From Saprospiraceae bacterium (GTDB lineage: Bacteria; Bacteroidota; Bacteroidia; Chitinophagales; Saprospiraceae), in NCBI GenBank assembly GCA_019638455.1, contig JAHBTU010000001.1:1255501-1319500 (forward strand): DNA of 64,000 bases, written 5' to 3'. The position numbers and the translations under genes were made by a program. The notes under the pieces were generated by a model. The model saw only the letters and a list, made by a program, of their open reading frames with translations. It did no database searches and was not told the origin of the DNA. This document shows, piece by piece, positions 1 through 64,000 of the stretch. Each line of letters opens with the position of its first letter. The stretch's first letter is position 1.

Positions 1-526
1 CTACCAAAGCTCCGTAAATCTGGGCGTTGTAGGGGTTGATTTGCACAGCCTTGTTGGCTGTTGCGAGGGCGCTGGAAAAATCATGCAAGGATAGTTGCAC
101 CCCTGCTTTAGCAGACAAAGAGCGAAAAAGCAGGTCCTTTTGCTCAATTTTCATTTTGGCAATATCATCCTGAGGTATTCGCGCCAATACTTCGTCCAAC
201 ATTTTGAGCGCCGCAGGGTAGTAGTGCGGGTGTTCGCCCGTGACGCGGGCTTCCTGTATGAACAGCTCAGCCAGCTTCAGTCTTGGCTCAAGTGCCGTTG
301 GGTTGGCAATAATGGCTTGTCGTTGTGCGCCATAGATATTTTGCACGTTGTCCCATTCTTTTCCCAACCGGAGGGCTTCGTTGCGGTCAAGAAGCGAAGG
401 GATAGAGGCTGCAACTTCTTCGGGAGTCAAATTGGCTTTTGCAGAGTTTGTGCCTCCAAATTGGGAGCAAGCGATGCAAAGCAGACTTGCGGCAAATGAA
501 AATTCGATGAGAGTTGGGATTCGCAT
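1..526 (-). CDS. TPR-type lipoprotein, 3' end cut by window edge
   Basis: Read on the minus strand from an ATG at 526; the frame stays open to base 2 and leaves the window. The protein opens with a hydrophobic signal ending in LLCIACSQ, a lipobox-like site that would be lipidated at the Cys. The rest is helical and Ala/Leu-rich; the last visible part (ALATANKAVQINPYNAQIYGAL) has the A-x(n)-A-x-x-x-NPxNAxxY pattern of a tetratricopeptide repeat. TPR lipoproteins are usually scaffolds at the inner face of the outer membrane. No partner is visible because downstream genes lie outside the window. The TPR call is from pattern only. Confidence 0.7.
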   Translation of the reverse strand, partial: MRIPTLIEFSFAASLLCIACSQFGGTNSAKANLTPEEVAASIPSLLDRNEALRLGKEWDNVQNIYGAQRQAIIANPTALEPRLKLAELFIQEARVTGEHPHYYPAALKMLDEVLARIPQDDIAKMKIEQKDLLFRSLSAKAGVQLSLHDFSSALATANKAVQINPYNAQIYGALV

Positions 527-840
527 GGTCGTTTTTTTTAGAAAAATGTGTTATCGGTGGAAGATGCGGGCATTATAGTTCAGTTGTCACTTCCAGTAAA
601 TGACCACTATATTGAAAAAAAGACATTCCACAAGCCTGCCTGACAACTCATGGCACCTCCTAAACCCTCACTCAATACCCGCACCAACGTGAGACAGGCT
701 TGTAAAACGCCTCTTGTGGTTGCGTTTCAAATTGTCGCCAAACGTGTAGCGGAATGGCATCTCGGCAACTACCGGAATGCCATTCCGGGTTACAAAAGGC
801 GACAATTTGAAATGCAACCATTCTTGTAAGGATTTCAAAC
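527..840. other. Gene-free spacer with nested inverted repeat
   Basis: No gene found between the TPR lipoprotein start and the end of the first DUF4331 gene. It holds a nested inverted repeat at 718-819 (separate entry) and otherwise AT-rich sequence upstream of the lipoprotein gene. Confidence 0.6.
718..819. repeat. Nested inverted repeat
   Basis: The outer arms at 718-739 and 798-819 are 22 bases each and pair with one mismatch. Inside, GGAATGGCAT at 751-760 pairs perfectly with 777-786, and 773-789 alone can fold as CCGGAATG-C-CATTCCGG. The structure lies just past the stop of the first DUF4331 gene. It lacks a T-run, so it looks more like a small palindromic element than a rho-independent terminator. 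Confidence 0.75.
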
Positions 841-2904
841 TCATTCGCGGGCTTTTGACAACTTCAATGCCTGTACGACCTTGCCATTTGCCACCACCGA
901 TGCAAAGTATTGACCAGTGGGCAGGTTGGACATAGACACGTCGAATTTGTAGTCGCCCGCAGCCTTTTGCTCGTTCAGCACCGTGCGGACAAGACGACCA
1001 TTCACATCATGTATCACCACTTGTATTTTGGCCGGAGTAGCGACGTGCAGGCTGAGCGTTGTGTTTTCTCGGAAGGGGTTGGGAGAGCTCGACATTACTG
1101 CCTGCGCTGGTTGCAAGCCCAGCAAACTGCTTCCGCCCCGTACATCCGCCACTTGTTTGACGGGTCGAGCATCATCGGTCAGCGTGCCGCCACAGTCGCC
1201 GTCGCCCGGCCAAGGAGTAGCTACATAGGGGAAAGAGGTTTTGAATGGCGCATCGTTGGTATCAATCCCTGTTGTGTAAGTCAATACGTTGAGCAGCTGT
1301 TGAGTCACGGGAGAGCCTCCGGGCACAAAATCATCGTACCAAAGCCCTATGGCAGCCAAAGCGATACCGCTAACTGCTTGCAGTTCTATACGGGTGACAT
1401 CGTCTTCCAAACGGCGGCCGTTGGGAAAGCCATCCATGTTCGGGATGAACTGCAAATCGGCGGTAGCATTGTATGTTGGGTCGGTCAGGCCCAGCACCGC
1501 AGCTTGGATGAGGCCAAGCGAGCTAAAGCTAGGGTCGTTGCGCGGCGTCACGGGGACGGCCATATTCAAGCGGAGCATATCGCCTCCGTTTGGCAGGAAG
1601 TTGTTGATGAATGGTTTGCCCGGTGCGAGAGGATTGCCGTTCTTGCCCGTCGCCAATTGGTAGGGCGCCAGATTCGGGACTCCAGTATGAAAAATTGGCC
1701 ACAAGTCCACCGAGCGAGGCTTGGCGGGCCCGGGCAAAAGCAACGTGCCAAATACCGCATCATCCAGTGCCGTGCCAGCTAGGGCAGGGTTGCCCTTAAG
1801 CCCAAACAATCCATCGTTGCCATTCCCAAAATCGAACGCGCCCAGAGCGTTGCGCTGAATTCGCAGTTTAGCAAATGCTGGCACAGCAGCACCGAACAGG
1901 GAATCATCCATATAAAGTGCCAGTTCGGGATTGTAGAAAAAGCCATCCAAGTTTTGGTCGTTGATTTCCACGTATGGCGAGAGAGAGTTCCAGAGGTCTT
2001 TCCAGCCAATCGGAATCACCACTTCATTGGTCAGCGGCATGCCCAGTCTTGACACTTGCACCCAATCGCCAGAGGTTTCGATTTGCCCGTATTTCTTTAA
2101 AGTGCGAGTGGCTGGCCTGCTGGCCGATGCCCATACACCGATGACGTAGTCAGCGTCAAGTATGCTGGTCGGTTGCAGCGGTGCACCCGCCTTTAGCAAA
2201 TTAGCGATGGGTACCTGAATAGCGATGGTGCTCGTGTTGAAGCAAGCAACGCCGTCTCGAGGCTTTCCATTTTGTCTTGGCAAATCGCCGAGATCGAACG
2301 CTCCTCCCAAATCAACAAAGAAAGGGTCGTCGGCAGAGCCACAGTAAATCTTCTCGCCAGTCGGCAAGGTGCGTATGGCTTTATTGATGAGCGCATCGTA
2401 GGTCGTGTTCAGGCCAACCGGACTCTCGATGGAACGCTTGCCGATATTAGGGGGCGGCACGAAGCCATCTTGTACCAATGTTTGGAATGTGGCGCCGCCA
2501 TCCGTGCTTCTCTCGAGGGTATAGGTGGTGCGGTTGTTTCGCAAACCAAGCCGCACGCTAAAAAACGTGGTGGGGTCTTCATACACGTTTTTGAATGTGA
2601 AGCGATAAATAATATCGTCACCGGGAGTGGCGATGTTGTTGTCAATGTGAATTTCGTAGCGGATGTTTTCGCCAAAAAAGTAGTAGTTCGGACCGCCTTG
2701 TGGCAGCTGCAAGGGTACATAATTGGCAATGATGGTAATCGTGTTGGGGTTGTCGGGGCTGCGGAAAGCATACACATCGGTGTTGTCCGCAAGCGGGTCA
2801 TCAGCGATGAGCGGCGCTTCGCGATGGCTGGATGCCACGGCAAATTGGAATGTCATCAGCACGAACAGAGCTGTGGCGATGATTATTTTTGCTAAGTATT
2901 TCAT
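841..2904 (-). CDS. DUF4331 secreted protein with T9SS type A C-terminal domain
   Basis: 687 residues. A signal peptide (about residues 1-24, ending VASSHREAP) is followed by the DUF4331 opening block SSHREAPLIADDPLADNTD and the VYAFRSPDNP block typical of that family, which has no assigned function that I know. The last 80 or so residues form a type A sorting domain (SSPNPFRENTTL... GQYFASVVANGKVVQALKL), so the protein is predicted to cross the outer membrane by the type IX system and be anchored or released. It is the third gene in a row with a TonB receptor (7047) and a paralogue (4727), 105 bases after the latter. Secretion is well supported; substrate and activity are unknown. Confidence 0.93.
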   Translation of the reverse strand: MKYLAKIIIATALFVLMTFQFAVASSHREAPLIADDPLADNTDVYAFRSPDNPNTITIIANYVPLQLPQGGPNYYFFGENIRYEIHIDNNIATPGDDIIYRFTFKNVYEDPTTFFSVRLGLRNNRTTYTLERSTDGGATFQTLVQDGFVPPPNIGKRSIESPVGLNTTYDALINKAIRTLPTGEKIYCGSADDPFFVDLGGAFDLGDLPRQNGKPRDGVACFNTSTIAIQVPIANLLKAGAPLQPTSILDADYVIGVWASASRPATRTLKKYGQIETSGDWVQVSRLGMPLTNEVVIPIGWKDLWNSLSPYVEINDQNLDGFFYNPELALYMDDSLFGAAVPAFAKLRIQRNALGAFDFGNGNDGLFGLKGNPALAGTALDDAVFGTLLLPGPAKPRSVDLWPIFHTGVPNLAPYQLATGKNGNPLAPGKPFINNFLPNGGDMLRLNMAVPVTPRNDPSFSSLGLIQAAVLGLTDPTYNATADLQFIPNMDGFPNGRRLEDDVTRIELQAVSGIALAAIGLWYDDFVPGGSPVTQQLLNVLTYTTGIDTNDAPFKTSFPYVATPWPGDGDCGGTLTDDARPVKQVADVRGGSSLLGLQPAQAVMSSSPNPFRENTTLSLHVATPAKIQVVIHDVNGRLVRTVLNEQKAAGDYKFDVSMSNLPTGQYFASVVANGKVVQALKLSKARE

Positions 2905-3008
2905 TGCAAATTTTATTTTAAACGGTTTGGAGCATCAAACTACCCATGCCTTTACTGAATGATAATTTGACATACTCGTTGATGAGAGATGATTGTGTTG
3001 ACAACGGT

Positions 3009-4727
3009 TCAATCCGGCTCTTGCCCGCTCCAAGGGGAAGCGATGTATGGGAAAGCGGGCTTGAAGGGTTTGTCATTTTGGTTTACGCCTGTTCGATAAG
3101 TCAACACATTGAGCAGGTTCTGGGTCACTGGGCTTTCTCCCGGCACAAAATCGTCGTACCAAAGCCCGATAGCAGCCAATGCGATGCCGCTGACGGCTTG
3201 CAGCTCTATGAGCGTCACGTCATCCTCCAGGCGACGGCCGTTGGGGAACCCATCCATGTTTGGGATGAACTGCAAATCGGTGCTTGAGTTGTAAGTGGGG
3301 TCCGTAAGACCAAGCACCGCCGCTTGTATGATGCCGAGCGGGCTAAAAGCAGGGTCGTTGCGCGGTGTCACCGGGGTTGCCATGTTCAGTCGAAGCATAT
3401 CGGCTGAATTGGGCAAAAAGTTGTGTATGAAGGGTTTCCCTTCCGCGAGTGGGTTCCCGTTCTTGCCTGTTGCCAATTGATACGGGCGCACGTTGGGAAC
3501 GCCAGTATGAAAAATCGGCCACAAATCCACCGAGCGGGCGCTATTGGGGCCTGGAAGAAGAAGGCTTCCAAAAACGGCATCATCCAGAGCCGTCCCTGCC
3601 AAGGCGGGGTTTCCTTTCAGGCCAAATAGCCCATCCTTCTTGTAGCCAAAGTCAAACGCCCCCAAAGAATTGGTCTGGATGCGCAACGGGCCGAAAGCGG
3701 GTACTGCTGTGCCAAAGAAGCGGTCGTCCATGTAAAGCGCAAGCTCGGGGTTCCAGAAGTATTGGTCGAGAAACTTGTCGAAGATATCCTCATAAGCAGT
3801 GAGCGAGTTCCAGTAGTCTTTGAAACAGGTCGGGATAATTACCTCGTTGGTGAGCGGCATACCGAGGCGAGATACCTGCACCCAATCCCCCGTTTCGCTT
3901 AGCGTGCCATCATTTCCAAGTGTGCGAGTGGCGCGTCGGCTAGCCGAGGCCCACACACCAATCACATAGTCCGGGTCAAGGATGCTGATTGGCTGTGCCG
4001 GGGCACCAGACTTGAGCAAGGTGGCAATCGGTATTTGCAGACAAATGCTATGGACGTTGTAGCGTCCAAGCCCGTCGCGGCTGGGGCCATCTTGGCGAGG
4101 CAGGTTGCCCAAGTCGAACACGCCTCCCAAGTCCACGAAAAACGGGTCGTCGGCAGGGCCACAAAACACTTTCTCTCCTGTTGTCGCAGTCACGATGGCT
4201 TGATTGATGAGCTCATCATAATCAAAAGCGCCCAATCCTACGCCACTTTGTATGGAGCGAGGCCCGATGTTTGGGGGCGGCACATCCCCGTTGCTCACAA
4301 TGATTTGCCAAGTTTTGCCGCCATCAATCGAACGCTCACAGGTGTAGCGCGTCCGAAGGTTGCGCTGCCCGAGGCGGATGTTGAAAAAGGTGGTCGGGTC
4401 TTCATTCACGCGGCTGAAGGTGAACCGATAGGTAATCTCGTCGCCAAATTTTGTGACATCGTTGTCAATGTGAATCTCATAGCGGATGTTCTCCCCGAAA
4501 GTATTGTAGTTGGGGCCGCCAAAAGGCAGCTCCGCCGGGATGTAATTGGCGATGATGGTGATGGTGTTGGGATTGTCTGGGCTTCGAAAAGCATATAGGT
4601 CTGTGTTGTCGGCCAACGGGTCGTTGGCAATTAGGGGTGCCTCTCGATGGCTTGAGGCCGTGGCAAGGTGTGACCAGCATGCAAATAGCAAAGCGCCAAG
4701 AAGCCTGAATCGTCTATTGTTTGGCAT
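3009..4727 (-). CDS. DUF4331 protein without sorting domain
   Basis: 572 residues from the ATG at 4727, chosen because a signal peptide (FRLLGALLFACWSHLATA) follows it at once; an upstream ATG at 4859 would add 44 residues overlapping the receptor gene. The mature start SSHREAPLIANDPLADNTD is nearly identical to that of the neighbour at 841-2904, and the two align over most of their length. This copy ends at SPWSGQEPD, with no type IX C-terminal domain, so it is expected to stay in the periplasm or reach the surface another way. It starts 50 bases after the TonB receptor. The split into one sorted and one unsorted paralogue suggests distinct locations for one activity; that is inference. Confidence 0.92.
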   Translation of the reverse strand: MPNNRRFRLLGALLFACWSHLATASSHREAPLIANDPLADNTDLYAFRSPDNPNTITIIANYIPAELPFGGPNYNTFGENIRYEIHIDNDVTKFGDEITYRFTFSRVNEDPTTFFNIRLGQRNLRTRYTCERSIDGGKTWQIIVSNGDVPPPNIGPRSIQSGVGLGAFDYDELINQAIVTATTGEKVFCGPADDPFFVDLGGVFDLGNLPRQDGPSRDGLGRYNVHSICLQIPIATLLKSGAPAQPISILDPDYVIGVWASASRRATRTLGNDGTLSETGDWVQVSRLGMPLTNEVIIPTCFKDYWNSLTAYEDIFDKFLDQYFWNPELALYMDDRFFGTAVPAFGPLRIQTNSLGAFDFGYKKDGLFGLKGNPALAGTALDDAVFGSLLLPGPNSARSVDLWPIFHTGVPNVRPYQLATGKNGNPLAEGKPFIHNFLPNSADMLRLNMATPVTPRNDPAFSPLGIIQAAVLGLTDPTYNSSTDLQFIPNMDGFPNGRRLEDDVTLIELQAVSGIALAAIGLWYDDFVPGESPVTQNLLNVLTYRTGVNQNDKPFKPAFPYIASPWSGQEPD

Positions 4728-4776
4728 GATGAAAGAGATTTTATTGTGTGACAAAAGAAATTGGTTGCGTTGTGGC

Positions 4777-7047
4777 TCAGAACGAGAACTGCACATACCC
4801 TCTCGCAAAAAATGGGGTGCCGGGTGTGAAGTGGATTTCGGCAACAGGCTCCATCTCATCGCGCAGACGCGACTCGGTTTCGAACTGTGCTTCTTTCCAT
4901 CGGGTGTTCATCAGGTTCTGAACCGAAAATCCCAGCTCGCAGCCGCCCCTTCTCCACCCGCCTACCGCGTCGAGCAGGAAATAGCCCTTGGCTACAAGGC
5001 TGTTGTCTTCGTTGGCTGGTCGGTCGCCCAGATAGCGAAAGCGCAAGCTGCCAAAAACACCCTTGCCTTTGTCCCATGCCAAGCCACCTGTACCCGTCCA
5101 TCGCGGAGCGAGCGGTATAAACTGGTTGCCTTCTGGCTCATCAGTCGCGCGAGCGTGCGAGTAGGTCACGTCGGCATCAATAAAGAAGTGCCTCAGCCAC
5201 TGGATTCGAGCCGATAAGTCCACCCCGTAACGAGCAGTTTTGCCGCCCGGCTCCACAATGCCCGCATCGCCTACATAGACAAACTCTTGTTCGAGGTCGA
5301 GATGCCAACCCGCCAGATTGAATAGCATGGAAGGTAGCGGCTTGAACACAGCTCCCACATCCACCCCCAATGCTCTCGGCAAAATTTGCCGGCCTGCTTG
5401 AGGCACCACCACGCGTGCGTCGTTGGAGTGAAAACCATAACCGCTGTTGATATAGAGCCTGACCCTTTTGCTGAGGTCATAGTAGAGGTTGAGTTTTGGG
5501 CTGGCCAAACTCGCATTCGCGCGCTGTGGCGCATAGACAGAATCCAACTTATTCTCGTATTGAAATTGGAAAAGGTCGAAACGGCCTCCTGCGTCGAGAC
5601 TCAGATTAGGCAGAATTTCCCATGTGGCCGAAACGAAGGCACCTGTGTTTGTCTCGTTCACATTGCCCAAAGCAATTGGGTATTGGGTGAAGCTGCGCTG
5701 AAAAGTGCGCGACAACTCGTTGTCGCTCACATCGTCGTTGCGGAAAAAAAGGCCGATTTCCGAAACAAGCCGTTTGCCGGACAGACTGCCCTCCTTTTGA
5801 AGCGCACCGTTGTAACCAAATATGCGACGACGCTCTTTTTGCCTTATCTCGTCTCCTTTGTCAGGTTCTTCCAGGAAAAAAGTAAAGTTGGAGTAAAGCT
5901 CAAAAGCATAATCCGTGTAAAAAATCTGGTTTTTTATCAAACTGTTGTTTTTCAAGCTCTTGAGGTGCTCAAAGTTGAGGTTGTACCGACTTGTGATGCC
6001 TCCTTCATTGTCATCAATCGCTCCAAAATATCCAATCAGCCCGTTCTCCACCGCACGGACCGGTATTTGGCCAGAAGCATCCCACTTGCTCTGAAAAGCG
6101 GAGGCAGAAAAGGCAACTTGCTGACCGTTATCAAATTGAGTGTTGTATTTGCCAAAAAGATTCAGCCGATGGAAATTTTGGGGGCTATCAAAATAACCAT
6201 CCGAGTAAAAAACTTCGGATGCCACATAAGCGTGCTGATTGCGGCGAGCAGCATTCCTGCCCAGCAGGTCGAACGCACCGACAAATCTTGCCGTGGCAAA
6301 CTGTCCGACCTCCGTCTTGATAAAACTATTGGGCAAGGCATCGGCCGTCTTGAAACGCGCCAAGCCCGCCGTGGCGAAATTGCCCGCATCCGCATAATAG
6401 GGGCCTTTCTTGAACTCTACGCTGCCAATGATTTCGGGTATGACGAAATGCAAATCCGAGTACCCTTGGCCGTGAGCGTGACTCACCATGTTGACAGGCA
6501 TCCCATCCACTGTCAAATTGATATCGGTGCCATGGTCAATGTCAAAACCGCGCAAAAATATTTGCTCCGCTTTGCCGCCACCGGCGTGCTGGGCGATAAA
6601 AAGCCCCGGCACAAGCCGCAATATGTCCTGTGAGTTGGTGATGGGGCGAGTGCGCATATCCACTGCGCTGATGTTTTGAAACGGGTCGCTCACCCGAGTT
6701 TTGATTTCCACGTCTTGCAGATTGACGGGTGCAAAATCAAGGTCAATCCGAATCGTGGTGGTTTCGCTGTCTCGAACATTGACATTGCTCACGGTCTTTG
6801 TCTCATAACCCACATAATTGACAGTAAGGGTATAGCCGCCCGCCGCCACGTTGACAAAACTGAAAAAACCCAACGCATTGGTCGCAACATACTGACCTCC
6901 CGGTTCTATCCGCACCACAGCACCCGGCAAGGCAAGCCCTGAGGCGTTTTCAATTACTTGACCGTTGATAGAGCCGTTGTGCGCCCAGAGATGAGACACC
7001 AAGAAAAGGCATAGAGTGGTGACAGATGATTTCAATATGTTTTTCAC
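4777..7047 (-). CDS. TonB-dependent outer-membrane receptor with carboxypeptidase-regulatory-like domain
   Basis: 756 residues from a GTG at 7047, preferred because it gives MKNILKSSVTTLCLFLVS, a clean signal peptide; the ATG at 7098 adds 17 polar residues before it. After the signal comes a CarboxypepD_reg-like beta domain (about 25-115: GQVIENASGLALPGAVV...YVGYETKTV), then a plug (about 125-235) with AEQIFLRGFDIDHGTDI and the His-rich SHAHGQGYSDLHFV, then a 22-strand-type barrel ending in the usual terminal Phe (GYVQFSF). Such receptors import metal chelates or other scarce ligands using TonB energy. First gene of an operon with two DUF4331 proteins 50 and 105 bases apart, which are good candidates for ligand-handling partners. 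Ligand not deducible. Confidence 0.93.
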   Translation of the reverse strand: MKNILKSSVTTLCLFLVSHLWAHNGSINGQVIENASGLALPGAVVRIEPGGQYVATNALGFFSFVNVAAGGYTLTVNYVGYETKTVSNVNVRDSETTTIRIDLDFAPVNLQDVEIKTRVSDPFQNISAVDMRTRPITNSQDILRLVPGLFIAQHAGGGKAEQIFLRGFDIDHGTDINLTVDGMPVNMVSHAHGQGYSDLHFVIPEIIGSVEFKKGPYYADAGNFATAGLARFKTADALPNSFIKTEVGQFATARFVGAFDLLGRNAARRNQHAYVASEVFYSDGYFDSPQNFHRLNLFGKYNTQFDNGQQVAFSASAFQSKWDASGQIPVRAVENGLIGYFGAIDDNEGGITSRYNLNFEHLKSLKNNSLIKNQIFYTDYAFELYSNFTFFLEEPDKGDEIRQKERRRIFGYNGALQKEGSLSGKRLVSEIGLFFRNDDVSDNELSRTFQRSFTQYPIALGNVNETNTGAFVSATWEILPNLSLDAGGRFDLFQFQYENKLDSVYAPQRANASLASPKLNLYYDLSKRVRLYINSGYGFHSNDARVVVPQAGRQILPRALGVDVGAVFKPLPSMLFNLAGWHLDLEQEFVYVGDAGIVEPGGKTARYGVDLSARIQWLRHFFIDADVTYSHARATDEPEGNQFIPLAPRWTGTGGLAWDKGKGVFGSLRFRYLGDRPANEDNSLVAKGYFLLDAVGGWRRGGCELGFSVQNLMNTRWKEAQFETESRLRDEMEPVAEIHFTPGTPFFARGYVQFSF

Positions 7048-7176
7048 GTTCAGGAAGATTTTGTTCGATGTGCCATATCTACGAACCCGACCATGCATTG
7101 GATTTCCTGACCGCGAAAAATCTTCTTACAACTTCAAACACTCTTCAAATCCTTCCGCCAATCCGTCGCACCCTGC

Positions 7177-7184
7177 TACCTTTG
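7177..7184 (+). promoter_or_regulatory. Bacteroidota -7 box for purH
   Basis: TACCTTTG matches the Bacteroidota consensus TAnnTTTG, 63 bases before the purH ATG. No convincing -33 TTG at the usual distance. Confidence 0.5.
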
Positions 7185-7246
7185 CGGCTTGCCTTGCTTA
7201 TTTATATGGTGGGCATTCAGCTTAATCACCAACATTCAAAACCTGC

Positions 7247-8764
7247 ATGCAAATCCGTTCAGCCCTTATTTCCGTTTATTCCAAAGACGGCCTCGAACCC
7301 ATCATCCGCCGCTTACATGAACTTGGAGTCCAACTTTACAGCACAGGCGGCACTCAATCATACATCCAAAAATTAGGCATTCCCGTCACTTCGGTAGAGT
7401 CGCTCACTGGCTACCCAAGCATCCTCGATGGCCGCGTCAAAACGCTGCACCCGGCAGTGTTTGGCGGGCTGCTTGCCCGACGCGAGGCGGCACACTTGGC
7501 GCAATTGGAGGAATATAAAATACCTGAGCTCGACTGCGTTATCGTGGACCTATACCCTTTCGAGGAGACCGTCGCCACCTCCAACGACCCAGCAGAAATC
7601 ATCGAAAAAATTGACATAGGCGGCGTGTCCCTCATCAGAGCAGCAGCAAAAAACTGGAAAGACGTGGTCGTGGTAGGCTCCAAAGAAGAATACAAGATGT
7701 TTCTGGACTTGCTCCATGAGCAGGCGGGCGAGTTTTCAGCCCTCGAGCGCCGAGAATTGGCGCGGCGTGCCTTCAAAGTCACATCCAACTACGACATCGC
7801 TATCTTCAACTGGTTCAACGAAGGCACCGCCGACATTTCTTTCAAACACTCGATACACCGCTCGGATATTTTGCGCTATGGCGAAAACCCACACCAGAAC
7901 GGAGTGTTCTTCGGCGATTTTGAAAAGATTTTTGACAAACTTGGCGGCAAAGCAATTTCCTACAACAACCTCGTGGACATAGACGCGGCGGTATTGCTGA
8001 TGCGCGAATTTCAAGTCGGCAAACCCTGCTTCGCCATCCTCAAACACACCAACGCCTGTGGGGTCGCACGCAGACACACATTGCTCGAGGCCTGGCAGGC
8101 CGCCCTTGCCTGCGACCCCACTTCCGCTTTTGGAGGCATCTTCATCACCAACTCAACGGTGGATTTGCAGACAGCGGAAGACATCAACAAACTATTTTAT
8201 GAAGTGCTGATTGCCCCAGACTTCGAGCCTTCTGCTTTAGAGCTGCTTCGCAAAAAAGAACAGCGCATCCTGTTGAAAATCAAAAGCTTCGAAGTGCCAA
8301 AACGTTCTTTTCGCAGCCTGCTGAACGGCGTGGTGGAGCAGGATACCGATTTGAAAACCGAAACCGAGGCAGACTTGAGAACCGTGACCGAGCGAAAACT
8401 CACCGCCAAAGAGGTGGGCGAGCTTATCTTCGCCGTCAAGTGCGTGAAGCACCTCAAGTCAAATGCCATCGCGCTCGTAAAAGAACGACAACTCATTGGC
8501 ATGGGCTGCGGTCAGCCCAGCCGGGTGGATGCGTTGCGACAAGCGATTGCCAAAGCAAAATCGTTTGGCTTCGATTTGAAAGGCGCCGTGATGGCTTCTG
8601 ATGCGTTTTTTCCTTTCCCCGATTGCGTCGAAATCGCACATGAGGCAGGCATCACGGCCGTCATTCAGCCGGGAGGCTCCATGCGCGACCAAGAATCCAT
8701 TGATGCTTGCAACAAGTTCGGCATGGCGATGGCCATGACTGGCATCCGACATTTTAGACATTAA
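7247..8764 (+). CDS. purH: Bifunctional AICAR transformylase / IMP cyclohydrolase
   Basis: 505 residues, full length for the family. It performs the last two steps of purine synthesis: formylation of AICAR with 10-formyl-THF, then ring closure to IMP, in the cytosol. The N-terminal MGS-like cyclohydrolase domain (about 1-190) has STGGTQSYIQKLG and SLTGYPSILDGRVKTLHP. The transformylase domain follows, with RYGENPHQNG, the KHTNACGVA motif near residue 265 that carries the catalytic Lys-His, and a C-terminus MAMTGIRHFRH characteristic of PurH. The gene stands alone, with a divergent promoter region shared with the TonB receptor gene. Confidence 0.98.
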   Translation: MQIRSALISVYSKDGLEPIIRRLHELGVQLYSTGGTQSYIQKLGIPVTSVESLTGYPSILDGRVKTLHPAVFGGLLARREAAHLAQLEEYKIPELDCVIVDLYPFEETVATSNDPAEIIEKIDIGGVSLIRAAAKNWKDVVVVGSKEEYKMFLDLLHEQAGEFSALERRELARRAFKVTSNYDIAIFNWFNEGTADISFKHSIHRSDILRYGENPHQNGVFFGDFEKIFDKLGGKAISYNNLVDIDAAVLLMREFQVGKPCFAILKHTNACGVARRHTLLEAWQAALACDPTSAFGGIFITNSTVDLQTAEDINKLFYEVLIAPDFEPSALELLRKKEQRILLKIKSFEVPKRSFRSLLNGVVEQDTDLKTETEADLRTVTERKLTAKEVGELIFAVKCVKHLKSNAIALVKERQLIGMGCGQPSRVDALRQAIAKAKSFGFDLKGAVMASDAFFPFPDCVEIAHEAGITAVIQPGGSMRDQESIDACNKFGMAMAMTGIRHFRH

Positions 8765-8831
8765 CGCGCATGGAGGGATGCCAAAAAATGTCAACCCCTC
8801 ATACGCATCACTAATCAAAAGTCATTTTTCA

Positions 8832-9287
8832 ATGAGAAAACCGATTTTTTTGTTGCTTGCGCTCCTGTCGGCACAGGCGTTCGTCGCGTGTAAAAAAGAC
8901 AGCAGCGATGCCCCCAACAATGCACTCACCAACGGCAGGTGGAGGGCCATAGCTTCTACCGCGACCATCACCGTCGGCACCATCAACCAAACAGTGGACG
9001 CCTTAGCCATGCTGCCCGGATGTGAGCGCGACAACTTTTTCATCTTTCAAGCCGGGGGCACGCTCATCACAGATGAGGGAGCGACCAAATGCAATTCCAG
9101 CGCGCCTCAACAAACGACGGGCACTTGGCTGCTGACCCAGAACGACACGCGATTGGTGGTCGCCAGCAGTGGCTACAATTTTGATGCAGAAATAGTGGAG
9201 CTAAACGCCTCCAAGCTCAGGGTCAAATACACCACAACCGTTAGCGGTGCCCCGGCGAGCTTTGATACCACCTTTGAAAATTTTTGA
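8832..9287 (+). CDS. Small lipocalin-like lipoprotein
   Basis: 151 residues from ATG 8832, where a lipoprotein signal begins (MRKPIFLLLALLSAQAFVACKKDSSD, lipobox FVAC). An in-frame ATG at 8778 would put 18 polar residues before the signal. The mature part has the pattern of a lipocalin-like domain of Bacteroidota: a GRWRA start, two Cys (PGCERD, TKCNSS) that could form a disulphide, and GTWLLTQNDTRL. Predicted outer-membrane-anchored; role unknown. Its stop overlaps the region of the nth start, so the two are probably co-transcribed. Confidence 0.85.
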   Translation: MRKPIFLLLALLSAQAFVACKKDSSDAPNNALTNGRWRAIASTATITVGTINQTVDALAMLPGCERDNFFIFQAGGTLITDEGATKCNSSAPQQTTGTWLLTQNDTRLVVASSGYNFDAEIVELNASKLRVKYTTTVSGAPASFDTTFENF

Positions 9288-9292
9288 AAAAC

Positions 9293-9949
9293 ATGGCGAC
9301 AAAAGCCCCAGCCGTCAAGAAGCGCCTGTCTCCCACCCTCAAGGCCAAGGCTGCGCGCATCCAAGAAATTCTCGACGACTTGTACCCCGAAACACCCATC
9401 CCGCTTCGACATGAGGACGCATTCACTTTGCTGGTGGCGGTGGTGTTGTCGGCACAATGCACCGATGAACGGGTCAATCAAATTACCCCCCTCTTGTTTG
9501 CCCGTGCCGACAACCCGACAGACATGGCTCGGCTCCCGACGGAAGAGATACAAGAGATTATCAAACCTTGTGGCCTTTCCCCGGCGAAATCGAAGGCGAT
9601 TAGCGGATTGTCGAAAATCATCGTGGAGAAACACAGCGGCAAAGTCCCGGCAAGCTTTGAGGAGCTGGAGGCGCTCCCCGGAGTGGGGCACAAAACCGCG
9701 TCGGTGGTGATGTCGCAAGCATTTGGGCATCCGGCCTTTCCAGTTGACACCCATATTCATCGTTTGGCCGCTCGTTGGGGGCTTAGCAACGGAAAAAGCG
9801 TGGAACAAACCGAGCGCGACCTGAAAATGATTTTTCCCAAAAACACTTGGAACAAACTGCATTTGCAAATCATCTTCTTCGGTCGCCAGTATTGCCCGGC
9901 AAGGGGACACCAGCAGGAAAAATGCCCCATTTGCTCGTGGGCCGGATAA
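9293..9949 (+). CDS. nth: Endonuclease III-type DNA glycosylase/AP lyase
   Basis: 218 residues from ATG 9293 (a TTG at 9284 would overlap the previous stop). Base-excision repair enzyme removing oxidised pyrimidines. The helix-hairpin-helix LPGVGHKTASVV supplies the catalytic Lys and VDTHIHRL the catalytic Asp. The C-terminus is unusual: YCPARGHQQEKCPICSWAG shows three Cys spaced C-x9-C-x2-C rather than the C-x6-C-x2-C-x5-C that holds the [4Fe-4S] cluster in E. coli Nth; position 8 of the motif is Gln and the protein ends five residues after the last Cys. Cluster binding is therefore uncertain. Follows a small lipoprotein gene directly. Confidence 0.95.
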   Translation: MATKAPAVKKRLSPTLKAKAARIQEILDDLYPETPIPLRHEDAFTLLVAVVLSAQCTDERVNQITPLLFARADNPTDMARLPTEEIQEIIKPCGLSPAKSKAISGLSKIIVEKHSGKVPASFEELEALPGVGHKTASVVMSQAFGHPAFPVDTHIHRLAARWGLSNGKSVEQTERDLKMIFPKNTWNKLHLQIIFFGRQYCPARGHQQEKCPICSWAG

Positions 9950-9952
9950 AAC

Positions 9953-10459
9953 TCACTGACACCGACGCTTAGAGGCGCTGACGATTTCGTGGATAAAAAT
10001 GAGCTGAGGCTGGATGGATTTGAACTCTGGCCGTTCCAGACTTTTTTCCAATGCCTGCTCCACTTCCTCAAACTGACCATTGCCGATTGCCAACTCAAAA
10101 CCGATTTGATTTTCCCGTTGAAATTGCCTGAACGCCACTACATGAGGTTCTTTGGGCTTCAATTTCAAATAAACAAAGCACAGCACCAATGCCGTGACAA
10201 AACCGCCCAAACCTGACAGCATCAGCATCTTGAACCCAAAGCCGCCTTTTTGAATGCGGAGCGTTTCGTAGTCGTGCTGCAATCGGTGGTTTTCGTTGCG
10301 CAGGTCGCGGTTTTGGTCGTAAAGCGACGACCAGTCATCCTCGAAACTCTTGGCCCGTCGCTCCATAGCTGCCAATGCCTGTTCAAGCGCCTCGATTTGG
10401 TTCTGCTGCTCGGCGAGCAACCGCGCCGTATTTTCGTTGTTGGATGGATTTTGTTCCAT
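9953..10459 (-). CDS. Coiled-coil protein with one membrane segment, unknown function
   Basis: 168 residues. Residues 10-70 form a Gln/Glu/Leu-rich coiled coil (LLAEQQNQIEALEQALAAME, then DQNRDLRNENHRLQHDYETL). A single membrane helix follows (MLMLSGLGGFVTALVLCFVYLKL, about 80-102), then a charged cytosolic or periplasmic tail of 65 residues with EEVEQALEKSLERPEF. No family recognised. It converges on nth, with three bases between the stops, and diverges from bshB1. Confidence 0.8.
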   Translation of the reverse strand: MEQNPSNNENTARLLAEQQNQIEALEQALAAMERRAKSFEDDWSSLYDQNRDLRNENHRLQHDYETLRIQKGGFGFKMLMLSGLGGFVTALVLCFVYLKLKPKEPHVVAFRQFQRENQIGFELAIGNGQFEEVEQALEKSLERPEFKSIQPQLIFIHEIVSASKRRCQ

Positions 10460-10480
10460 TTTTTAGTTGTTTTTGCCTCG

Positions 10481-10488
10481 CAAATGTA
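10481..10488 (-). promoter_or_regulatory. Bacteroidota -7 box for the coiled-coil gene
   Basis: On the minus strand 10488-10481 reads TACATTTG (TAnnTTTG), 22 bases before the ATG at 10459. No clear -33 element. Confidence 0.45.
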
Positions 10489-10519
10489 AGCACCCCCGAC
10501 CACGTTGACACTTCAGACC

Positions 10520-11245
10520 ATGACACAAAAAATTGACATTCTAGCTATCGGCATCCACCCCGACGATGTGGAGCTCTGCGCAGCGGGCACTTTGCTCCAT
10601 CACGCCGCTTTGGGAAAGACATTTGGCATACTTGACCTGAGCCAAGGCGAATTGGGCACACGCGGCACAGCCGCCATCCGACTTCAAGAAGCAGCCCAGG
10701 CTGCCAAAGTGTTGGGGGCCGCCTTTCGCAAAACACTCGACATCCCCGACGGATTTTTCACGCACACGCCAGAACACTGGTTGAAAATTGTGCGCGTCAT
10801 TCGGGATTGTCGCCCCGAAATTGTGCTGTGCAATGCCCCCGAAGACCGCCACCCCGACCACGGCCGCTCTGCCAAATTGGAGACCGATGCTTGTTTCTAT
10901 GCTGGTTTGGAAAAAATAGAAACTTTCGACGATGAAGGGAAAAAGCAACAAAAGTGGCGGCCCAAGGCAGTATATCACTATATTCAAGACATCAATCTGC
11001 AACCAGATTTCGTGGTGGATGTCACGCCGTTCCTCGAACAAAAAAAAGCGGCCATACTCGCCTATCGCTCACAATTTTATGACCCCCACAATACGGAACC
11101 CAACACCCCCATCTCTGGCAAAGATTTTCTCGAATACCTGGAGGCCAAGGCAAAAGTATATGGCCGGTCTATTCAAGCACCTTATGCGGAAGGGTTTATC
11201 TTTTCTCGGATTCCGGGTGTGAACAACTTGTTTGACCTGCTTTGA
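10520..11245 (+). CDS. bshB1: Bacillithiol biosynthesis deacetylase BshB1
   Basis: 241 residues from ATG 10520. Zn-dependent LmbE/PIG-L deacetylase that removes acetate from GlcNAc-malate, second step of bacillithiol synthesis in the cytosol. The metal site is visible as GIHPDDVELCAAGT near the start and EDRHPDHGRSAKL in the middle (His-Pro-Asp-Asp and His-x-x-His-type ligands). The block LDLSQGELGTRGTAAIRLQEA and the end YAEGFIFSRIPG are hallmarks of the BshB1 branch rather than of general PIG-L proteins. Stands alone. A second, divergent PIG-L protein is encoded at 40195-40980. Confidence 0.95.
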   Translation: MTQKIDILAIGIHPDDVELCAAGTLLHHAALGKTFGILDLSQGELGTRGTAAIRLQEAAQAAKVLGAAFRKTLDIPDGFFTHTPEHWLKIVRVIRDCRPEIVLCNAPEDRHPDHGRSAKLETDACFYAGLEKIETFDDEGKKQQKWRPKAVYHYIQDINLQPDFVVDVTPFLEQKKAAILAYRSQFYDPHNTEPNTPISGKDFLEYLEAKAKVYGRSIQAPYAEGFIFSRIPGVNNLFDLL

Positions 11246-11305
11246 CTGCCCTTTCGCCCAATCACATTTTTTGAACATAGTAATGTGAAAACGCGCTTTT
11301 TCGCG

Positions 11306-11313
11306 TAGGTTTG
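11306..11313 (+). promoter_or_regulatory. Bacteroidota -7 box
   Basis: TAGGTTTG fits TAnnTTTG, 25 bases before the ATG at 11339. It follows a small GCGC...CGCG inverted repeat; no well-placed -33 TTG. Confidence 0.5.
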
Positions 11314-11338
11314 CCATCGTTACAAAACTGTCATCAAC

Positions 11339-11764
11339 ATGAAAAAAATCACACCTGTTCTTTTGCTTGCTTTTGCAATGCTGGCCATCGGCTGCGCCAG
11401 TCCAACCAAACAGTTTTCCAAGCGGCTTCGCGGCACCTGGCAAGTTGCCAATTATGATGTGGAGCGCCCCAACACTCGCTCTGCCTCTGCCTCCGTGACC
11501 GATTTTGGCTCCATTACCTTCAATAAAAATGGTACTGGAAGCCTCGAAAACCCTAGCATATTCGACAACCTCACTTCTGGCAGCCGCAATAGCGCCGGCC
11601 GATACGATTTCCGCTGGAGCAACACGGAAAACATCGTGGTGCTGAAAGAGGAAGGTTCCATCATCTCAAAATCATGGATAGTCATCACGAACAAAAAAAG
11701 TCAGCAGGTGTGGAAATCCACCGATGGCACCAATCAGGTAAAAACCATTGAATTGCGTCGCTAA
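11339..11764 (+). CDS. Lipocalin-like lipoprotein
   Basis: 141 residues. Lipoprotein signal MKKITPVLLLAFAMLAIGCAS with lipobox AIGC. The mature part begins with FSKRLRGTWQVANYDV and continues as alternating strands with a GSITFNKNGTGS hairpin, the layout of lipocalin-like domains common in Bacteroidota. Predicted outer-membrane-anchored, function unknown. The next gene starts 20 bases downstream and is a beta-barrel protein, so they are probably one transcript from the box at 11306. Confidence 0.85.
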   Translation: MKKITPVLLLAFAMLAIGCASPTKQFSKRLRGTWQVANYDVERPNTRSASASVTDFGSITFNKNGTGSLENPSIFDNLTSGSRNSAGRYDFRWSNTENIVVLKEEGSIISKSWIVITNKKSQQVWKSTDGTNQVKTIELRR

Positions 11765-11783
11765 ACAGCGCAGGAACTCGACC

Positions 11784-12515
11784 ATGAAAAAGACCCTTCC
11801 CCTTTGTTTGGCACTACTCCTGTCTCTTTGCTGCAGCATGTCCAATGTCGCGGGGCAAACTCGGTTTGGCGTGAAGGCGGGTGTTAGCTTGGCAGACATG
11901 CCGCTGAGTTTTGACTATCAGAATGTCTTGGGACTAATCGAGGTGCAGGGAGTTGCCACCCGGCTGGAAACCAAATGGCTGCCAACTTACCACGCTGGCT
12001 TTGTGACAGAGTTTTGGCTAAGCAGTAAATTTGGAATCGGCACAGGCCTGCATCTGAACGTGAAAGGCTCCGAACGGGAATTCAGGGGGGAGGTGCTGAA
12101 CGTCCCATTCACCCGCACCCGAAAACTGATGCCCATGTATTTGCAGCTGCCTTTGTCTTTCGCATTTCGCACCGAGGGCCTTTACATGGGAGCAGGGCCG
12201 TATATCGGTTATGCCGTCGGTGGAAACGTAAAAATCAAGACCACCTCAAACGGCTCTTCAAGCAGCGGCTCGGAGAAATTGAAATTCGGCGACGAAATCA
12301 ACGACGACCTTACCAAACTTGACTATGGCCTCGGGTTTGAAATGGGTTACGAGATAGTGGGGGTGAGGCTTTCTTTGTCCTACAACTTGGGATTAGCCAA
12401 CGTGTTGCCGAAAAAAGCGGTGGATTTTGCGGCTGACAACGGGGGCAAATGGCACGCAAAAAACAATGTGGCAAGCCTTTCGGTCGCCTACCTGTTTGGC
12501 AACGACGAAAAATAA
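11784..12515 (+). CDS. PorT-family outer-membrane beta-barrel protein
   Basis: 243 residues from ATG 11784, where a signal peptide (KKTLPLCLALLLSLCCSMSNVAGQ) starts; the ATG at 11748 would overlap the previous gene. The mature protein starts TRFGVKAGVSLAD, the usual opening of the outer-membrane beta-barrel (OMP_b-brl_2, PorT-like) family, and shows alternating aromatic strands: SKFGIGTGLHLNVKG, LQLPLSFAFR, LYMGAGPYIGYAVGG, LDYGLGFEMGYEIVG, VRLSLSYNLGL, ASLSVAYLFG. Role unknown; follows a lipoprotein gene by 20 bases. Followed by a dispersed repeat and a terminator. Confidence 0.88.
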   Translation: MKKTLPLCLALLLSLCCSMSNVAGQTRFGVKAGVSLADMPLSFDYQNVLGLIEVQGVATRLETKWLPTYHAGFVTEFWLSSKFGIGTGLHLNVKGSEREFRGEVLNVPFTRTRKLMPMYLQLPLSFAFRTEGLYMGAGPYIGYAVGGNVKIKTTSNGSSSSGSEKLKFGDEINDDLTKLDYGLGFEMGYEIVGVRLSLSYNLGLANVLPKKAVDFAADNGGKWHAKNNVASLSVAYLFGNDEK

Positions 12516-12523
12516 CCAAACCT

Positions 12524-12704
12524 TATAGGTCAACGCAAATCAGCCCCGTCCGCTTCACTTGGCTGGGCAAGCCCCTGAGTACAGGGTCTGACAAGGTGGT
12601 TTTGAACGAACGGTGCTCGCAATCCTTTGGAAATCACGCAAAGCAATCAAGGAAATCCCTGCCTTGCCAACGGGCAGGTTCAAATCCTCTTTAATCTGGG
12701 TATA
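12524..12704 (+). repeat. Dispersed repeat family 1, copy A (long form)
   Basis: 181 bases starting TATAGGTCAACGCAAAT and ending TTTAATCTGGGTATA. It matches copies at 16770, 17799 and 49403 almost base for base. Two short hairpins sit inside (GGGC-AA-GCCC and CCCTG-AGTA-CAGGG), and the right third carries the 21-base hairpin module CCTGCC...GGCAGG that copies B and C lack. It lies between the PorT-like gene and a terminator, upstream of the convergent atpC end. Confidence 0.9.
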
Positions 12705-12719
12705 TCTGCCCACAAACAC

Positions 12720-12756
12720 AGAGCCAACGCCGTTCAGGACAGCGTTGGCTCTTTTT
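12720..12756 (+). terminator. Rho-independent terminator
   Basis: AGAGCCAACGC at 12720-12730 pairs perfectly with GCGTTGGCTCT at 12742-12752, followed by a T-run. It would end transcripts of the PorT-like gene and repeat copy A, in front of the convergent atpC. Confidence 0.85.
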
Positions 12757-12779
12757 ATTGCTCTCAAAGCTGAAATCAA

Positions 12780-13040
12780 TTACGCCTCTTCGGAAGTAGC
12801 CACACCAGCCACCAACAACGAAACCTCATTGTTCAGCATTTCAACGAAGCCGCCTTCCACATTAAAGGTCATTTTTTCGCCATTACCTTTTATGACGCGC
12901 ACTTCACCTTTGGCCAACGAAGAAACTATCGGAGCGTGATTTTTCAAAATCTCGAACTGCCCGGCACTACCCGGAACCTTCACCGATTTCACTTCTCCAG
13001 AAAAAATCTCTCTTTCAGGACTCAAGATAACTAAATTCAT
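12780..13040 (-). CDS. atpC: ATP synthase F1 epsilon subunit, short form
   Basis: 86 residues from ATG 13040 (MNLVILSPEREIFSG); the more distant ATG at 13097 is not supported by the family start. The N-terminal beta-sandwich that contacts gamma and the c-ring is complete (VKSVKVPGSAGQFEILKNHAP...EGGFVEM). The C-terminal two-helix domain that inhibits ATP hydrolysis in E. coli is absent, as is common in Bacteroidota. It lies 118 bases downstream of atpD on the same strand, so the two form an atpDC operon separate from the remaining F-type genes. Confidence 0.94.
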   Translation of the reverse strand: MNLVILSPEREIFSGEVKSVKVPGSAGQFEILKNHAPIVSSLAKGEVRVIKGNGEKMTFNVEGGFVEMLNNEVSLLVAGVATSEEA

Positions 13041-13158
13041 GTTGCTGCGGATTTGGTGGAATGAGTGTGAATTGTGGGCAACTAAATCCGGCTTCATGCT
13101 TCCACTCTCCTTAGTGTCTCGCTAACGAAGTCCTTTTCGCCCGCCATTTTCACGGCTG

Positions 13159-14970
<1,812 letters not shown>

Positions 14971-15127
14971 TTAACACTTGAAATGCACAATTACCCGCAA
15001 AGAAGCACGACTTTTGCACCTTCTTTCCCGAAAAGCACGACAAACACGGCAAAACAGCCACCCTTCCCCCCTTAAAGAATAAAAATTGGCAATGGGCGTT
15101 TTCCGCCTCGTCATTTTTATTTCTGTG

Positions 15128-15135
15128 TAGTTTTG
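15128..15135 (+). promoter_or_regulatory. Bacteroidota -7 box for the LysM transglycosylase
   Basis: TAGTTTTG fits TAnnTTTG, 30 bases before the ATG at 15166. No good -33 TTG. Confidence 0.45.
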
Positions 15136-15165
15136 TTTTTTCTAAACTTCAAATTTGAGTACAAG

Positions 15166-16671
15166 ATGCAGTTGAGAAACCCTGTTTTACGCTGGTTGAC
15201 CCTGTTTTTGACCGTTTCATGCCTACCCCTTTATGCCCAAACGACCGTTGACGTGATTCAGGATGCGGGGCTGGAAGAACCAGCAGACATTTCAGAATCC
15301 CTTGTGGCAAAAGGCGCTCTGCCTTTGCCCACCGAAGCGGAACTGCGCGAGCGACTTTCTTACCTTTCCAGCTGCGTGGAATTGAAATCGCACCCCGTGG
15401 TGAAGGGCTACATCAGGACTTATGTGCAGGTGAAAACCGAAAAAACCCGCACGATGCTCGGCAAGCGCCTCACATACTTTCCTCTTTTTGAGCAAAAACT
15501 GAAAGAATATGGCTTGCCCGCTGACCTGAAATATCTGGCTGTCGTAGAGTCCGCGCTCAATCCTCATGCGGTATCAAGAGTTGGCGCGACAGGTTTGTGG
15601 CAATTCATGCCGGCTACTGGCGCACAATACGGCCTTCATACAAGCAGCGTCGTGGAAGACCGCAGCGACCCAGTGAAAAGCACCGATGCCGCCGCCCGCC
15701 ATTTGAGAGACCTTTACAATCTTTACAATGACTGGGCTTTGGCCTTGGCAGCCTACAACAGTGGGCAAGGTCGCGTAAACGCCGCCATCAAAAGGGCGCA
15801 CAGTCGCAACTTCTGGTCTATCCTGAATTACCTCCCACAAGAGACCCGGAATTATGTGCCAGCATTCATCGCCGCCACCTACATCTGCAATTACTACACC
15901 TCGCACGGGCTTGTGCCTTATGAGCCTGACTACGACGAACAACTTACCAACTACATTAAGGTGTACGAGGGTATGTCGTTCCGTGATATAGCCGACGCTA
16001 CGGGCATTGACTATCAGACCGTGAAAACCCTGAACCCCGGCTTCCGCCGCGATTATGTGCCGCCTACTGCCGCCGGCCATTATGTGATACTGCCGGAGCG
16101 CGTCATGCCTGCATTCGTCCGCTATCTCAACTCGCTTGGCAGCCGCGCCTATTCTTTGGAAAGCAAGGACAATTATGTCAATTCAGACCTTGGGGATGGC
16201 CGCTACTGGCAGCGCTTCATCAACGTTCAGCAGCCCGACCATATCGAGACTGTCGCGCAAAAAGTGGGTTGCAACGCCGACCATTTAAAAGCATGGAACA
16301 ATCTGAACTCCAACTATGTGTATAATGGCCAGAGCCTCAAAATTTTGCATCCGGTGTATGTGCAAAAGCACACCCCCGGTCGCGTCGAGGCCCCTGTGCA
16401 AAACACAAGCGCAGCCAAACCAAAGAAAAATGAGGCAACAACTCGCCCAACAACCACTACCCCACCCGAACGAACGACCGTGCCGCCTCCCATTATCGTG
16501 TCGTTGGAAGATTCGCCACGAAAGGGCGAATTCCAATATCACACCGTGCAGCGCAACGAATCATTGGAAGATATAGCGCGACAGTACGCAACCAGCGCCG
16601 CGAGCATCAAAAAACTCAACGATCTGGAAACCTTGAAAGTTGGTATGCGCCTGAAGATCAGGGAGTATTGA
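15166..16671 (+). CDS. LysM-containing membrane-bound lytic murein transglycosylase (MltD-like)
   Basis: 501 residues from ATG 15166, where a signal peptide ([20 protein letters not shown]) begins. It cleaves peptidoglycan glycan strands in the periplasm, forming anhydro-muropeptides. The SLT domain (about 105-245) contains [14 protein letters not shown] with catalytic Glu128, [15 protein letters not shown], and [14 protein letters not shown]. Three LysM modules follow: [14 protein letters not shown] (about 270), [13 protein letters not shown] (about 360) and a C-terminal [16 protein letters not shown], with a Thr/Pro-rich linker before the last. Monocistronic, ending in a strong terminator. 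Confidence 0.95.
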
Positions 16672-16726
16672 TAAAGAAAAAACTTTCAATCGGGATGATA
16701 TACCCATAAACGATGCGGGCGATGAG

Positions 16727-16765
16727 TAAGGTTTGAGGTAAAATCACCTCAAACCTTATTTTTTT
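16727..16765 (+). terminator. Rho-independent terminator
   Basis: TAAGGTTTGAGGT at 16727-16739 pairs perfectly (13 bp) with ACCTCAAACCTTA at 16746-16758 and is followed by a run of T. It ends the transglycosylase transcript. Confidence 0.9.
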
Positions 16766-16769
16766 GCGA

Positions 16770-16928
16770 TATAGTCAACGCAAATCAGCCCCGTCCGCTT
16801 CACTTGGCTGGGCAAGCCCCTGAGTACAGGGTCTGACAAGGTGGTTTTGAACGAACGGTACTCGCAATCCTTTGGAAATCATGCAAAGCAATCAAGGAAA
16901 TCTTCAAATCCTCTTTAATCTGGGTATA
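16770..16928 (+). repeat. Dispersed repeat family 1, copy B (short form)
   Basis: 159 bases from TATAGTCAACGC to CTGGGTATA, directly after the terminator and ending 46 bases before the LytTR gene. Same as copy A except that the 21-base hairpin module is missing without scar: GGAAATC joins straight to TTCAAATCC. Together with the terminator it fills the 303-base gap between genes. Confidence 0.9.
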
Positions 16929-16974
16929 AAGTCAGACTTTTGCATTTCTGTTCATTAATGCGAAACCACTTATC

Positions 16975-17745
16975 ATGACAACAAGGGCGCTACTTATCGA
17001 AGACGAACCGGAAGGTTTGGAAAACCTCCAAAACCAACTTGCCAAATACTGCCCCGATGTGGAAGTGATGGCCACTGGCGGTTCCAATGCCGACTTGCTC
17101 CGCTTGGCTTCTGAAGACAACGACACGAAGTACGACGTGGCCTTTCTCGATATCAACTTGCCGGACGGCTTGGTTTTCCAAGCCTTGCAGCAATTCGATG
17201 AAATACCCTTCGACATCATTTTCGTAACAGCTTTCGATAAATACGCGCTGAGGGCTTTCGAGTTCGCTGCCATTCACTACGTCGTAAAGCCTATCGACGG
17301 CGAAGAACTTATCAAAGCCGTGAGCCGCATCCGTCGTCGCAATGCTGCCACCAAGCAACGCATGGAAGTGCTCCGGCAGAATTACAACCCCAATGCCCCC
17401 AATGCTTTTGAAAAAATTGGCATCTCCGGCCTCGACGGCATCCATTTTGTACCGCTCCGCGACATCGTCCGCCTCGAAGCAGAGGACAACTATACGCACT
17501 TTATCATCAAAAACGGCGAACGCATCACCGCAACCCGCACCATCAAGGCATTTGAGGATACCTTGTCATCTCTGAGTTTCGTCCGCGTGCACAAAAAGCA
17601 TATCGTCAACATGAACTTTATTCGCACCTATATCAAAGGCGAAGGGGGCTATCTGGTACTCGAAACGGGAGAGACAGTGGAAGTGTCGCGCCGGAAAAGA
17701 GCGACGCTCATAGAATCGGTGCGTCGCACCCATAGTGAGCTTTAA
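16975..17745 (+). CDS. LytTR-family response regulator
   Basis: 256 residues. An N-terminal receiver domain (1-125) has the acidic pocket IEDEPEG, phosphoacceptor Asp59 in AFLDINLPDG, and switch residues in FVTAFDKYA and HYVVKPIDG. The C-terminal LytTR DNA-binding domain (about 150-256) has FVPLRDIVRLEAEDNYTHF and SFVRVHKKHIVNMNFI. Such regulators pair with 7TMR or LytS-type histidine kinases; none is encoded next to it, so it is an orphan here. It is flanked on both sides by copies of repeat family 1, whose right end may affect its transcription. Confidence 0.95.
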   Translation: MTTRALLIEDEPEGLENLQNQLAKYCPDVEVMATGGSNADLLRLASEDNDTKYDVAFLDINLPDGLVFQALQQFDEIPFDIIFVTAFDKYALRAFEFAAIHYVVKPIDGEELIKAVSRIRRRNAATKQRMEVLRQNYNPNAPNAFEKIGISGLDGIHFVPLRDIVRLEAEDNYTHFIIKNGERITATRTIKAFEDTLSSLSFVRVHKKHIVNMNFIRTYIKGEGGYLVLETGETVEVSRRKRATLIESVRRTHSEL

Positions 17746-17798
17746 TTTGATTGGAAGGGAAAAAGGCAAACCTTCCAACATGAGTCTTTTCAAACCCA

Positions 17799-17958
17799 CT
17801 ATAGTCAACGCAAATCAGCCCCGTCCGCTTCACTTGGCTGGGCAAGCCCCTAAGTACAGGGTCAGACAAGGTGGTTTTGAACGAACGGTGCTCGCAATCC
17901 TTTGGAAATCATGCAAAGCAATCAAGGAAATCTTCAAATCCTCTTTAATCTGGGTATA
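17799..17958 (+). repeat. Dispersed repeat family 1, copy C (short form)
   Basis: 160 bases, TATAGTCAACGC to CTGGGTATA, ending only 9 bases before the ftsY ATG. Like copy B it lacks the 21-base module. It has AGGGTCAGAC where copies A and B have AGGGTCTGAC, which removes a TGA and leaves one frame open through the element. Confidence 0.9.
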
Positions 17959-17967
17959 ACCTCTTTC

Positions 17968-18924
17968 ATGGGCTTTTTTGACAAATTTTTTAACCGCGAA
18001 AAAAAAGAAGACCTCGACAAGGGTCTCGAGAAAACCAAAGAAGGTTTTTTTGACAAATTATCTCGCGCCGTTGCCGGCAAAAGCACGGTGGACGTGGAAG
18101 TATTAGATGAATTGGAAAACGTGCTCATCAGCAGCGATGTAGGGCTTGACACCACCGTGAAAATCATCGAACGCATAGAGACAAGGGTCGCTCGCGATAA
18201 GTACATCAACACCGCGGAACTCAACGCCATCCTTCGAGATGAAATCGTGCGGCTATTGTCCGAAAACAACACTGAGGATGCCGATGACTTCGATATTCCC
18301 GTCGGGAAAAAACCGTACATACTACTTGTGATAGGAGTCAACGGTGTCGGCAAAACCACCACCATCGGCAAACTGGCCTACCAATTCAAGCAAAAAGGAC
18401 ACAAAGTCGTGTTGGGTGCCGCCGACACATTTCGCGCCGCCGCAGTTGACCAACTTAAGATATGGGCCGAGCGCACAGGCTGTGATTTTTACTCAAAAGG
18501 CATGAACGCCGACCCTGCCGCCGTAGCTTACGAGACCACCAACTATGCCAACGAGAACGGTTGCGACGTGGCCATTATTGATACTGCCGGACGCCTGCAC
18601 AACAAAACACACCTGATGCAGGAGTTGGGCAAAATTCATCGCTCCATTGAGAAAAAGCTGCCCGGCGCCCCGCACGATGTGCTGCTCGTCCTCGATGCTT
18701 CAACCGGCCAGAACGCGCAAGAGCAGGCCAAGCAATTCACCGAGGTGGCTCCCATCACTTGCCTCGCGCTCACCAAACTTGATGGCACCGCCAAAGGCGG
18801 GGTGGCCATCAGCATCAGCGACCAGTTCAAGATACCCATCAAGTATATCGGAGTGGGAGAAAGCATAGACAAACTACAAATTTTCAACAAAAGAGCCTTC
18901 GTGGAATCCCTCTTTGACCAATAG
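17968..18924 (+). CDS. ftsY: Signal recognition particle receptor FtsY
   Basis: 318 residues from ATG 17968 ([17 protein letters not shown]). The upstream ATG at 17902 lies inside repeat copy C and would add 22 residues encoded by it. FtsY docks SRP-ribosome complexes at the inner membrane. The acidic A domain is very short; the N domain (about 20-100) is followed by the SRP GTPase: G1 [14 protein letters not shown] near residue 123, the insertion-box region [14 protein letters not shown]3 [18 protein letters not shown]4 [10 protein letters not shown] and [11 protein letters not shown]-type closing loop. The repeat must lie in its 5' leader or promoter. Fructose-bisphosphate aldolase follows 79 bases on. 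Confidence 0.97.
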
Positions 18925-19003
18925 TGCCTTATTTGCGCCCGAACACCCAATTCCCAAAGGACAATCAACCGAAATCGTCAAACCAACCAACCACTTTTTT
19001 ATT

Positions 19004-20074
19004 ATGAGCCGTTTTCGCCCGGGAGTCCTTCATGGACAAGAAGTCACCGACCTTTTCAATTATGCCAACGAACACAACTTTGCGCTGCCCGCTGTCAACG
19101 TCATCGGCACCAACTCCGTAAATGCCGTACTCGAAACCGCGGCTGCGGTCAATAGCCCAGTCATTATCCAATTTTCACACGGCGGGGCAGCCTTTTTCGC
19201 TGGCAAAGGCCTCTCCAACGAAGGCAACAAAGCCTCCATACTCGGCGGCATTTCAGGGGCGCAACATGTGCACGCGATGGCCGAGGCATATCGCGTCCCG
19301 GTCATCCTGCACACTGACCACTGCGCATTGAACATCATCACTTGGGTGGATGGCCTGCTTGACGCGGGTGAAAAATTTTATGAAAAAAATGGCTACCCGC
19401 TTTACAGCAGCCACATGCTCGACCTTTCGGAAGAACCACTTCACGAAAACATCGAAATCTCCACTAAATATCTCGCAAGAATGTCGAAAATGGGCATGAC
19501 GCTTGAAATCGAGTTGGGCGTGACAGGCGGAGAAGAAGACGGAGTGGACAACACCGATGTGGATTCGTCGCGTCTCTACACCCAACCCGAAGAAGTAGCC
19601 TATGCTTATGAGCATCTGAAAAAAGTAAGCCCCAATTTCACCGTTGCTGCCGCGTTCGGCAATGTGCACGGGGTTTACAAACCCGGCAACGTCAAATTGC
19701 AACCCGTCATTCTGAAAAACTCGCAAGATTACATAAGGGAAAAATACGGCCTGAACGGCAAGACACCCGTCAACTTTGTCTTTCACGGCGGCTCCGGCTC
19801 TTCACAAGCTGAAATCAGAGAAGCCATCGAATACGGTGCCATCAAGATGAACATTGACACTGATATGCAGTGGGCCTTTTGGGACGGCATCCGCAGCTAT
19901 TATGAGGCGAAAAGTGGCTATCTGCAAGCGCAAATTGGCAACCCAGACGGGGCTGACAAACCCAACAAAAAATACTACGACCCACGAGTGTGGCTGCGGG
20001 AAGGCGAAAAATCGTTTGTAGCACGCCTGAAACAGGCATTTGAAGACCTGAACTGCATGGGGCGCAACGCCTAA
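19004..20074 (+). CDS. fbaA: Class II fructose-bisphosphate aldolase
   Basis: 356 residues from ATG 19004 (MSRFRPGVLHGQEVTDLF); the ATG at 18914 overlaps ftsY. Zn-dependent aldolase splitting fructose-1,6-bisphosphate in glycolysis or joining trioses in gluconeogenesis. Class II marks: NFALPAVNVIGTNSVNAVLE, the zinc and catalytic block HTDHCALNI, ELGVTGGEEDGVDN, the ligand-bearing GNVHGVYKPGN, and phosphate-binding FHGGSGSSQAEI. Length and YYEAKSGYLQAQIGNP tail match the longer class IIA (E. coli FbaA) branch. Confidence 0.97.
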   Translation: MSRFRPGVLHGQEVTDLFNYANEHNFALPAVNVIGTNSVNAVLETAAAVNSPVIIQFSHGGAAFFAGKGLSNEGNKASILGGISGAQHVHAMAEAYRVPVILHTDHCALNIITWVDGLLDAGEKFYEKNGYPLYSSHMLDLSEEPLHENIEISTKYLARMSKMGMTLEIELGVTGGEEDGVDNTDVDSSRLYTQPEEVAYAYEHLKKVSPNFTVAAAFGNVHGVYKPGNVKLQPVILKNSQDYIREKYGLNGKTPVNFVFHGGSGSSQAEIREAIEYGAIKMNIDTDMQWAFWDGIRSYYEAKSGYLQAQIGNPDGADKPNKKYYDPRVWLREGEKSFVARLKQAFEDLNCMGRNA

Positions 20075-20260
20075 ACACCTCTGTTTTTTGAGACGAATCT
20101 CCACCCCTGTGGGCTGACGACAAACAGCACCAACCCGTCTCATTTGCACAAATTGCTCTTTTTGGCAAAAAAGAATTTGGTCTTGTAGGCATCGCAACCC
20201 TCAAGACACACTCTTCGTTTAGGTTCCCGTCAACACAAACTACTTCACACACCTCGCTCT

Positions 20261-21265
20261 ATGCAGCCAACTCTATCAGAACGAACCACCAACCAAAAAC
20301 TCCTTCTTTATATCATTGTCGCTTTTTTGCTGGGCGTCACAGCACTCTACACATTGCAAAATGCAATAGATAAAAAGCCGACACCCCAGAATTCCAACAC
20401 CATATACAGTATAAGTCGGGTGCAAGGATTTCGCAACGTCCAACCATTGTTGCTCGTAGAGACCGCTAACAAAGCAGAGAGCTTTGCCCCACTAAGAGGT
20501 GAATTGCAAAAATTGGTGGATAGCCTGAAAGCCGTTCAACAAATCACTCAGGCCTCCATATTCATAAAGGAATTCGACCGTGGGGAGTGGACCTCGCTAA
20601 ACAAAAACGAGCGTTATCATCCTGCCTCTTTGATGAAAGTGGCATTGATGTTGGGGTATCTGCGCATCGCGGAAACCAACCCCGGATTGTTCGAGCAACA
20701 ATGGTTATACGAACAACCTAACCCCCCCATCACCTCACAATACTATAACTCTAAATCAATAGAACCCGGCAAAAAGTACACCGTGCACGAGCTGCTCTAC
20801 TACATGATAGCGCACTCAGACAATCACGCCACATGGCTATTGGCCAGCCGATTCGACAATGCGCTTCTGAAAAGGATATTTGCGGAGTTCGGCCTGCCAG
20901 AGCCTATTGAAGACGACATTCAATTCACTATGACCGTTAGAGAGTACTCGGTTTTTTTCAATGCCATCTTCAATGCTTCCACTATATCGCCTAGCTATGC
21001 CGACTATGCCGCGGACTTGTTGAGCAACTGCGATTTCCAAGAAGGATTTGTCAAAGGTTTTCCAGCTGGCACCAAAATGTGGCATAAATTCGGAGAATGG
21101 AGAAATTTTGGCCATGACTATGAGCTACACGAGTCAGGCATTGTCTATATGAGCGACAAGCCCTATCTCATCACTATAATGACCAAAGGAAAAGATACCG
21201 ACAATCTGGCACTTGCTATTCAAAAGATTTGCAGAAAAATCCATCAAGAGATTCCTGCTCCCTGA
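20261..21265 (+). CDS. Membrane-anchored serine hydrolase of the class A beta-lactamase fold
   Basis: 334 residues. An N-terminal anchor helix (LLLYIIVAFLLGVTALYTL, about 15-33) leaves the domain in the periplasm. Ser123 lies in HPASLMK, the SxxK active-site motif, and an SDN-type motif appears as AHSDNHATWLL near 186. The usual KTG triad is represented by KFG in KMWHKFGEW. These fit the beta-lactamase2/serine hydrolase family, whose members can be beta-lactamases, peptidases or of unknown substrate. The KFG variant and poor conservation make a true beta-lactamase unlikely to be provable from sequence. Stands alone, converging on the DedA gene. Confidence 0.85.
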   Translation: MQPTLSERTTNQKLLLYIIVAFLLGVTALYTLQNAIDKKPTPQNSNTIYSISRVQGFRNVQPLLLVETANKAESFAPLRGELQKLVDSLKAVQQITQASIFIKEFDRGEWTSLNKNERYHPASLMKVALMLGYLRIAETNPGLFEQQWLYEQPNPPITSQYYNSKSIEPGKKYTVHELLYYMIAHSDNHATWLLASRFDNALLKRIFAEFGLPEPIEDDIQFTMTVREYSVFFNAIFNASTISPSYADYAADLLSNCDFQEGFVKGFPAGTKMWHKFGEWRNFGHDYELHESGIVYMSDKPYLITIMTKGKDTDNLALAIQKICRKIHQEIPAP

Positions 21266-21308
21266 CTTATGAATTTGGCAGCCATACTCTTAGCTTCACC
21301 ACATTTTC

Positions 21309-21360
21309 AGCATGATTGAAACCTCAGTCCATTTGTGAAATCAAGGACATCAATCATGCT
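21309..21360. terminator. Inverted repeat between convergent genes
   Basis: AGCATGATTGA at 21309-21319 pairs perfectly with TCAATCATGCT at 21350-21360, touching the stop codon of the DedA gene. Likely shared termination structure, but the 30-base loop is long and there is no strong T-run. Confidence 0.5.
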
Positions 21361-22007
21361 TATTCTTTTTTGCCAAATTTCACCCGTGCGAACTCCACAA
21401 TTATCGGGAGCACCGAAATGCCGATAATGCCAAATACCACAATTTCAAAATTGTTCTTCACAATCGGTATCTGACCAAAAAAGTAGCCAGCCAGCGTAAG
21501 GCTTGTGACCCATAGAATACCACCGCCGATACAATAGCCAATGAAACGGCGATACTCCATCTTGCCAACGCCCGCCACAAAGGGCGCGAACGTGCGCACT
21601 ATCGGCACAAACCGCGCTATCACCAGTGTTCTCCCACCATATTTTTCGTAAAATTCCTGCGTCTTGTCAATGTATTTCCGCTTCAAAAACCAATAGTCGC
21701 GTGTAAACACCTTGTCACCAAGAAAGCGCCCGAAAAAATAATTAGTATTGTCGCCCAGAATAGCCGCCATAAAAAGGAGCGGTATCAGCAGCCACACGTT
21801 CAGAATACCGGTTTTGGCAGTTATCGCCCCCGCTGCAAACAGCAGCGAATCGCCCGGAAGAAACGGCGTGACCACAAGCCCCGTTTCGCAAAAAATAATC
21901 AGCGCCAATATCAGGTAAGTCGCCAGTTCGTACTCCCGCATGATGTTTTCGAGGTGAACGTCGAGGTGTCGGATGAAGTCAAAAAATTGGGTAAGTAGTT
22001 CAATCAT
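21360..22007 (-). CDS. DedA-family membrane protein
   Basis: 215 residues. Inner-membrane protein of the DedA/VTT family, whose members act in undecaprenyl phosphate or phospholipid translocation and in membrane homeostasis. Typical features: CETGLVVTPFLPGDSLLFAAG, NYFFGRFLGDKVF, the FYEKYGGRTLVIARFVPIVRTFAPFVAGVGKM block with its conserved basic residues, and several hydrophobic helices through to the FGIIGISVLPIIVEF end. A weak -7 box (TACCTTCG on the minus strand at 22062-22055) lies upstream. Monocistronic. Confidence 0.93.
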   Translation of the reverse strand: MIELLTQFFDFIRHLDVHLENIMREYELATYLILALIIFCETGLVVTPFLPGDSLLFAAGAITAKTGILNVWLLIPLLFMAAILGDNTNYFFGRFLGDKVFTRDYWFLKRKYIDKTQEFYEKYGGRTLVIARFVPIVRTFAPFVAGVGKMEYRRFIGYCIGGGILWVTSLTLAGYFFGQIPIVKNNFEIVVFGIIGISVLPIIVEFARVKFGKKE

Positions 22008-22448
22008 AGGTGTTTATTTGCAGAAAAGCGTTTTGGCTGAGTAGAAAAGCCGGGCGAAGGTACATTTATTCGCTCGGATGGATTTTTGGAAAAACCATTA
22101 CGACCATAAACCTACCAACTTGCGCGATTTGTCACCAAAACGTCATACTGCCAAAACGCGCCTTTGAAAATTTTTACCCCACATCTTTATTGGTTGGAAT
22201 AATAAACGTCGGCATATATTTACCCGCCCGGATTTCAAAAATCAAGGCTCATGTTCCCGATCGGCTGACAAGATGTTTTGAAAAAAATATGTTTCGACAG
22301 GATTGACAAGATTTACAGGATTTTTTGAAAACGCCCAATCCAACCCTGTAAATTTTGTCAATCCCGTCGGAAGAAAAAACTGTGGGTCAGCATAAAGGAA
22401 AAACGTGTCAATCGTGTAAATCCTGTCCATAAAAACAAACTCGTCGTC
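22008..22448. other. Gene-free spacer with family 3 hairpins
   Basis: 441 bases between the divergent DedA and flavoprotein genes. A near-perfect hairpin of repeat family 3 sits at 22295-22369, and a further half-unit (GTGTAAATCCTGTCC) near 22416-22430. No gene seen. Confidence 0.6.
22295..22369. repeat. Repeat family 3 hairpin (GACAGGATT...TTTACAGG)
   Basis: Arms at 22295-22319 and 22345-22369 (25 bases each) pair with two mismatches. The same core words GACAGGATT and TGTAAATCTTGTTAATCC occur at 57235-57310. I believe such palindromes are widespread in intergenic DNA of Bacteroidota. Confidence 0.8.
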
Positions 22449-24239
22449 ATGCAGCCGACCAACATAAAAGACCCGGAATATTTCCACAAAGTCGTTGATT
22501 GCCAGTATGCTTGCCCAGCGCATACACCTGTGCCGGAGTACATCCGGCTCATCGCCGCTGAACGCTACACCGAGGCATACATGATAAATTGGGAATCCAA
22601 CGTCTTCCCCGGCGTGCTGGGCCGCACCTGCGACCGCCCCTGCGAACCCGCCTGCCGGCGCGGTCGCGTGGAAGAAGAGCCAGTCGCCATCTGCCGGCTT
22701 AAGCGCGTGGCCGCCGACTTCAAAGGCGAAGTGAAATCGCTCATGCCGCAAGGCCCGTTTCCTCCCAACGGCAAAAAAATCGCCCTCATCGGCGGCGGCC
22801 CGGCCTCGCTCACCGTCGCCCGCGACCTCGCGCCGCTTGGCTACGAAATCCACCTCTACGATGAGCAGGAACTCGGCGGCGGCATGATGCGCAGCCAGAT
22901 TCCGTCGTTCCGCTTGCCCCAAGAGGTGCTGGATGAAGAAGTTGGGTTCATTTTGGACATGGGCATCCACACCCATTTCAAAACCTACGTTTCCAGTATG
23001 CGCGAGATGCTGGGCATGGGCTACGACGCGATTTTCGTCGGCACAGGCGCGCCGCGAGGCCGCGACCTGGCCGACCTGCCCGGCAGAAAAGAAGGCGCGG
23101 CGAACATCCAAATCGGCATCGAGTTCTTGGCAAATGTCGCTTTCGAACACACCAATAAAATAGGTAAAAAAGTCATCGTACTCGGCGGCGGCAACACCGC
23201 GATGGATTGCTGCCGTACCTCGCGGCGGCTCGGCGGCGAAGATGTGAAAGTCGTCGTTCGCAGCCCGCGCAAGGAAATGAAAGCCTCGCCCTGGGAAATC
23301 GAAGACGCTGTGCATGAGGACATTCCAATTTACGAAAACCACGTTCCGAAAGAATTTATCGTGGAAAACGGCAAATTGGTAGGGATGAAATTTGAAAAAG
23401 TAAAAGCCGTGTACGACGAAAACGGTCGCCGTTCGCTCGTGCCAAGCGGCGAACCCGACGTGTTTTTTGAAGCCGACGATGTTTTGATTGCCGTGGGTCA
23501 GGAAAATGCTTTTCCGTGGATTGAACGGGATTTGGGAATTCAGTTCGACAAATGGGAAGTCCCGGTTTTAGACAAAACGACTTTCCAGTCCACGCGCCCG
23601 GAAGTTTTCTTCGGCGGCGACTCGGCGATGGGGCCCAAAAACGTCATCACCGCCGTCGCGCAGGGGCACCAGGCTGCCGTTTCGATTGACCTTTTTTGTC
23701 AGGGCGAAGACCTCATCATGGCGCGCCCCGCTCCGCGTACCAACCTGATTCACCAGAAAATGGGCATCCACGAATGGATGTACGACAGCGCCGTCGCACC
23801 CGATTTGAGATTCAAAGTTCCCCACGCCGATAAATCCAAAACGCTGAAAGACCGGCGGATGGAAGTCGAACTGGGTTTTGACAAAGAACTCGGTTTCAAG
23901 GAAGCCCAACGCTGCCTGAACTGCGACGTGCAAACCGTTTTCACCACCAATCGCTGCATCGAGTGCGACGCCTGCGTAGATATCTGCCCGACGGCTTGCA
24001 TCACCTTCACCGAAAATGGAGAAGAAGCCGACTTGCGCACCCGCCTCAGCGCCCCAGCCAACGAACTTTCTCAAGACCTTTATGTGTCCGACGAACTGCC
24101 GACCAAGCGCGTGATGGTGAAAGACGAAAACGTCTGTCTCCACTGCGGCCTCTGCGCCGAGCGTTGCCCGACTGCCGCTTGGGATATGCAGAAGTACTTG
24201 TACAACGTGGCGAAGGCGGGTGAACTGGAGTATGCGTAA
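22449..24239 (+). CDS. GltD-like NAD(P)H:ferredoxin-type flavoprotein with two C-terminal 4Fe-4S clusters
   Basis: 596 residues. The N-terminal Fer4_20 domain (1-95) has the Cys-rich DCQYACPAHTPVPEYI and GRTCDRPCEPACRRGR. An FAD-binding Rossmann motif (ALIGGGPASLTVARDLA, near 115) and an NAD(P)-binding motif (VIVLGGGNTAMDCCRTSRRLG, near 245) follow, as in the small subunit of glutamate synthase. The C-terminal ferredoxin domain has CIECDACVDICPTAC and CLHCGLCAERCPTA. With a 2-oxoacid:ferredoxin oxidoreductase encoded 2 kb downstream on the same strand, it probably passes electrons between ferredoxin-type clusters and pyridine nucleotide. That link is from context. lspA starts 25 bases after its stop. 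Confidence 0.92.
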   Translation: MQPTNIKDPEYFHKVVDCQYACPAHTPVPEYIRLIAAERYTEAYMINWESNVFPGVLGRTCDRPCEPACRRGRVEEEPVAICRLKRVAADFKGEVKSLMPQGPFPPNGKKIALIGGGPASLTVARDLAPLGYEIHLYDEQELGGGMMRSQIPSFRLPQEVLDEEVGFILDMGIHTHFKTYVSSMREMLGMGYDAIFVGTGAPRGRDLADLPGRKEGAANIQIGIEFLANVAFEHTNKIGKKVIVLGGGNTAMDCCRTSRRLGGEDVKVVVRSPRKEMKASPWEIEDAVHEDIPIYENHVPKEFIVENGKLVGMKFEKVKAVYDENGRRSLVPSGEPDVFFEADDVLIAVGQENAFPWIERDLGIQFDKWEVPVLDKTTFQSTRPEVFFGGDSAMGPKNVITAVAQGHQAAVSIDLFCQGEDLIMARPAPRTNLIHQKMGIHEWMYDSAVAPDLRFKVPHADKSKTLKDRRMEVELGFDKELGFKEAQRCLNCDVQTVFTTNRCIECDACVDICPTACITFTENGEEADLRTRLSAPANELSQDLYVSDELPTKRVMVKDENVCLHCGLCAERCPTAAWDMQKYLYNVAKAGELEYA

Positions 24240-24264
24240 TGTCCTTTCTAAGAAAGTCAAGTAC

Positions 24265-24777
24265 ATGAAAATCAACAAAATACTCCGTTACGCCGCTATT
24301 ATTTTAGTCATTTCCTTTAACATCGGCTGCGACCAAATTTCCAAGGCGGTCGTCCGGGAAAACCTTGAATACCATGAAGACATCCAAGTTTTGGGCGAAC
24401 ACGTCGTATTGACAAAAGTGGAAAACTCTGGCGCGTTTCTTAGTCTCGACGATTCACTGTCACCGATGGCGAAAAACCTTTTACTGACGGTTTTGCCTTC
24501 GGCGGCCTTGTTGATGATGTTCTTTTGGTTGTTCACCAACAATCCCGGCAAGTGGGCGCTTTTCGGACTTTGTTGCATGGTGGGCGGCGGCATCGGCAAC
24601 ATCTTCGACCGAATCGTGCATGGCTCCGTGACCGATTTTTTGTTCATCCAATACGGTTTTTTCCGAACAGGCATTTTCAACGCCGCCGATGTTTCGATTA
24701 CGTTTGGAGTGTGTTTGGTGGTGGCGCAGCAGGTGTTTAAAACCATGAACAATCTCAAAAACAGCCTATTTTTGTAA
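24265..24777 (+). CDS. lspA: Lipoprotein signal peptidase (signal peptidase II)
   Basis: 170 residues from ATG 24265. Aspartic protease of the inner membrane that cuts prolipoproteins before the lipidated Cys. All family blocks are seen: the N-terminal CDQISKAVV, VENSGAFLSL, the first catalytic Asp in GGGIGNIFDRIVHGSVTDF, and the second in FNAADVSITFG, among four hydrophobic segments. It sits inside the oxidoreductase operon, an unusual place for lspA; whether this is the only copy in the genome cannot be told. Next gene starts 13 bases downstream. Confidence 0.93.
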   Translation: MKINKILRYAAIILVISFNIGCDQISKAVVRENLEYHEDIQVLGEHVVLTKVENSGAFLSLDDSLSPMAKNLLLTVLPSAALLMMFFWLFTNNPGKWALFGLCCMVGGGIGNIFDRIVHGSVTDFLFIQYGFFRTGIFNAADVSITFGVCLVVAQQVFKTMNNLKNSLFL

Positions 24778-24790
24778 AAAACTTTGGTCA

Positions 24791-25030
24791 ATGACACAGC
24801 TATTGCTCGAAATACCCCGACAACAGGATTTGGAAATGCGCTTGACGCTTTTCAAACGACTAAACATCCGCGTCGTGCAGCGTTCTGGTAATGCAGTTGA
24901 ACCAAAGCCGGATGACGAAGAAACGGCGTTTATTCTTGCCGGATTACCACCTATGCAAGACTTCGAAGCGTATGAACGGGAATTTGAAGAAAGCCGGAAA
25001 AACAAACTTCTGCCCTCGCGGGAAAATTGA
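24791..25030 (+). CDS. Putative antitoxin of a VapBC-like pair
   Basis: 79 residues: LLLEIPRQQDLEMRLTLFKR, then an acidic middle and a Glu/Lys-rich end (MQDFEAYEREFEESRKNK). No DNA-binding fold can be assigned with confidence. The call rests on position: it ends 5 bases before the start of a PIN-domain toxin gene, the usual antitoxin-toxin order and spacing, and its size and charge fit. Confidence 0.55.
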   Translation: MTQLLLEIPRQQDLEMRLTLFKRLNIRVVQRSGNAVEPKPDDEETAFILAGLPPMQDFEAYEREFEESRKNKLLPSREN

Positions 25031-25035
25031 CCGAC

Positions 25036-25397
25036 ATGAAAATACTCGATGCCAATATCTTCATCTACGCGCCTCAGCCGATGTACGCGCATCTGCGTCC
25101 ATTGCTGATTGACCCAGATTCAGTAGTCTCGGATATAACGCGGGTAGAAGTATTGGGTTTTCATGCCTCGATCAAAAAAGCAAAACCTATTACGAGACGG
25201 TATTTCGGCGCATTGCCCGACTTCCAATTACCACAGATGTACTTGACCAAGCCATTTTGCTGCGACAAGCAAAGAAAATGTCGTTGGGCGATTCGATTGT
25301 TGCGGCGACTGCTTTGCTGAATAACCTCGAACTTAACACCCGCAATATCAATGATTTTTCACACATACAAGGGCTGGTTCTGGTGAATCCTGTGTGA
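25036..25397 (+). pseudogene. PIN-domain (VapC-like) toxin gene with a one-base frameshift
   Basis: The first part reads MKILDANIFIYAPQ...DITRVEVLGFHASIKK, with the first catalytic Asp (LDAN) and the central acidic residue (RVEVLGFH). After the A6 run at 25174-25179 the PIN domain continues in the -1 frame: TYYETVFRRIARLPITTDVLDQAILLR, then KKMSLGDSIVAATAL with the third acidic site and ending LNTRNINDFSHIQGLVLVNPV at 25397. One added base would restore a 120-residue toxin; as read, the frame ends at 25320 after 94 residues. PIN toxins cut RNA. The break may be decay, a sequencing error, or slippage at the A-run. Confidence 0.85.
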
Positions 25398-25463
25398 ATT
25401 ATACCCCGCCACTCACGCGAGGTGTTGTAGGCGGGATGCCAACAACGGCAGAATGATAAAACT

Positions 25464-26315
25464 ATGACCATTCAAGAAGCAAAAAATTTAAGAAAAACAA
25501 TTCTCGAAAGTAGCACTTTGCTTCAACCCAGTTATGTCATCGAGAAAAAACTCACTGACGGTGAACGGATTTCCAATTTTCATGATTGGGCGAATGGAAA
25601 ACTTTATGAAGGAGCGTTTTTAATAAGAAATGATTACGGAGAGGCATATTGGCTCGTTCTGATAAAGTGGAATTTAAAAATTGGCTACTATTTGGTTGTT
25701 TTCCCAGAAAAGAAAAGTGGGCCAATGATTGAAATTCGCAATTTAGAGAATACAAGTGCCTCTAAATTTTTCACTTGGAGGTATAAACCAAGTAAACGAG
25801 ATAAGAACAACGAAGAACGTAAGAGAATTTTTGAAAAGTATTCGCTCGATCTGAATGTTTCTATTTCTTTTCCTGAAAAATCTTATGAAGTTCAAGCTTT
25901 TTTAGATGAATTGTTTTCGCTTGCTGAAATAAGAATCAAGGCAGATGCTCTTATTGCAAATGAACCAGAAATTAGAGAAGGGTTTCCAGAAGGAAAAAGA
26001 ATTGAGCGACTTCATTACCGTCGAGAAAGGAATCCAAAGGTAGTGAGACTAGCAAAGAAAAACTTTAAGGAAAAAAATGGAAGATTGTTTTGCCAGATTT
26101 GTGGCTTTGATTTCCAACAAGTATACGGTAAAGTCGGAGAAGATTACATTGAAGCACATCATACCCTGCCATTAAGTGAGATTGAAAACGAACAAACACA
26201 AACACAGATTGAAGACATTGCTTTACTCTGTTCAAATTGTCATAAGATGATTCACCGGAAAAGACCTTGGCTGACAATGATCGAAATTAAGAATTTGATT
26301 GCAAACCATAAATAA
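25464..26315 (+). CDS. HNH endonuclease with unknown N-terminal domain
   Basis: 283 residues. The C-terminal 80 residues are an HNH nuclease of the McrA type: zinc knuckles CQIC and CSNC enclose the EAHHTLPLSE core, and the end is CHKMIHRKRPW. Residues 1-190 form a separate, unrecognised domain with aromatic strands (GAFLIRNDYGEAYWLVLIKW, KIGYYLVVFPEKKSG), as in restriction-like enzymes where the N-terminal part recognises DNA. The gene is visibly richer in A and T than its neighbours (many AAA, GAA, ATT codons), a sign of transfer. Its stop lies one base before the start of the next gene, so it has inserted neatly into the operon. Confidence 0.85.
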   Translation: MTIQEAKNLRKTILESSTLLQPSYVIEKKLTDGERISNFHDWANGKLYEGAFLIRNDYGEAYWLVLIKWNLKIGYYLVVFPEKKSGPMIEIRNLENTSASKFFTWRYKPSKRDKNNEERKRIFEKYSLDLNVSISFPEKSYEVQAFLDELFSLAEIRIKADALIANEPEIREGFPEGKRIERLHYRRERNPKVVRLAKKNFKEKNGRLFCQICGFDFQQVYGKVGEDYIEAHHTLPLSEIENEQTQTQIEDIALLCSNCHKMIHRKRPWLTMIEIKNLIANHK

Positions 26316-26316
26316 A

Positions 26317-28197
26317 ATGGCCGCAAATAATCACCTCACCGCACTCAACGACTTCGTAGTCCGTTTCGCCAACGTCAACGGCACCGGCTCGGCTAGCGCG
26401 AACGATATGTTCGCCAAGGCCATTTTTCGCATGGGCATCCCCGTATCGCCCAAAAACATTTTTCCGTCCAACATTCAGGGTTTGCCCACATGGTACGAGG
26501 TGCGCGTCAGCGAAAAAGGCTATCTCGGCCGCCGCGAAGGCATAGACATCATGGTCTGTGTGAACCCGCAGAGTATGCCGAAAGACATCGCAGCCGTGCG
26601 TCCCAAAGGCTACTTCATCTACGACAACACGAAGGAACTGCACAAGGAGTTCATCCGCGACGACATCCACTACCTCGGCGTGCCGATGATGCAGATGTGC
26701 ATGGACAAATTCGCCGACCCGCGCCAGCGCCAATTGCTGAAAAACATGGTCTATATCGGCGCGCTCGCGGCTTTGCTCGACATCGAAGTGCCTGTGTTGC
26801 ACGGTATTATCACGGAAAAATTCAAAGGCAAAGAAAAACTCATCACCGCCAACTTCGAGGCTTTGGACATGGGTTTCCAATACGCCAAAGAACATTTCCA
26901 ATGTCCGCTCAGCCTCCGGCTCGAACGCCGCGACAAGGTGGGCGACTGGATTATGCTCGACGGCAACACGGCTTGCGGCCTCGGCGCGGTCTATGCCGGT
27001 GCGACGGTGTTGGCCTGGTACCCCATCACGCCCTCCACCTCGCTGGCCGACGCTTTTGGCAAATACGCCAAAAAACTCCGTGTGGACCCGGAAACGGGGC
27101 AAAACAAATTCGCCATCGTGCAGGCGGAGGACGAACTGGCAGCCATCGGCGTCGTTATCGGCGCGAACTGGAACGGCGCGCGCTCATTCACAGCCACGAG
27201 CGGCCCCGGCGTGTCGCTGATGAGCGAGTTTTTGGGGTTGGCCTATTTCGCCGAAATCCCTACCGTGCTCGTGGACGTGCAGCGTGGCGGCCCTTCTACC
27301 GGGATGCCGACGCGGACGCAACAGTCTGATATTCTGTCGGCTGCGTATGCTTCGCACGGCGACACCAAGCAGGTTTTGCTGTTCCCCAGCACGCCGAAAG
27401 AGTGTTTCGACTTCACGGCGGAAGCCTTCGATTTGGCCGAACGCCTGCAAACCCCAATCATCGTGATGACCGACCTCGACCTCGGCATGAACGACAATAT
27501 GTCGCCGCCGCTCCAATGGGACGACAGCCGCGTGTATGACCGGGGCAAAGTGCTGACAGCAGAAGAGTTGGAAAACATGGGCGAACGCTACGGACGCTAT
27601 TTGGACGTGGACGGCGACGGCATCACTTGGCGCACGATTCCCGGTACGCACCCGACCAAAGGCTCTTTTTTCACTCGCGGCACCTCACGCGACGAGTATG
27701 CCACTTATACCGAAGAGGGCGCCGCATACGTCCGCAACGTGGACAGGCTGTTGAAGAAATGGGAGACCACCAAACAATATGTGCCCGGCCCCGAATTTTA
27801 TCAAGAAGAGAAACAGAATGCGTTCGGCGTGATTTTCTTTGGCACCACTACTTACGCAGCATTGGAAGCACAGGAGTTGTTGGCCGAACAAGGCATCACG
27901 CTCGATGCGATGCGCATCAAGGCGTTTCCTTTCAACGAGGATGTCAGAAAATTCATTCGGCAACACGAGCGCGTCTATGTGGTGGAGCAAAACCGCGACG
28001 CGCAATTCAGAACCCTGTTGATGAACGAATTGGATGTCAACCCGACCAAATTGGTGCCCATTCTCAACTACGATGGCTTCCCCATCACGGCGGAAACGAT
28101 TCGCCAGCAGATTTACAAAAGCCTGTTGGGAAAACTGTCGCCAGCGTTTGCAGAGCACGAGGCCGCGCCACCGAGCGATTCGGAGGTGGAAGAGTAA
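26317..28197 (+). CDS. korA: 2-oxoacid:ferredoxin oxidoreductase, fused gamma-alpha subunit
   Basis: 626 residues from ATG 26317. The N-terminal gamma domain (1-190: VRFANVNGTGSASANDMFAKAI, YEVRVSEKGYLGRREG) binds CoA in this superfamily; the alpha domain follows, with GNTACGLGAVYAGATVLAWYPITPSTSLAD, EDELAAIGVVIGANWNGARSFTATSGPG, and the GGPSTGMPTRTQQSD loop. With the beta subunit encoded at 28306 it oxidises a 2-oxoacid (2-oxoglutarate most likely by resemblance to KorAB) to acyl-CoA and reduces ferredoxin. No 4Fe-4S delta subunit is present; the flavoprotein at 22449 may fill that role. Followed by hairpins in the 108-base gap before korB. Confidence 0.92.
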   Translation: MAANNHLTALNDFVVRFANVNGTGSASANDMFAKAIFRMGIPVSPKNIFPSNIQGLPTWYEVRVSEKGYLGRREGIDIMVCVNPQSMPKDIAAVRPKGYFIYDNTKELHKEFIRDDIHYLGVPMMQMCMDKFADPRQRQLLKNMVYIGALAALLDIEVPVLHGIITEKFKGKEKLITANFEALDMGFQYAKEHFQCPLSLRLERRDKVGDWIMLDGNTACGLGAVYAGATVLAWYPITPSTSLADAFGKYAKKLRVDPETGQNKFAIVQAEDELAAIGVVIGANWNGARSFTATSGPGVSLMSEFLGLAYFAEIPTVLVDVQRGGPSTGMPTRTQQSDILSAAYASHGDTKQVLLFPSTPKECFDFTAEAFDLAERLQTPIIVMTDLDLGMNDNMSPPLQWDDSRVYDRGKVLTAEELENMGERYGRYLDVDGDGITWRTIPGTHPTKGSFFTRGTSRDEYATYTEEGAAYVRNVDRLLKKWETTKQYVPGPEFYQEEKQNAFGVIFFGTTTYAALEAQELLAEQGITLDAMRIKAFPFNEDVRKFIRQHERVYVVEQNRDAQFRTLLMNELDVNPTKLVPILNYDGFPITAETIRQQIYKSLLGKLSPAFAEHEAAPPSDSEVEE

Positions 28198-28216
28198 CGC
28201 CAACCTTTGGTTGGCG
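28198..28216 (+). terminator. Hairpin after korA
   Basis: CGCCAACC-TTT-GGTTGGCG folds perfectly one base after the korA stop. No T-run follows, so it may stabilise or partly terminate the korA message rather than end it. Confidence 0.5.
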
Positions 28217-28252
28217 AGTGCCGCATTTTTTGAAATAACTTTTAAAAAAAGC

Positions 28253-28306
28253 CAACTAAAAGTTGGCATTACTGATAAAAGCAACTAAAAGTTGGCATTA
28301 CTGATA
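28253..28306 (+). repeat. Tandem repeat with hairpins in front of korB
   Basis: Two exact copies of a 25-base unit (CAACTAAAAGTTGGCATTAC plus TGATA) at 28253-28277 and 28282-28306, period 29. Each unit contains an AACT...AGTT palindrome, the first with full GCCAACT/AGTTGGC arms. The second copy runs into the A of the korB start codon. Confidence 0.85.
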
Positions 28307-29358
28307 TGACATTCGTCCGACCCACTTTCCGCCACCCCGAATCGCCCAAAAACGCGCTGGGCTACACCAAAAAATTCTATGAAGGCGCCCTCTCCACGCT
28401 CTGCGCGGGCTGCGGCCACGACTCGGTGAGCGGCGCCATCATACAGGCTTGCTTTGAAATGGCAGTCGAGCCGCACAAGGTGGCGAAACTTTCCGGCATT
28501 GGCTGTTCGTCGAAAACGCCGACCTATTTTTTGGCTAACTCGCACGGTTTCAACTCAGTGCACGGGCGAATGCCCTCCGTCGCCACGGGTGCCAACCTCG
28601 CCAACCGCGACCTGCTCTACATCGGCGTGTCGGGCGACGGCGACTCGGCTTCCATCGGCATGGGGCAGTTCGTCCACGCGATTCGCCGCAACCTGAACGT
28701 CACCTATATCATTATGAACAACGGCTGCTACGGCCTCACAAAAGGACAGGATTCGGCAACGGCAGACGTGGGTTCGGTGAGCAAATCGGGCGCGGCCAAT
28801 ATGTACCAAGCCATTGACATGGCCGGGCTGGCGCTGGAACTGGGCGCGACCTTCATCGCCCGCAGTTTTTCCGGCGACAAAGAGCAGTTGATTCCGCTCA
28901 TCAAAGCCGCCATGTCGCACCCGGGTTTTGCGCTGATTGACGTGATTTCGCCTTGCGTCACTTTTAACAACAATCCCGGCTCCACCAAGTCGTACGACTA
29001 CACGCGGGAGCACATCGAAACGACGGGAGCCGTTGATTTTGTGCCGATTATGACGGAAATTACCACCCGCTACGACGAAGGAAATTCCGTCACCGTACCG
29101 CTGCACGACGGTTCGGTGATTCAACTGAGCAAACTGGCGAAAGACTGGAACCCGCTCGACCGTCATTCGGCCATGAACAAACTTTATGAGGCAAAAACGA
29201 CAGGCGAAATACTGACCGGGCTGATTTTTATTGACACCCACGCGCCTGACCTGCACCATATTTTGAACACGGTGAAAAAACCGCTGAACACGCTGGGCGA
29301 GAAAGAACTTTGCCCCGGCAGCGAAGCGCTCGAAAAAATCAATGCGGGATTTCGTTAG
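28306..29358 (+). CDS. korB: 2-oxoacid:ferredoxin oxidoreductase, beta (thiamine diphosphate) subunit
   Basis: 350 residues. The TDP-binding motif runs IGVSGDGDSASIGMGQFVHAIRRNLNVTYIIMNNGCYGLTKGQ (GDGD ... NN). Cluster-ligand Cys are in LCAGCGHDSV, SGIGCSS and VISPCVTFN, the usual placing for the proximal 4Fe-4S cluster. It pairs with the gamma-alpha subunit just upstream. The start codon abuts a tandem hairpin repeat that may govern its translation. Last gene of the run that began with the flavoprotein at 22449. Confidence 0.93.
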   Translation: MTFVRPTFRHPESPKNALGYTKKFYEGALSTLCAGCGHDSVSGAIIQACFEMAVEPHKVAKLSGIGCSSKTPTYFLANSHGFNSVHGRMPSVATGANLANRDLLYIGVSGDGDSASIGMGQFVHAIRRNLNVTYIIMNNGCYGLTKGQDSATADVGSVSKSGAANMYQAIDMAGLALELGATFIARSFSGDKEQLIPLIKAAMSHPGFALIDVISPCVTFNNNPGSTKSYDYTREHIETTGAVDFVPIMTEITTRYDEGNSVTVPLHDGSVIQLSKLAKDWNPLDRHSAMNKLYEAKTTGEILTGLIFIDTHAPDLHHILNTVKKPLNTLGEKELCPGSEALEKINAGFR

Positions 29359-29376
29359 GCGTGGACTATGTGGAGC

Positions 29377-30480
29377 TTACCAACCAACCACCCTGACAAC
29401 TCCCTTTGCAAATCTTTGGCCGTCTGTCAAATGGAGCTCCATGATGCTCATCTGCGTGCTAGCAGCAGGAGGCATTTCCACATCAAACTCAAAAGCGCCT
29501 GCTAAAGCGGTGGGCACCGCCCACTTCGCCACTTCCTTTCCCAACATGGAGCGAAATATGATGTCCAAGCGGCCATCGAATGGCAAATAGACCTGCAATT
29601 TCCCTTGCCCATTAAACGGATTGGGAGACAAACGCGGCACGAGCAAATCAGCTGGCCGCTCTTCGATAGAAAGCGTGGCGCAAGTCGTCGGCACTTCGGG
29701 GCACCAACACCGATGCGCCAGGGTGCAATCAAGCACAAACGGGTTGGGCTTTCCATCCTGATAGGTGGCGATGCGCCACGTTTTCACTAATTCTGCCGAA
29801 TCGGGCGGGTCTTGTTCGTTCCACTGGCAAAGGGTGAGTCGCTGGGATTCAAAGAAATTTGGGTCAGCGGCATTCGCCTGACCGCGATACACCGTATAGA
29901 AATAAAACACCGCCCGAGCCACATCGCCTTTTACAGATTCGCGTGGCTCAAAAGCACCACTCCTCGATTCTGTGTATTCATCAATGTGGGAGGCTGGTAC
30001 GCTGAATAGAATTTGCGTGCCGCGAAACCACTTTTGTGTGAGCGCATCGGGTATTTCGGCATAGGGAGCGTTGCCACGCGCCTCATTGACGGGGATGCGG
30101 GCCGGGAACAGATGGTGCATATCGCTGCGCGGATTGCCTTTTGAAGCCCCCTTACTTTGCGGATATGCGTGTTCAGTATTCATGCCGAGGCTACTGCCAT
30201 TCAAGTAAACATACTGCGTCGGGTCTTGAGTGGGGTCGAGATAAAGCTTGTGGCCAGAATAAATGCAGCGCAACGTGTCGTCATCCACGGCAAGCACTTT
30301 GGCAAATAGGGTGTCGCGGGCATTCGCGTAATCCAGCACGGAAGCAGGGCGAAATCGAGCGGCCAGACTATCGCGCAGCTCCTCGCCAACATATTCGGGA
30401 AAGACCGGCTCAAACACCTGAGCCAACGCGACATGGGAACAAATACCGAAGAAGAAGAAAAACAAGGAGAGGCGGGTCAT
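29377..30480 (-). CDS. Secreted endonuclease I-family nuclease with T9SS sorting domain
   Basis: 367 residues from ATG 30480, at the start of a signal peptide (RLSLFFFFFGICSHVALAQ). The endonuclease I domain shows CIYSGHKLYLDP, the His-metal site LGMNTEHAYPQSKGASKGNPRSDMHHLFP and NEARGNAPYAE. The C-terminal 80 residues (RLSPNPFNGQGKLQVYLPF... GKEVAKWAVPTAL) are a type A sorting domain, so the nuclease is exported by the type IX system, probably to digest extracellular DNA for phosphate or nucleosides. It converges on korB and diverges from the phosphodiesterase gene at 30583. Confidence 0.92.
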   Translation of the reverse strand: MTRLSLFFFFFGICSHVALAQVFEPVFPEYVGEELRDSLAARFRPASVLDYANARDTLFAKVLAVDDDTLRCIYSGHKLYLDPTQDPTQYVYLNGSSLGMNTEHAYPQSKGASKGNPRSDMHHLFPARIPVNEARGNAPYAEIPDALTQKWFRGTQILFSVPASHIDEYTESRSGAFEPRESVKGDVARAVFYFYTVYRGQANAADPNFFESQRLTLCQWNEQDPPDSAELVKTWRIATYQDGKPNPFVLDCTLAHRCWCPEVPTTCATLSIEERPADLLVPRLSPNPFNGQGKLQVYLPFDGRLDIIFRSMLGKEVAKWAVPTALAGAFEFDVEMPPAASTQMSIMELHLTDGQRFAKGVVRVVGW

Positions 30481-30582
30481 ACGAATAGAGTTTGTAGGCG
30501 AAAGGTACGAACGAATGTGCGACGAGGCAGCAAAATCCAAAGTCTGCTTACTTTGCGCCGAACTTTACATTAAGGTAACATT

Positions 30583-31992
30583 TTGAAAAAACCTTTAGCA
30601 ATCATCTTCCTTGTTGACGGTGCCCGCCCGGATGTGATGCAGGAACTTTTGGAATCGGGTGATTTGCCCAACATCCAAAAAGAAATTCTATCGGGTGGCA
30701 CTTTCCGCACCGCCACCTCTTGTTTCCCATCCACTACCGGCCCAGCCTATCTGCCTTTTCTGACTGGCAGTTTCCCCGGCACCAGCAACATACCCGGCAT
30801 TCGATGGCTCGACAAGGCCGAGTTTCATCAAAGGCGCTGGGGGCGCAATAGCTTTCGCAGCTATTGTGGTTACGAAGCGTCCTATTTCAACGACGACCTG
30901 CCCAAAGAACGGCCAACGCTCCACGAACTGTTCGAACGGCCATTCAATATCTTTTCCATGATAACTCGTGGACTGCCCAATGGCCACGACCTCACCAAAA
31001 AAGTGAAGCCGGGCCTCTATATGCGCGCACATTTCAGCCATAAATGGAGCAAAGTGGACGAGGCCTCCCATCAACATCTCATGGCGGGTCTGGAACAAAG
31101 ACCGGAATTCATGTTCGTCGTTTTTCCGGGCGTTGACTCCAACTCCCATTTGCATCATCCGCGCCACGACAACACGATTCGGGCATACAAATATCTGGAT
31201 TACAGCGTCGGGCAGGCGGTGGAAAAACTAAAAAAACAAGGCAGATGGGACGACACGCTGACGATTCTGATTTCCGACCACGGGCTGACAGAAACGCATA
31301 CCCATCTTGATTTGGCGCATTTTTTCAAACGTCGTCGTATCAAGACGCTGGAATATCCGGTCGTCTGGACACAAAACCCCAAAATGTCTGTCATGATTTC
31401 TGGCAATGCGGCGGGGCAAGTGTATTGTTTGCAGAATGGCAACGGACAACCGATGTATGGCGAAGAAATACAGCAACGATTGGGCGATGTCTGGCAAGAG
31501 CTGCTCGCACGGGAAGAGGTGGATTTCGTCACATGGCGACACGACGAAAATACTTTCGCCGTAGGCTCAGCAGCCGGAGAAGCCCACATCGTCAAGCATG
31601 AAAATAGCCTCAGTTATGTGCCTCAAACGGGCGACCCTCTGGGGCTGGGTATCCTGAACACCCCGCTAAATAGAGCCGAGAGCCTCGCTGCCACTTTCGA
31701 CACTCAGTACCCCGATGCACTCGTGCAAATCGAACAAGTGTTCTCATGCACCCGCACTGGCGACTTCATTGTGACTTCCAAAAAGGGTTACGACTTGCGC
31801 GAGGTATGGGAGTGGCCAGAACATCACGGCTCGCATGGCTCGCTGCACCGCGAGCATATCATGGTGCCGCTCATCTACAATCAAACTGGCTGGGACTCGC
31901 GCCCTGCCCGCACGACCGATATTTTCAACACTGTCCTAAAATGGTCCGGCAAGCCGACCTTGCACAACACCGATGGAGAATCGCTCTGCTGA
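30583..31992 (+). CDS. Alkaline phosphatase superfamily / type I phosphodiesterase-like protein
   Basis: 469 residues from a TTG at 30583; an in-frame TAA lies 12 bases upstream and the first ATG falls inside the metal-binding motif, so TTG is the start. Two-metal hydrolase: first Asp in IIFLVDGARPDV, nucleophile Thr in CFPSTTGPAYLPFLTGSFPG, then FPGVDSNSHLHH, LISDHGLTETHTH and a final HHGSHGSLHREH. No signal peptide is evident, so it is probably cytosolic or peripheral. It overlaps the next gene, a flippase-like membrane protein, by 20 bases, a sign of translational coupling and a joint role, perhaps in headgroup metabolism of a membrane lipid. Confidence 0.88.
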   Translation: MKKPLAIIFLVDGARPDVMQELLESGDLPNIQKEILSGGTFRTATSCFPSTTGPAYLPFLTGSFPGTSNIPGIRWLDKAEFHQRRWGRNSFRSYCGYEASYFNDDLPKERPTLHELFERPFNIFSMITRGLPNGHDLTKKVKPGLYMRAHFSHKWSKVDEASHQHLMAGLEQRPEFMFVVFPGVDSNSHLHHPRHDNTIRAYKYLDYSVGQAVEKLKKQGRWDDTLTILISDHGLTETHTHLDLAHFFKRRRIKTLEYPVVWTQNPKMSVMISGNAAGQVYCLQNGNGQPMYGEEIQQRLGDVWQELLAREEVDFVTWRHDENTFAVGSAAGEAHIVKHENSLSYVPQTGDPLGLGILNTPLNRAESLAATFDTQYPDALVQIEQVFSCTRTGDFIVTSKKGYDLREVWEWPEHHGSHGSLHREHIMVPLIYNQTGWDSRPARTTDIFNTVLKWSGKPTLHNTDGESLC

Positions 31993-33004
31993 CACCCCTT
32001 TGCTGCCATCGCAAAAAACGATTTTGTATGGCATTCAGATTTTTGTGTTGTGCTCCTTGGCCGGCACTTTGCTGGGAATGTGGTGGAAGCGCCCAGCCGG
32101 TTTGGGTGAGTTGACCGCCCGGCTCGACTGGCGCTTTTGGATTGGCTTGTTGCCTCTCATCGGCTTGGACTACTGGCTGGGCGGCTTTCGTTATCGCCTG
32201 TTTTTCAACGGGAAACAATTGCCCTTCATCTCGCAGTGGGATTGCATGCGCTCCAACTGGGCCAATATGTTCATGGGAGCAGCCACCCCATTCCAGACAG
32301 GCGGCGCACCCGCGCAACTTTATGTTTTGTGGAAAAAAGGAGCAAGCGTGACCAACAGCCTTTTGGTGTCTATGGTCAACTATGTGGCAACCCTGCTCTT
32401 TTTCTTGCTCTCAAGCCTTGCGGCGCTGGCTTATTTGCCGGATAACTTGTTCGGCGAAAATTTCGGCGTGATTTTCCGAACTGGTTTTGGCGTGATAACT
32501 ACGGTGGTTTCTCTCACCTTGATGGTGTTGTTTTTTCCACAAACTGGCAAGTTCCTCATTAAGGGGGTACTGAGCATTTTGCCCATAAAAAAAGAAAAGA
32601 AGGAGCGGGTGCTGGAAAAAGCCGCCATGGAATCGCAGCGTTTCAATGACGGATTTCGCAGCATCTTGCAACAGAACAAGTTGGGCATTTCATCCGCATT
32701 TCTGGCCACCTGCCTGCTTTATTTCAACAAATACCTCATAGGCTACGTCATTGTGCGAGCGATGGGCATAGGGGTGCCTTTCGACGTATTTTTGTGCATT
32801 CAGGTGATTCAGATGCTGCTGCTCTATTTTGCCCCAACCCCAGGTGCGTCCGGGTTGGCGGAGGTCTCCACGATATGGCTGATGAGCGCCTTGATGCCTG
32901 CATCCTTGCTGCTCGTTTATACTGTTTTTTATCGTTTGTCCACCACCATGCTGGGAGCACTCGCCGGAGGGGTGGTCATCATACAAGAGATGCGCAGCGC
33001 ATAA
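31973..33004 (+). CDS. Flippase-like integral membrane protein (lysylphosphatidylglycerol synthase transmembrane family)
   Basis: 343 residues with about eight hydrophobic segments. The family block FMGAATPFQTGGAPAQLYVLWKKGAS, with the conserved polar stretch between helices, and LLLYFAPTPGASGLAEVSTIWLM near the C-terminus identify the UPF0104/AglD2-like transmembrane family, named for the flippase half of MprF. Members are thought to move lipids or lipid-linked glycans. The ATG at 31973 lies inside the preceding phosphodiesterase gene. No catalytic domain is attached here. Confidence 0.9.
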   Translation: MENRSADTPLLPSQKTILYGIQIFVLCSLAGTLLGMWWKRPAGLGELTARLDWRFWIGLLPLIGLDYWLGGFRYRLFFNGKQLPFISQWDCMRSNWANMFMGAATPFQTGGAPAQLYVLWKKGASVTNSLLVSMVNYVATLLFFLLSSLAALAYLPDNLFGENFGVIFRTGFGVITTVVSLTLMVLFFPQTGKFLIKGVLSILPIKKEKKERVLEKAAMESQRFNDGFRSILQQNKLGISSAFLATCLLYFNKYLIGYVIVRAMGIGVPFDVFLCIQVIQMLLLYFAPTPGASGLAEVSTIWLMSALMPASLLLVYTVFYRLSTTMLGALAGGVVIIQEMRSA

Positions 33005-33046
33005 GCGCCGCGAGCCAACTGACAAAAAAGGAACAGATATTCTCCC

Positions 33047-33511
33047 TTATACCTTGATGCCCGCCCGCTCGTAGATAAAGCTCATGAGCCATGCAGGGCC
33101 AATCATGAGAAATTGGACATCTTTCAAAAAAGATGGCTTCTTGCCCTCGATTTTGTGCCCCCAGAATTGGCCGACCCACGCCAACACGAACAAGATGAGG
33201 CTTACTTGCCACAACGAGGCGCCGCTCGCCTCAATCACCCGGCAAAGCCACAGACACAACAGCGAAAAAAGCGTCATGCCGATGGCCAGCGTGGGCGATA
33301 GCCTGACGTAATAGAGAATGGTCAGCGCCAGCGCGACGATGGCCAGATTGAGCGGCATATCGGGCAGAATGTTCACACCCAATTTGACGCTGTACAGAAG
33401 ACCCACCACACAGAAAAAAATGACAGGCACACAAACCCAATGCACCAGTTTGTTGGTGGGGTTTTGATGGCTTTCGCCATATTCGGAAAGGAGAGACTGA
33501 ATGGTACGCAT
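33047..33511 (-). CDS. DUF962 / Mpo1-like membrane protein
   Basis: 154 residues with four hydrophobic segments. The N-terminal SEYGESHQNPTNKLVHWVCVP and the C-terminal VLAWVGQFWGHKIEGKKPSFLKD carry the conserved His residues that bind Fe(II) in yeast Mpo1, a dioxygenase that shortens 2-hydroxy fatty acids; bacterial homologues are unstudied as far as I know. The ending FLMIGPAWLMSFIYERAG is typical. A -7 box lies upstream. Converges on the flippase gene. Confidence 0.9.
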   Translation of the reverse strand: MRTIQSLLSEYGESHQNPTNKLVHWVCVPVIFFCVVGLLYSVKLGVNILPDMPLNLAIVALALTILYYVRLSPTLAIGMTLFSLLCLWLCRVIEASGASLWQVSLILFVLAWVGQFWGHKIEGKKPSFLKDVQFLMIGPAWLMSFIYERAGIKV

Positions 33512-33542
33512 GGCTTCTTTTATTTTGAAAACAAGTGTCGGG

Positions 33543-33550
33543 CAAAAATA
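33543..33550 (-). promoter_or_regulatory. Bacteroidota -7 box
   Basis: 33550-33543 reads TATTTTTG on the minus strand (TAnnTTTG), 31 bases before the DUF962 ATG. Confidence 0.4.
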
Positions 33551-33559
33551 GAAACCTGT

Positions 33560-34633
33560 TCAAAACTTTGGGCACAAAACTTCCTCATTCTCATACTCGC
33601 CCAAATAAGCCACCGAAATCTCGAACGCGCCCTGCCGCTGTTTGGCCTGAATGGCCCGCAGATTCAGGTCGTAGCTCAAGCCTATCAGCACGTTGCTGAA
33701 CTCCAAGCCCACCAGCGCCACCACAGAATCGAAGCCGGGGCCGTCGTTGTTGCGCACAAAGCGCCCCCAACTGCCCACATGCAGTGCCGTGCTGCCATAT
33801 TGCCCCACCGCAATGCGGAAGTTGGTGCCTGTGTTGATTTCGGTGTGCGGCCCTTGGCGGGCTATCAAAAAACGAGGCAAAAAACCCACATTGTTCTCCC
33901 TGTCCAAAGGGATGTTGGCAGCCAGTTGCGCGGATAGTTTGCGATACAATCTGCCGCCTTCACCTGTGTTGCCGTAGAAAGACACACGCGGCTGGGTGGC
34001 ATGGTGCATGCCAACACCCGCAAAAATGCGTCCTTCACGGCCTACTTGGGCCATGTAGTTCAACCCCACGTTGAGGTCGGAATACGAGAAGTTGTTTTCA
34101 GGCAACTCCTCGCCCGTGCCCATGGTGTAGCCATTCACCCCGTCGAATTGGTCGTGAAAGTTGAGCGAACCGTAATTGACATTGCGCTGCGTAAGCCCCC
34201 CTTGCACCCCCAAAGTCAGGAACTGCGTGTTGCTGGACCCAAGTGATTTGTGATAGGCCATCGAGACGGCAATTTGGGTAGTGCTGAAATCCACCACGCT
34301 CACCCTGTCGGTAAAAAACATGAGACCCAAGCCAAAAGCATCCTCCGTGACTTTTTTGCTGGGCGCTCTCAAACGCAGGTCGGAAGCCACCGCAAAAGTG
34401 GTGATGGGATTGTCGAGCACTTGGCGCCATTGGTCCCGATAAATGGCCGACACCCTGTATTTCCCATCAAAAGCCCCGGTGAGTGCGGGGTTCAAGACCA
34501 TCGGGGAAGCGTAGAATTGGGAGAAATGCTTGTCTTGCGAATATGTGTTGGAAATGAGCGCGCCAAAAAGGAACACAATGGTCAATGCCGCGACTGGCGA
34601 AGGGAGCAGGGAGTAAAGTAACCGTTTTTTCAT
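33560..34633 (-). CDS. PorP/SprF-family type IX secretion membrane protein
   Basis: 357 residues from ATG 34633, where a signal sequence (SPVAALTIVFLFGALISNTYSQ) begins; the open frame runs 103 codons further up without a signal. The mature start DKHFSQFYASPMVLNPALTGAFDGKYRVSAIYRDQW is the classic PorP/SprF opening, followed by barrel strands (LGLMFFTDRVS, LNVGLNYMAQVG, LIGLSYDLN). SprF-type proteins help retain or secrete specific SprB-like adhesins; none is adjacent here, although an SprB-repeat protein is encoded at 51199. A good -7 box is at 34651-34658. Confidence 0.95.
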   Translation of the reverse strand: MKKRLLYSLLPSPVAALTIVFLFGALISNTYSQDKHFSQFYASPMVLNPALTGAFDGKYRVSAIYRDQWRQVLDNPITTFAVASDLRLRAPSKKVTEDAFGLGLMFFTDRVSVVDFSTTQIAVSMAYHKSLGSSNTQFLTLGVQGGLTQRNVNYGSLNFHDQFDGVNGYTMGTGEELPENNFSYSDLNVGLNYMAQVGREGRIFAGVGMHHATQPRVSFYGNTGEGGRLYRKLSAQLAANIPLDRENNVGFLPRFLIARQGPHTEINTGTNFRIAVGQYGSTALHVGSWGRFVRNNDGPGFDSVVALVGLEFSNVLIGLSYDLNLRAIQAKQRQGAFEISVAYLGEYENEEVLCPKF

Positions 34634-34650
34634 GTGCTTAAAAATTTGGG

Positions 34651-34658
34651 CAAAGGTA
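34651..34658 (-). promoter_or_regulatory. Bacteroidota -7 box for the PorP/SprF gene
   Basis: 34658-34651 reads TACCTTTG on the minus strand, 18 bases before the ATG at 34633. Confidence 0.5.
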
Positions 34659-34689
34659 GAGATTCTCGTCTCGCAGTTGCCTTGTTTTA

Positions 34690-34792
34690 TACCTTGATTC
34701 GACAAGATTTGTCGGGTGGTCATAATTGTTCTTCTTGATTTTGAACGGATTGCGCTTTTTTCCATGTTGAAAAACTGGCAGCGCGAGGCGTA
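34690..34792 (+). repeat. Dispersed repeat family 2, copy A
   Basis: Runs from TACCTTGATTCG to GGCAGCGCGAGGCGTA, with the middle words TCTTGATTTTGAACGGATTGCGC and TCCATGTTGAAAAAC. It resembles copies at 47004, 47173 and 49323. With the -7 box it fills most of the 347-base gap between the divergent PorP and OPT genes; no gene lies there. Confidence 0.7.
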
Positions 34793-34980
34793 AATAAATC
34801 CCGAAAACGACCGAAGTCCGAAAAATAGGGGCGAGCGCCAAAGTTTAACACTGGACTTTTGCACGGACGTTGGCTTACTTTCAAAAATTTCTACCTTTCG
34901 CGCTTCGTGTTGCCATAAAGAGCAGCAGAAAATCCCAAACATGCTCTAAGTCCTCCACAACGAAACACACCTATCTATTC

Positions 34981-37026
34981 ATGGAACAATCCAACACACC
35001 TGAATTCAAGCCCTACATCGCCCCGGAGAATACTTCGGTCAAGGAATTCACCTTGCGAGCCTGCGTGCTGGGAGCCGTGTTCGGCATCCTGTTTGGCGCA
35101 GCCACGGTATATCTCGCCTTGAAGGCGGGTCTGACCGTTTCGGCTTCCATCCCCATTGCCGTGCTCGCCATTTCGCTGGGCCGACGGTTTCTGAAAACCA
35201 CCATTCTGGAAAACAACATCATTCAGACCGCTGGCTCTGCGGGCGAATCGGTTGCGGCGGGGGTGGTCTTCACACTGCCCGCGTTTTTGTTTCTCAGCGA
35301 TGGCATCGGCAAAGGCTTTTTCAACTACTGGACGATTCTGATGCTCGCCATATTCGGGGGCATACTGGGCGTCTTGATGATGATTCCGCTGCGGCGCTCG
35401 CTCATCGTGAAAGAGCACGCCAACCTACCCTACCCCGAAGGCACGGCCTGCGCCAGCGTGCTCATAGCAGGCGAAAAAGGGGGAGACTACGCCCGGACGG
35501 CCTATCTCGGCTTGGGCTTTGCTTTCGTGTATGCCCTGCTGCAAAAAGTGCTGCACGTCATCGCCGAAGTGCCGACGTGGAGCACCCACATCGCCAACAA
35601 ATACCTCCCGGCGGCACGGGTGAGCGGCGAAATCACGCCGGAATACCTCGGCGTGGGCTACATCATCGGCCCGCGCATCGCGGGCGTGTTGGTGGCGGGG
35701 GGCGTGTTGGCTTGGCTCGGCCTGATTCCCTTGCTGGCTACCCTCGTGCCGCCCGAAGTAATCGCGGCCCAGCTCGCCAAACTCGGCCTGCTTGACCTCT
35801 CGCAACCCAACGCCCGATTCGGCTGGGACCCCGCCAACCGCACCATGGCCGACCTTTCGGAAGCCATTTACCGCGCTTACGTCCGCCAAATCGGTGCCGG
35901 CGCGGTGGCCGGCGCGGGATTTATCACACTCATCAAAACCCTGCCCACCATCGTCTCCTCTTTCAAAGAAAGCATCGGCGATTTGCGCAATCGCGACAAG
36001 ACTGCCGCCGTCTCGCGCACAGAGGACGACCTATCGCTCAAAGTGGTCGGTTTTGGAAGCCTCGCCTTGGTGTTGCTGATGGCGGTGCTGCCCAATGTGC
36101 CGGGCGAAAACATCCTTAGCAAACTCCTCATCGGGGTGTTGGTCATCATTTTTGGATTTTTCTTCGTCACCGTTTCGAGCCGCATCGTGGGCATCATTGG
36201 CAGCAGCAACAACCCCATCTCCGGCATGACCATCGCCACCATCATGGGCACCGCCCTCGTGTTCATCGGCGTGGGCTGGACGGGCAAATTCTACGAGCCA
36301 ATGGCGCTCGTGGTCGGCGGCATGATTTGCATAGCCGCTGCCAACGCAGGGGCCACGTCGCAGGATTTGAAAACAGGCTACCTCGTGGGCGCCACGCCGC
36401 GCTATCAGCAGTTGGCACTCTTCATCGGGGTTGTTTTTTCATCGCTCATCATCGGTTTCACGGTGCAATATCTCGACACACCGACCGCCGAGCTCCGCGC
36501 ACAAGGCATCGAACACGCCATCGGTGAAAAATTCAACGCGCCACAGGCCACCCTGATGGCGACGCTCATCAAAGGCTTGCTCTCTTTCAACCTCGATTGG
36601 CAATTCGTGCTGGTCGGCATTTTCATTGCCATCACCATGGAACTGTGCAGCGTGAAATCGCTCTCCTTTGCAGTCGGGCTATATCTGCCGCTCGCCACCA
36701 CGCTGCCTATATGGATTGGCGGCGTGCTGAAAGGACTGACGGACTGGCTCGCCAAACGCAAGGGCGAGACGGTGGAAGACTCCGAATTGGGCAAAGGCAG
36801 TCTTTTTGCCACTGGCTTGGTGGCTGGCGGCGCGCTCATGGGACTGGTCGTGGCCCTCTGGCAGGCCAAAGAGGCATCCTACGAAACCGGGCAAGGCTGG
36901 TTGCCCAAAGTCAACTTGGAGGGAACTATGCTCAAAGCCTTGGGGCCTGGTGGGTACGAGTTGCTCGGCGTGGCGTTTTTTGCCACATTGGCCTACCTCC
37001 TCGTGCGGGCAGCGCGCAAGAAGTAA
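34981..37026 (+). CDS. OPT-family oligopeptide/metal-chelate transporter
   Basis: 681 residues from ATG 34981. Inner-membrane transporter with about 15 hydrophobic helices. Family blocks: FGAATVYLALKAGLTVSASIPIAVLAI, IIQTAGSAGESVAAG, EHANLPYPEGTACASVL, GSSNNPISGMTIATIMGTAL and AGATSQDLKTGYLVGATPRYQQ. Prokaryotic OPT members import oligopeptides or iron chelates; the substrate is not deducible. The upstream ATG region to 34870 has no family match. Followed by a terminator-like hairpin. Confidence 0.94.
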   Translation: MEQSNTPEFKPYIAPENTSVKEFTLRACVLGAVFGILFGAATVYLALKAGLTVSASIPIAVLAISLGRRFLKTTILENNIIQTAGSAGESVAAGVVFTLPAFLFLSDGIGKGFFNYWTILMLAIFGGILGVLMMIPLRRSLIVKEHANLPYPEGTACASVLIAGEKGGDYARTAYLGLGFAFVYALLQKVLHVIAEVPTWSTHIANKYLPAARVSGEITPEYLGVGYIIGPRIAGVLVAGGVLAWLGLIPLLATLVPPEVIAAQLAKLGLLDLSQPNARFGWDPANRTMADLSEAIYRAYVRQIGAGAVAGAGFITLIKTLPTIVSSFKESIGDLRNRDKTAAVSRTEDDLSLKVVGFGSLALVLLMAVLPNVPGENILSKLLIGVLVIIFGFFFVTVSSRIVGIIGSSNNPISGMTIATIMGTALVFIGVGWTGKFYEPMALVVGGMICIAAANAGATSQDLKTGYLVGATPRYQQLALFIGVVFSSLIIGFTVQYLDTPTAELRAQGIEHAIGEKFNAPQATLMATLIKGLLSFNLDWQFVLVGIFIAITMELCSVKSLSFAVGLYLPLATTLPIWIGGVLKGLTDWLAKRKGETVEDSELGKGSLFATGLVAGGALMGLVVALWQAKEASYETGQGWLPKVNLEGTMLKALGPGGYELLGVAFFATLAYLLVRAARKK

Positions 37027-37072
37027 CGATGCGAACCCAGCCCGTTTGTGTAAGCATTCGATGAGAAAAAAT

Positions 37073-37112
37073 GGGGGCGCTTTGCGATTCGTCGCTGCGC
37101 TCCCTATTTTTT
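37073..37112 (+). terminator. Terminator of the OPT gene
   Basis: GGGGGCGC at 37073-37080 pairs (one G-T) with GCGCTCCC at 37097-37104, followed by TATTTTTTTT. It overlaps the stop of the convergent barrel gene. Confidence 0.6.
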
Positions 37113-37978
37113 TTGAAATGTGGTGAAAACGATACGCGCACCCAGACTTGCCCAAAACGGCAAAGGCTCCGCTCCCCCGATGCCTTTGCCCAGCGTGCCA
37201 TCTATTTGGAACAAGTCGCTAAAAAAATGCCTGAACCCGAACTGCCAAGAGACCCCAGCCCCCGGCACATAAGGGTCGCCGGAGAAAATCTCGCCCACCA
37301 AATGAAACCCGCCAAAAGTCTTCACCTGAGTGCCCAGCCCCCAAGTGCCAAGCAAATCGTCTTCGCCCGCGATGTGCAGGTAATTGCCCCCCGCGTTCGC
37401 GTGTAGCAGCACCTTTTCCCCTTCGCCCAAAGCTTGCGTGATGGTGAAAAAACCAAAAGTCCCATATCCGGGTGGCCTGAAAGACCCCCGGCCATAAGGC
37501 AAAAAAGTGCCTACCACCAAGCCCATGCCGGGCCATTCGTTGGGGAAGTATTCTTTAAACAAAAATTTCGCCTGCAACAATGGCAAGGCATAAGCTAGCT
37601 TTGTCTTGTTCTCTCCTGAGAAAAAGTCGGCACCCCACACACCCCCGGCAGTCAGTTCGAGCCAACGCGTCGGCCCATAGGCCGCCAACAGCCAATGTTG
37701 GAGATTTTCCTTGTCGGCCCTTTTGCCCATGTCTCCAACTGTGCGAGCCTGTGGCCTACCACGCGAGCATCGTCGGTGATGAACGGGCGAACATCATAAG
37801 CCGATTGATAAAATGTTGGGGATTTTCGCCACTGCCCCATCTCGTTGGAAGCCGTATGTGCAAAAGGCAAGGTGGGAGCGGAAAAAGCAGCCGAACTCGA
37901 TGTGTTTATCTGTGCCGCCGTTTTTGCGTTGAACGCAAGTGACAAAACCATCACAAACAAACAGGGTGTTCTTCTCAT
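37104..37978 (-). pseudogene. Outer-membrane barrel (phenol-degradation MetA-type transporter family), frameshifted
   Basis: The 5' part starts at ATG 37978 with a signal peptide (TPCLFVMVLSLAFNAKTAAQ) and reads RPFITDDARVVGHRLAQLETWAK. The family sequence then goes on in the -1 frame as RADKENLQHWLLAAYGPTRWLELTAGGVWG and runs to 37104 (FWASLGARIVFTTFQKK). The shift falls at the A4 run on the coding strand (37724-37721); one extra base would give a 291-residue barrel. RPFITDDARVVG and the repeated aromatic strands resemble the Phenol_MetA_deg/transporter family. Either an inactive gene or a base lost in sequencing. Lies downstream of a dense palindromic spacer. Confidence 0.8.
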
Positions 37979-37992
37979 CGTGATTTTTTTTT

Positions 37993-38083
37993 CGTTGAAA
38001 AAGCTCATCTGCTCGCATCCCCCACCAGGAAGGTGGGGGATGCGAGCAGATGAGCTTTTACTTCTCGTTTTGCTTTTTCAACG
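37993..38083. repeat. Perfect 28-bp hairpin with an alternative outer pairing
   Basis: Bases 37999-38026 and 38032-38059 are exact inverted copies (AAAAGCTCATCTGCTCGCAT... ) with a five-base loop AGGAA. In addition CGTTGAAAAAGC at 37993-38004 pairs perfectly with GCTTTTTCAACG at 38072-38083, competing with or enclosing the main stem. It lies 15-105 bases upstream of the barrel gene start. Confidence 0.9.
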
Positions 38084-38094
38084 CCTCGCACAAA

Positions 38095-38351
38095 CAATGG
38101 TTCGTGAAGAATTCGAATAGTGACAAAATGACCCTGCAACTGGACATTCTTCACGCAACGCCACAACGATGTGAAGCGCAAAGCGCGTAGCGTCAATTCG
38201 TTGTGTCGTCGTGGCGTTGTGTGAGATAAAAATGCCCGGTATGCCCAGATTAAGGAGGATTTGAACCTGCCTTGCCAACTGGCAGGTTCAAATCCTCTTT
38301 AATCTGGGTATCTCAATTGACCATGCAATTCGAATTCTTCACGAACCATTG
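38095..38351. repeat. Nested palindromic composite with inverted family 1 ends
   Basis: Outer arms 38095-38118 and 38328-38351 are perfect 24-base inverted copies (CAATGGTTCGTGAAGAATTC...). Inside, 38152-38169 pairs with 38206-38223 with two mismatches. Next to that, 38244-38271 and 38281-38308 are inverted copies of the right end of repeat family 1 (one mismatch), with loop TTGCCAACT. It reads as a layered insertion of palindromic elements. Confidence 0.85.
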
Positions 38352-38440
38352 GTAAAAGGTAAAAACTTAGGTAGAGAGTTGTGAGACTTGCTTTAAAATC
38401 TTTGTAACCGTGGCCGAAAGTAACTCCCCGCTCGCGCACG

Positions 38441-40120
38441 TCACTGCCGCATACGCCGCCACAGCCGCTCTCCTTTTTGTATACCGAGCAACATCAAAAA
38501 CGCGCACAAGCCTGCTGCAATGAAGGCGTAGGTGGCAGAGCGGTGGTCGCCTTGCTGCCTCAGCCACCAGCCATAAGCCCCGGCAACCACACCCAAGATG
38601 GCAAACAACACCTGCTGAATCACCAGATACAACAGTCGCGCACTGTCGCGCACGTCGGGGTTGAGCGTTTCTATTTTCCCTTGCCGGGCTTTTTGCAACA
38701 CTTGGCGCAGCTCGTCGGGCAGCGACAGGGCATTGACGATGGAGCCTTGCAGGTATTTGCGAATGAGGGTCACGAAATCGCCGCGCTGACCAAGCACAAA
38801 GTCTTTTGCATAGGGGCGCACCACGTCGAGCGGGTTGAGCTTAGGGTCGAGCGTGTTGCAAAGGCCGAGCAAGAGCGTGAGCATCCGGTTGAGCAGCACC
38901 CAGTCTTTCGGCACCTGCACCGTGCCGGAGATGCCGCCGAGGCCGATGTCCTGTATGAGGCGAAAAAGGCTGTTGTCGAAGGGTTTTATTTTGATGTCCT
39001 TGAAGTTAAGCCCGTCGAGTTGAACCTCGTTTTGCAAAAAATGCTGCATGGCGGATATCATTTGCTCGGCCATCAAGGATGCCTCCCGCCCTTCGGCGAG
39101 GAAGCCCATGGTGCGGAAGGCATCCACCATGCCGGAGGTGTCTTTTTTCACCGCTGCCTCTATGAGTTGGGGGATGCCTTCCCGCATGGCGGGGCTGAGT
39201 TCGCCTGTGGCACCAAAGTCCAGCAGCACGATTGTCCCATCTTTTTGCACCAAGATATTGCCCGGGTGCGGGTCGGCGTGGTAGAGACCGTCTTGGAGCA
39301 ACATTTTGCAATAAACGCGCAACAGCCTGACGGCCAAATCACGGCGGTCAATTTTCCAGGCATCCAATTGGCCGAGTTCGGAGATTTTCACCCCTTCGTG
39401 GAAAGTGGTGGTCAGCACCCGTGTGGTGGAAAAGGCGGGGTGGACTTCCGGCACAAAAACCCGTTCGCTAGCGGGCAGGTTCGCCGCGATTTGGGTCATG
39501 TAGCGGGCTTCGCTGGCAAAATCCAATTCTTCCTCTATCATCTTGCGCACCTGCGTGTACAGGAAGCCCATGCCCTTGATGTGGAAGAAAAAGGAGATGA
39601 AGGCCGTGAGCCGCCGCATGATTTCGAGGTCAATGCGGGCGATTTCTTCAATGTCGGCGTGCTGGACTTTTACCACGACTTCGGTGCCGTCGTGGAGTTG
39701 GGCGCGGTGCGCCTGACCAATGGAGGCTGCGGCCAAAGGCGTTTCGTCGAAGCGGGCGAACAAGGTTTCCGGCGATTGGCCGAGTTCGCGCTCGATGCGC
39801 TCGCGGACTTGGTCGAAGGGTCGCGGCGGGATTTTGTCCTGCAATTCGGCCAGCGGTTTTTGGAATTCTTCAGGCAAAAAATTGCTCAAAATGGACAACA
39901 ACTGGCCGATTTTGATAAAAAGCCCGTTCAGTTGGAGGATGACAGTTTTCACTCGCTCGGCATTGCGCAGGTGCAACGCGGTGATGCGCCGAGCGTAGTA
40001 GGCTTGGCCGAGAAACTTGCTCCGCAGGTTGAGCCAGAAGTAACTGAACATGACGACCGCAGCCGTCCAGTAGGCTTTGCGGACGCGGCGCGGGCCGGAG
40101 TAGATGTGGGTGGGTGGCAT
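38441..40120 (-). CDS. ABC1/UbiB-family atypical kinase
   Basis: 559 residues from ATG 40120 (MPPTHIYSGPRRVRKAYW). Family marks in order: LNGLFIKIGQLLSILSNFLPEE (the KxGQ motif), TPLAAASIGQAHRAQL (Ala-rich loop in place of the Gly-rich loop), VVVKVQHADIEE, the catalytic YHADPHPGNILV and metal-binding VLLDFGATGELS. Two hydrophobic helices close the protein (VLFAILGVVAGAYGWWL and AFIAAGLCAFLMLLG), so it is membrane-bound. UbiB/COQ8 proteins act as ATPases that support quinone or other isoprenoid lipid metabolism. It follows the PIG-L gene by 74 bases on the same strand. Confidence 0.95.
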   Translation of the reverse strand: MPPTHIYSGPRRVRKAYWTAAVVMFSYFWLNLRSKFLGQAYYARRITALHLRNAERVKTVILQLNGLFIKIGQLLSILSNFLPEEFQKPLAELQDKIPPRPFDQVRERIERELGQSPETLFARFDETPLAAASIGQAHRAQLHDGTEVVVKVQHADIEEIARIDLEIMRRLTAFISFFFHIKGMGFLYTQVRKMIEEELDFASEARYMTQIAANLPASERVFVPEVHPAFSTTRVLTTTFHEGVKISELGQLDAWKIDRRDLAVRLLRVYCKMLLQDGLYHADPHPGNILVQKDGTIVLLDFGATGELSPAMREGIPQLIEAAVKKDTSGMVDAFRTMGFLAEGREASLMAEQMISAMQHFLQNEVQLDGLNFKDIKIKPFDNSLFRLIQDIGLGGISGTVQVPKDWVLLNRMLTLLLGLCNTLDPKLNPLDVVRPYAKDFVLGQRGDFVTLIRKYLQGSIVNALSLPDELRQVLQKARQGKIETLNPDVRDSARLLYLVIQQVLFAILGVVAGAYGWWLRQQGDHRSATYAFIAAGLCAFLMLLGIQKGERLWRRMRQ

Positions 40121-40194
40121 GGTGGGGCAAAGATTGGAGAAGTTTTGGGAAGTTAGGGAATCTCTCGGATGCCGTTTTCCACCTGCCGTAGCAT

Positions 40195-40980
40195 TCAACA
40201 ACAGCCGGTACGTCCCCCACCTGAGCAATGGTTGTCGGTAGATGTGCAGCACTCTTCGGGGCAGTCTTCCAGCCCTTCTGAGAGCGAAGCAAGCAAGTGA
40301 GTGGGCCGCTCGTTCACCAGTTCAAAATGGGTTCGATTGCCAATTCGCTCGATGACGTTGGTTGTTTTCACCATTTCCTGATAGGTTTCGTAGCAACTCA
40401 GGGCATTTTTCATGGCCTCGATATTTTCCTCGCCCAATTCGACGGTCACGGCGATGTCTTCCGGTTTTGTCCACGTCACCCTCGGGATGCCGCCTTCGAA
40501 AAACATAGGCAATCCTGTGTCCACGACCGTGAACAGCGCCAGCCGGCGCCAAAAACGGAGTCCATTTACTCTTTCGTAAAACAGCCGTTTTACGACATGG
40601 TGTAGGGCGATGTGGTCGTGGTGTCCGCTGCCGCCGTGAACGGGGTATGTGACCACCACATCAGGGCGGAAGGTTGTAATCCATCTTTTCATCTCTTTTT
40701 CGAGTTCGATAGGGTCTATTTTCGCAAGCCCACCGTCGGGATAGTCCAATATTTTCATGTCGGCAATACCGAGCGTTTGTTTCACTTTTTGCATTTCCCG
40801 TTCTCTCACCTGTCCCATTTCCTCGATGGTCAAGCCAAGTTGATGTCGCACTTTGGTAGCGCCGCCTTTGGTGAGCGTGAGCAAAAAAACTTGGTTTCCT
40901 TCCTGAATTTGCTTGTGAATGGCTCCGCCCGGCCCAAACGATTCGTCGTCGGGATGCGGAAAAACATAGAGGATTTTCAT
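40195..40980 (-). CDS. PIG-L/LmbE-family deacetylase with Cys-rich tail
   Basis: 261 residues from ATG 40980. Zn-dependent deacetylase fold: ILYVFPHPDDESFGPGGAI supplies the HPDDE metal site and GGSGHHDHIALHHVV the second cluster of His. This is closer to general PIG-L or BshB2-type proteins than to the BshB1 encoded at 10520. The tail after residue 235 is unusual: EDCPEECCTSTDNHCSGGG then RTGCC gives six Cys in 23 residues, probably a metal- or thiol-binding appendage. It sits downstream of sigZ and a Cys-rich secreted peptide, and a perfect 28-base palindrome lies 22 bases before its start. Substrate unknown. Confidence 0.9.
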   Translation of the reverse strand: MKILYVFPHPDDESFGPGGAIHKQIQEGNQVFLLTLTKGGATKVRHQLGLTIEEMGQVREREMQKVKQTLGIADMKILDYPDGGLAKIDPIELEKEMKRWITTFRPDVVVTYPVHGGSGHHDHIALHHVVKRLFYERVNGLRFWRRLALFTVVDTGLPMFFEGGIPRVTWTKPEDIAVTVELGEENIEAMKNALSCYETYQEMVKTTNVIERIGNRTHFELVNERPTHLLASLSEGLEDCPEECCTSTDNHCSGGGRTGCC

Positions 40981-41001
40981 GTTGATTGAAATTTGATAAG
41001 T

Positions 41002-41029
41002 GTACGGCGGATTTGCAAATCCGCCGTAC
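41002..41029. promoter_or_regulatory. Perfect 28-base palindrome before the PIG-L gene
   Basis: GTACGGCGGATTTG is followed at once by its reverse complement, with no loop. It lies 22 bases upstream of the PIG-L ATG, between it and the Cys-rich peptide gene. It could be a protein operator or one more dispersed intergenic palindrome; related GGATTTGCAAATCC palindromes are, to my memory, frequent in Bacteroidota. Confidence 0.6.
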
Positions 41030-41104
41030 CAGATGACAGGCAAAACTGCGAGACCTGAAAGGAGCGGGGCGCAAGACGGCGAGCGCCCTGAACCCCGCCT
41101 TTCG

Positions 41105-41263
41105 TCATTCGCAGCAGAACGGCTCGCAAGGCTCGTCGCAACTGCCGGGGTCGCATTGCGATTGATTACAACAAGCCGTTGCCGGGGTGGCGGCGGGTTT
41201 GCTTGCTATGACGGCGGCTGTAGCCGCGAGTGCGAACAAAGCAATGATTGCTCCTTTTTTCAT
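41105..41263 (-). CDS. Small Cys-rich exported peptide
   Basis: 52 residues from ATG 41263. A signal or anchor segment (KKGAIIALFALAATAAVIAS) is followed by a short Ala/Pro/Thr linker and a C-terminal stretch, ACCNQSQCDPGSCDEPCEP then FCCE, with seven Cys in 22 residues. The spacing is not a ferredoxin or known metallothionein motif I recognise. It starts 84 bases after the sigZ stop on the same strand, so it is likely co-transcribed with or controlled by that sigma factor. Proposed role: metal or thiol binding in the periplasm; this is inference from composition and context. Confidence 0.75.
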   Translation of the reverse strand: MKKGAIIALFALAATAAVIASKPAATPATACCNQSQCDPGSCDEPCEPFCCE

Positions 41264-41347
41264 TGAAAATAAAATTGAATGGTTGCACAAACAAAATCGT
41301 CTGTGGCAGGAAGACGGGAGCGGTGGGAAAAAGACGCAAAAGAGATT

Positions 41348-41893
41348 TTAGCAACTGCAATTTTTTTTGTCCACATCCAGCAGATTGCCATAGCGGTCGC
41401 TTTCGTAGGCGCAACAATCGAAAATCAGTTCTTTCAATTTTTCCTTGCCGCGTTGCACGCGCGACTTTGCGCCCGAATAGGAAATGTCCAGTCTTTGTGC
41501 CAACTCTTTTTGCGAAACTGCCTCGAACTCGGTCAAAATCAAGGCTTCCCGGTATTTGTCGGGTAGTTGCGCGATGAAGTTCCGCACACAACATTCGGCA
41601 ATGGCGGCATTCAGCGAGTGAGCGGTTTCTTCGACGGGCATCTCGTCGTTCAAATGCAGATTGGCAATCGAGGCATTTTTTTTCCTGAAATAATCCTTGG
41701 TAGCGTTGCGGGCAATGCCGTAGAGATAGTGGCGCAGATTGTCAGCCCGCTCAATCTTATCTGAGTGAAGCATGACTTTCAGAAAAATGTCCTGCAAAAT
41801 GTCGTCCGCGTCGTTGGGGTCTTTCACCGTTTTGACAATTAAACCCTTCAATGCGCGGTGAAATTCTGCCCAAATGCTTTGAATCTCGTTCAT
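41348..41893 (-). CDS. sigZ: ECF sigma factor, SigZ type
   Basis: 181 residues. Region 2 (about 1-80: ALKGLIVKTVKDPNDADDILQDIFLKV, RHYLYGIARNATKDYFRKK) and region 4 (about 105-160: FIAQLPDKYREALILTEFEAVSQKELAQRLDISYSGAKSRVQRGKEKLKEL) are intact. The C-terminal extension FDCCAYESDRYGNLLDVDKKNCSC has four Cys, the hallmark of the SigZ group, which has no classical anti-sigma neighbour; the Cys cluster may itself sense redox or metal. Begins 54 bases after pyrB and precedes the Cys-rich peptide gene. Confidence 0.93.
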   Translation of the reverse strand: MNEIQSIWAEFHRALKGLIVKTVKDPNDADDILQDIFLKVMLHSDKIERADNLRHYLYGIARNATKDYFRKKNASIANLHLNDEMPVEETAHSLNAAIAECCVRNFIAQLPDKYREALILTEFEAVSQKELAQRLDISYSGAKSRVQRGKEKLKELIFDCCAYESDRYGNLLDVDKKNCSC

Positions 41894-41947
41894 CGTAAAA
41901 ACCTTCGTGAGTCATAAGACACGGGAATCGGAAAAAAGACGCAATCC

Positions 41948-42865
41948 CTACCGCTGTCCCGCCAGCAAATACAGCACAGCCATCCGCACCGCCACGCCGT
42001 TTTCCACCTGCTGGAGGATGATGCTGTGCGGGCTGTCGGCCACGTCGGAGCTGAGTTCCACGCCGCGATTGATGGGGCCGGGGTGCATCACCACGATTTC
42101 GCGGTCGAGTTCGTCGAGCATTTCGCGTGTGATACCGAAGTATTGGTGGTACTCGCGGAGGCTTGGGAAGTATTTAATGTCTTGTCTTTCAAGTTGAATG
42201 CGCAGCACATTCGCCACGTCGCACCAGCGCAGGGTGTCGCGCACGTTGTGGCTGATTTCGACGCCGAGTGCGCCGTAGTGCTTGGGGATGAGGGTCGGTG
42301 GGCCGCACACGCGGACTTTTGCGCCGAGTTTTTTCAGACAAAAAACATTGCTCAGCGCCACGCGGCTGTGGAGGATGTCACCGATGATGGCGATTTTTTT
42401 GCCTGCCACGTCGCCGAGTTTTTCGCGGATGGAGAATGCGTCGAGCAGGGCTTGGGTGGGGTGTTCGTGCGTGCCATCGCCCGCGTTGATGATGTTGGCG
42501 GGGATGCGGGTGCTGAGATAGACGCAGGCGCCGGGCGCGGGGTGGCGCATCACCACCATGTCCACTTTCATGGATAGGATGTTGTTCACCGTGTCGAGCA
42601 GGGTCTCGCCTTTGCTGACGCTGGAAGAGGAGGCGGTGAAGTTCACGATGTCGGCGCTGAGGCGGCGTTCGGCGAGTTCGAAGGAGACGCGGGTGCGGGT
42701 GCTGCTTTCAAAAAAAAGGTTGGCCACCGTGATGTCGCGCAGGCTTGGCACTTTTTTGATGGGGCGGTTGATGACTTCTTTGAAATTGTCCGCCGTCTCG
42801 AAGATGAGCCGAATGTCGTCTTCGGTAATGTTTTTGATGCCGATGAGGTGGCGTGTGGAGAGCAT
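41948..42865 (-). CDS. pyrB: Aspartate carbamoyltransferase, catalytic chain
   Basis: 305 residues, full length. Joins carbamoyl phosphate and aspartate, the committed step of pyrimidine synthesis. Carbamoyl-phosphate-binding FFESSTRTRVSFELAERRL, DGTHEHPTQALLDAFSI, the aspartate-loop region GPPTLIPKHYGALGVE and the C-terminal VMHPGPINRGVEL are all present. It follows pyrR by 104 bases. No pyrI regulatory chain is seen, as in PyrR-controlled systems. Confidence 0.98.
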   Translation of the reverse strand: MLSTRHLIGIKNITEDDIRLIFETADNFKEVINRPIKKVPSLRDITVANLFFESSTRTRVSFELAERRLSADIVNFTASSSSVSKGETLLDTVNNILSMKVDMVVMRHPAPGACVYLSTRIPANIINAGDGTHEHPTQALLDAFSIREKLGDVAGKKIAIIGDILHSRVALSNVFCLKKLGAKVRVCGPPTLIPKHYGALGVEISHNVRDTLRWCDVANVLRIQLERQDIKYFPSLREYHQYFGITREMLDELDREIVVMHPGPINRGVELSSDVADSPHSIILQQVENGVAVRMAVLYLLAGQR

Positions 42866-42969
42866 AGAGCAGGTTGCAAGGTTCAGGGTGCGGGTTTGAT
42901 TTCACCGCAGCGGCGTGGAGAACTGTCATTCTGGAAGGAATTTTCTCCGGGTCTCTGCGCCTTTGCGAT

Positions 42970-43521
42970 TTATTTTGGTTTGTTTTCAAAAAGCAAAATC
43001 TCGTCGTCGCCGTGTGTTTCTTGCCAACGCACTTTTATGTAAGCCTCGTCGAGCGCATCCACGGCGATGCCGAAATAGTCGGGTTGAATGGGCAATTCGC
43101 GGTTGAAGCGTCTGTCCACGAGCACGAGCAGTTCCACCGCGTCTGGTCGGCCATAGTGCTGCAAGGCTGCCAGCGCCGCGGAGATGGTGCGCCCGGTGTA
43201 GAGCACGTCGTCAATCAGCAACACACGTTTTCCTCCTACGAGAAAATCAATTTCGTTGGGGTGTGGGGTGAGGGGCGTGTCGGTCATGCGGAAGTCGTCG
43301 CGGAAAAAGGTGATGTCGAGTTTTCCGTATTCAATGGATTGGTTGCCGGTGAGTTGTGTCAGGCGTTCGTGGACTCGATTGGAAAGCAGGGTGCCACGCG
43401 GCTGGATGCCGACGATGCAGGCATTGGAAAAATCGTCCCAATCCTCCAGCAGCTGGTGACAGAGCCGTTCGAGGGTGAGCGCGAAGCGTTCGCGGGTGAG
43501 GAGCGTTTTTCCGGTTGACAT
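42970..43521 (-). CDS. pyrR: PyrR bifunctional regulator / uracil phosphoribosyltransferase
   Basis: 183 residues. PRTase fold with the PRPP loop RVLLIDDVLYTGRTISAAL and the PyrR-specific ACIVGIQPRGTLLSNRVHERL and LVLVDRRFNRELPIQPDYFG. In Firmicutes PyrR binds pyr leader RNA and causes attenuation; whether it does so in Bacteroidota is not settled. First gene of a pyrR-pyrB unit, with a promoter at 43603-43634 and an 80-base leader in which I find no clear attenuator hairpin. Confidence 0.96.
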   Translation of the reverse strand: MSTGKTLLTRERFALTLERLCHQLLEDWDDFSNACIVGIQPRGTLLSNRVHERLTQLTGNQSIEYGKLDITFFRDDFRMTDTPLTPHPNEIDFLVGGKRVLLIDDVLYTGRTISAALAALQHYGRPDAVELLVLVDRRFNRELPIQPDYFGIAVDALDEAYIKVRWQETHGDDEILLFENKPK

Positions 43522-43602
43522 TTGTTTGATTTACGATTTGCGATTTGCGATTGCTGGGCGAGACTTTGCAATTTATGATTGCCCGACCGGCGGGGATGGC
43601 GG

Positions 43603-43634
43603 CAAAGATAGTTGGGAGGAGACAAGGGTTCAAA
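43603..43634 (-). promoter_or_regulatory. Promoter of pyrRB
   Basis: On the minus strand TTTG (43634-43631), a 20-base spacer and TATCTTTG (43610-43603) match the -33/-7 consensus, giving a leader of about 80 bases. Confidence 0.6.
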
Positions 43635-43724
43635 GGTTTTGCGCGGGGAAGTTTTTGAGGACATGGGGATTTGTTCGGGAGAGTGTTCAAAAGGACATGA
43701 ATGGCATTGTTAGATTCGTGTGTG

Positions 43725-43753
43725 TTGAATGCTTGATAAAAAGGCTATGTTTG
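43725..43753 (+). promoter_or_regulatory. Promoter of the first metzincin gene
   Basis: TTG at 43725-43727, an 18-base spacer and TATGTTTG at 43746-43753 fit the consensus; ATG follows at 43780. Confidence 0.6.
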
Positions 43754-43779
43754 CCGCACACAATTTTTGATGATAGACT

Positions 43780-45312
43780 ATGCGCTTTTTTCCGCTTTTG
43801 GCCCTTTTGATGGGCTTTTTTCCCGCTCTTGCTCAGGAACCCGGCAAACACGAACTCGCTCCGTGCGGCACGCCGCCCGGCCTCGACCCGTTCCTGCTGG
43901 AATACCTTGCGTACCCGGAACAGTTCGTCGAGGAGCGTTCGTCGGACACGCTAAAATTGGGGGTTCAAATCCACTTGTTGGCTCGCGACAACGGCACGGG
44001 GCGTTTTTCGCCCGGCCAATTGCTGGATGCTTTTTGTCGCCTCAATCTCGATTTCGCCGACACGCGGATTCGACTGTATTTCAAAAACGAATGGAATTTG
44101 ATTAACAACACGGGTTGGTATCAGCACCAAACCATCCCGCAGGGCATTGACATGATGCTAACCAACAATGTAGAGGGGGCGCTCAATAGTTATTTTGCCG
44201 CGAACGTGGCGGGTAATTGTGGTTACAATTTGCCTTACGCGGGCGTGGCAATGTCTCACGGCTGCTCGGGGCCGAACGACCACACTTGGGCGCATGAGGT
44301 GGGGCACAACCTGTCACTACCCCACCCTTTCATCGGTTGGGAAGGCAAGGTGTACAGCTTCGCCAACCCAACGCCCGATACCCTGACATACGACTACACC
44401 TATTTTCACGACACGATTGACACGCAAATCCCGGCCCCACTCGACACGGCACTGGTGGAGTATGTGGACGGGAGCAATTGCGCCATCGCGGCTGACTTGA
44501 TTTGCGACACCAAGCCAGATTACCTAAGTTACCGCTGGGATTGTGACAATCAGGGGAAGAGCCTGGTGCAGCAGAAAGACCCTACTGGCGCGACCTTTTT
44601 TTCAGACGGCACGTTGTTCATGTCTTATTCCTTCGACAAGTGCGCCAACCGATTCTCCGACGAGCAAATCACGATTATGCGGGCTGCCTTGCTCAACAAA
44701 AAACCCGATTGGCTGACGGACGAGCAACCGCAAGGCGACATTGAGGGCACACCTACTTTGCTCGCTCCTATCGGCGGTCAGCTGTCGCCCACGGTGGGCA
44801 CGGTGCTGCAATGGTCGTCGGTGCCCAACGCAACACGTTATGTGGTGCAGATGTCGCGCTTTTCCAACTTCAGCATTCGGGAACTGGATGTGGTGACATC
44901 CGACACTACTTGGGCCTTGGGCAATTTGGTAGCCAATCAGAACTACTACTGGCGCGTGCGTCCTTTCAACGATTGGTATGTCTGCACCACGCTCAGCCCT
45001 TCGGCTACTTTCAAATCGGCGGTCGTCGTATCCACTTCGGCACCCGATGCCGAGGGTTGGCGCTGCTACCCGACGCTGCTTACGGCGGGTCAGCCGCTCA
45101 CGATGGAGACACCTGTGGGTTGGCTGCACCATTCGGTTCAGTGCTCGGTGTATGATGCGATGGGGCGTATGGTTTGGCAGTCAAATCAGTTGGTTGGAAG
45201 CGACAGAACCCTGCTTCATCTGCCATCTGCTTCCTGGGCCGCAGGCACCTATCGTTTGGTGGTGCTACATGAAGGAGGGGTGAAAACAGTGCCGTTAGTT
45301 GTTGCGCGATGA
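43780..45312 (+). CDS. Secreted zinc metalloprotease (metzincin, M43-like) with T9SS sorting domain
   Basis: 510 residues. Signal peptide (RFFPLLALLMGFFPALAQ). The zinc site HEVGHNLSLPH begins at residue 172 and fits HExxHxxxxxH of metzincins; conserved Cys before (GNCGYN, HGCSGPND) and after (NCAIAADLICDTKPDYLSYRWDC) suggest the disulphides of the pappalysin-like M43 group. A Fn3-like domain (about 325-415, VLQWSSVPNATRYVVQMS) and a type A sorting domain end the protein, so it is exported by the type IX system. A paralogue follows 154 bases downstream. Likely a digestive or predatory protease. Confidence 0.9.
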   Translation: MRFFPLLALLMGFFPALAQEPGKHELAPCGTPPGLDPFLLEYLAYPEQFVEERSSDTLKLGVQIHLLARDNGTGRFSPGQLLDAFCRLNLDFADTRIRLYFKNEWNLINNTGWYQHQTIPQGIDMMLTNNVEGALNSYFAANVAGNCGYNLPYAGVAMSHGCSGPNDHTWAHEVGHNLSLPHPFIGWEGKVYSFANPTPDTLTYDYTYFHDTIDTQIPAPLDTALVEYVDGSNCAIAADLICDTKPDYLSYRWDCDNQGKSLVQQKDPTGATFFSDGTLFMSYSFDKCANRFSDEQITIMRAALLNKKPDWLTDEQPQGDIEGTPTLLAPIGGQLSPTVGTVLQWSSVPNATRYVVQMSRFSNFSIRELDVVTSDTTWALGNLVANQNYYWRVRPFNDWYVCTTLSPSATFKSAVVVSTSAPDAEGWRCYPTLLTAGQPLTMETPVGWLHHSVQCSVYDAMGRMVWQSNQLVGSDRTLLHLPSASWAAGTYRLVVLHEGGVKTVPLVVAR

Positions 45313-45466
45313 GGCAGAAATGAGATTTTCTCAAAAAAATGTCGCGGTTTGGCGCTTGCCTCAACTGACTTTGTTGAAATGTGGCGGTGAAAGCAGACAT
45401 TTGCCTCACGAACAAACACCCGTACCCAAATTTCCCATCCAACTATTCAAACCTACTCTGTGTTCA

Positions 45467-46984
45467 ATGCAAATCAAACTTTACCCCGCACTTTTGTTGT
45501 TGCTGGTCAATCTCTTGTCGAAAGATGTACTTGCGCAACATCCAATTTCCGAGACCGGCACGGGCTGTGGCTATACCGGGAAATCACCGTGGCTTGAATG
45601 GTATCAAGCAAACAGGGCGAACATCACCCAAGCCCGTGGCGACAATGACACAGCTTGGCTGTACGTCCCCATCACCATACATTTGGTAGGCACCAGTTTT
45701 GGAACAGGGCACTACAAAATGGACCAAGCCTTGCGGGCGGTGTGCGAGATGAATGCTCAGTTTGCCGAAGGCCGGATTCGTTTTTATTTGATGCCGGGCG
45801 ACCCTGTGCGCTATCACAACAACAGCTCGTGGAACGACCACCAATACTTTCCGGGCGGCGACGAAATGATAAATGCCAATAGGTTGCCCAATCGAATGAA
45901 TGTGTTTGTGGTGTCGAACCCTGCGGGCAACTGCGGCTATGCTTGGCAAGATGCGATTGTGATTGGGGTCAATTGTTCCGGCCCCGGCAACACGGTATGG
46001 GCGCATGAGGCCGGCCATCATTTGTCATTGCCGCACCCATTTGTGGGGTGGGAGGGTTTTTCTTGGAATTACACTCAACCCGCCCCTGCTGAAATATATG
46101 GCCACCCGGTGGAAAAAACGGACACCTCAAATTGCTACTTTTCCGCAGATGGCTTTTGCGACACGCGACCGGACTATCTGAACTATCGCTGGCCTTGCAA
46201 CAGCGAGCAACAAAGCATCGTCATCCAACGCGACCCCGACGGGGTGCAATTCCGCTCCGACGCGACGCTTATCATGGGCTATGCTTATGATGCTTGCGCT
46301 TCCCGGTTCACCCCCGAGCAGATAGAGGCCATGCGCTCCAACATCTACTTTGAACATTCGCAGTATTTGCAAATTTTTGACCCACTCCCCGAAATTGATG
46401 ACAACGCAACGGTGCAACTCATCAGCCCGATAGACTCTCAGACTGTGCATTTCAAGGAAATCACTTTCACATGGGATACGGTGCCGGGCGCCACAATGTA
46501 CAACCTTGAAATCGGGTTGGCGCCCAATTTCAACCCCAAAATGTATAATCAAGTCCACTACAACACTACCTCCGTGACGGTCACGGGTGGAATCCCCAAC
46601 AATCGGGACATTTTGTGGCGGGTGCGGGCATACAGCGAGTGGGATGTGTGCCAACCCAACACCAATGCCCAAATAGGTGTTTTCAAAACCAAGAACCTGA
46701 CATCCACCAATGACTTGGAGCATGTGGCCGTGGCTGAACTATCGCCCAACCCCGTTTCGGGCGGGCTGCCTGCGGTGCTGAGTGTATCCTCCGATGAGTA
46801 CATTGAGGCTGTGCTCGCGGTGCACGATGCGGCAGGTAGGCTGTGTCAGTCCCAAAACGTCCGGCTTTCTCCCGGCGACAACCGCATCAACATTGCAACG
46901 GAAAGGCTCAACACGGGGATTTTTATCGTCTCGCTCCGCAACGAACGAGGAGCGTTGGTAAAACGCCTTGCCATCGCTGAGTAA
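45467..46984 (+). CDS. Secreted zinc metalloprotease, paralogue of the upstream gene
   Basis: 505 residues from ATG 45467, which opens a signal peptide (KLYPALLLLLVNLLSKDVLAQ); the ATG at 45299 overlaps the previous gene. Zinc site HEAGHHLSLPH begins at residue 180. Layout is the same as the neighbour: GNCGYAW and NCSGPGN before the site, FCDTRPDYLNYRWPC after it, a Fn3-like domain (ITFTWDTVPGATMYNLEIG), and a type A sorting domain (AELSPNPVSGGLPAVLSV...LNTGIFIVSLRNERG). Tandem duplication with clear divergence. Confidence 0.9.
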   Translation: MQIKLYPALLLLLVNLLSKDVLAQHPISETGTGCGYTGKSPWLEWYQANRANITQARGDNDTAWLYVPITIHLVGTSFGTGHYKMDQALRAVCEMNAQFAEGRIRFYLMPGDPVRYHNNSSWNDHQYFPGGDEMINANRLPNRMNVFVVSNPAGNCGYAWQDAIVIGVNCSGPGNTVWAHEAGHHLSLPHPFVGWEGFSWNYTQPAPAEIYGHPVEKTDTSNCYFSADGFCDTRPDYLNYRWPCNSEQQSIVIQRDPDGVQFRSDATLIMGYAYDACASRFTPEQIEAMRSNIYFEHSQYLQIFDPLPEIDDNATVQLISPIDSQTVHFKEITFTWDTVPGATMYNLEIGLAPNFNPKMYNQVHYNTTSVTVTGGIPNNRDILWRVRAYSEWDVCQPNTNAQIGVFKTKNLTSTNDLEHVAVAELSPNPVSGGLPAVLSVSSDEYIEAVLAVHDAAGRLCQSQNVRLSPGDNRINIATERLNTGIFIVSLRNERGALVKRLAIAE

Positions 46985-47003
46985 CGCTGTGCCATACGTC
47001 TTG

Positions 47004-47106
47004 TACCCCTTGATTCGCTAGGATTTTTCAGTTCACCATGATTGATGCCCCTGATTTTGAGCAGATTGCGATTGCAGCTATGTCCAAAACTTGGCGGCAC
47101 GAGGTA
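47004..47106 (+). repeat. Dispersed repeat family 2, copy B
   Basis: From TACCCCTTGATTCGCTAGG to GGCGGCACGAGGTA, just after the second metzincin gene. Shares TGATTTTGAGCAGATTGCG and ATGTCCAAAACTTGGCGG with copies C and D. Ends can pair weakly (TACC.../...GGTA). Confidence 0.8.
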
Positions 47107-47132
47107 CAAAAAGAAAAAAGAACCCAACTTTG

Positions 47133-47172
47133 CGCCGCCTTGGAAGTCTTTTGATACCGAGGCGGCGTTTTC
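47133..47172 (+). terminator. GC-rich hairpin between two family 2 repeats
   Basis: CGCCGCCTTGG at 47133-47143 pairs with CCGAGGCGGCG at 47157-47167 (one G-T pair) and is followed by TTTTCT. Probable terminator for the metzincin genes. Confidence 0.6.
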
Positions 47173-47273
47173 TACCTTGATTCGCTAAGATTTGTCAGAT
47201 GGGCATGATTGCTCTCCCTGATTTTGAGTAGATAGCGATTATAGCCATGCCCAAAGCTTGGCGGCGCGAGGCA
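47173..47273 (+). repeat. Dispersed repeat family 2, copy C
   Basis: From TACCTTGATTCGCTAAGATT to GGCGGCGCGAGGCAT, in direct orientation to copy B 170 bases upstream, and ending 25 bases before the flippase ATG. B, the hairpin and C fill the 313-base gap between genes. Confidence 0.8.
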
Positions 47274-47297
47274 TCATTTATTTTTCCACTTTCCAAC

Positions 47298-48803
47298 ATG
47301 GGAGTCATCCGGCGGCAAAGCCTGAAACATTCTATCGTCAACTTCACGGGGTTGATTATTGGTGCGTTCAGCACTTTGTTCGTGTATCCTCATGCCTTGG
47401 AAGCGTATGGACTAGCGCAAGTGCTGCTCTCGGTCGGGATGATAGGGCTGCCGCTGCTTTCCTTGGGGGCCAACACGGTCGCCATTCGGTTTTTCCCTCG
47501 TTTTGAAAATAAGGCGTCGGGGCATCACGGTTTTTTGTCGCTCTTGTTGATGATGTGCGCGGCAGGGATATTTTTGTTTGCGGGAGCGGCAAGTTTTTTT
47601 TGGGAGCCGTTGTCCGAGAGTCTGGCAGCAAGGGCAAGAGGAGGCTCGGCGCTGCTGTCGCAATACCTGTGGCTCTCGGTGCCTTTGGCTGCGCTATATG
47701 TGACTGTGTCGGTAATGGGTCAGTATTCATTCAATTTCAAGCGCATCGTCGTCCCGTCCCTGCTTATTGATTTTTTCCCAAAGGTAGGCTTGCCGCTGCT
47801 GCTCATTGCTGTTTGGCAAGAATGGTTGTCGTTGGAGGCCGCGCTTTGGGGTTTGCTGCTGCTGTGGGTATTTATCACGGGCGGCATGGTGTTTTACTTG
47901 CGCAGGCTTGGCGAGTGGTATATTCAGCCCGATTGTTTTTTTTTGACGCCGGTCTTGCGCAAGGAATTGTGGCAATTTGTTGGCTTTGGTGCTTTGGGCG
48001 GCTTTGCCATGCAAATGGCTTCCAAGATTGACGTGTTCATGGTGGGTTCGGTGGGCACGTTGAATGCTGCGGGGATATATTCAATCGCCGCCTACATCGC
48101 AGCCGCCATTGATATTCCGACCAAAAGTTTGTTTTCGGCCAGCGTGTCGTCGGTGGCGAAATATGTGGCCGAAGGCAATCGCCCTGAGTTGGAGGGCCTT
48201 TACAAAAAGGTGTGTATCAATTTGTTGGTGGCGGGGTTGCTCCTTTTTGGGGCGGTCTGGATATCGGTTGACAGTCTTTTTCAAATTGTTCCGAACGGCG
48301 AGGAAGTGGCTGCGGGCAAGTATGTGTTGTGCCTCATCGGTTTGTCGCGCATTGTGGACATGAGTGCCGGGCTGAACAACTATGTTGTCTATTACTCGCG
48401 CTATTACCTGTGGTCGTTGCTTTCCTTGGGGATGTTGGCTGTTGCCAATGTGGCGCTCAATCTTTGGCTCATCCCCCGCATTGGCATGAACGGTGCCGCC
48501 ATTGCCACGCTGGTGTCCGTTGTTTGCTACAATGTCGTCAACATGGTGTTGGTTTGGATAAAATTCAGGCTTTTCCCCTACACGCGCCAAGCATTGCTGG
48601 CAGTAGGGGTGGCATTGGGTGCTTTCGGATTGGCGCAGTTCATTCCTCACACTGGTTTCGCACTGCTCGATATTGCGCTGCGTTCTGGCGCTTATGTGCT
48701 GCTCTTGGGAGCACTGGTGCTACGCCTTCGAGTATCGCCCGACCTGAACGAGGGGCTGCGCGTTTTGAAAAACAACATCGCGTCTCGTTTTGAAAATCAT
48801 TAG
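47298..48803 (+). CDS. Polysaccharide/oligosaccharide flippase of the MATE-Wzx superfamily
   Basis: 501 residues from ATG 47298; the ATG at 47247 lies within repeat copy C. Twelve to fourteen hydrophobic helices. The start VIRRQSLKHSIVNFTGLIIGAFSTLFVYPHALEAYGLAQVL and GGFAMQMASKIDVFMVGSVGTLNAAGIYSIAAYIAAAIDIP resemble lipopolysaccharide biosynthesis/Wzx-like exporters that flip lipid-linked sugars across the inner membrane. No glycosyltransferases are adjacent, so its glycan is unknown. Confidence 0.88.
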   Translation: MGVIRRQSLKHSIVNFTGLIIGAFSTLFVYPHALEAYGLAQVLLSVGMIGLPLLSLGANTVAIRFFPRFENKASGHHGFLSLLLMMCAAGIFLFAGAASFFWEPLSESLAARARGGSALLSQYLWLSVPLAALYVTVSVMGQYSFNFKRIVVPSLLIDFFPKVGLPLLLIAVWQEWLSLEAALWGLLLLWVFITGGMVFYLRRLGEWYIQPDCFFLTPVLRKELWQFVGFGALGGFAMQMASKIDVFMVGSVGTLNAAGIYSIAAYIAAAIDIPTKSLFSASVSSVAKYVAEGNRPELEGLYKKVCINLLVAGLLLFGAVWISVDSLFQIVPNGEEVAAGKYVLCLIGLSRIVDMSAGLNNYVVYYSRYYLWSLLSLGMLAVANVALNLWLIPRIGMNGAAIATLVSVVCYNVVNMVLVWIKFRLFPYTRQALLAVGVALGAFGLAQFIPHTGFALLDIALRSGAYVLLLGALVLRLRVSPDLNEGLRVLKNNIASRFENH

Positions 48804-48827
48804 TGCGGGAGCAAAAAACTTGCTGCC

Positions 48828-49319
48828 TCATTTTTGCGAAAAAACAAGCAACAAGGTGCTTTGCTCTGGGCCAACCACTCGGTCAACGCGCACAAAAACC
48901 CCGGGTTCCACTTCGTGGTCTTCCCCAAGCCTCATCTCTCTTCGATTCGCCTCTATGACATCTGCCCAAGCACGAAGTGGCGCCTGTTTTGGAGAAAACG
49001 AACTTAGGAACACCAATTGCCGAGTAGCTTCTTTGAGCCAAAGCGAGTCGGGATGCTGACTGTAATCGCCCTGCACCGCAAATCGGTATTCTTGACGGGT
49101 TTCAGTGCAAATGTCCTGATGTATTTCCAGCAATACGTTGGTATCGAGCAAAAGACTTTCAAGGGAATATCGTCCCTCCACCTCAAAATTATATTGAAGA
49201 ACATGAGGCAGGCCTGACTCGAAAATGGGTGAAGGTTTGTATTTGCAAGGCTTTTCCGTTTTGCAGGCGAGCAGGAAAAACACGACGAGCGAGAAAAGAC
49301 TGAATGGGCTTTTTTTCAT
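48828..49319 (-). CDS. Lipoprotein of unknown function
   Basis: 163 residues. Signal with lipobox in FSLVVFFLLACKTEKPC. The mature part is mixed alpha/beta (VLQYNFEVEGRYSLESLLLDTNVLLEIHQDICTETRQEYRFAVQGDY) with acidic and hydrophobic alternation and a C-terminal EPGVFVRVDRVVGPEQSTLLLVF. No family recognised. It converges on the flippase gene with 24 bases between stops. Its upstream region is made of repeats of families 2 and 1, so its promoter must lie within or beyond them. Confidence 0.8.
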   Translation of the reverse strand: MKKSPFSLFSLVVFFLLACKTEKPCKYKPSPIFESGLPHVLQYNFEVEGRYSLESLLLDTNVLLEIHQDICTETRQEYRFAVQGDYSQHPDSLWLKEATRQLVFLSSFSPKQAPLRAWADVIEANRREMRLGEDHEVEPGVFVRVDRVVGPEQSTLLLVFSQK

Positions 49320-49322
49320 TTT

Positions 49323-49402
49323 TATGCCTTAATACGATTGATGTCCGTGATTTTGAGTAGATTGCGATTATAGCCATGTCCAAAACTTTGTGGAACGAGG
49401 TA
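49323..49402 (+). repeat. Dispersed repeat family 2, copy D (internally shortened)
   Basis: Starts TATGCCTTAATACGATTGA and ends GTGGAACGAGGTA, keeping GTGATTTTGAGTAGATTGCG and ATAGCCATGTCCAAAACTT but lacking about 20 bases of the left half seen in B and C. Confidence 0.75.
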
Positions 49403-49582
49403 TATACCCAGATTAAAGAGGATTTGAATCTGCCCGTTGGCAAGGCAGGGATTTCCTTGATTGATTTGCATGATTTCCAAAGGATTGCGAGCACCGTTCG
49501 TTCAAAACCACCTTGCCAGACCCTGTACTCAGGGGCTTGCCCGGCCAAGTGAAGCGGACGGGGCTGATTTGCGTTGACTATA
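49403..49582 (-). repeat. Dispersed repeat family 1, copy D (long form)
   Basis: 180 bases on the minus strand, TATAGTCAACGC at 49582 to CTGGGTATA at 49403. It carries the 21-base hairpin module, like copy A. It has AGGGTCTGGC in place of AGGGTCTGAC, so one frame is open throughout. Confidence 0.9.
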
Positions 49583-49618
49583 ACATGGCAAAATAAACGG
49601 ATAGGCCGCAAAAGTAGA

Positions 49619-49626
49619 TAGTTTTG
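49619..49626 (+). promoter_or_regulatory. Bacteroidota -7 box for hutI
   Basis: TAGTTTTG fits TAnnTTTG, 42 bases before the ATG at 49668. No good -33 TTG. Confidence 0.45.
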
Positions 49627-49667
49627 CCCCGCGCCCAACCAGCTGGGAGCGATACAAAGTTTATTTT

Positions 49668-50921
49668 ATGATGTCTCTTCTTATCCGCAATATCAAGACC
49701 CTTGTGTTGGCAGAGCAAAACCCTCGCCGCTTGGTGAAAGGTGCCGACATGGCCGCGCTTCCCTTGCTGCACGATGCTTTTTTGCTTATCGAGAATGGGC
49801 GCATAGCCCGGTTTGGCCCCATGCCCGAATGCCCAGAAAGAGCCGGGCAGGTGCTGGACGCACGAGGGCGGTTGGTCTTCCCAAGTTGGTGCGATTCACA
49901 CACGCACATCGTCTATGCTGCCAGTCGGGAAGAAGAATTTGTGGATAGGATTCGCGGTCTTTCTTATGAGGAAATTGCCCAGCGCGGTGGCGGCATTCTC
50001 AATTCAGCACGGCGACTTCAAGCCGCCCCGGAGGACGACTTGTTTGAAAGCGCCTTGCGACGGCTTCACGAGGTGATTGGCTACGGCACGGGGGCCATCG
50101 AGATAAAAAGTGGATACGGGCTTACCGTGGAAAGCGAGCTCAAAATGCTCAGGGTGATACGCCGCCTTAAAGCGGTCAGCCCGATACCGATAAAAGCCAC
50201 GTTTTTGGGTGCGCACGCCGTTCCGCTTGAGTACAAAGAACGCAGACAAGCCTACATTGACCTGATTGTCAATGAAATGCTACCGCAAGTGGCGGCTGAG
50301 GGACTGGCTGACTACTGCGACGTTTTTTGCGACAAGGGGTTTTTCAGCCCTGCGGAAACGGACCAAATACTGCAGGCTGGTTGGCGCTATGGGCTAAAGC
50401 CGAAGATACACGCCAATGAATTGGGATACACAGGCGGAGTGGAAGCAGGAGTGGCCAACCGCGCTATTTCGGTTGACCACCTCGAGTACACGGGCGATGC
50501 CGAAATCGAGGCTTTAAAGCAAGGCGATACACTCCCAACGCTACTGCCTTCCTGTGCGTTTTTTCTCGGCATCCCCTACTCGCCCGCGCGAAAAATGATT
50601 GACGCGGGTTTGCCCGTTGTGTTGGCAAGCGACTACAATCCGGGGTCTTCCCCGTCTGGAAAAATGTCGTTCGTGGTGTCGTTGGCTTGCATCAAAATGA
50701 AGATGTTGCCGGAAGAAGCCATCCATGCCGCTACCCTCAATGGGGCAAGGGCCATGGAGCTGGAAACCGAGCTCGGCAGCATTGCTGTCGGGAAAATGGC
50801 AAATGTGTTCATTTCCGCCCCGATTTCGTCGTTAGCCGTCGTGCCATATTCTTTTGGCAGCAATCTTGTTGAGAGGGTGGTTCTTCAAGGCAAAGTATGG
50901 GAGCCGCCGGTTCGGCAATAA
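49668..50921 (+). CDS. hutI: Imidazolonepropionase
   Basis: 417 residues, full length. Amidohydrolase of histidine degradation that opens 4-imidazolone-5-propionate to formiminoglutamate in the cytosol. Metal and substrate sites: FPSWCDSHTHIVYAASREEEF, the RGGGILNSARRLQ loop, IEIKSGYGLT, FLGAHAVP, PKIHANELGYTGGVE, and VVLASDYNPGSSPSGKMSF. Two ATGs three bases apart can serve as start. No other hut genes are next to it. Confidence 0.97.
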   Translation: MMSLLIRNIKTLVLAEQNPRRLVKGADMAALPLLHDAFLLIENGRIARFGPMPECPERAGQVLDARGRLVFPSWCDSHTHIVYAASREEEFVDRIRGLSYEEIAQRGGGILNSARRLQAAPEDDLFESALRRLHEVIGYGTGAIEIKSGYGLTVESELKMLRVIRRLKAVSPIPIKATFLGAHAVPLEYKERRQAYIDLIVNEMLPQVAAEGLADYCDVFCDKGFFSPAETDQILQAGWRYGLKPKIHANELGYTGGVEAGVANRAISVDHLEYTGDAEIEALKQGDTLPTLLPSCAFFLGIPYSPARKMIDAGLPVVLASDYNPGSSPSGKMSFVVSLACIKMKMLPEEAIHAATLNGARAMELETELGSIAVGKMANVFISAPISSLAVVPYSFGSNLVERVVLQGKVWEPPVRQ

Positions 50922-50995
50922 AAAAAGTTAAGGTCGCGTTTTGGGGCGGCTACCGGACGGCGGCTTTTTTTAAACATTTATTTTGCATCAATATG

Positions 50996-51023
50996 TTGGA
51001 GAGACGGTTCTTCCCTACTTTTG
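50996..51023 (+). promoter_or_regulatory. Promoter of the SprB-repeat giant gene
   Basis: TTG at 50996-50998, a 17-base spacer and TACTTTTG at 51016-51023. It leaves an untranslated leader of about 170 bases before the ATG at 51199. Confidence 0.6.
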
Positions 51024-51198
51024 CGCCCACTGTCCCGGAACTGGTTGCGTAATAATCCCTTTCCTTTCCCCCAACAAGTGTTAAAACCGCCCGCCGCAGA
51101 CAGCATGAATCCCCCAATCTGCATCATGCACTTGTTTTTTCAAATCCCGTTTTCTCGAACATATCCATCAACCTTTGTTAAAATTTTTTACTCACGCA

Positions 51199-54100
51199 AT
51201 GCACAAGTTTCTAATCCTGCTCGTCGTGTGCTTCATTGGCACAGCTGCACTTGTTCACGCCCAGGTTCCTCAGGTAATCTCAGTTGCTCCTTTTCAATTC
51301 GACCCAACTGCCGTCTCGCTAACGCCCGATGCGCCATGCAATGCTGCGGGTACGTTCACGCTTGGCCCCTTCGTCGGGCAAAGCAACGACACTTCTCTTG
51401 ACACGATTTACCTGTGTGAAGGCGACCAAATCTCTATCGTTCATAATGGCGACTTCAATTTAGCCGGCGACCCCGTGCCTGCCACGCCGCCGGGTATCGC
51501 ATGGGCCTTTTACACCTGCAAACCAACTGTGGCTGGCGACAGCTACCAAACCTTGCTGGCCAATGAGCCTTGTTTCCTGATAGGCTCAACCGGCAATCCG
51601 GTTTTTGCGTTCGGGCAGCCCAACGGCAATATCACCTTTCTCAACAACGGCCTTTTGCAAAGCACCTTCAACGGTGGCCAACCTGTTTCTTTCTTCTTCG
51701 CACCCATCACCGTTGACAACTTCGACCCCAACCAAACGTACGAAAGCAGCATCGTGGGGGCACCGCCCGGCCCTTGTGTCAACGTCAACATCGCTGCTGC
51801 TTTTCAGGTGGTGTATTTGAACGCCATCAAGGAGAGCGGCGTGTCCAACAACTTTGGGAATGACTGCCTCGGCAAGTTCCGCATCAGCGGCGGCCTGCCA
51901 CAGTGGAGTTCCAGCGCCCGTTACACTATTGATATCTCATTGGCAAGCGACCCGGCCGTGAAGGCGTTGATTCACAACAGCAGCAGCCAGATAGGCAATA
52001 ATGCGGACGTGTTTTTTTCGGTGTCGCAGCCCGGCATTTATACCGTCACCATCGAAGATGGAAAAAGCTGCGGCCATACGTTCCAGATAAATATGTCAGG
52101 TTGCAATCCGAGCGACAACGCCACTATTGCCCAACCCGACACCATTTCCCCTCCCAACTCTCAAATCTGTATCCCGCTGACCGTTCAGAACTTTCAAGTG
52201 GTAGGTGCTTCTTTTTCCATCAATTGGGACCCGACCATACTTGAGTACAATGGGATTCAAAATCCGAGCGACTCTATCGGCTCGGTTTTCGACCTCAACA
52301 ACTTGAACATCCAATTGACCAATCAAGGGAAGCTGGGTTTTGTGATTTACAACCAATCTGATTTGGGCAAGGTCATCAATATACCCAACGGAAATACTTT
52401 GGTCGAGGTTTGCTTCAATGTCATTGGCCCATTGGGTTCTTGCTCGCCCCTTACCGTGACGAGCAGCCCGACGGGTGTGAACATAGAAAACGCGACTGGC
52501 AACACGGTAGCCTTGACTGCCATACCCGGTCAGGTTTGCGTGGATTTTTTGCCGTTGACTATTTCGGCAGAGGTCATAAACCCTACCTGCTTCGGCGATG
52601 CCTCCATTCGGGTGATGGCTACTGGCGGCACTGCCTCTTATGATGTGATTATCAGAAGTTTGGGGACTGGGCCGACCTATTCAGGCAACATCCTCACCGC
52701 TGGGGCATCGTTCACCCGAACGGGTGTTCAAAGTGGTTCTTGGGAAGTCTGCGTGACCGATGCCAACAACGTAGAGGTATGCGATACGCTCGTCGTGGAT
52801 GTTCCCATCATTGGTGCTTCTTTGGAAAACACCAAGCGGCCTACTTGTTTTAGCCTCACAGATGGTATCGTGACGGCCATTGTCTCTTTGAATGGTTCGG
52901 CAGTACCCAACCCAGGGCCTAATTTCACTTTCACATGGTCGCCGCCTAACCCTGCTGGCAATGTCCCGGTTTTCAACAACGCATCAGCAGGCGTGTATTC
53001 AGTGACCGTGACCGAGACCAATTCTGGCTGCACGGCTTTTGCCACTGGCACACTCGACCAACCGCAGAATCTTATCATTCCGAATGCCAATTTGCTCATC
53101 ACACCCACTACCTGTTCTGGCGTCAACGATGGAGCCATCACGCTCACCCCGCTTGGTGGCACGCCTTTTCCCGGCATGGAGTACCTATACAATTGGGAGT
53201 ATGTGTGCAATGTGAGCGACCCGCCGGCCCAATGGTCTTCTGGGCAAAGCAGCACGGTGCAAATAGATGGGCTAAACGACTGCACTTATTTCGTCACTAT
53301 CACCGATGCAAATGGTTGCACTGTCAACCGCGAGATAGATGTGACCACCGCCCGAAACGTGGATTTGCAAGTGACCAGCACCACACCTATATTTACTAAT
53401 TGTTTCGGCGACAACACGGGGTCTATTTGTGTGCGCGTGGTGGAAACCCCCGCATCCGCTACCCCCAATTACTCTTTCTTTTGGCAACCGATTGGATTTC
53501 AGCAAAACACGGTCAGTCCTACCGAATCTTGTTATGATGACCTGCCTGCTGGCATTTACAGGGTACTCGCCATTGATGCGATTGGATGCTTGGATACCAT
53601 TACGGTGGAGGTTTTTTCGCCGGAAGCTTTCTTTCTCGACACGACGGTGTACCAGATACCCACCTGTGCGTTCCAGAATAACGGTTCGCTCACGGTGCAA
53701 GGCTTTGGCGGCAATGGCTTCCCCAATGGCTACACTTATCTATGGAGTACCGGAGCAAGCGGCAGTTCTATTGCTAATCTCTCTCCCGGCGATTATTCTG
53801 TGACAGCAACCGACTTGAATGGTTGTGTGGACTCTTTGTTCTTCACCTTGGAATTGCCTCCTCCCCCTGTCATCACGCAGGTTGACTCTTTGCCCGTAAA
53901 ATGCGGCAGCGATGGCAGCATCACCGTGACTTCACCAACAGGGGTTACATACACTTGGCAAACCCTTGACGGACAACCTGTTGGGAACACCGCTACTATT
54001 TCAGGCTTGCCGGGCGACACCTATATCGTGACCATCATGGACAATCAAGGGTGCACGACTTCCGACACTTTCACTTTGGCTCCCGTCACGCCCATGTCGT

Positions 54101-55839
54101 TCTCCGACACGAGCTTCACCGAACCCGCTTGCTTTGGCTACTCCGACGGTATCATAAGTGTAGGTGTGATGGATGGCAACCCTGCCTATCAGTATCTCTG
54201 GAGCGCCGACTCACTGGGGCAAGGCACTTCTACCCTTATCAACATCCCCGCTGGAGACTACACGGTAACAGTCACCGATTTGGAGGGCTGCACATTGGTG
54301 GGCACCTTCACTTTGGGCCAGCCACCTGAAATCATCGTCACTTTTGGCACTCCCATGCCAACCTCTTGCTTCGGCGTTTGCGATGGCAGTGTGATTCCAA
54401 CCGTAACTTACGCTGATGGCACGACTGCTGACTTCAATTTCGTGTGGTCGGATGGAGGCTTGGACTCCATGCGCAATAACCTTTGCGCCGACACGGTGAA
54501 TGTGATTGCCATTGACCCGAACAACTGTTTCGGAACAGACACCATCATTATCCCGGGGCCACCCGCTGTGGCTTTCGACACGCTCTACACCATTCCCACC
54601 ACTTGTTTCGGCGGCGACGACGGCCAAGCCATCGTGAACGGCGCAGGCGGCAACGGCGGACCGTTCACCTACATTTGGGAAAGCGGCTCGACGAGCTCCA
54701 CCGCTACTGGGCTTGTGGCACAAGAATACAATGTCACGATTACCGACAATAACGGGTGTACGGGAGTGTTTACCGCCGAAGTGGGTCAACCCGACGAAAT
54801 CATTGTTTTGCAAAACGGCGCGGAAACCGAGAATGTAAAATGTTTTGGTGGTGACGATGGCCGATTGGGCGTGATTGTCACCGGTGGCAACCCCGGCGGA
54901 TACACTTATCAGTGGGTTGACCAAGACAGCATGACTGTGGGCAATATGCAAAATGAAGGAGGCTTGAAGGCGGGTGTTTACGCTGTCACCGTGACCGACC
55001 CGAAAGGATGCACTGGTGTGCTGCAAAACATGGTCATCACGGACCCGCCGCCCGTGCAGGGGCAATATCTGCCTTTGGAATCGCTGTTGTGCTTTGGCGA
55101 TGAGACCACCCTCTTCATTGACACCATTTTCGGCGGCTCTGGTGGGCCTTATCAGTTCAGCGTTGATTTTGGGGTGCTTTTGCCACCCAGTTTCCCTGTC
55201 TCAATTGGTGGTGGCGAGCATTTCATCACCTACTATGACCGCTTCAATTGTGAATTCACGGAGGTCATCAACGTGCAAGAGCCTGCACCGATATTGGTGG
55301 AATTCAACCCGCCGACTTGGGAAATTGAATTGGGCGATACGCTATACCAGCTCAAACCGATTATTTCAGGCCCGGCATTGGACACCTTTGTTTGGTCGCC
55401 TGCCGATTTGCTTCGAAATCCGTTTGACTTGCGGCCCTATGTCAACTCTTTCAACAATCAAACATACACCCTGACGGTCTTTGACGCAAACGGCTGTTCG
55501 GGTACTGGTTCTATCCTTATCGAAGTGGACCCCAACCGCAACGTCTATGTGCCCAACGTTTTCAAACCGGGCAACACGGGTGGCGAAAATGATTTCTTCT
55601 ATCCCATCGTTGGATTGGGCGTGGAAAAAGTCAACTATATGCGGGTCTATGACCGCTGGGGCACGCTGATGTATGAGCGCAATGACTTTTACCCTAACCC
55701 CGATGTGTTGGCTCAAGGTTGGGATGGGCGATATAGGGGGCAATATGTCAATCCTGCGGTGTTTGTGTATGTAATGGAGGTTAAGTTCCTCGACGGCAAG
55801 GTGTTGACCTATCGCGGCGACGTGACAGTGGTTCGATAG
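51199..55839 (+). CDS. Giant surface protein with cohesin-like domain, SprB repeats and gliding-type C-terminal sorting domain
   Basis: 1546 residues from ATG 51199 (signal KFLILLVVCFIGTAALVHAQ); a TTG at 51175 adds 8 residues. A cohesin-like domain lies at about 305-450 (VVGASFSINWDPTILEYNGIQ, GKLGFVIYNQSD, LVEVCFNVIG). From about 460 to 1380 come eleven SprB-type repeats, each opening with a TCFGD/TCFGGDDG-like block followed by YxWS and a YxVTVTDxxGC end. The last 90 residues (VYVPNVFKPGNTGGENDFFYP, VYDRWGTLMYER, GWDGRYRGQYVNPAVFVYVME) are the type B gliding-motility C-terminal domain. SprB-like adhesins move along the cell surface in gliding. A paired SprF is encoded at 33560, far away. 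Confidence 0.94.
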   Translation: MHKFLILLVVCFIGTAALVHAQVPQVISVAPFQFDPTAVSLTPDAPCNAAGTFTLGPFVGQSNDTSLDTIYLCEGDQISIVHNGDFNLAGDPVPATPPGIAWAFYTCKPTVAGDSYQTLLANEPCFLIGSTGNPVFAFGQPNGNITFLNNGLLQSTFNGGQPVSFFFAPITVDNFDPNQTYESSIVGAPPGPCVNVNIAAAFQVVYLNAIKESGVSNNFGNDCLGKFRISGGLPQWSSSARYTIDISLASDPAVKALIHNSSSQIGNNADVFFSVSQPGIYTVTIEDGKSCGHTFQINMSGCNPSDNATIAQPDTISPPNSQICIPLTVQNFQVVGASFSINWDPTILEYNGIQNPSDSIGSVFDLNNLNIQLTNQGKLGFVIYNQSDLGKVINIPNGNTLVEVCFNVIGPLGSCSPLTVTSSPTGVNIENATGNTVALTAIPGQVCVDFLPLTISAEVINPTCFGDASIRVMATGGTASYDVIIRSLGTGPTYSGNILTAGASFTRTGVQSGSWEVCVTDANNVEVCDTLVVDVPIIGASLENTKRPTCFSLTDGIVTAIVSLNGSAVPNPGPNFTFTWSPPNPAGNVPVFNNASAGVYSVTVTETNSGCTAFATGTLDQPQNLIIPNANLLITPTTCSGVNDGAITLTPLGGTPFPGMEYLYNWEYVCNVSDPPAQWSSGQSSTVQIDGLNDCTYFVTITDANGCTVNREIDVTTARNVDLQVTSTTPIFTNCFGDNTGSICVRVVETPASATPNYSFFWQPIGFQQNTVSPTESCYDDLPAGIYRVLAIDAIGCLDTITVEVFSPEAFFLDTTVYQIPTCAFQNNGSLTVQGFGGNGFPNGYTYLWSTGASGSSIANLSPGDYSVTATDLNGCVDSLFFTLELPPPPVITQVDSLPVKCGSDGSITVTSPTGVTYTWQTLDGQPVGNTATISGLPGDTYIVTIMDNQGCTTSDTFTLAPVTPMSFSDTSFTEPACFGYSDGIISVGVMDGNPAYQYLWSADSLGQGTSTLINIPAGDYTVTVTDLEGCTLVGTFTLGQPPEIIVTFGTPMPTSCFGVCDGSVIPTVTYADGTTADFNFVWSDGGLDSMRNNLCADTVNVIAIDPNNCFGTDTIIIPGPPAVAFDTLYTIPTTCFGGDDGQAIVNGAGGNGGPFTYIWESGSTSSTATGLVAQEYNVTITDNNGCTGVFTAEVGQPDEIIVLQNGAETENVKCFGGDDGRLGVIVTGGNPGGYTYQWVDQDSMTVGNMQNEGGLKAGVYAVTVTDPKGCTGVLQNMVITDPPPVQGQYLPLESLLCFGDETTLFIDTIFGGSGGPYQFSVDFGVLLPPSFPVSIGGGEHFITYYDRFNCEFTEVINVQEPAPILVEFNPPTWEIELGDTLYQLKPIISGPALDTFVWSPADLLRNPFDLRPYVNSFNNQTYTLTVFDANGCSGTGSILIEVDPNRNVYVPNVFKPGNTGGENDFFYPIVGLGVEKVNYMRVYDRWGTLMYERNDFYPNPDVLAQGWDGRYRGQYVNPAVFVYVMEVKFLDGKVLTYRGDVTVVR

Positions 55840-55865
55840 TTGCCAACCCCGGTTTTACGAATAGA

Positions 55866-55903
55866 AAGAGCCATCCCACCTCACAGGGATGGCTCTTTTT
55901 TTA
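55866..55903 (+). terminator. Rho-independent terminator of the giant gene
   Basis: AGAGCCATCCC at 55867-55877 pairs perfectly with GGGATGGCTCT at 55886-55896, loop of eight, followed by seven or more T. Confidence 0.92.
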
Positions 55904-55981
55904 TGATGCCAAATGCGCTCTATTTCAAAAAAGAAGAGCGGTGTGGAAACAACATTTTATTTTGCAGCAAAAAAATGGACT

Positions 55982-57154
55982 ATGTTGCGTCAATTCTTTT
56001 TGCTGTTTGCACTATTTGCGTTTGCGGCTTGCGCCACCGACAAGCATCTGCGTCAAGCGAAAAAAATACTTGCCGACACCCCGGTGGTGGATACCCACAT
56101 AGACTTCCCATGGCATTTGGTGGAAACTGGGAAATGGCACAAACCCGGCTACACTGCGTTTGCATTGAAAAATCCAACAGGTGACTTTGATTTTGAAAGA
56201 GCAAAAAAGGGCGGGCTTTACGGCGCTTTCATGTCAATATATGTGCCTTCTCGCTATCAGGCAGAGCCGGGACGCTCGAAACAAGTGGCCGATTCATTGA
56301 TAGATGTGGTCTATGCGATGGCACGGGATTACCCTGATAGGTTTGCGCTCGCAACAAATGCCAACGACGTGCTGCGCAATTTTAAAAAAGGCATCGTGTC
56401 GCTCCCAATGGGCATGGAAAACGGCTCGCCCATCGAGACGCTCGCCGACGTGGCTTATTTTCACCAACGCGGCATTCGTTACGTCACGCTGGCACATAGC
56501 CGCGACAACCAAATTTGCGACTCCTCCTACGATACGCTCAAAACCCATGGTGGCCTGAGCGAGTATGGCCGAGAGGTGGTGCGAGAAATGAACCGCGTGG
56601 GCATCATGGTGGATGTCAGCCACCTTTCAGATGACGCGATTTGGGATATTTTGAAAATATCGAAAAAACCGCTCATCGCCACGCATTCAGCCTGCCGCCA
56701 TTTCACACCCGGCTTTGAGCGCAATCTGCCGGACACGCTCATCAAGGCCATTGCGCAAACTAATGGGGTGATTCAAGTGCCATTTAGCCATTATTTCTTG
56801 AGTGCCCGCGCCAGAGAGGTTTTCAAGAATGCAGAGGAAGCATTGAAGAAAAAAGGGCTGTCCGAGAAGTCCCCGGAGGGCCGCGCTTTCATGCGACAAC
56901 AACTGGTGCTTGGCGGGATAACGGCCCGAGATGTGGCAGACCATATTGACCACATCAAAAACTTGGTCGGGATAGACTTTGTAGGGCTGGGTGGCGACTT
57001 TGATGGTGTGGGCCTCGCGTTGCCACCAGATTTGGCGGATGTGGGTATGTATCCGAACCTGCTCGCCGAACTGCTGCGACGGGGGTATTCCCGACAAGAC
57101 ATCAAAAAGATATGCTACGAGAATGTTTTGAGGGTGTGGAAGGCAAATGAGTAA
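55982..57154 (+). CDS. Membrane dipeptidase (peptidase M19) lipoprotein
   Basis: 390 residues from ATG 55982 at the start of a lipoprotein signal (LRQFFLLFALFAFAACATD, lipobox FAAC). Renal-dipeptidase-like enzyme with a binuclear zinc site: HxD in VVDTHIDFPWHL, bridging Glu in LPMGMENGSPI, His in MVDVSHLSDDA and LIATHSACRHF, Asp in VGLGGDFDGVG. It would cleave dipeptides in the periplasm or at the outer membrane. The ATG at 55913 would add 23 charged residues. Flanked by terminators on both sides, so monocistronic. Confidence 0.94.
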   Translation: MLRQFFLLFALFAFAACATDKHLRQAKKILADTPVVDTHIDFPWHLVETGKWHKPGYTAFALKNPTGDFDFERAKKGGLYGAFMSIYVPSRYQAEPGRSKQVADSLIDVVYAMARDYPDRFALATNANDVLRNFKKGIVSLPMGMENGSPIETLADVAYFHQRGIRYVTLAHSRDNQICDSSYDTLKTHGGLSEYGREVVREMNRVGIMVDVSHLSDDAIWDILKISKKPLIATHSACRHFTPGFERNLPDTLIKAIAQTNGVIQVPFSHYFLSARAREVFKNAEEALKKKGLSEKSPEGRAFMRQQLVLGGITARDVADHIDHIKNLVGIDFVGLGGDFDGVGLALPPDLADVGMYPNLLAELLRRGYSRQDIKKICYENVLRVWKANE

Positions 57155-57159
57155 AAAAG

Positions 57160-57198
57160 GAAACGCCCAGTATGCACACAGATACTGGGCGTTTCTTC
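57160..57198 (+). terminator. Rho-independent terminator of the dipeptidase gene
   Basis: GAAACGCCCAGTAT at 57160-57173 pairs perfectly with ATACTGGGCGTTTC at 57182-57195, eight-base loop, then TTCT. Confidence 0.85.
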
Positions 57199-57234
57199 TA
57201 TGGTAAAAACTTAGGCAGGACAACAGACATTGAA

Positions 57235-57310
57235 TTTTGACAGGATTTAGAGGATTTTTCGCAGCGAAGCCGCCTCATTGAACCTGTAAATCTTGTTAAT
57301 CCTGTCAAAA
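57235..57310. repeat. Repeat family 3 hairpin
   Basis: TTTTGACAGGATT at 57235-57247 pairs perfectly with AATCCTGTCAAAA at 57298-57310. The interior contains CCTGTAAATCTTGTT, shared with the element at 22295-22369. Confidence 0.8.
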
Positions 57311-57387
57311 CAATAAGGCTGTCATCCGCGTCCTCTGCGTTTGGAGGCTGACTCTGTTTTTACCTTCTATGAATCAAGGATTCTCAA

Positions 57388-59118
57388 TCAGGCATCCGTT
57401 TTTTTGGTGCGCTTAGCTTTCGGCTTCTTTTCGGTCGCATCTTCTTCGACGATGCCCTTCGCGCTCTCCAATTCGTCGCCGACAGACTTGTGAACCACGT
57501 CGTCTATGATGCCCTTCGCGCTCTCCAGCTCCTCGCCGACCGATTTGTGAACCACGTCGTCTATGATGCCCTTCGCGCTCTCCAGCTCCTCGCCGGCCGA
57601 TTTGTGAACCACGTCGTCTATGATGCCCTTCGCGCTCTCCAATTCGTCGCCGACAGACTTGTGAACCACGTCGTCTATGATGCCCTTCGCGCTCTCCAGC
57701 TCCTCGCCGGCCGATTTGTGAACCACGTCGTCTATGATGATGCCAGCCTTTTTATCGGCATCAGCTTCTTCATTTCCCTTTTTCACCGCTTCCAAAACAT
57801 CTTCCACCACGTCGGAGGCTTTTTTCATCACCTCATCTGCGATGTCTTCTGCCTTTTCCATCGCCACAGAGGCTACGGCTTTGACAGAGTCGAGCGCGTC
57901 CATCAAAACATCGCCGAGCACAGTGCCTGCTGCTTCAATAAATTCGCCTGTTTCTTCCGTGGTTGAGGGGGCGTTGGGTCTTGTCTTGATTTGCGCGGCG
58001 ATTTCAGATTTTGCCTTTTCCTTGGCCGCTTCGATTTTTTTCCGCTCCTCGTCTTTTTCTGCTTTGCGGGCTTCTTTGTCCTTTGCCAACTCCAGCTGGC
58101 GCTGCACATCGTCGCGCACTTGGGTGAGTTCAGCCAATTTCTCGCGCTTGGATGCCAAGCGGTCTTCAATCATTTTGATTTTGGCGATGCGTATTTGCGC
58201 CTCGAGCTGCCCTTCGCTTGTGTTTACCTTTTTATGCTGGAAAGCGAGCTCTTCCTCGTCGCGCCGCACATTGTCCGCCATGCGCTTGATGGCCTCGTTG
58301 AGGCCGGCGATGCGGCGAGCATTGCGCTCGACCAATGAGCCTTCGTTGGCCGATGGTCCGAATTTGCGGTTTTTCGCTTTTTTGAATGCGGCATCCAAGC
58401 GATTCCACAGTTGGTTGCGGTGTTCGTTGGTCATCTGCACGTCGCGGTAGCGGCGTTGCAGCTGTTTGAGTTCTTCCAACACACTATTGATTTTTTGGCC
58501 GCCAGCCTCTATGCGGGCTTCGATGTCGGTCAATGTTTTGTTGAACTCGTCGAATACAGATTGGGATGCGGCCGCGAACTCGCTATTGACGCGCGAGCGG
58601 ATTTTTTTCAACTCCTCAAAAAGGGCATTGATATTGTCGCGCAAATTGTCGGCATGCTCGCGGTAAAGATTGCGTTCCCGGCTTTGGGTTTGCACTTTGT
58701 CCCAGAATGACCTCAGCCCTTGAAAAATTTTGTTGTCGTAGGAAGTCAATGCCTCGATTTTCTCTTTGAACTCTGTCAGCTCTTGTTGGTAGGTTTCGTG
58801 AAGTTTGGAGGATAGCACAGCAAACTGCCACTCGGTCTGTGCTCGAGAGATAAGGTCTGTCCGGTCTGTTTTGATGTCGTCGGGCAAAAGCGTTTCGGTG
58901 ATGCTGAGCGGACGTTCGATGGCGGTGTGCCCTTCTGGAAAGGCCACTTCTTTCCCACTGCGCCACTGGTTCATTATTTTGTTCACGAAGTCATCGGTGG
59001 CAATGGCTAATGGGAACGTGTAAAGCATTACTTTGCTGTTATCTGCTTTAAGTTCCAGAGCAATCAGGATTTTTTCGTCGTCGGCGTTGGTTCCCCAAAC
59101 TACTACTTTGTTCTTCAT
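57388..59118 (-). CDS. Coiled-coil protein with DUF349-like region and five 19-residue C-terminal repeats
   Basis: 576 residues, no signal peptide. Residues 1-90 are globular. From about 95 to 340 the chain is a long charged coiled coil in which QELTEFKEKIEALTS, RSFWDKVQTQSRERN and LWNRLDAAFKKAKNRKF resemble DUF349-type helical repeats. An Ala/Lys/Glu-rich helix follows, then an Ala/Val-rich amphipathic stretch (DSVKAVASVAMEKAEDIADE). At about 465-560 a unit GIIDDVVHKSxGxELESAK occurs five times in tandem, and the tail is Lys-rich (KKPKAKRTKK). Role unknown; the Lys-rich end could bind nucleic acid. Likely cytosolic. It diverges from nothing and lies downstream of asd on the same strand. Confidence 0.85.
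   Translation of the reverse strand: MKNKVVVWGTNADDEKILIALELKADNSKVMLYTFPLAIATDDFVNKIMNQWRSGKEVAFPEGHTAIERPLSITETLLPDDIKTDRTDLISRAQTEWQFAVLSSKLHETYQQELTEFKEKIEALTSYDNKIFQGLRSFWDKVQTQSRERNLYREHADNLRDNINALFEELKKIRSRVNSEFAAASQSVFDEFNKTLTDIEARIEAGGQKINSVLEELKQLQRRYRDVQMTNEHRNQLWNRLDAAFKKAKNRKFGPSANEGSLVERNARRIAGLNEAIKRMADNVRRDEEELAFQHKKVNTSEGQLEAQIRIAKIKMIEDRLASKREKLAELTQVRDDVQRQLELAKDKEARKAEKDEERKKIEAAKEKAKSEIAAQIKTRPNAPSTTEETGEFIEAAGTVLGDVLMDALDSVKAVASVAMEKAEDIADEVMKKASDVVEDVLEAVKKGNEEADADKKAGIIIDDVVHKSAGEELESAKGIIDDVVHKSVGDELESAKGIIDDVVHKSAGEELESAKGIIDDVVHKSVGEELESAKGIIDDVVHKSVGDELESAKGIVEEDATEKKPKAKRTKKTDA
57451..57735 (-). repeat. Five tandem 57-bp repeats within the coiled-coil gene
   Basis: Units at 57451, 57508, 57565, 57622 and 57679, each exactly 57 bases, coding for 19 residues. 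Differences between units are few and cluster at the codons giving SVGDE, SVGEE or SAGEE, so the array has expanded or been homogenised recently. Confidence 0.95.
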
Positions 59119-59177
59119 TTCTTGCTGTTGGCTGTAACTGTTGGCTTTTGGCCTTGAGTTGGTTTGGCAATCGGCGG

Positions 59178-59185
59178 CAAAATTA
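59178..59185 (-). promoter_or_regulatory. Bacteroidota -7 box for the coiled-coil gene
   Basis: 59185-59178 reads TAATTTTG on the minus strand, overlapping the asd stop codon and 59 bases before the ATG at 59118. Confidence 0.45.
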
Positions 59186-60205
59186 TGCCGCAGTCGCAGT
59201 TTTTTTCACTTTTAATTTCAAAATCCCCTGCGCGAGCAGGTATTCTGCGATTTGAACGGCATTGGTAGCAGCCCCTTTTCGCAAATTATCGGACACCACC
59301 CACATATTTAGAGTGTTGGGTTGGCTTTCGTCGCGGCGCAATCGTCCCACAAAGACATCATCTTTGTCGTGGGCAAAGAGCGGCATAGGGTATTGCAGTT
59401 CGGCGGGGTTGTCCGTCAGCACCACGCCCGGCGCGTGAGATAGGATGCGGCGCACTTCGTCCAAGTCGAAGTCGCGCTCAAATTCGACATTGACTGACTC
59501 CGAGTGCCCGCCAATGACTGGCACACGCACTGTGGTGGCAGTGACTCGAATCGAATCGTCGCCCATGATTTTTTTGGTTTCGTTCACCATCTTCATCTCC
59601 TCTTTGGTGTAGCCATTTTCGGTGAACACATCAATGTGAGGCAACAAATTGAGGTCAATTTGGTAAGGATAGGCGCGTGTGCCGGGCTTGCCCTTGCGCT
59701 CGCTCATCAACTGGTCAACGGCCTTCACGCCCGTGCCGGTGACGCTTTGGTAGGTGCTGACCACCACGCGCTTGATTTTGTACTTATCGTGCAAAGGCTT
59801 GAGCGCCACCACCATTTGAATGGTGGAGCAGTTCGGGTTGGCGATGATTTTGTCTTTCTTCGTCAGCACCTGGGCATTCACCTCCGGGACTACCAGTTTT
59901 TTTTCGGGGTCCATGCGCCACGCCGAGGAATTGTCAATGACGACCGTGCCTTGCTCCGCAAACTTCGGCGCCCATTCTTTCGATACGCTGCCGCCAGCCG
60001 AAAAAATGGCTACATCAGGCTTTTTGGCCACTGCTGTTTCCAAGCCGATTATCTTGTATCGCTTGCCGCGAAATTTGACTGTCTTGCCTACCGAACGCTC
60101 GCTGGCGACGGGAAAAAGCTTGGAAACTGGAAAATTGCGCTCTTCGAGCACTTGCAACATTTTCGAGCCAACCAGCCCAGTGGCACCGACAACTGCTACC
60201 TTCAT
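59183..60205 (-). CDS. asd: Aspartate-semialdehyde dehydrogenase
   Basis: 340 residues from ATG 60205 (MKVAVVGATGLVGSKML); the ATG at 60337 adds 44 residues without family match. Reduces aspartyl phosphate with NADPH on the way to lysine, diaminopimelate, methionine and threonine. Seen: the Rossmann GATGLVG, FSAGGSVSKEWAP, DNSSAWRMDP, the catalytic Cys in IANPNCSTIQMV, STYQSVTGTGVKAVDQL and the catalytic His in RVPVIGGHSESVNVEF. No lysC or dap genes adjoin. A -7 box on the minus strand lies at 60313-60320. Confidence 0.97.
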   Translation of the reverse strand: MKVAVVGATGLVGSKMLQVLEERNFPVSKLFPVASERSVGKTVKFRGKRYKIIGLETAVAKKPDVAIFSAGGSVSKEWAPKFAEQGTVVIDNSSAWRMDPEKKLVVPEVNAQVLTKKDKIIANPNCSTIQMVVALKPLHDKYKIKRVVVSTYQSVTGTGVKAVDQLMSERKGKPGTRAYPYQIDLNLLPHIDVFTENGYTKEEMKMVNETKKIMGDDSIRVTATTVRVPVIGGHSESVNVEFERDFDLDEVRRILSHAPGVVLTDNPAELQYPMPLFAHDKDDVFVGRLRRDESQPNTLNMWVVSDNLRKGAATNAVQIAEYLLAQGILKLKVKKTATAA

Positions 60206-60312
60206 GTTATGAGTGGATTTGTTGAGTTGAGGATTTGCGTTATTGTCACTTGATGGTTGGCGCGTTCCTTTTGTTTGAAAAAAATTTGCGCCACCCGATT
60301 TTTTTATGGCCG

Positions 60313-60320
60313 CAAAGGTA
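60313..60320 (-). promoter_or_regulatory. Bacteroidota -7 box for asd
   Basis: 60320-60313 reads TACCTTTG on the minus strand, about 108 bases before the asd ATG and divergent from the psd box 33 bases away. Confidence 0.5.
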
Positions 60321-60352
60321 GAAAACCCGAAAGGCAAGGCTCAAAAATTATC

Positions 60353-60360
60353 TAATTTTG
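60353..60360 (+). promoter_or_regulatory. Bacteroidota -7 box for psd
   Basis: TAATTTTG fits TAnnTTTG. It lies 48 bases before the ATG at 60408 and inside the longer open frame from 60306, which supports 60408 as the true start. Confidence 0.55.
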
Positions 60361-60407
60361 CCTCGTTCAAAAAAACCACGCCTATCCTTCTCAACAATAC
60401 AGCGCAA

Positions 60408-61061
60408 ATGCTTTATCGAATCCACAAAGAGGGCCGCACCATCCTATTGACCGTATTGGCGGCCTTGGTCGTGCTGAACCTGACGTTCTGGAAGTTTCTC
60501 CCTATCGCATTCTGGATTTTTCTGGCGCTATCGGTCGTTTTTTATTTGATTGTGCTTCAATTTTTTAGAAACCCCGTGCGCGAGATAATGGTCGCTGACA
60601 ACAGCATCATCTATGCGCCAGCGGATGGACGAATATGCGTGATAGAGGAAGCCTACGAATCCGAGTACTTCAAGGAAAAGCGCCTGCAAGTTTCCATTTT
60701 CATGTCTCCATTCAACGTACACGTCAATCGCAACCCGGTGAGCGGAGTGGTCAATTATTTTCGTTATCACCCGGGCAAATATCTGGTAGCTTGGCATCCT
60801 AAAAGCAGTACCGAAAACGAGCGCACCACCGTCGTGTATGACATAGGCAAAGGCAAGATACTGATGCGCCAAATTGCGGGAGCTTTGGCCAAACGCATCA
60901 AATGGTATGTTCAAGAGGGCGACCAAGTGCAGCAGGGTCAGGAAATGGGTTTTATCAAATTCGGTTCCCGCGTGGACTTGTTCTTGCCTTTGAATGCCAA
61001 AATCGAAGTAGCCATGAACCAACAAGTGAAAGGCAATCTGACCGTGGTGGCCCGCCTGTGA
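60408..61061 (+). CDS. psd: Phosphatidylserine decarboxylase-family proenzyme
   Basis: 217 residues from ATG 60408 (MLYRIHKEGRTILL). Two N-terminal hydrophobic segments (LTVLAALVVLNLTFW, AFWIFLALSVVFYLIVL) anchor it in the inner membrane. The core has YAPADGRICVIEE, FMSPFNVHVNRNPVSGVV and, near the C-terminus, MGFIKFGSRVDLFLP, where the Gly-Ser bond is the expected self-cleavage site that creates the pyruvoyl group. It makes phosphatidylethanolamine from phosphatidylserine. Short form as usual in Bacteroidota. Followed 53 bases later by a secreted protein gene. Confidence 0.93.
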   Translation: MLYRIHKEGRTILLTVLAALVVLNLTFWKFLPIAFWIFLALSVVFYLIVLQFFRNPVREIMVADNSIIYAPADGRICVIEEAYESEYFKEKRLQVSIFMSPFNVHVNRNPVSGVVNYFRYHPGKYLVAWHPKSSTENERTTVVYDIGKGKILMRQIAGALAKRIKWYVQEGDQVQQGQEMGFIKFGSRVDLFLPLNAKIEVAMNQQVKGNLTVVARL

Positions 61062-61114
61062 AGTCCCTGCACCCAAACCCGATTTTTTCACATAAAACAA
61101 ACATATACAACGCC

Positions 61115-61807
61115 ATGAGAAAGTCTCTTCCTCTTTTTTCATTGCTTCTAATCCCCATGCTGGCCACCGCGCAGAAATGTGTCGAATTGTACGACTACTT
61201 CCAAGAAGGCATTACCCTTGAATACACCAACTACGACAAAAAAGGCAAAGCCGAAATGGTGACGACCCAAAAAGTGACCAGCCTGACGGAAAACGCCGAT
61301 ACGGTCATTGCCACCATCAGCGCCTCCGCCGTCAACGAGAAAGGCAAAGACCTGTACAGCAACGTTTTCCCCATCAAATGCCACGAGGGGGTGATTTACA
61401 TGGATATGCGCTCGCTCGTGCCGCCCCAACAAAATGCAGGTCAGTCGCCCGATATGCAGATGGAAATCAAAAGCAACGATTTGATATTCCCCGCAGGTAT
61501 GAAGCCCGGCCAGTCGTTGCCTGATAGCGAGATGGAACTGACCGTTCGGATGGGCGGCCTGCAAATCATGAACAACAAATACTACATCAAAAACCGGAAG
61601 GTAGAAGCAGAGGAAAATGTGAGCACTCCGGCTGGCACATACAAGTGCCTTAAAATCAGCTACGATTTTGAATTCAAAATGTTGGGTACGCGCACCTATC
61701 GCACCGAATACTGGTATTCTCAAGCAGTGGGCATGGTGAAATCAATCAACTACGACAAGAAAGGCAATGTGGAAAGCCGAACAGAACTGACCAAATTCAG
61801 CCAATAG
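61115..61807 (+). CDS. Exported TapB/DUF3108-like protein
   Basis: 230 residues from ATG 61115 with a signal peptide (KSLPLFSLLLIPMLATAQ). The mature protein is a run of strands: EGITLEYTNYDKKGKAEMVTTQKV, IKSNDLIFPAGMKPGQSLPDSEM, VSTPAGTYKCLKISYDFEFKM and TEYWYSQAVGMVKSINYDKKGNVES. The PAGTYKC block and the closing YWYSxxVGMVKS are typical of TapB-family/DUF3108-like periplasmic proteins, possibly with a lipid-binding fold; role unknown. Probably co-transcribed with psd. Confidence 0.82.
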   Translation: MRKSLPLFSLLLIPMLATAQKCVELYDYFQEGITLEYTNYDKKGKAEMVTTQKVTSLTENADTVIATISASAVNEKGKDLYSNVFPIKCHEGVIYMDMRSLVPPQQNAGQSPDMQMEIKSNDLIFPAGMKPGQSLPDSEMELTVRMGGLQIMNNKYYIKNRKVEAEENVSTPAGTYKCLKISYDFEFKMLGTRTYRTEYWYSQAVGMVKSINYDKKGNVESRTELTKFSQ

Positions 61808-61903
61808 CCCATTAACACCCATTTAAGATTTGGGCGATGAAACCCTCCGCGTGTCGCATGGTCTAACGGCTGTTCCTTCTCAAAAAAAGGACTTTTTTCA
61901 GAT

Positions 61904-62341
61904 ATGAAACTACGAATCTTGTTCAAGTCACTCCCCTTAACCCTCTTGGCTTTGCTCTCTTTCGTCGCGTTGAACGCTCAGACCGAAAAGCCATCACCCT
62001 CAAAAGATGCCAGAGCCAACATGGCTGAACGCCGCCAAAGCAACGCGGACGAACTCGCCAAGGAATTGAATCTTTCCGACGAGCAAAAAGCCAAACTCAA
62101 CAAAATTGACGAGGATTTTGCGGCCAAGGCCAAAGCCTCCCGCGAGGCAAGAAAAGAGAACGCCCAGCAAATGCGGGAAGAACGCATCAAGGCGTACAAA
62201 TCAGTGATGACACCTGAGCAAGCCGCCAAGTATGACGAATACCGCGAAAAGAAAAAGGCAGAACACAAGCAAAAAAGCCAGCAAAGGCAAGAAAAACGAG
62301 CCAACAAGCCCAGAAGCAAGGCTGCGCCACAAAGACAATAA
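61904..62341 (+). CDS. Exported Spy/LTXXQ-like basic helical protein
   Basis: 145 residues. Signal peptide (LFKSLPLTLLALLSFVALNAQ) and a very charged helical mature chain. LNLSDEQKAKLNKI and VMTPEQAAKYDEY are LTxxQ-like motifs of the Spy/CpxP periplasmic chaperone group, here spaced as in the small Bacteroidota proteins of that kind. The last 35 residues are almost only Lys, Gln, Arg and Ala. Possible periplasmic chaperone; inference. Ends in a strong terminator. Confidence 0.82.
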   Translation: MKLRILFKSLPLTLLALLSFVALNAQTEKPSPSKDARANMAERRQSNADELAKELNLSDEQKAKLNKIDEDFAAKAKASREARKENAQQMREERIKAYKSVMTPEQAAKYDEYREKKKAEHKQKSQQRQEKRANKPRSKAAPQRQ

Positions 62342-62373
62342 AGAGGCGGTTAAACACCACGAATGAGACCAAT

Positions 62374-62407
62374 GCCCCGTCTGCTCTTCGCAGGCGGGGC
62401 TGTTTTT
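62374..62407 (+). terminator. Rho-independent terminator
   Basis: GCCCCGTCTGC at 62374-62384 pairs with GCAGGCGGGGC at 62390-62400 (one T-G pair), five-base loop, then TGTTTTT. Confidence 0.88.
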
Positions 62408-62442
62408 ATGCCTGACTTGCCAAGATTTTTCGGATAAATATA

Positions 62443-63006
62443 TTATTCCGTTTCCCCCCAGCGGAAACTATCCAATCCGAATCCCGCCAAATCCAGCACC
62501 CTGTCCACTACTGTAGCCGCGATGGCCTCCAAATCGGATGGCTTGGAATAAAAAGACGGGCTGGCTGGGCAGATGATGCCGCCAGCTTCCGCCACTGTTT
62601 TCATGTTGTTGATATGAATCAGGCTAAGCGGCGTGTCGCGGGTGACGAGGATGAGGCGGCGACGCTCTTTTAGCACCACGTCAGCGGCGCGAGTCACAAG
62701 GTCATTGCTAATCCCAGTGGCGATGCGGGCCAGCATCCCCATCGAACACGGGCAGACAATCATGGTATCGTATCGGGCAGAACCTGAGGCGAATGGTGCG
62801 TAGAAGTCATTTTTTTCGTAAAATTGAAAGGGGTATCGAGTAAAGTCAGGGGGGCCGATTTCCAGTTCCCAATTGATTTTCGCATTGTCGGAAAGCACCA
62901 CCCCCACGGCACCCCATTGGCCTTGCAGCCCAGCCAACTTGTCGAGCAGCACCTTCGCATAAATAGAGCCGGAAGACCCGGCAACGGCAACGATTATTTT
63001 TTTCAT
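62443..63006 (-). CDS. ubiX: UbiX-type flavin prenyltransferase
   Basis: 187 residues from ATG 63006 (MKKIIVAVAGSSGSIYAK). Flavoprotein fold enzyme that prenylates FMN to make the cofactor of UbiD decarboxylases. The FMN and prenyl-phosphate sites show as AVAGSSGSIYA, TMIVCPCSMGMLARIATGISNDLVTRAADV, KERRRLILVTRDTPLS and ICPASPSFYSKPSDLE. UbiD is not in the window. The longer frame to 63108 has no match. Confidence 0.95.
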   Translation of the reverse strand: MKKIIVAVAGSSGSIYAKVLLDKLAGLQGQWGAVGVVLSDNAKINWELEIGPPDFTRYPFQFYEKNDFYAPFASGSARYDTMIVCPCSMGMLARIATGISNDLVTRAADVVLKERRRLILVTRDTPLSLIHINNMKTVAEAGGIICPASPSFYSKPSDLEAIAATVVDRVLDLAGFGLDSFRWGETE

Positions 63007-63052
63007 GGCATCAAAAACTGGAATGGCGAGATAAAGTTTGGCCACACGCCCC

Positions 63053-63127
63053 CGATTGACTGACAAGTTTTTTTGAAAGCCCGCCCGCCCGTTGGAAACA
63101 TGAGCCAAAGTTTGGCAGCACGAAGCA
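63053..63127 (+). repeat. Possible degenerate family 2 right half
   Basis: GGAAACATGAGCCAAAGTTTGGCAGCACGAAGCATA resembles the right end of family 2 (GCCATGCCCAAAGCTTGGCGGCGCGAGGCAT), with a CCAAA...TTTGG palindrome. The left half is not convincing. Confidence 0.4.
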
Positions 63128-63135
63128 TACCTTTG
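63128..63135 (+). promoter_or_regulatory. Bacteroidota -7 box
   Basis: TACCTTTG fits TAnnTTTG, 23 bases before the ATG at 63159; it lies right at the end of a family 2-like remnant. Confidence 0.5.
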
Positions 63136-63158
63136 CTACTAAACAACTTCCTCCGCTC

Positions 63159-64000
63159 ATGGAAATTTCAACCTTCAAGGCAAATACAATCGCATTCATA
63201 CTCTTTGCATACTCGTTTTTCGGAGCATATTCTTGCGAAAAAAACAAGTCGAAACCCTCAATATCCGCGCACGACGATGCCACTCCTCCCCCCGGCGCGC
63301 TTTTTCAAAAAATTCCTTCCGCTCAAAGCAACATCCGCTTCATGACTGAGGCGAAAGAGGATTTTACCAACAACATCATTCTCAACCCCAATTTTTACAA
63401 CGGTGGCGGAGTCGGCGTGATTGACGTGAACAACGACGGCCTACCCGACCTGTTCTTCACCAGCACCACCGGGCGCTGCGGGCTTTACCTAAACGAAGGC
63501 AACTTCAAATTCCGCGATATCACCGACGCGGCAGGAGTCGCAGCAGCGGAAGGGTTCAAAACCGGCATCGCCATCGCCGATGTGAACGGCGACGGCTGGG
63601 AAGACATATATGTGTGCAGGGGCGGCCTCCACCCCAACGAGCAACGTCGCAACCTCCTGTTTATCAACAATCAGAACAACACATTTACCGAAAGCGCCAA
63701 AGCATATAAAGTAGATGACTTTTCTGCCAGCAACTGCGCCAACTTCTTCGATTACGACCTCGACGGCGACCTTGACCTGTATGTGGTGAACTATCCCACA
63801 GACTTCCAATTGGCCCACCGCATGGATTTGGTACAACAACCGGACGGCAAAATAGTGCGCAACAAAAAACCACACACCGAATTCGATTCCGACCGCTTGT
63901 TTCGCAACAACGGCAACGGGACATTTACAGACGTGACCCAATCGGCAGGTGTCGAAAATATCGCTTTCGGACTTAGCAGCCTTGCATTGGACTGGAACCA
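63159..64000 (+). CDS. VCBS/FG-GAP repeat (CRTAC1-like) lipoprotein, 3' end cut by window edge
   Basis: 280 residues visible from ATG 63159; the frame stays open to the window end. A lipoprotein signal (NTIAFILFAYSFFGAYSCEKN) comes first. Then Ca-binding FG-GAP/VCBS blade motifs recur: VGVIDVNNDGLPDLFF, GIAIADVNGDGWEDIYVC, FFDYDLDGDLDLYVVN, each a DxNxDGxxD loop, separated by LYLNEGNFKFRDIT and LFRNNGNGTFTDVT repeats. This layout matches the large CRTAC1/ASPIC-type beta-propeller proteins common in Bacteroidota, usually over 1000 residues. Surface or periplasmic binding role; unknown ligand. Confidence 0.9.
   Translation, partial: MEISTFKANTIAFILFAYSFFGAYSCEKNKSKPSISAHDDATPPPGALFQKIPSAQSNIRFMTEAKEDFTNNIILNPNFYNGGGVGVIDVNNDGLPDLFFTSTTGRCGLYLNEGNFKFRDITDAAGVAAAEGFKTGIAIADVNGDGWEDIYVCRGGLHPNEQRRNLLFINNQNNTFTESAKAYKVDDFSASNCANFFDYDLDGDLDLYVVNYPTDFQLAHRMDLVQQPDGKIVRNKKPHTEFDSDRLFRNNGNGTFTDVTQSAGVENIAFGLSSLALDWN

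What the first reader, a model, noticed from the sequence alone, without database searches (positions are those of the whole stretch)
40195..41893. sigZ, a 52-residue Cys-rich exported peptide and a Cys-tailed PIG-L deacetylase form a candidate thiol/metal module
Three consecutive same-strand genes each end in a Cys cluster: SigZ (four Cys in the last 24 residues or so), the tiny exported peptide (seven Cys in 22), and the deacetylase (six Cys in 23). The genome also has BshB1, hence probably bacillithiol, and PIG-L enzymes deacetylate thiol precursors. SigZ Cys tails are known for that group; the peptide and the tail on the deacetylase are not, to my knowledge, described. Proposal: SigZ senses metal or redox state directly and drives a Cys peptide and a sugar-thiol or glycan deacetylase.
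Basis: partly seen in the sequence, partly recalled or inferred. Interest (0 to 1): 0.65.

Follow-up and report, generated by a model that had tools for sequence, protein, structure and literature searches.

The report
Cysteine-tailed sigma factor's arsenic-type defence module
A small bacterial gene switch with cysteine "claws" (SigZ) sits beside, and shares a promoter with, a tiny exported cysteine-rich peptide and a sugar-deacetylase, and related switches across many bacteria control arsenic-detoxification genes through the same promoter, suggesting a widespread, undescribed arsenic or toxic-metal alarm.

Summary
In detail: sigZ, a 52-aa exported-type peptide with seven Cys in 22 residues and a Cys-tailed PIG-L deacetylase lie in series on the minus strand. 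It is not coincidence. A promoter-like sequence, TGCGTCYTTTT-N(about 11)-CGTST, precedes both sigZ and the peptide gene. In 100 SigZ loci its -35 part occurs 89 times on the sigZ strand and 5 times on the other, mostly before sigZ, arsenic genes (ArsM, ArsI) or Cys-rich peptides. In this 5.77-Mb genome the full pattern occurs three times; two are this module. PIG-L, a Cys peptide and a Cys-tailed sigma factor are linked again in two unrelated genera, with other gene orders and matching promoters. The window's SigZ lies in a supported clade whose other members adjoin arsenic genes. Best reading: SigZ is a one-component, CorE-like sensor sigma factor for a thiol-seeking toxicant, most likely trivalent arsenic; the peptide is a periplasmic thiol trap and the PIG-L a second bacillithiol-type amidase/deacetylase. 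Regulation is strongly inferred from sequence; ligand, peptide function and PIG-L substrate are not shown. The PIG-L Cys tail is a local addition (two genomes).

The parts
41348..41893 (-). sigZ: ECF sigma factor with a C-terminal Cys tail
   Evidence: TIGR02959 169.6 bits, cut-off 168.65; in a 52-sequence alignment only D31, C160 and C161 are invariant
41351..41416 (-). SigZ C-terminal Cys tail (residues 160-181: CC-x17-C-x-C), proposed sensor
   Evidence: C160 58/61, C161 55/61, C179 57/58, C181 51/51 homologues with a residue there
41588..41593 (-). SigZ linker CC (residues 101-102) between regions 2 and 4
   Evidence: C102 in 42/61 homologues, C101 in 12/61; position comparable to CorE's linker CXC (PMC8999054)
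41913..41943 (-). predicted SigZ promoter before sigZ: TGCGTCTTTTTTCCGATTCCCGTGTCTTATG
   Evidence: same motif as the peptide promoter and as SigZ loci elsewhere
41105..41263 (-). 52-aa exported-type Cys-rich peptide (signal-peptide-like N-terminus, then CC-x4-C-x4-C-x3-C-x3-CC)
   Evidence: dN/dS 0.044 versus G007; similar peptides directly after SigZ in L094, L096, L097, L154
41309..41338 (-). predicted SigZ promoter before the peptide: TGCGTCTTTTTCCCACCGCTCCCGTCTTCC
   Evidence: one of three full-pattern hits in the 5.77-Mb genome, two of which are this module; kept in G007
40195..40980 (-). PIG-L family deacetylase/amidase (PHPDDE motif and H123 present)
   Evidence: PF02585 3.7e-31; model closest to MshB, then other PIG-L deacetylases and BshB; linked to a Cys peptide and Cys-tailed sigma factor in G542 and G722
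40198..40263 (-). Cys tail of PIG-L (residues 240-261, CPEECCTSTDNHCSGGGRTGCC)
   Evidence: only in G000 and G007; predicted disordered, pLDDT mostly below 50; resembles tails of ArsM and ArsO-like neighbours of SigZ elsewhere
41002..41029 (.). 28-bp perfect palindrome between peptide and PIG-L genes, without a T-run; role unknown
   Evidence: G007 has a version changed on both arms

Best explanation
SigZ is a one-component sensor sigma factor. Its C-terminal CC...CxC tail, in this clade together with a linker CC, binds a thiol-seeking toxicant, most likely trivalent arsenic, and this switches it between inactive and active forms without an anti-sigma factor (inferred, by analogy with CorE). 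Active SigZ recognises TGCGTCYTTTT-N(about 11)-CGTST, switches on its own gene and the peptide gene, and probably PIG-L by read-through from the peptide promoter (inferred from promoter sequences; PIG-L membership is shown best by its SigZ-type promoters in G722, G542 and G316). The exported peptide acts as a periplasmic thiol trap (inferred). The PIG-L is a paralogue of the bacillithiol deacetylases and probably raises bacillithiol supply or processes bacillithiol conjugates (inferred). Its short Cys tail is a lineage-specific metalloid-binding add-on like those on ArsM and ArsO-like proteins next to SigZ elsewhere (inferred).
For: (1) Promoter: TGCGTC[CT]TTT occurs 89 times on the sigZ strand and 5 times on the other in 100 loci; within 150 bp upstream of 28/100 sigZ, 25/51 arsenic neighbours, 14/33 Cys peptides, 8/184 other near same-strand genes, 0/569 far genes. 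Genome-wide, the full pattern hits only module sites in G007 (2/2), G111 (2/2) and G195 (3/3), and 2 of 3 in G000. (2) Neighbours: arsenic-labelled genes are 48/246 near SigZ and 5/394 far, Fisher p=2e-16; 68 of 93 tailed SigZ have an arsenic gene or a Cys peptide, 0 of 7 tail-less ones. ArsM, ArsI and ACR3 examples pass curated cut-offs. (3) Recurrence: PIG-L + Cys peptide + Cys-tailed sigma factor in G000/G007, G542 and G722 with three gene orders. PIG-L has a matching promoter in G542 (TGCATCATTTT...CGTCT, the variant used in its SigZ clade), in G722 (at the head of the operon) and in G316, where it is not linked to sigZ; the other 32 of 35 PIG-L loci scanned have none. (4) Tree: window SigZ lies in a supported six-row clade (97/95) whose other five members adjoin ArsM or an ArsO-like flavoprotein. 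(5) Cys conservation. (6) Bacillithiol enzymes BshB1 and BshC are present.
Against: No expression, binding or phenotype data. The genome's own ArsM is elsewhere and lacks the strict promoter. The SigZ subclade with upstream metallothionein-like peptides mostly shows no arsenic gene nearby, so the ligand may differ between subclades. The window's PIG-L has no promoter of its own and G007 has 503 bp before it. PIG-L was found in only one other genome among the same-genus genomes sampled. The PIG-L tail is in two genomes only. Strict promoter hits before sigZ itself are a minority (28/100).
Confidence: 0.68

Rival explanations
1. The module is a CorE-like response to a metal such as Cu, Cd, Zn or Hg rather than arsenic.
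For: CorE and CorE2 respond to Cu and to Cd/Zn through C-terminal Cys (PMC8999054; PMC3107203). Seventeen SigZ loci have small Cys-rich, mostly CxC-type metallothionein-like peptides upstream. The window has no arsenic enzyme in the module.
Against: The window's closest SigZ relatives adjoin ArsM or ArsO-like genes. Arsenic-labelled genes recur near SigZ, whereas I recognised no copper or cadmium exporter in the neighbourhood listings, though neighbours were not systematically annotated for these.
Confidence: 0.2
2. SigZ is a thiol-redox sensor: disulphide formation in its tail, not metal binding, controls it; the PIG-L replenishes bacillithiol and the peptide is a redox buffer.
For: Cys pairs; PIG-L relatedness to bacillithiol/mycothiol enzymes; BshB1 and BshC present; PatB C-S lyase and thioredoxin-like neighbours in some loci.
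Against: Arsenic methylation, C-As lyase and arsenite efflux genes share the promoter or the operon, which a general redox response would not need.
Confidence: 0.1
3. Chance adjacency of three unrelated Cys-ending genes.
For: PIG-L is rare in the genus, its tail is restricted to two genomes, and Cys-rich ORFs as such are not very rare in the window.
Against: Shared rare promoter, purifying selection, recurrence in other genera, neighbourhood statistics.
Confidence: 0.02

Closest known systems
CorE/CorE2 (former ECF44, now ECF238), Myxococcus xanthus
   Same: ECF sigma factor without linked anti-sigma factor, C-terminal Cys-rich extension and Cys in the region 2-4 linker; metal-dependent (PMC8999054; PMC3107203)
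   Different: SigZ tail is CC-x17-CxC rather than CorE's four invariant Cys at 181, 184, 192, 194; linker CC or single C instead of CXC; arsenic-type regulon; the 2011 CorE survey listed 21 proteins from four phyla, none Bacteroidota
SigZ family (TIGR02959)
   Same: the window protein passes the curated cut-off; same Cys tail
   Different: no signal, promoter or regulon for SigZ was found in the library searched
ars operons (ArsM, ArsI, ACR3, ArsC)
   Same: homologous SigZ genes sit next to and share promoters with these
   Different: the window module has none of these enzymes; a sigma factor rather than ArsR would be the regulator
Bacillithiol/mycothiol PIG-L enzymes (BshB2, Mca, MshB)
   Same: fold and PHPDDE/His motifs; best NCBIfam hits; best structural match MshB
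   Different: far below all equivalog cut-offs; Cys tail; a separate BshB1 exists in the genome
Bacterial metallothioneins and Cys-rich peptides
   Same: very high Cys content in a very short protein
   Different: peptide appears exported; no match to any Pfam or NCBIfam family above cut-off

Membership tests
SigZ (TIGR02959) | score above curated cut-off | tested here: met
   169.6 versus 168.65 bits; the other SigZ model, NF007215, 184.3 versus 212, is not met
CorE-like (ECF44/ECF238) | C-terminal Cys-rich extension after region 4 | tested here: met
   CC at 160-161, C179, C181, conserved
CorE-like (ECF44/ECF238) | CXC motif in the region 2-4 linker (former ECF44) | tested here: not met
   CC at 101-102 instead; single Cys in most homologues
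CorE-like (ECF44/ECF238) | activity controlled by a bound metal | not testable with these tools
   needs biochemistry
Bacillithiol deacetylase BshB1/BshB2 | score above equivalog cut-off | tested here: not met
   BshB2 65.5 versus 195.25, BshB1 47.8 versus 182.5
PIG-L superfamily (PF02585) | domain score and metal-binding motif | tested here: met
   108.8 versus 28.2 bits; H9, D11, D12 and H123 invariant in 26 sequences
Mycothiol conjugate amidase Mca | score above equivalog cut-off | tested here: not met
   62.3 versus 277.15
Known metallothionein or Cys-rich peptide families | match to a curated model | tested here: not met
   no NCBIfam match; only DUF4148 at E 0.026 in Pfam, below its cut-off

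The most novel reading that the evidence does not exclude
Many bacteria possess sigma factors that sense trivalent arsenic directly through a Cys tail and, without ArsR, drive arsenic methylation or efflux genes, or an exported Cys-rich arsenic-trapping peptide with a bacillithiol-type amidase, from one conserved promoter (TGCGTCYTTTT-N(about 11)-CGTST). To my knowledge an arsenic-sensing sigma factor has not been described.
Probability: 0.45. Interest if true: 0.87.

Novelty: new variant of a known kind. Interest (0 to 1): 0.72.

Why it matters
SigZ has been a named sigma factor without a known signal or regulon (as far as the library searched shows). This work gives it a testable promoter, a regulon and a likely signal. 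It also brings out short Cys-rich peptides with no family assignment, exported ones downstream of SigZ and metallothionein-like ones upstream, and links a PIG-L subgroup to toxic-metalloid defence. If right, arsenic response in many Bacteroidota and other phyla would run through a directly sensing sigma factor rather than, or besides, ArsR.

Tried and rejected
A bacillithiol biosynthesis role for the PIG-L as a true BshB was tested and not met. The PIG-L Cys tail as a conserved part of the module was rejected. The genome's own ArsM as a SigZ target was not supported. The third genome-wide promoter hit (C4:146216) lies inside a gene on the opposite strand and has no counterpart in G007, so it is treated as chance. 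A PIG-L upstream of SigZ in L112 is divergent and lies outside the promoter-driven unit, so it was not counted as an instance. Within G722's family (one genus, 45 genomes) no second genome has the close PIG-L. Structure prediction of SigZ left the tail at low confidence, so no metal-site geometry is claimed. Literature searches for SigZ with arsenic, and for the promoter sequence, found nothing relevant; the main ECF re-classification paper and the CorE2 paper were not held. A plasmid tblastn with the peptide found nothing.

Full report
Observation. The three genes are present at the stated coordinates on the minus strand, downstream of pyrR and pyrB. SigZ (181 aa) narrowly passes the SigZ model TIGR02959. 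The 52-residue peptide has a basic start, a hydrophobic stretch and a short Cys-rich mature part; it matches no curated family above cut-off. The PIG-L protein carries the family's PHPDDE and His motifs. It is nearest to BshB2 and Mca in NCBIfam but far below every equivalog cut-off; its predicted fold is closest to MshB, with BshB further down the list. The genome has BshB1 (window 10505-11245) and BshC.

More than chance. A same-genus genome, G007, has all three genes in the same order. Between the two the peptide has dN/dS 0.044, with no amino-acid change in its last 24 residues despite six synonymous changes, and PIG-L keeps all six tail Cys. The sigZ-peptide intergenic stretch is well conserved; the peptide-PIG-L stretch is 124 bp in the window and 503 bp in G007, where repeats are inserted.

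SigZ neighbourhoods. I collected 60 SigZ regions from whole genomes and 80 loci of sigma-factor relatives from named genomes, of which 43 were used. Small Cys-rich ORFs (up to 100 aa, at least six Cys in 30) cluster beside sigZ on its strand: 18 within 300 bp (36 kb), none within 300 bp on the other strand, and six in all the rest. They are of two sorts: 32-42 aa CxC-type peptides just upstream (for example in Kordia and Lutibacter), and exported-type or soluble peptides downstream. Several downstream ones share with the window peptide an N-terminal hydrophobic stretch followed by CC-x4/5-C. Other neighbours are arsenic genes: ArsM, ArsI and ACR3 above curated cut-offs, an arsenate-reductase-like protein, ArsE-like thioredoxin with SaoE-like permease, and an ArsO-like flavoprotein with an MFS transporter. 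Near genes carry arsenic labels in 48 of 246 cases, far genes in 5 of 394 (p=2e-16); 68 of 93 tailed SigZ have an arsenic gene or a Cys peptide, 0 of 7 tail-less ones. The last is suggestive only: several tail-less entries may be poor gene models, and three of them (L109, L122, L127) form one clade.

Promoter. Upstream of sigZ and of its neighbour the same sequence recurs: TGCGTCYTTT, 11-12 bp, then CGTCT or CGTGT. In 100 loci (1.008 Mb) the -35 part occurs 89 times on the sigZ strand and 5 times on the other. Within 150 bp upstream it marks 28/100 sigZ, 25/51 arsenic neighbours, 14/33 Cys peptides, 8/184 other near same-strand genes, 2/112 near opposite-strand genes and 0/569 far genes. Searched over whole genomes, the full pattern finds only module sites in G007, G111 and G195, and in the window's genome two module sites plus one inside an unrelated gene. 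A separate SigZ subclade uses a variant, TGCATCATTTT-N-CGTCT, as expected if sigma factor and promoter evolve together.

PIG-L in the module. Among PIG-L homologues found in the phylum and class, the trio PIG-L, Cys peptide and Cys-tailed sigma factor recurs in G542 (PIG-L, peptide, sigma) and G722 (peptide, PIG-L, sigma; nearly without gaps). G722 has TGCGTCTTTCGGGAAGGCCCGTCGTCCATA before the operon; G542 has the variant of its own SigZ clade before PIG-L; G316, whose PIG-L and sigZ are on different contigs, has TGCGTCATTTTTGGAAAAGCATCGTCTTTC 60 bp before PIG-L. Of 35 PIG-L loci scanned, only these three show it. The window's PIG-L lacks its own and would need read-through from the peptide promoter. 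The Cys tail of PIG-L occurs only in G000 and G007; it is predicted to be disordered and looks like tails of ArsM and ArsO-like proteins in other SigZ loci and of the genome's own ArsM.

Sensing. In 52 aligned SigZ sequences only D31, C160 and C161 are invariant, and C181 nearly so; a linker Cys is present in 42 of 61. CorE from Myxococcus, the best-known comparable case, also combines a Cys-rich C-terminal extension with linker Cys, lacks an anti-sigma factor and is controlled by metal (PMC8999054; PMC3107203). SigZ's Cys spacing and linker motif differ, so I claim that it works like CorE, not that it belongs to that group.

Which signal. In the tree the window's SigZ sits in a six-row clade (support 97/95); the other five adjoin ArsM (four) or an ArsO-like flavoprotein with MFS (one). 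The wider ten-row clade (100/95) adds loci with exported-type Cys peptides. G542's SigZ falls in another clade in which the other members adjoin ArsO-like genes. This makes arsenic the most economical signal here. It is not proven: the window's module has no arsenic enzyme, the genome's own ArsM is elsewhere without the strict promoter, and the metallothionein-like subclade points to metals in general.

Shown and inferred. Shown by sequence: the genes, their conservation, the shared promoter-like motif, the neighbourhood statistics and the recurrence of the trio. Inferred: that SigZ binds the motif, that its tail binds arsenic or a metal, that the peptide is exported and traps it, and that PIG-L acts on bacillithiol or its conjugates.

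Limits.

Noticed in passing
L112, L114, L116, L117, L118, L135, L137, L139, L140, L142, L149, L150, L164, L180, L183 (just upstream of sigZ): A separate set of 32-42 aa CxC/CxxC-type metallothionein-like peptides sits directly upstream of SigZ genes in Bacteroidota such as Kordia and Lutibacter; two tested have no Pfam or NCBIfam match.
   Followed up: partly
L109, L122, L127: SigZ homologues in one clade that have lost the Cys tail have a PhzF-like gene next door instead of arsenic or Cys-peptide genes; L109 and L122 keep the TGCGTC-type promoter before it, suggesting a re-wired regulon.
   Followed up: partly
L110, L111, L126, L092, L162: ArsO-like flavoprotein with a C-terminal Cys tail plus an MFS transporter (and a PatB-type C-S lyase in some loci) form a recurrent SigZ-linked cluster.
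   Followed up: partly
window 41002-41029: Perfect 28-bp palindrome between the peptide and PIG-L genes; G007 has a version changed on both arms. Only copy in the window.
   Followed up: partly
L161, L166: Two cyanobacterial SigZ loci have a 209-224 aa neighbour, not identified, ending in a long Cys tail and preceded by the same promoter type.
   Followed up: no
window 57388-59118: ORF with several near-identical repeats (DVVHKSAGEELESAKGII) near its C-terminus.
   Followed up: no
window 43780-46984: Two adjacent related secreted metalloprotease-like ORFs (HEVGHNLSLPHPF and HEAGHHLSLPHPF motifs), apparently a tandem duplication.
   Followed up: no
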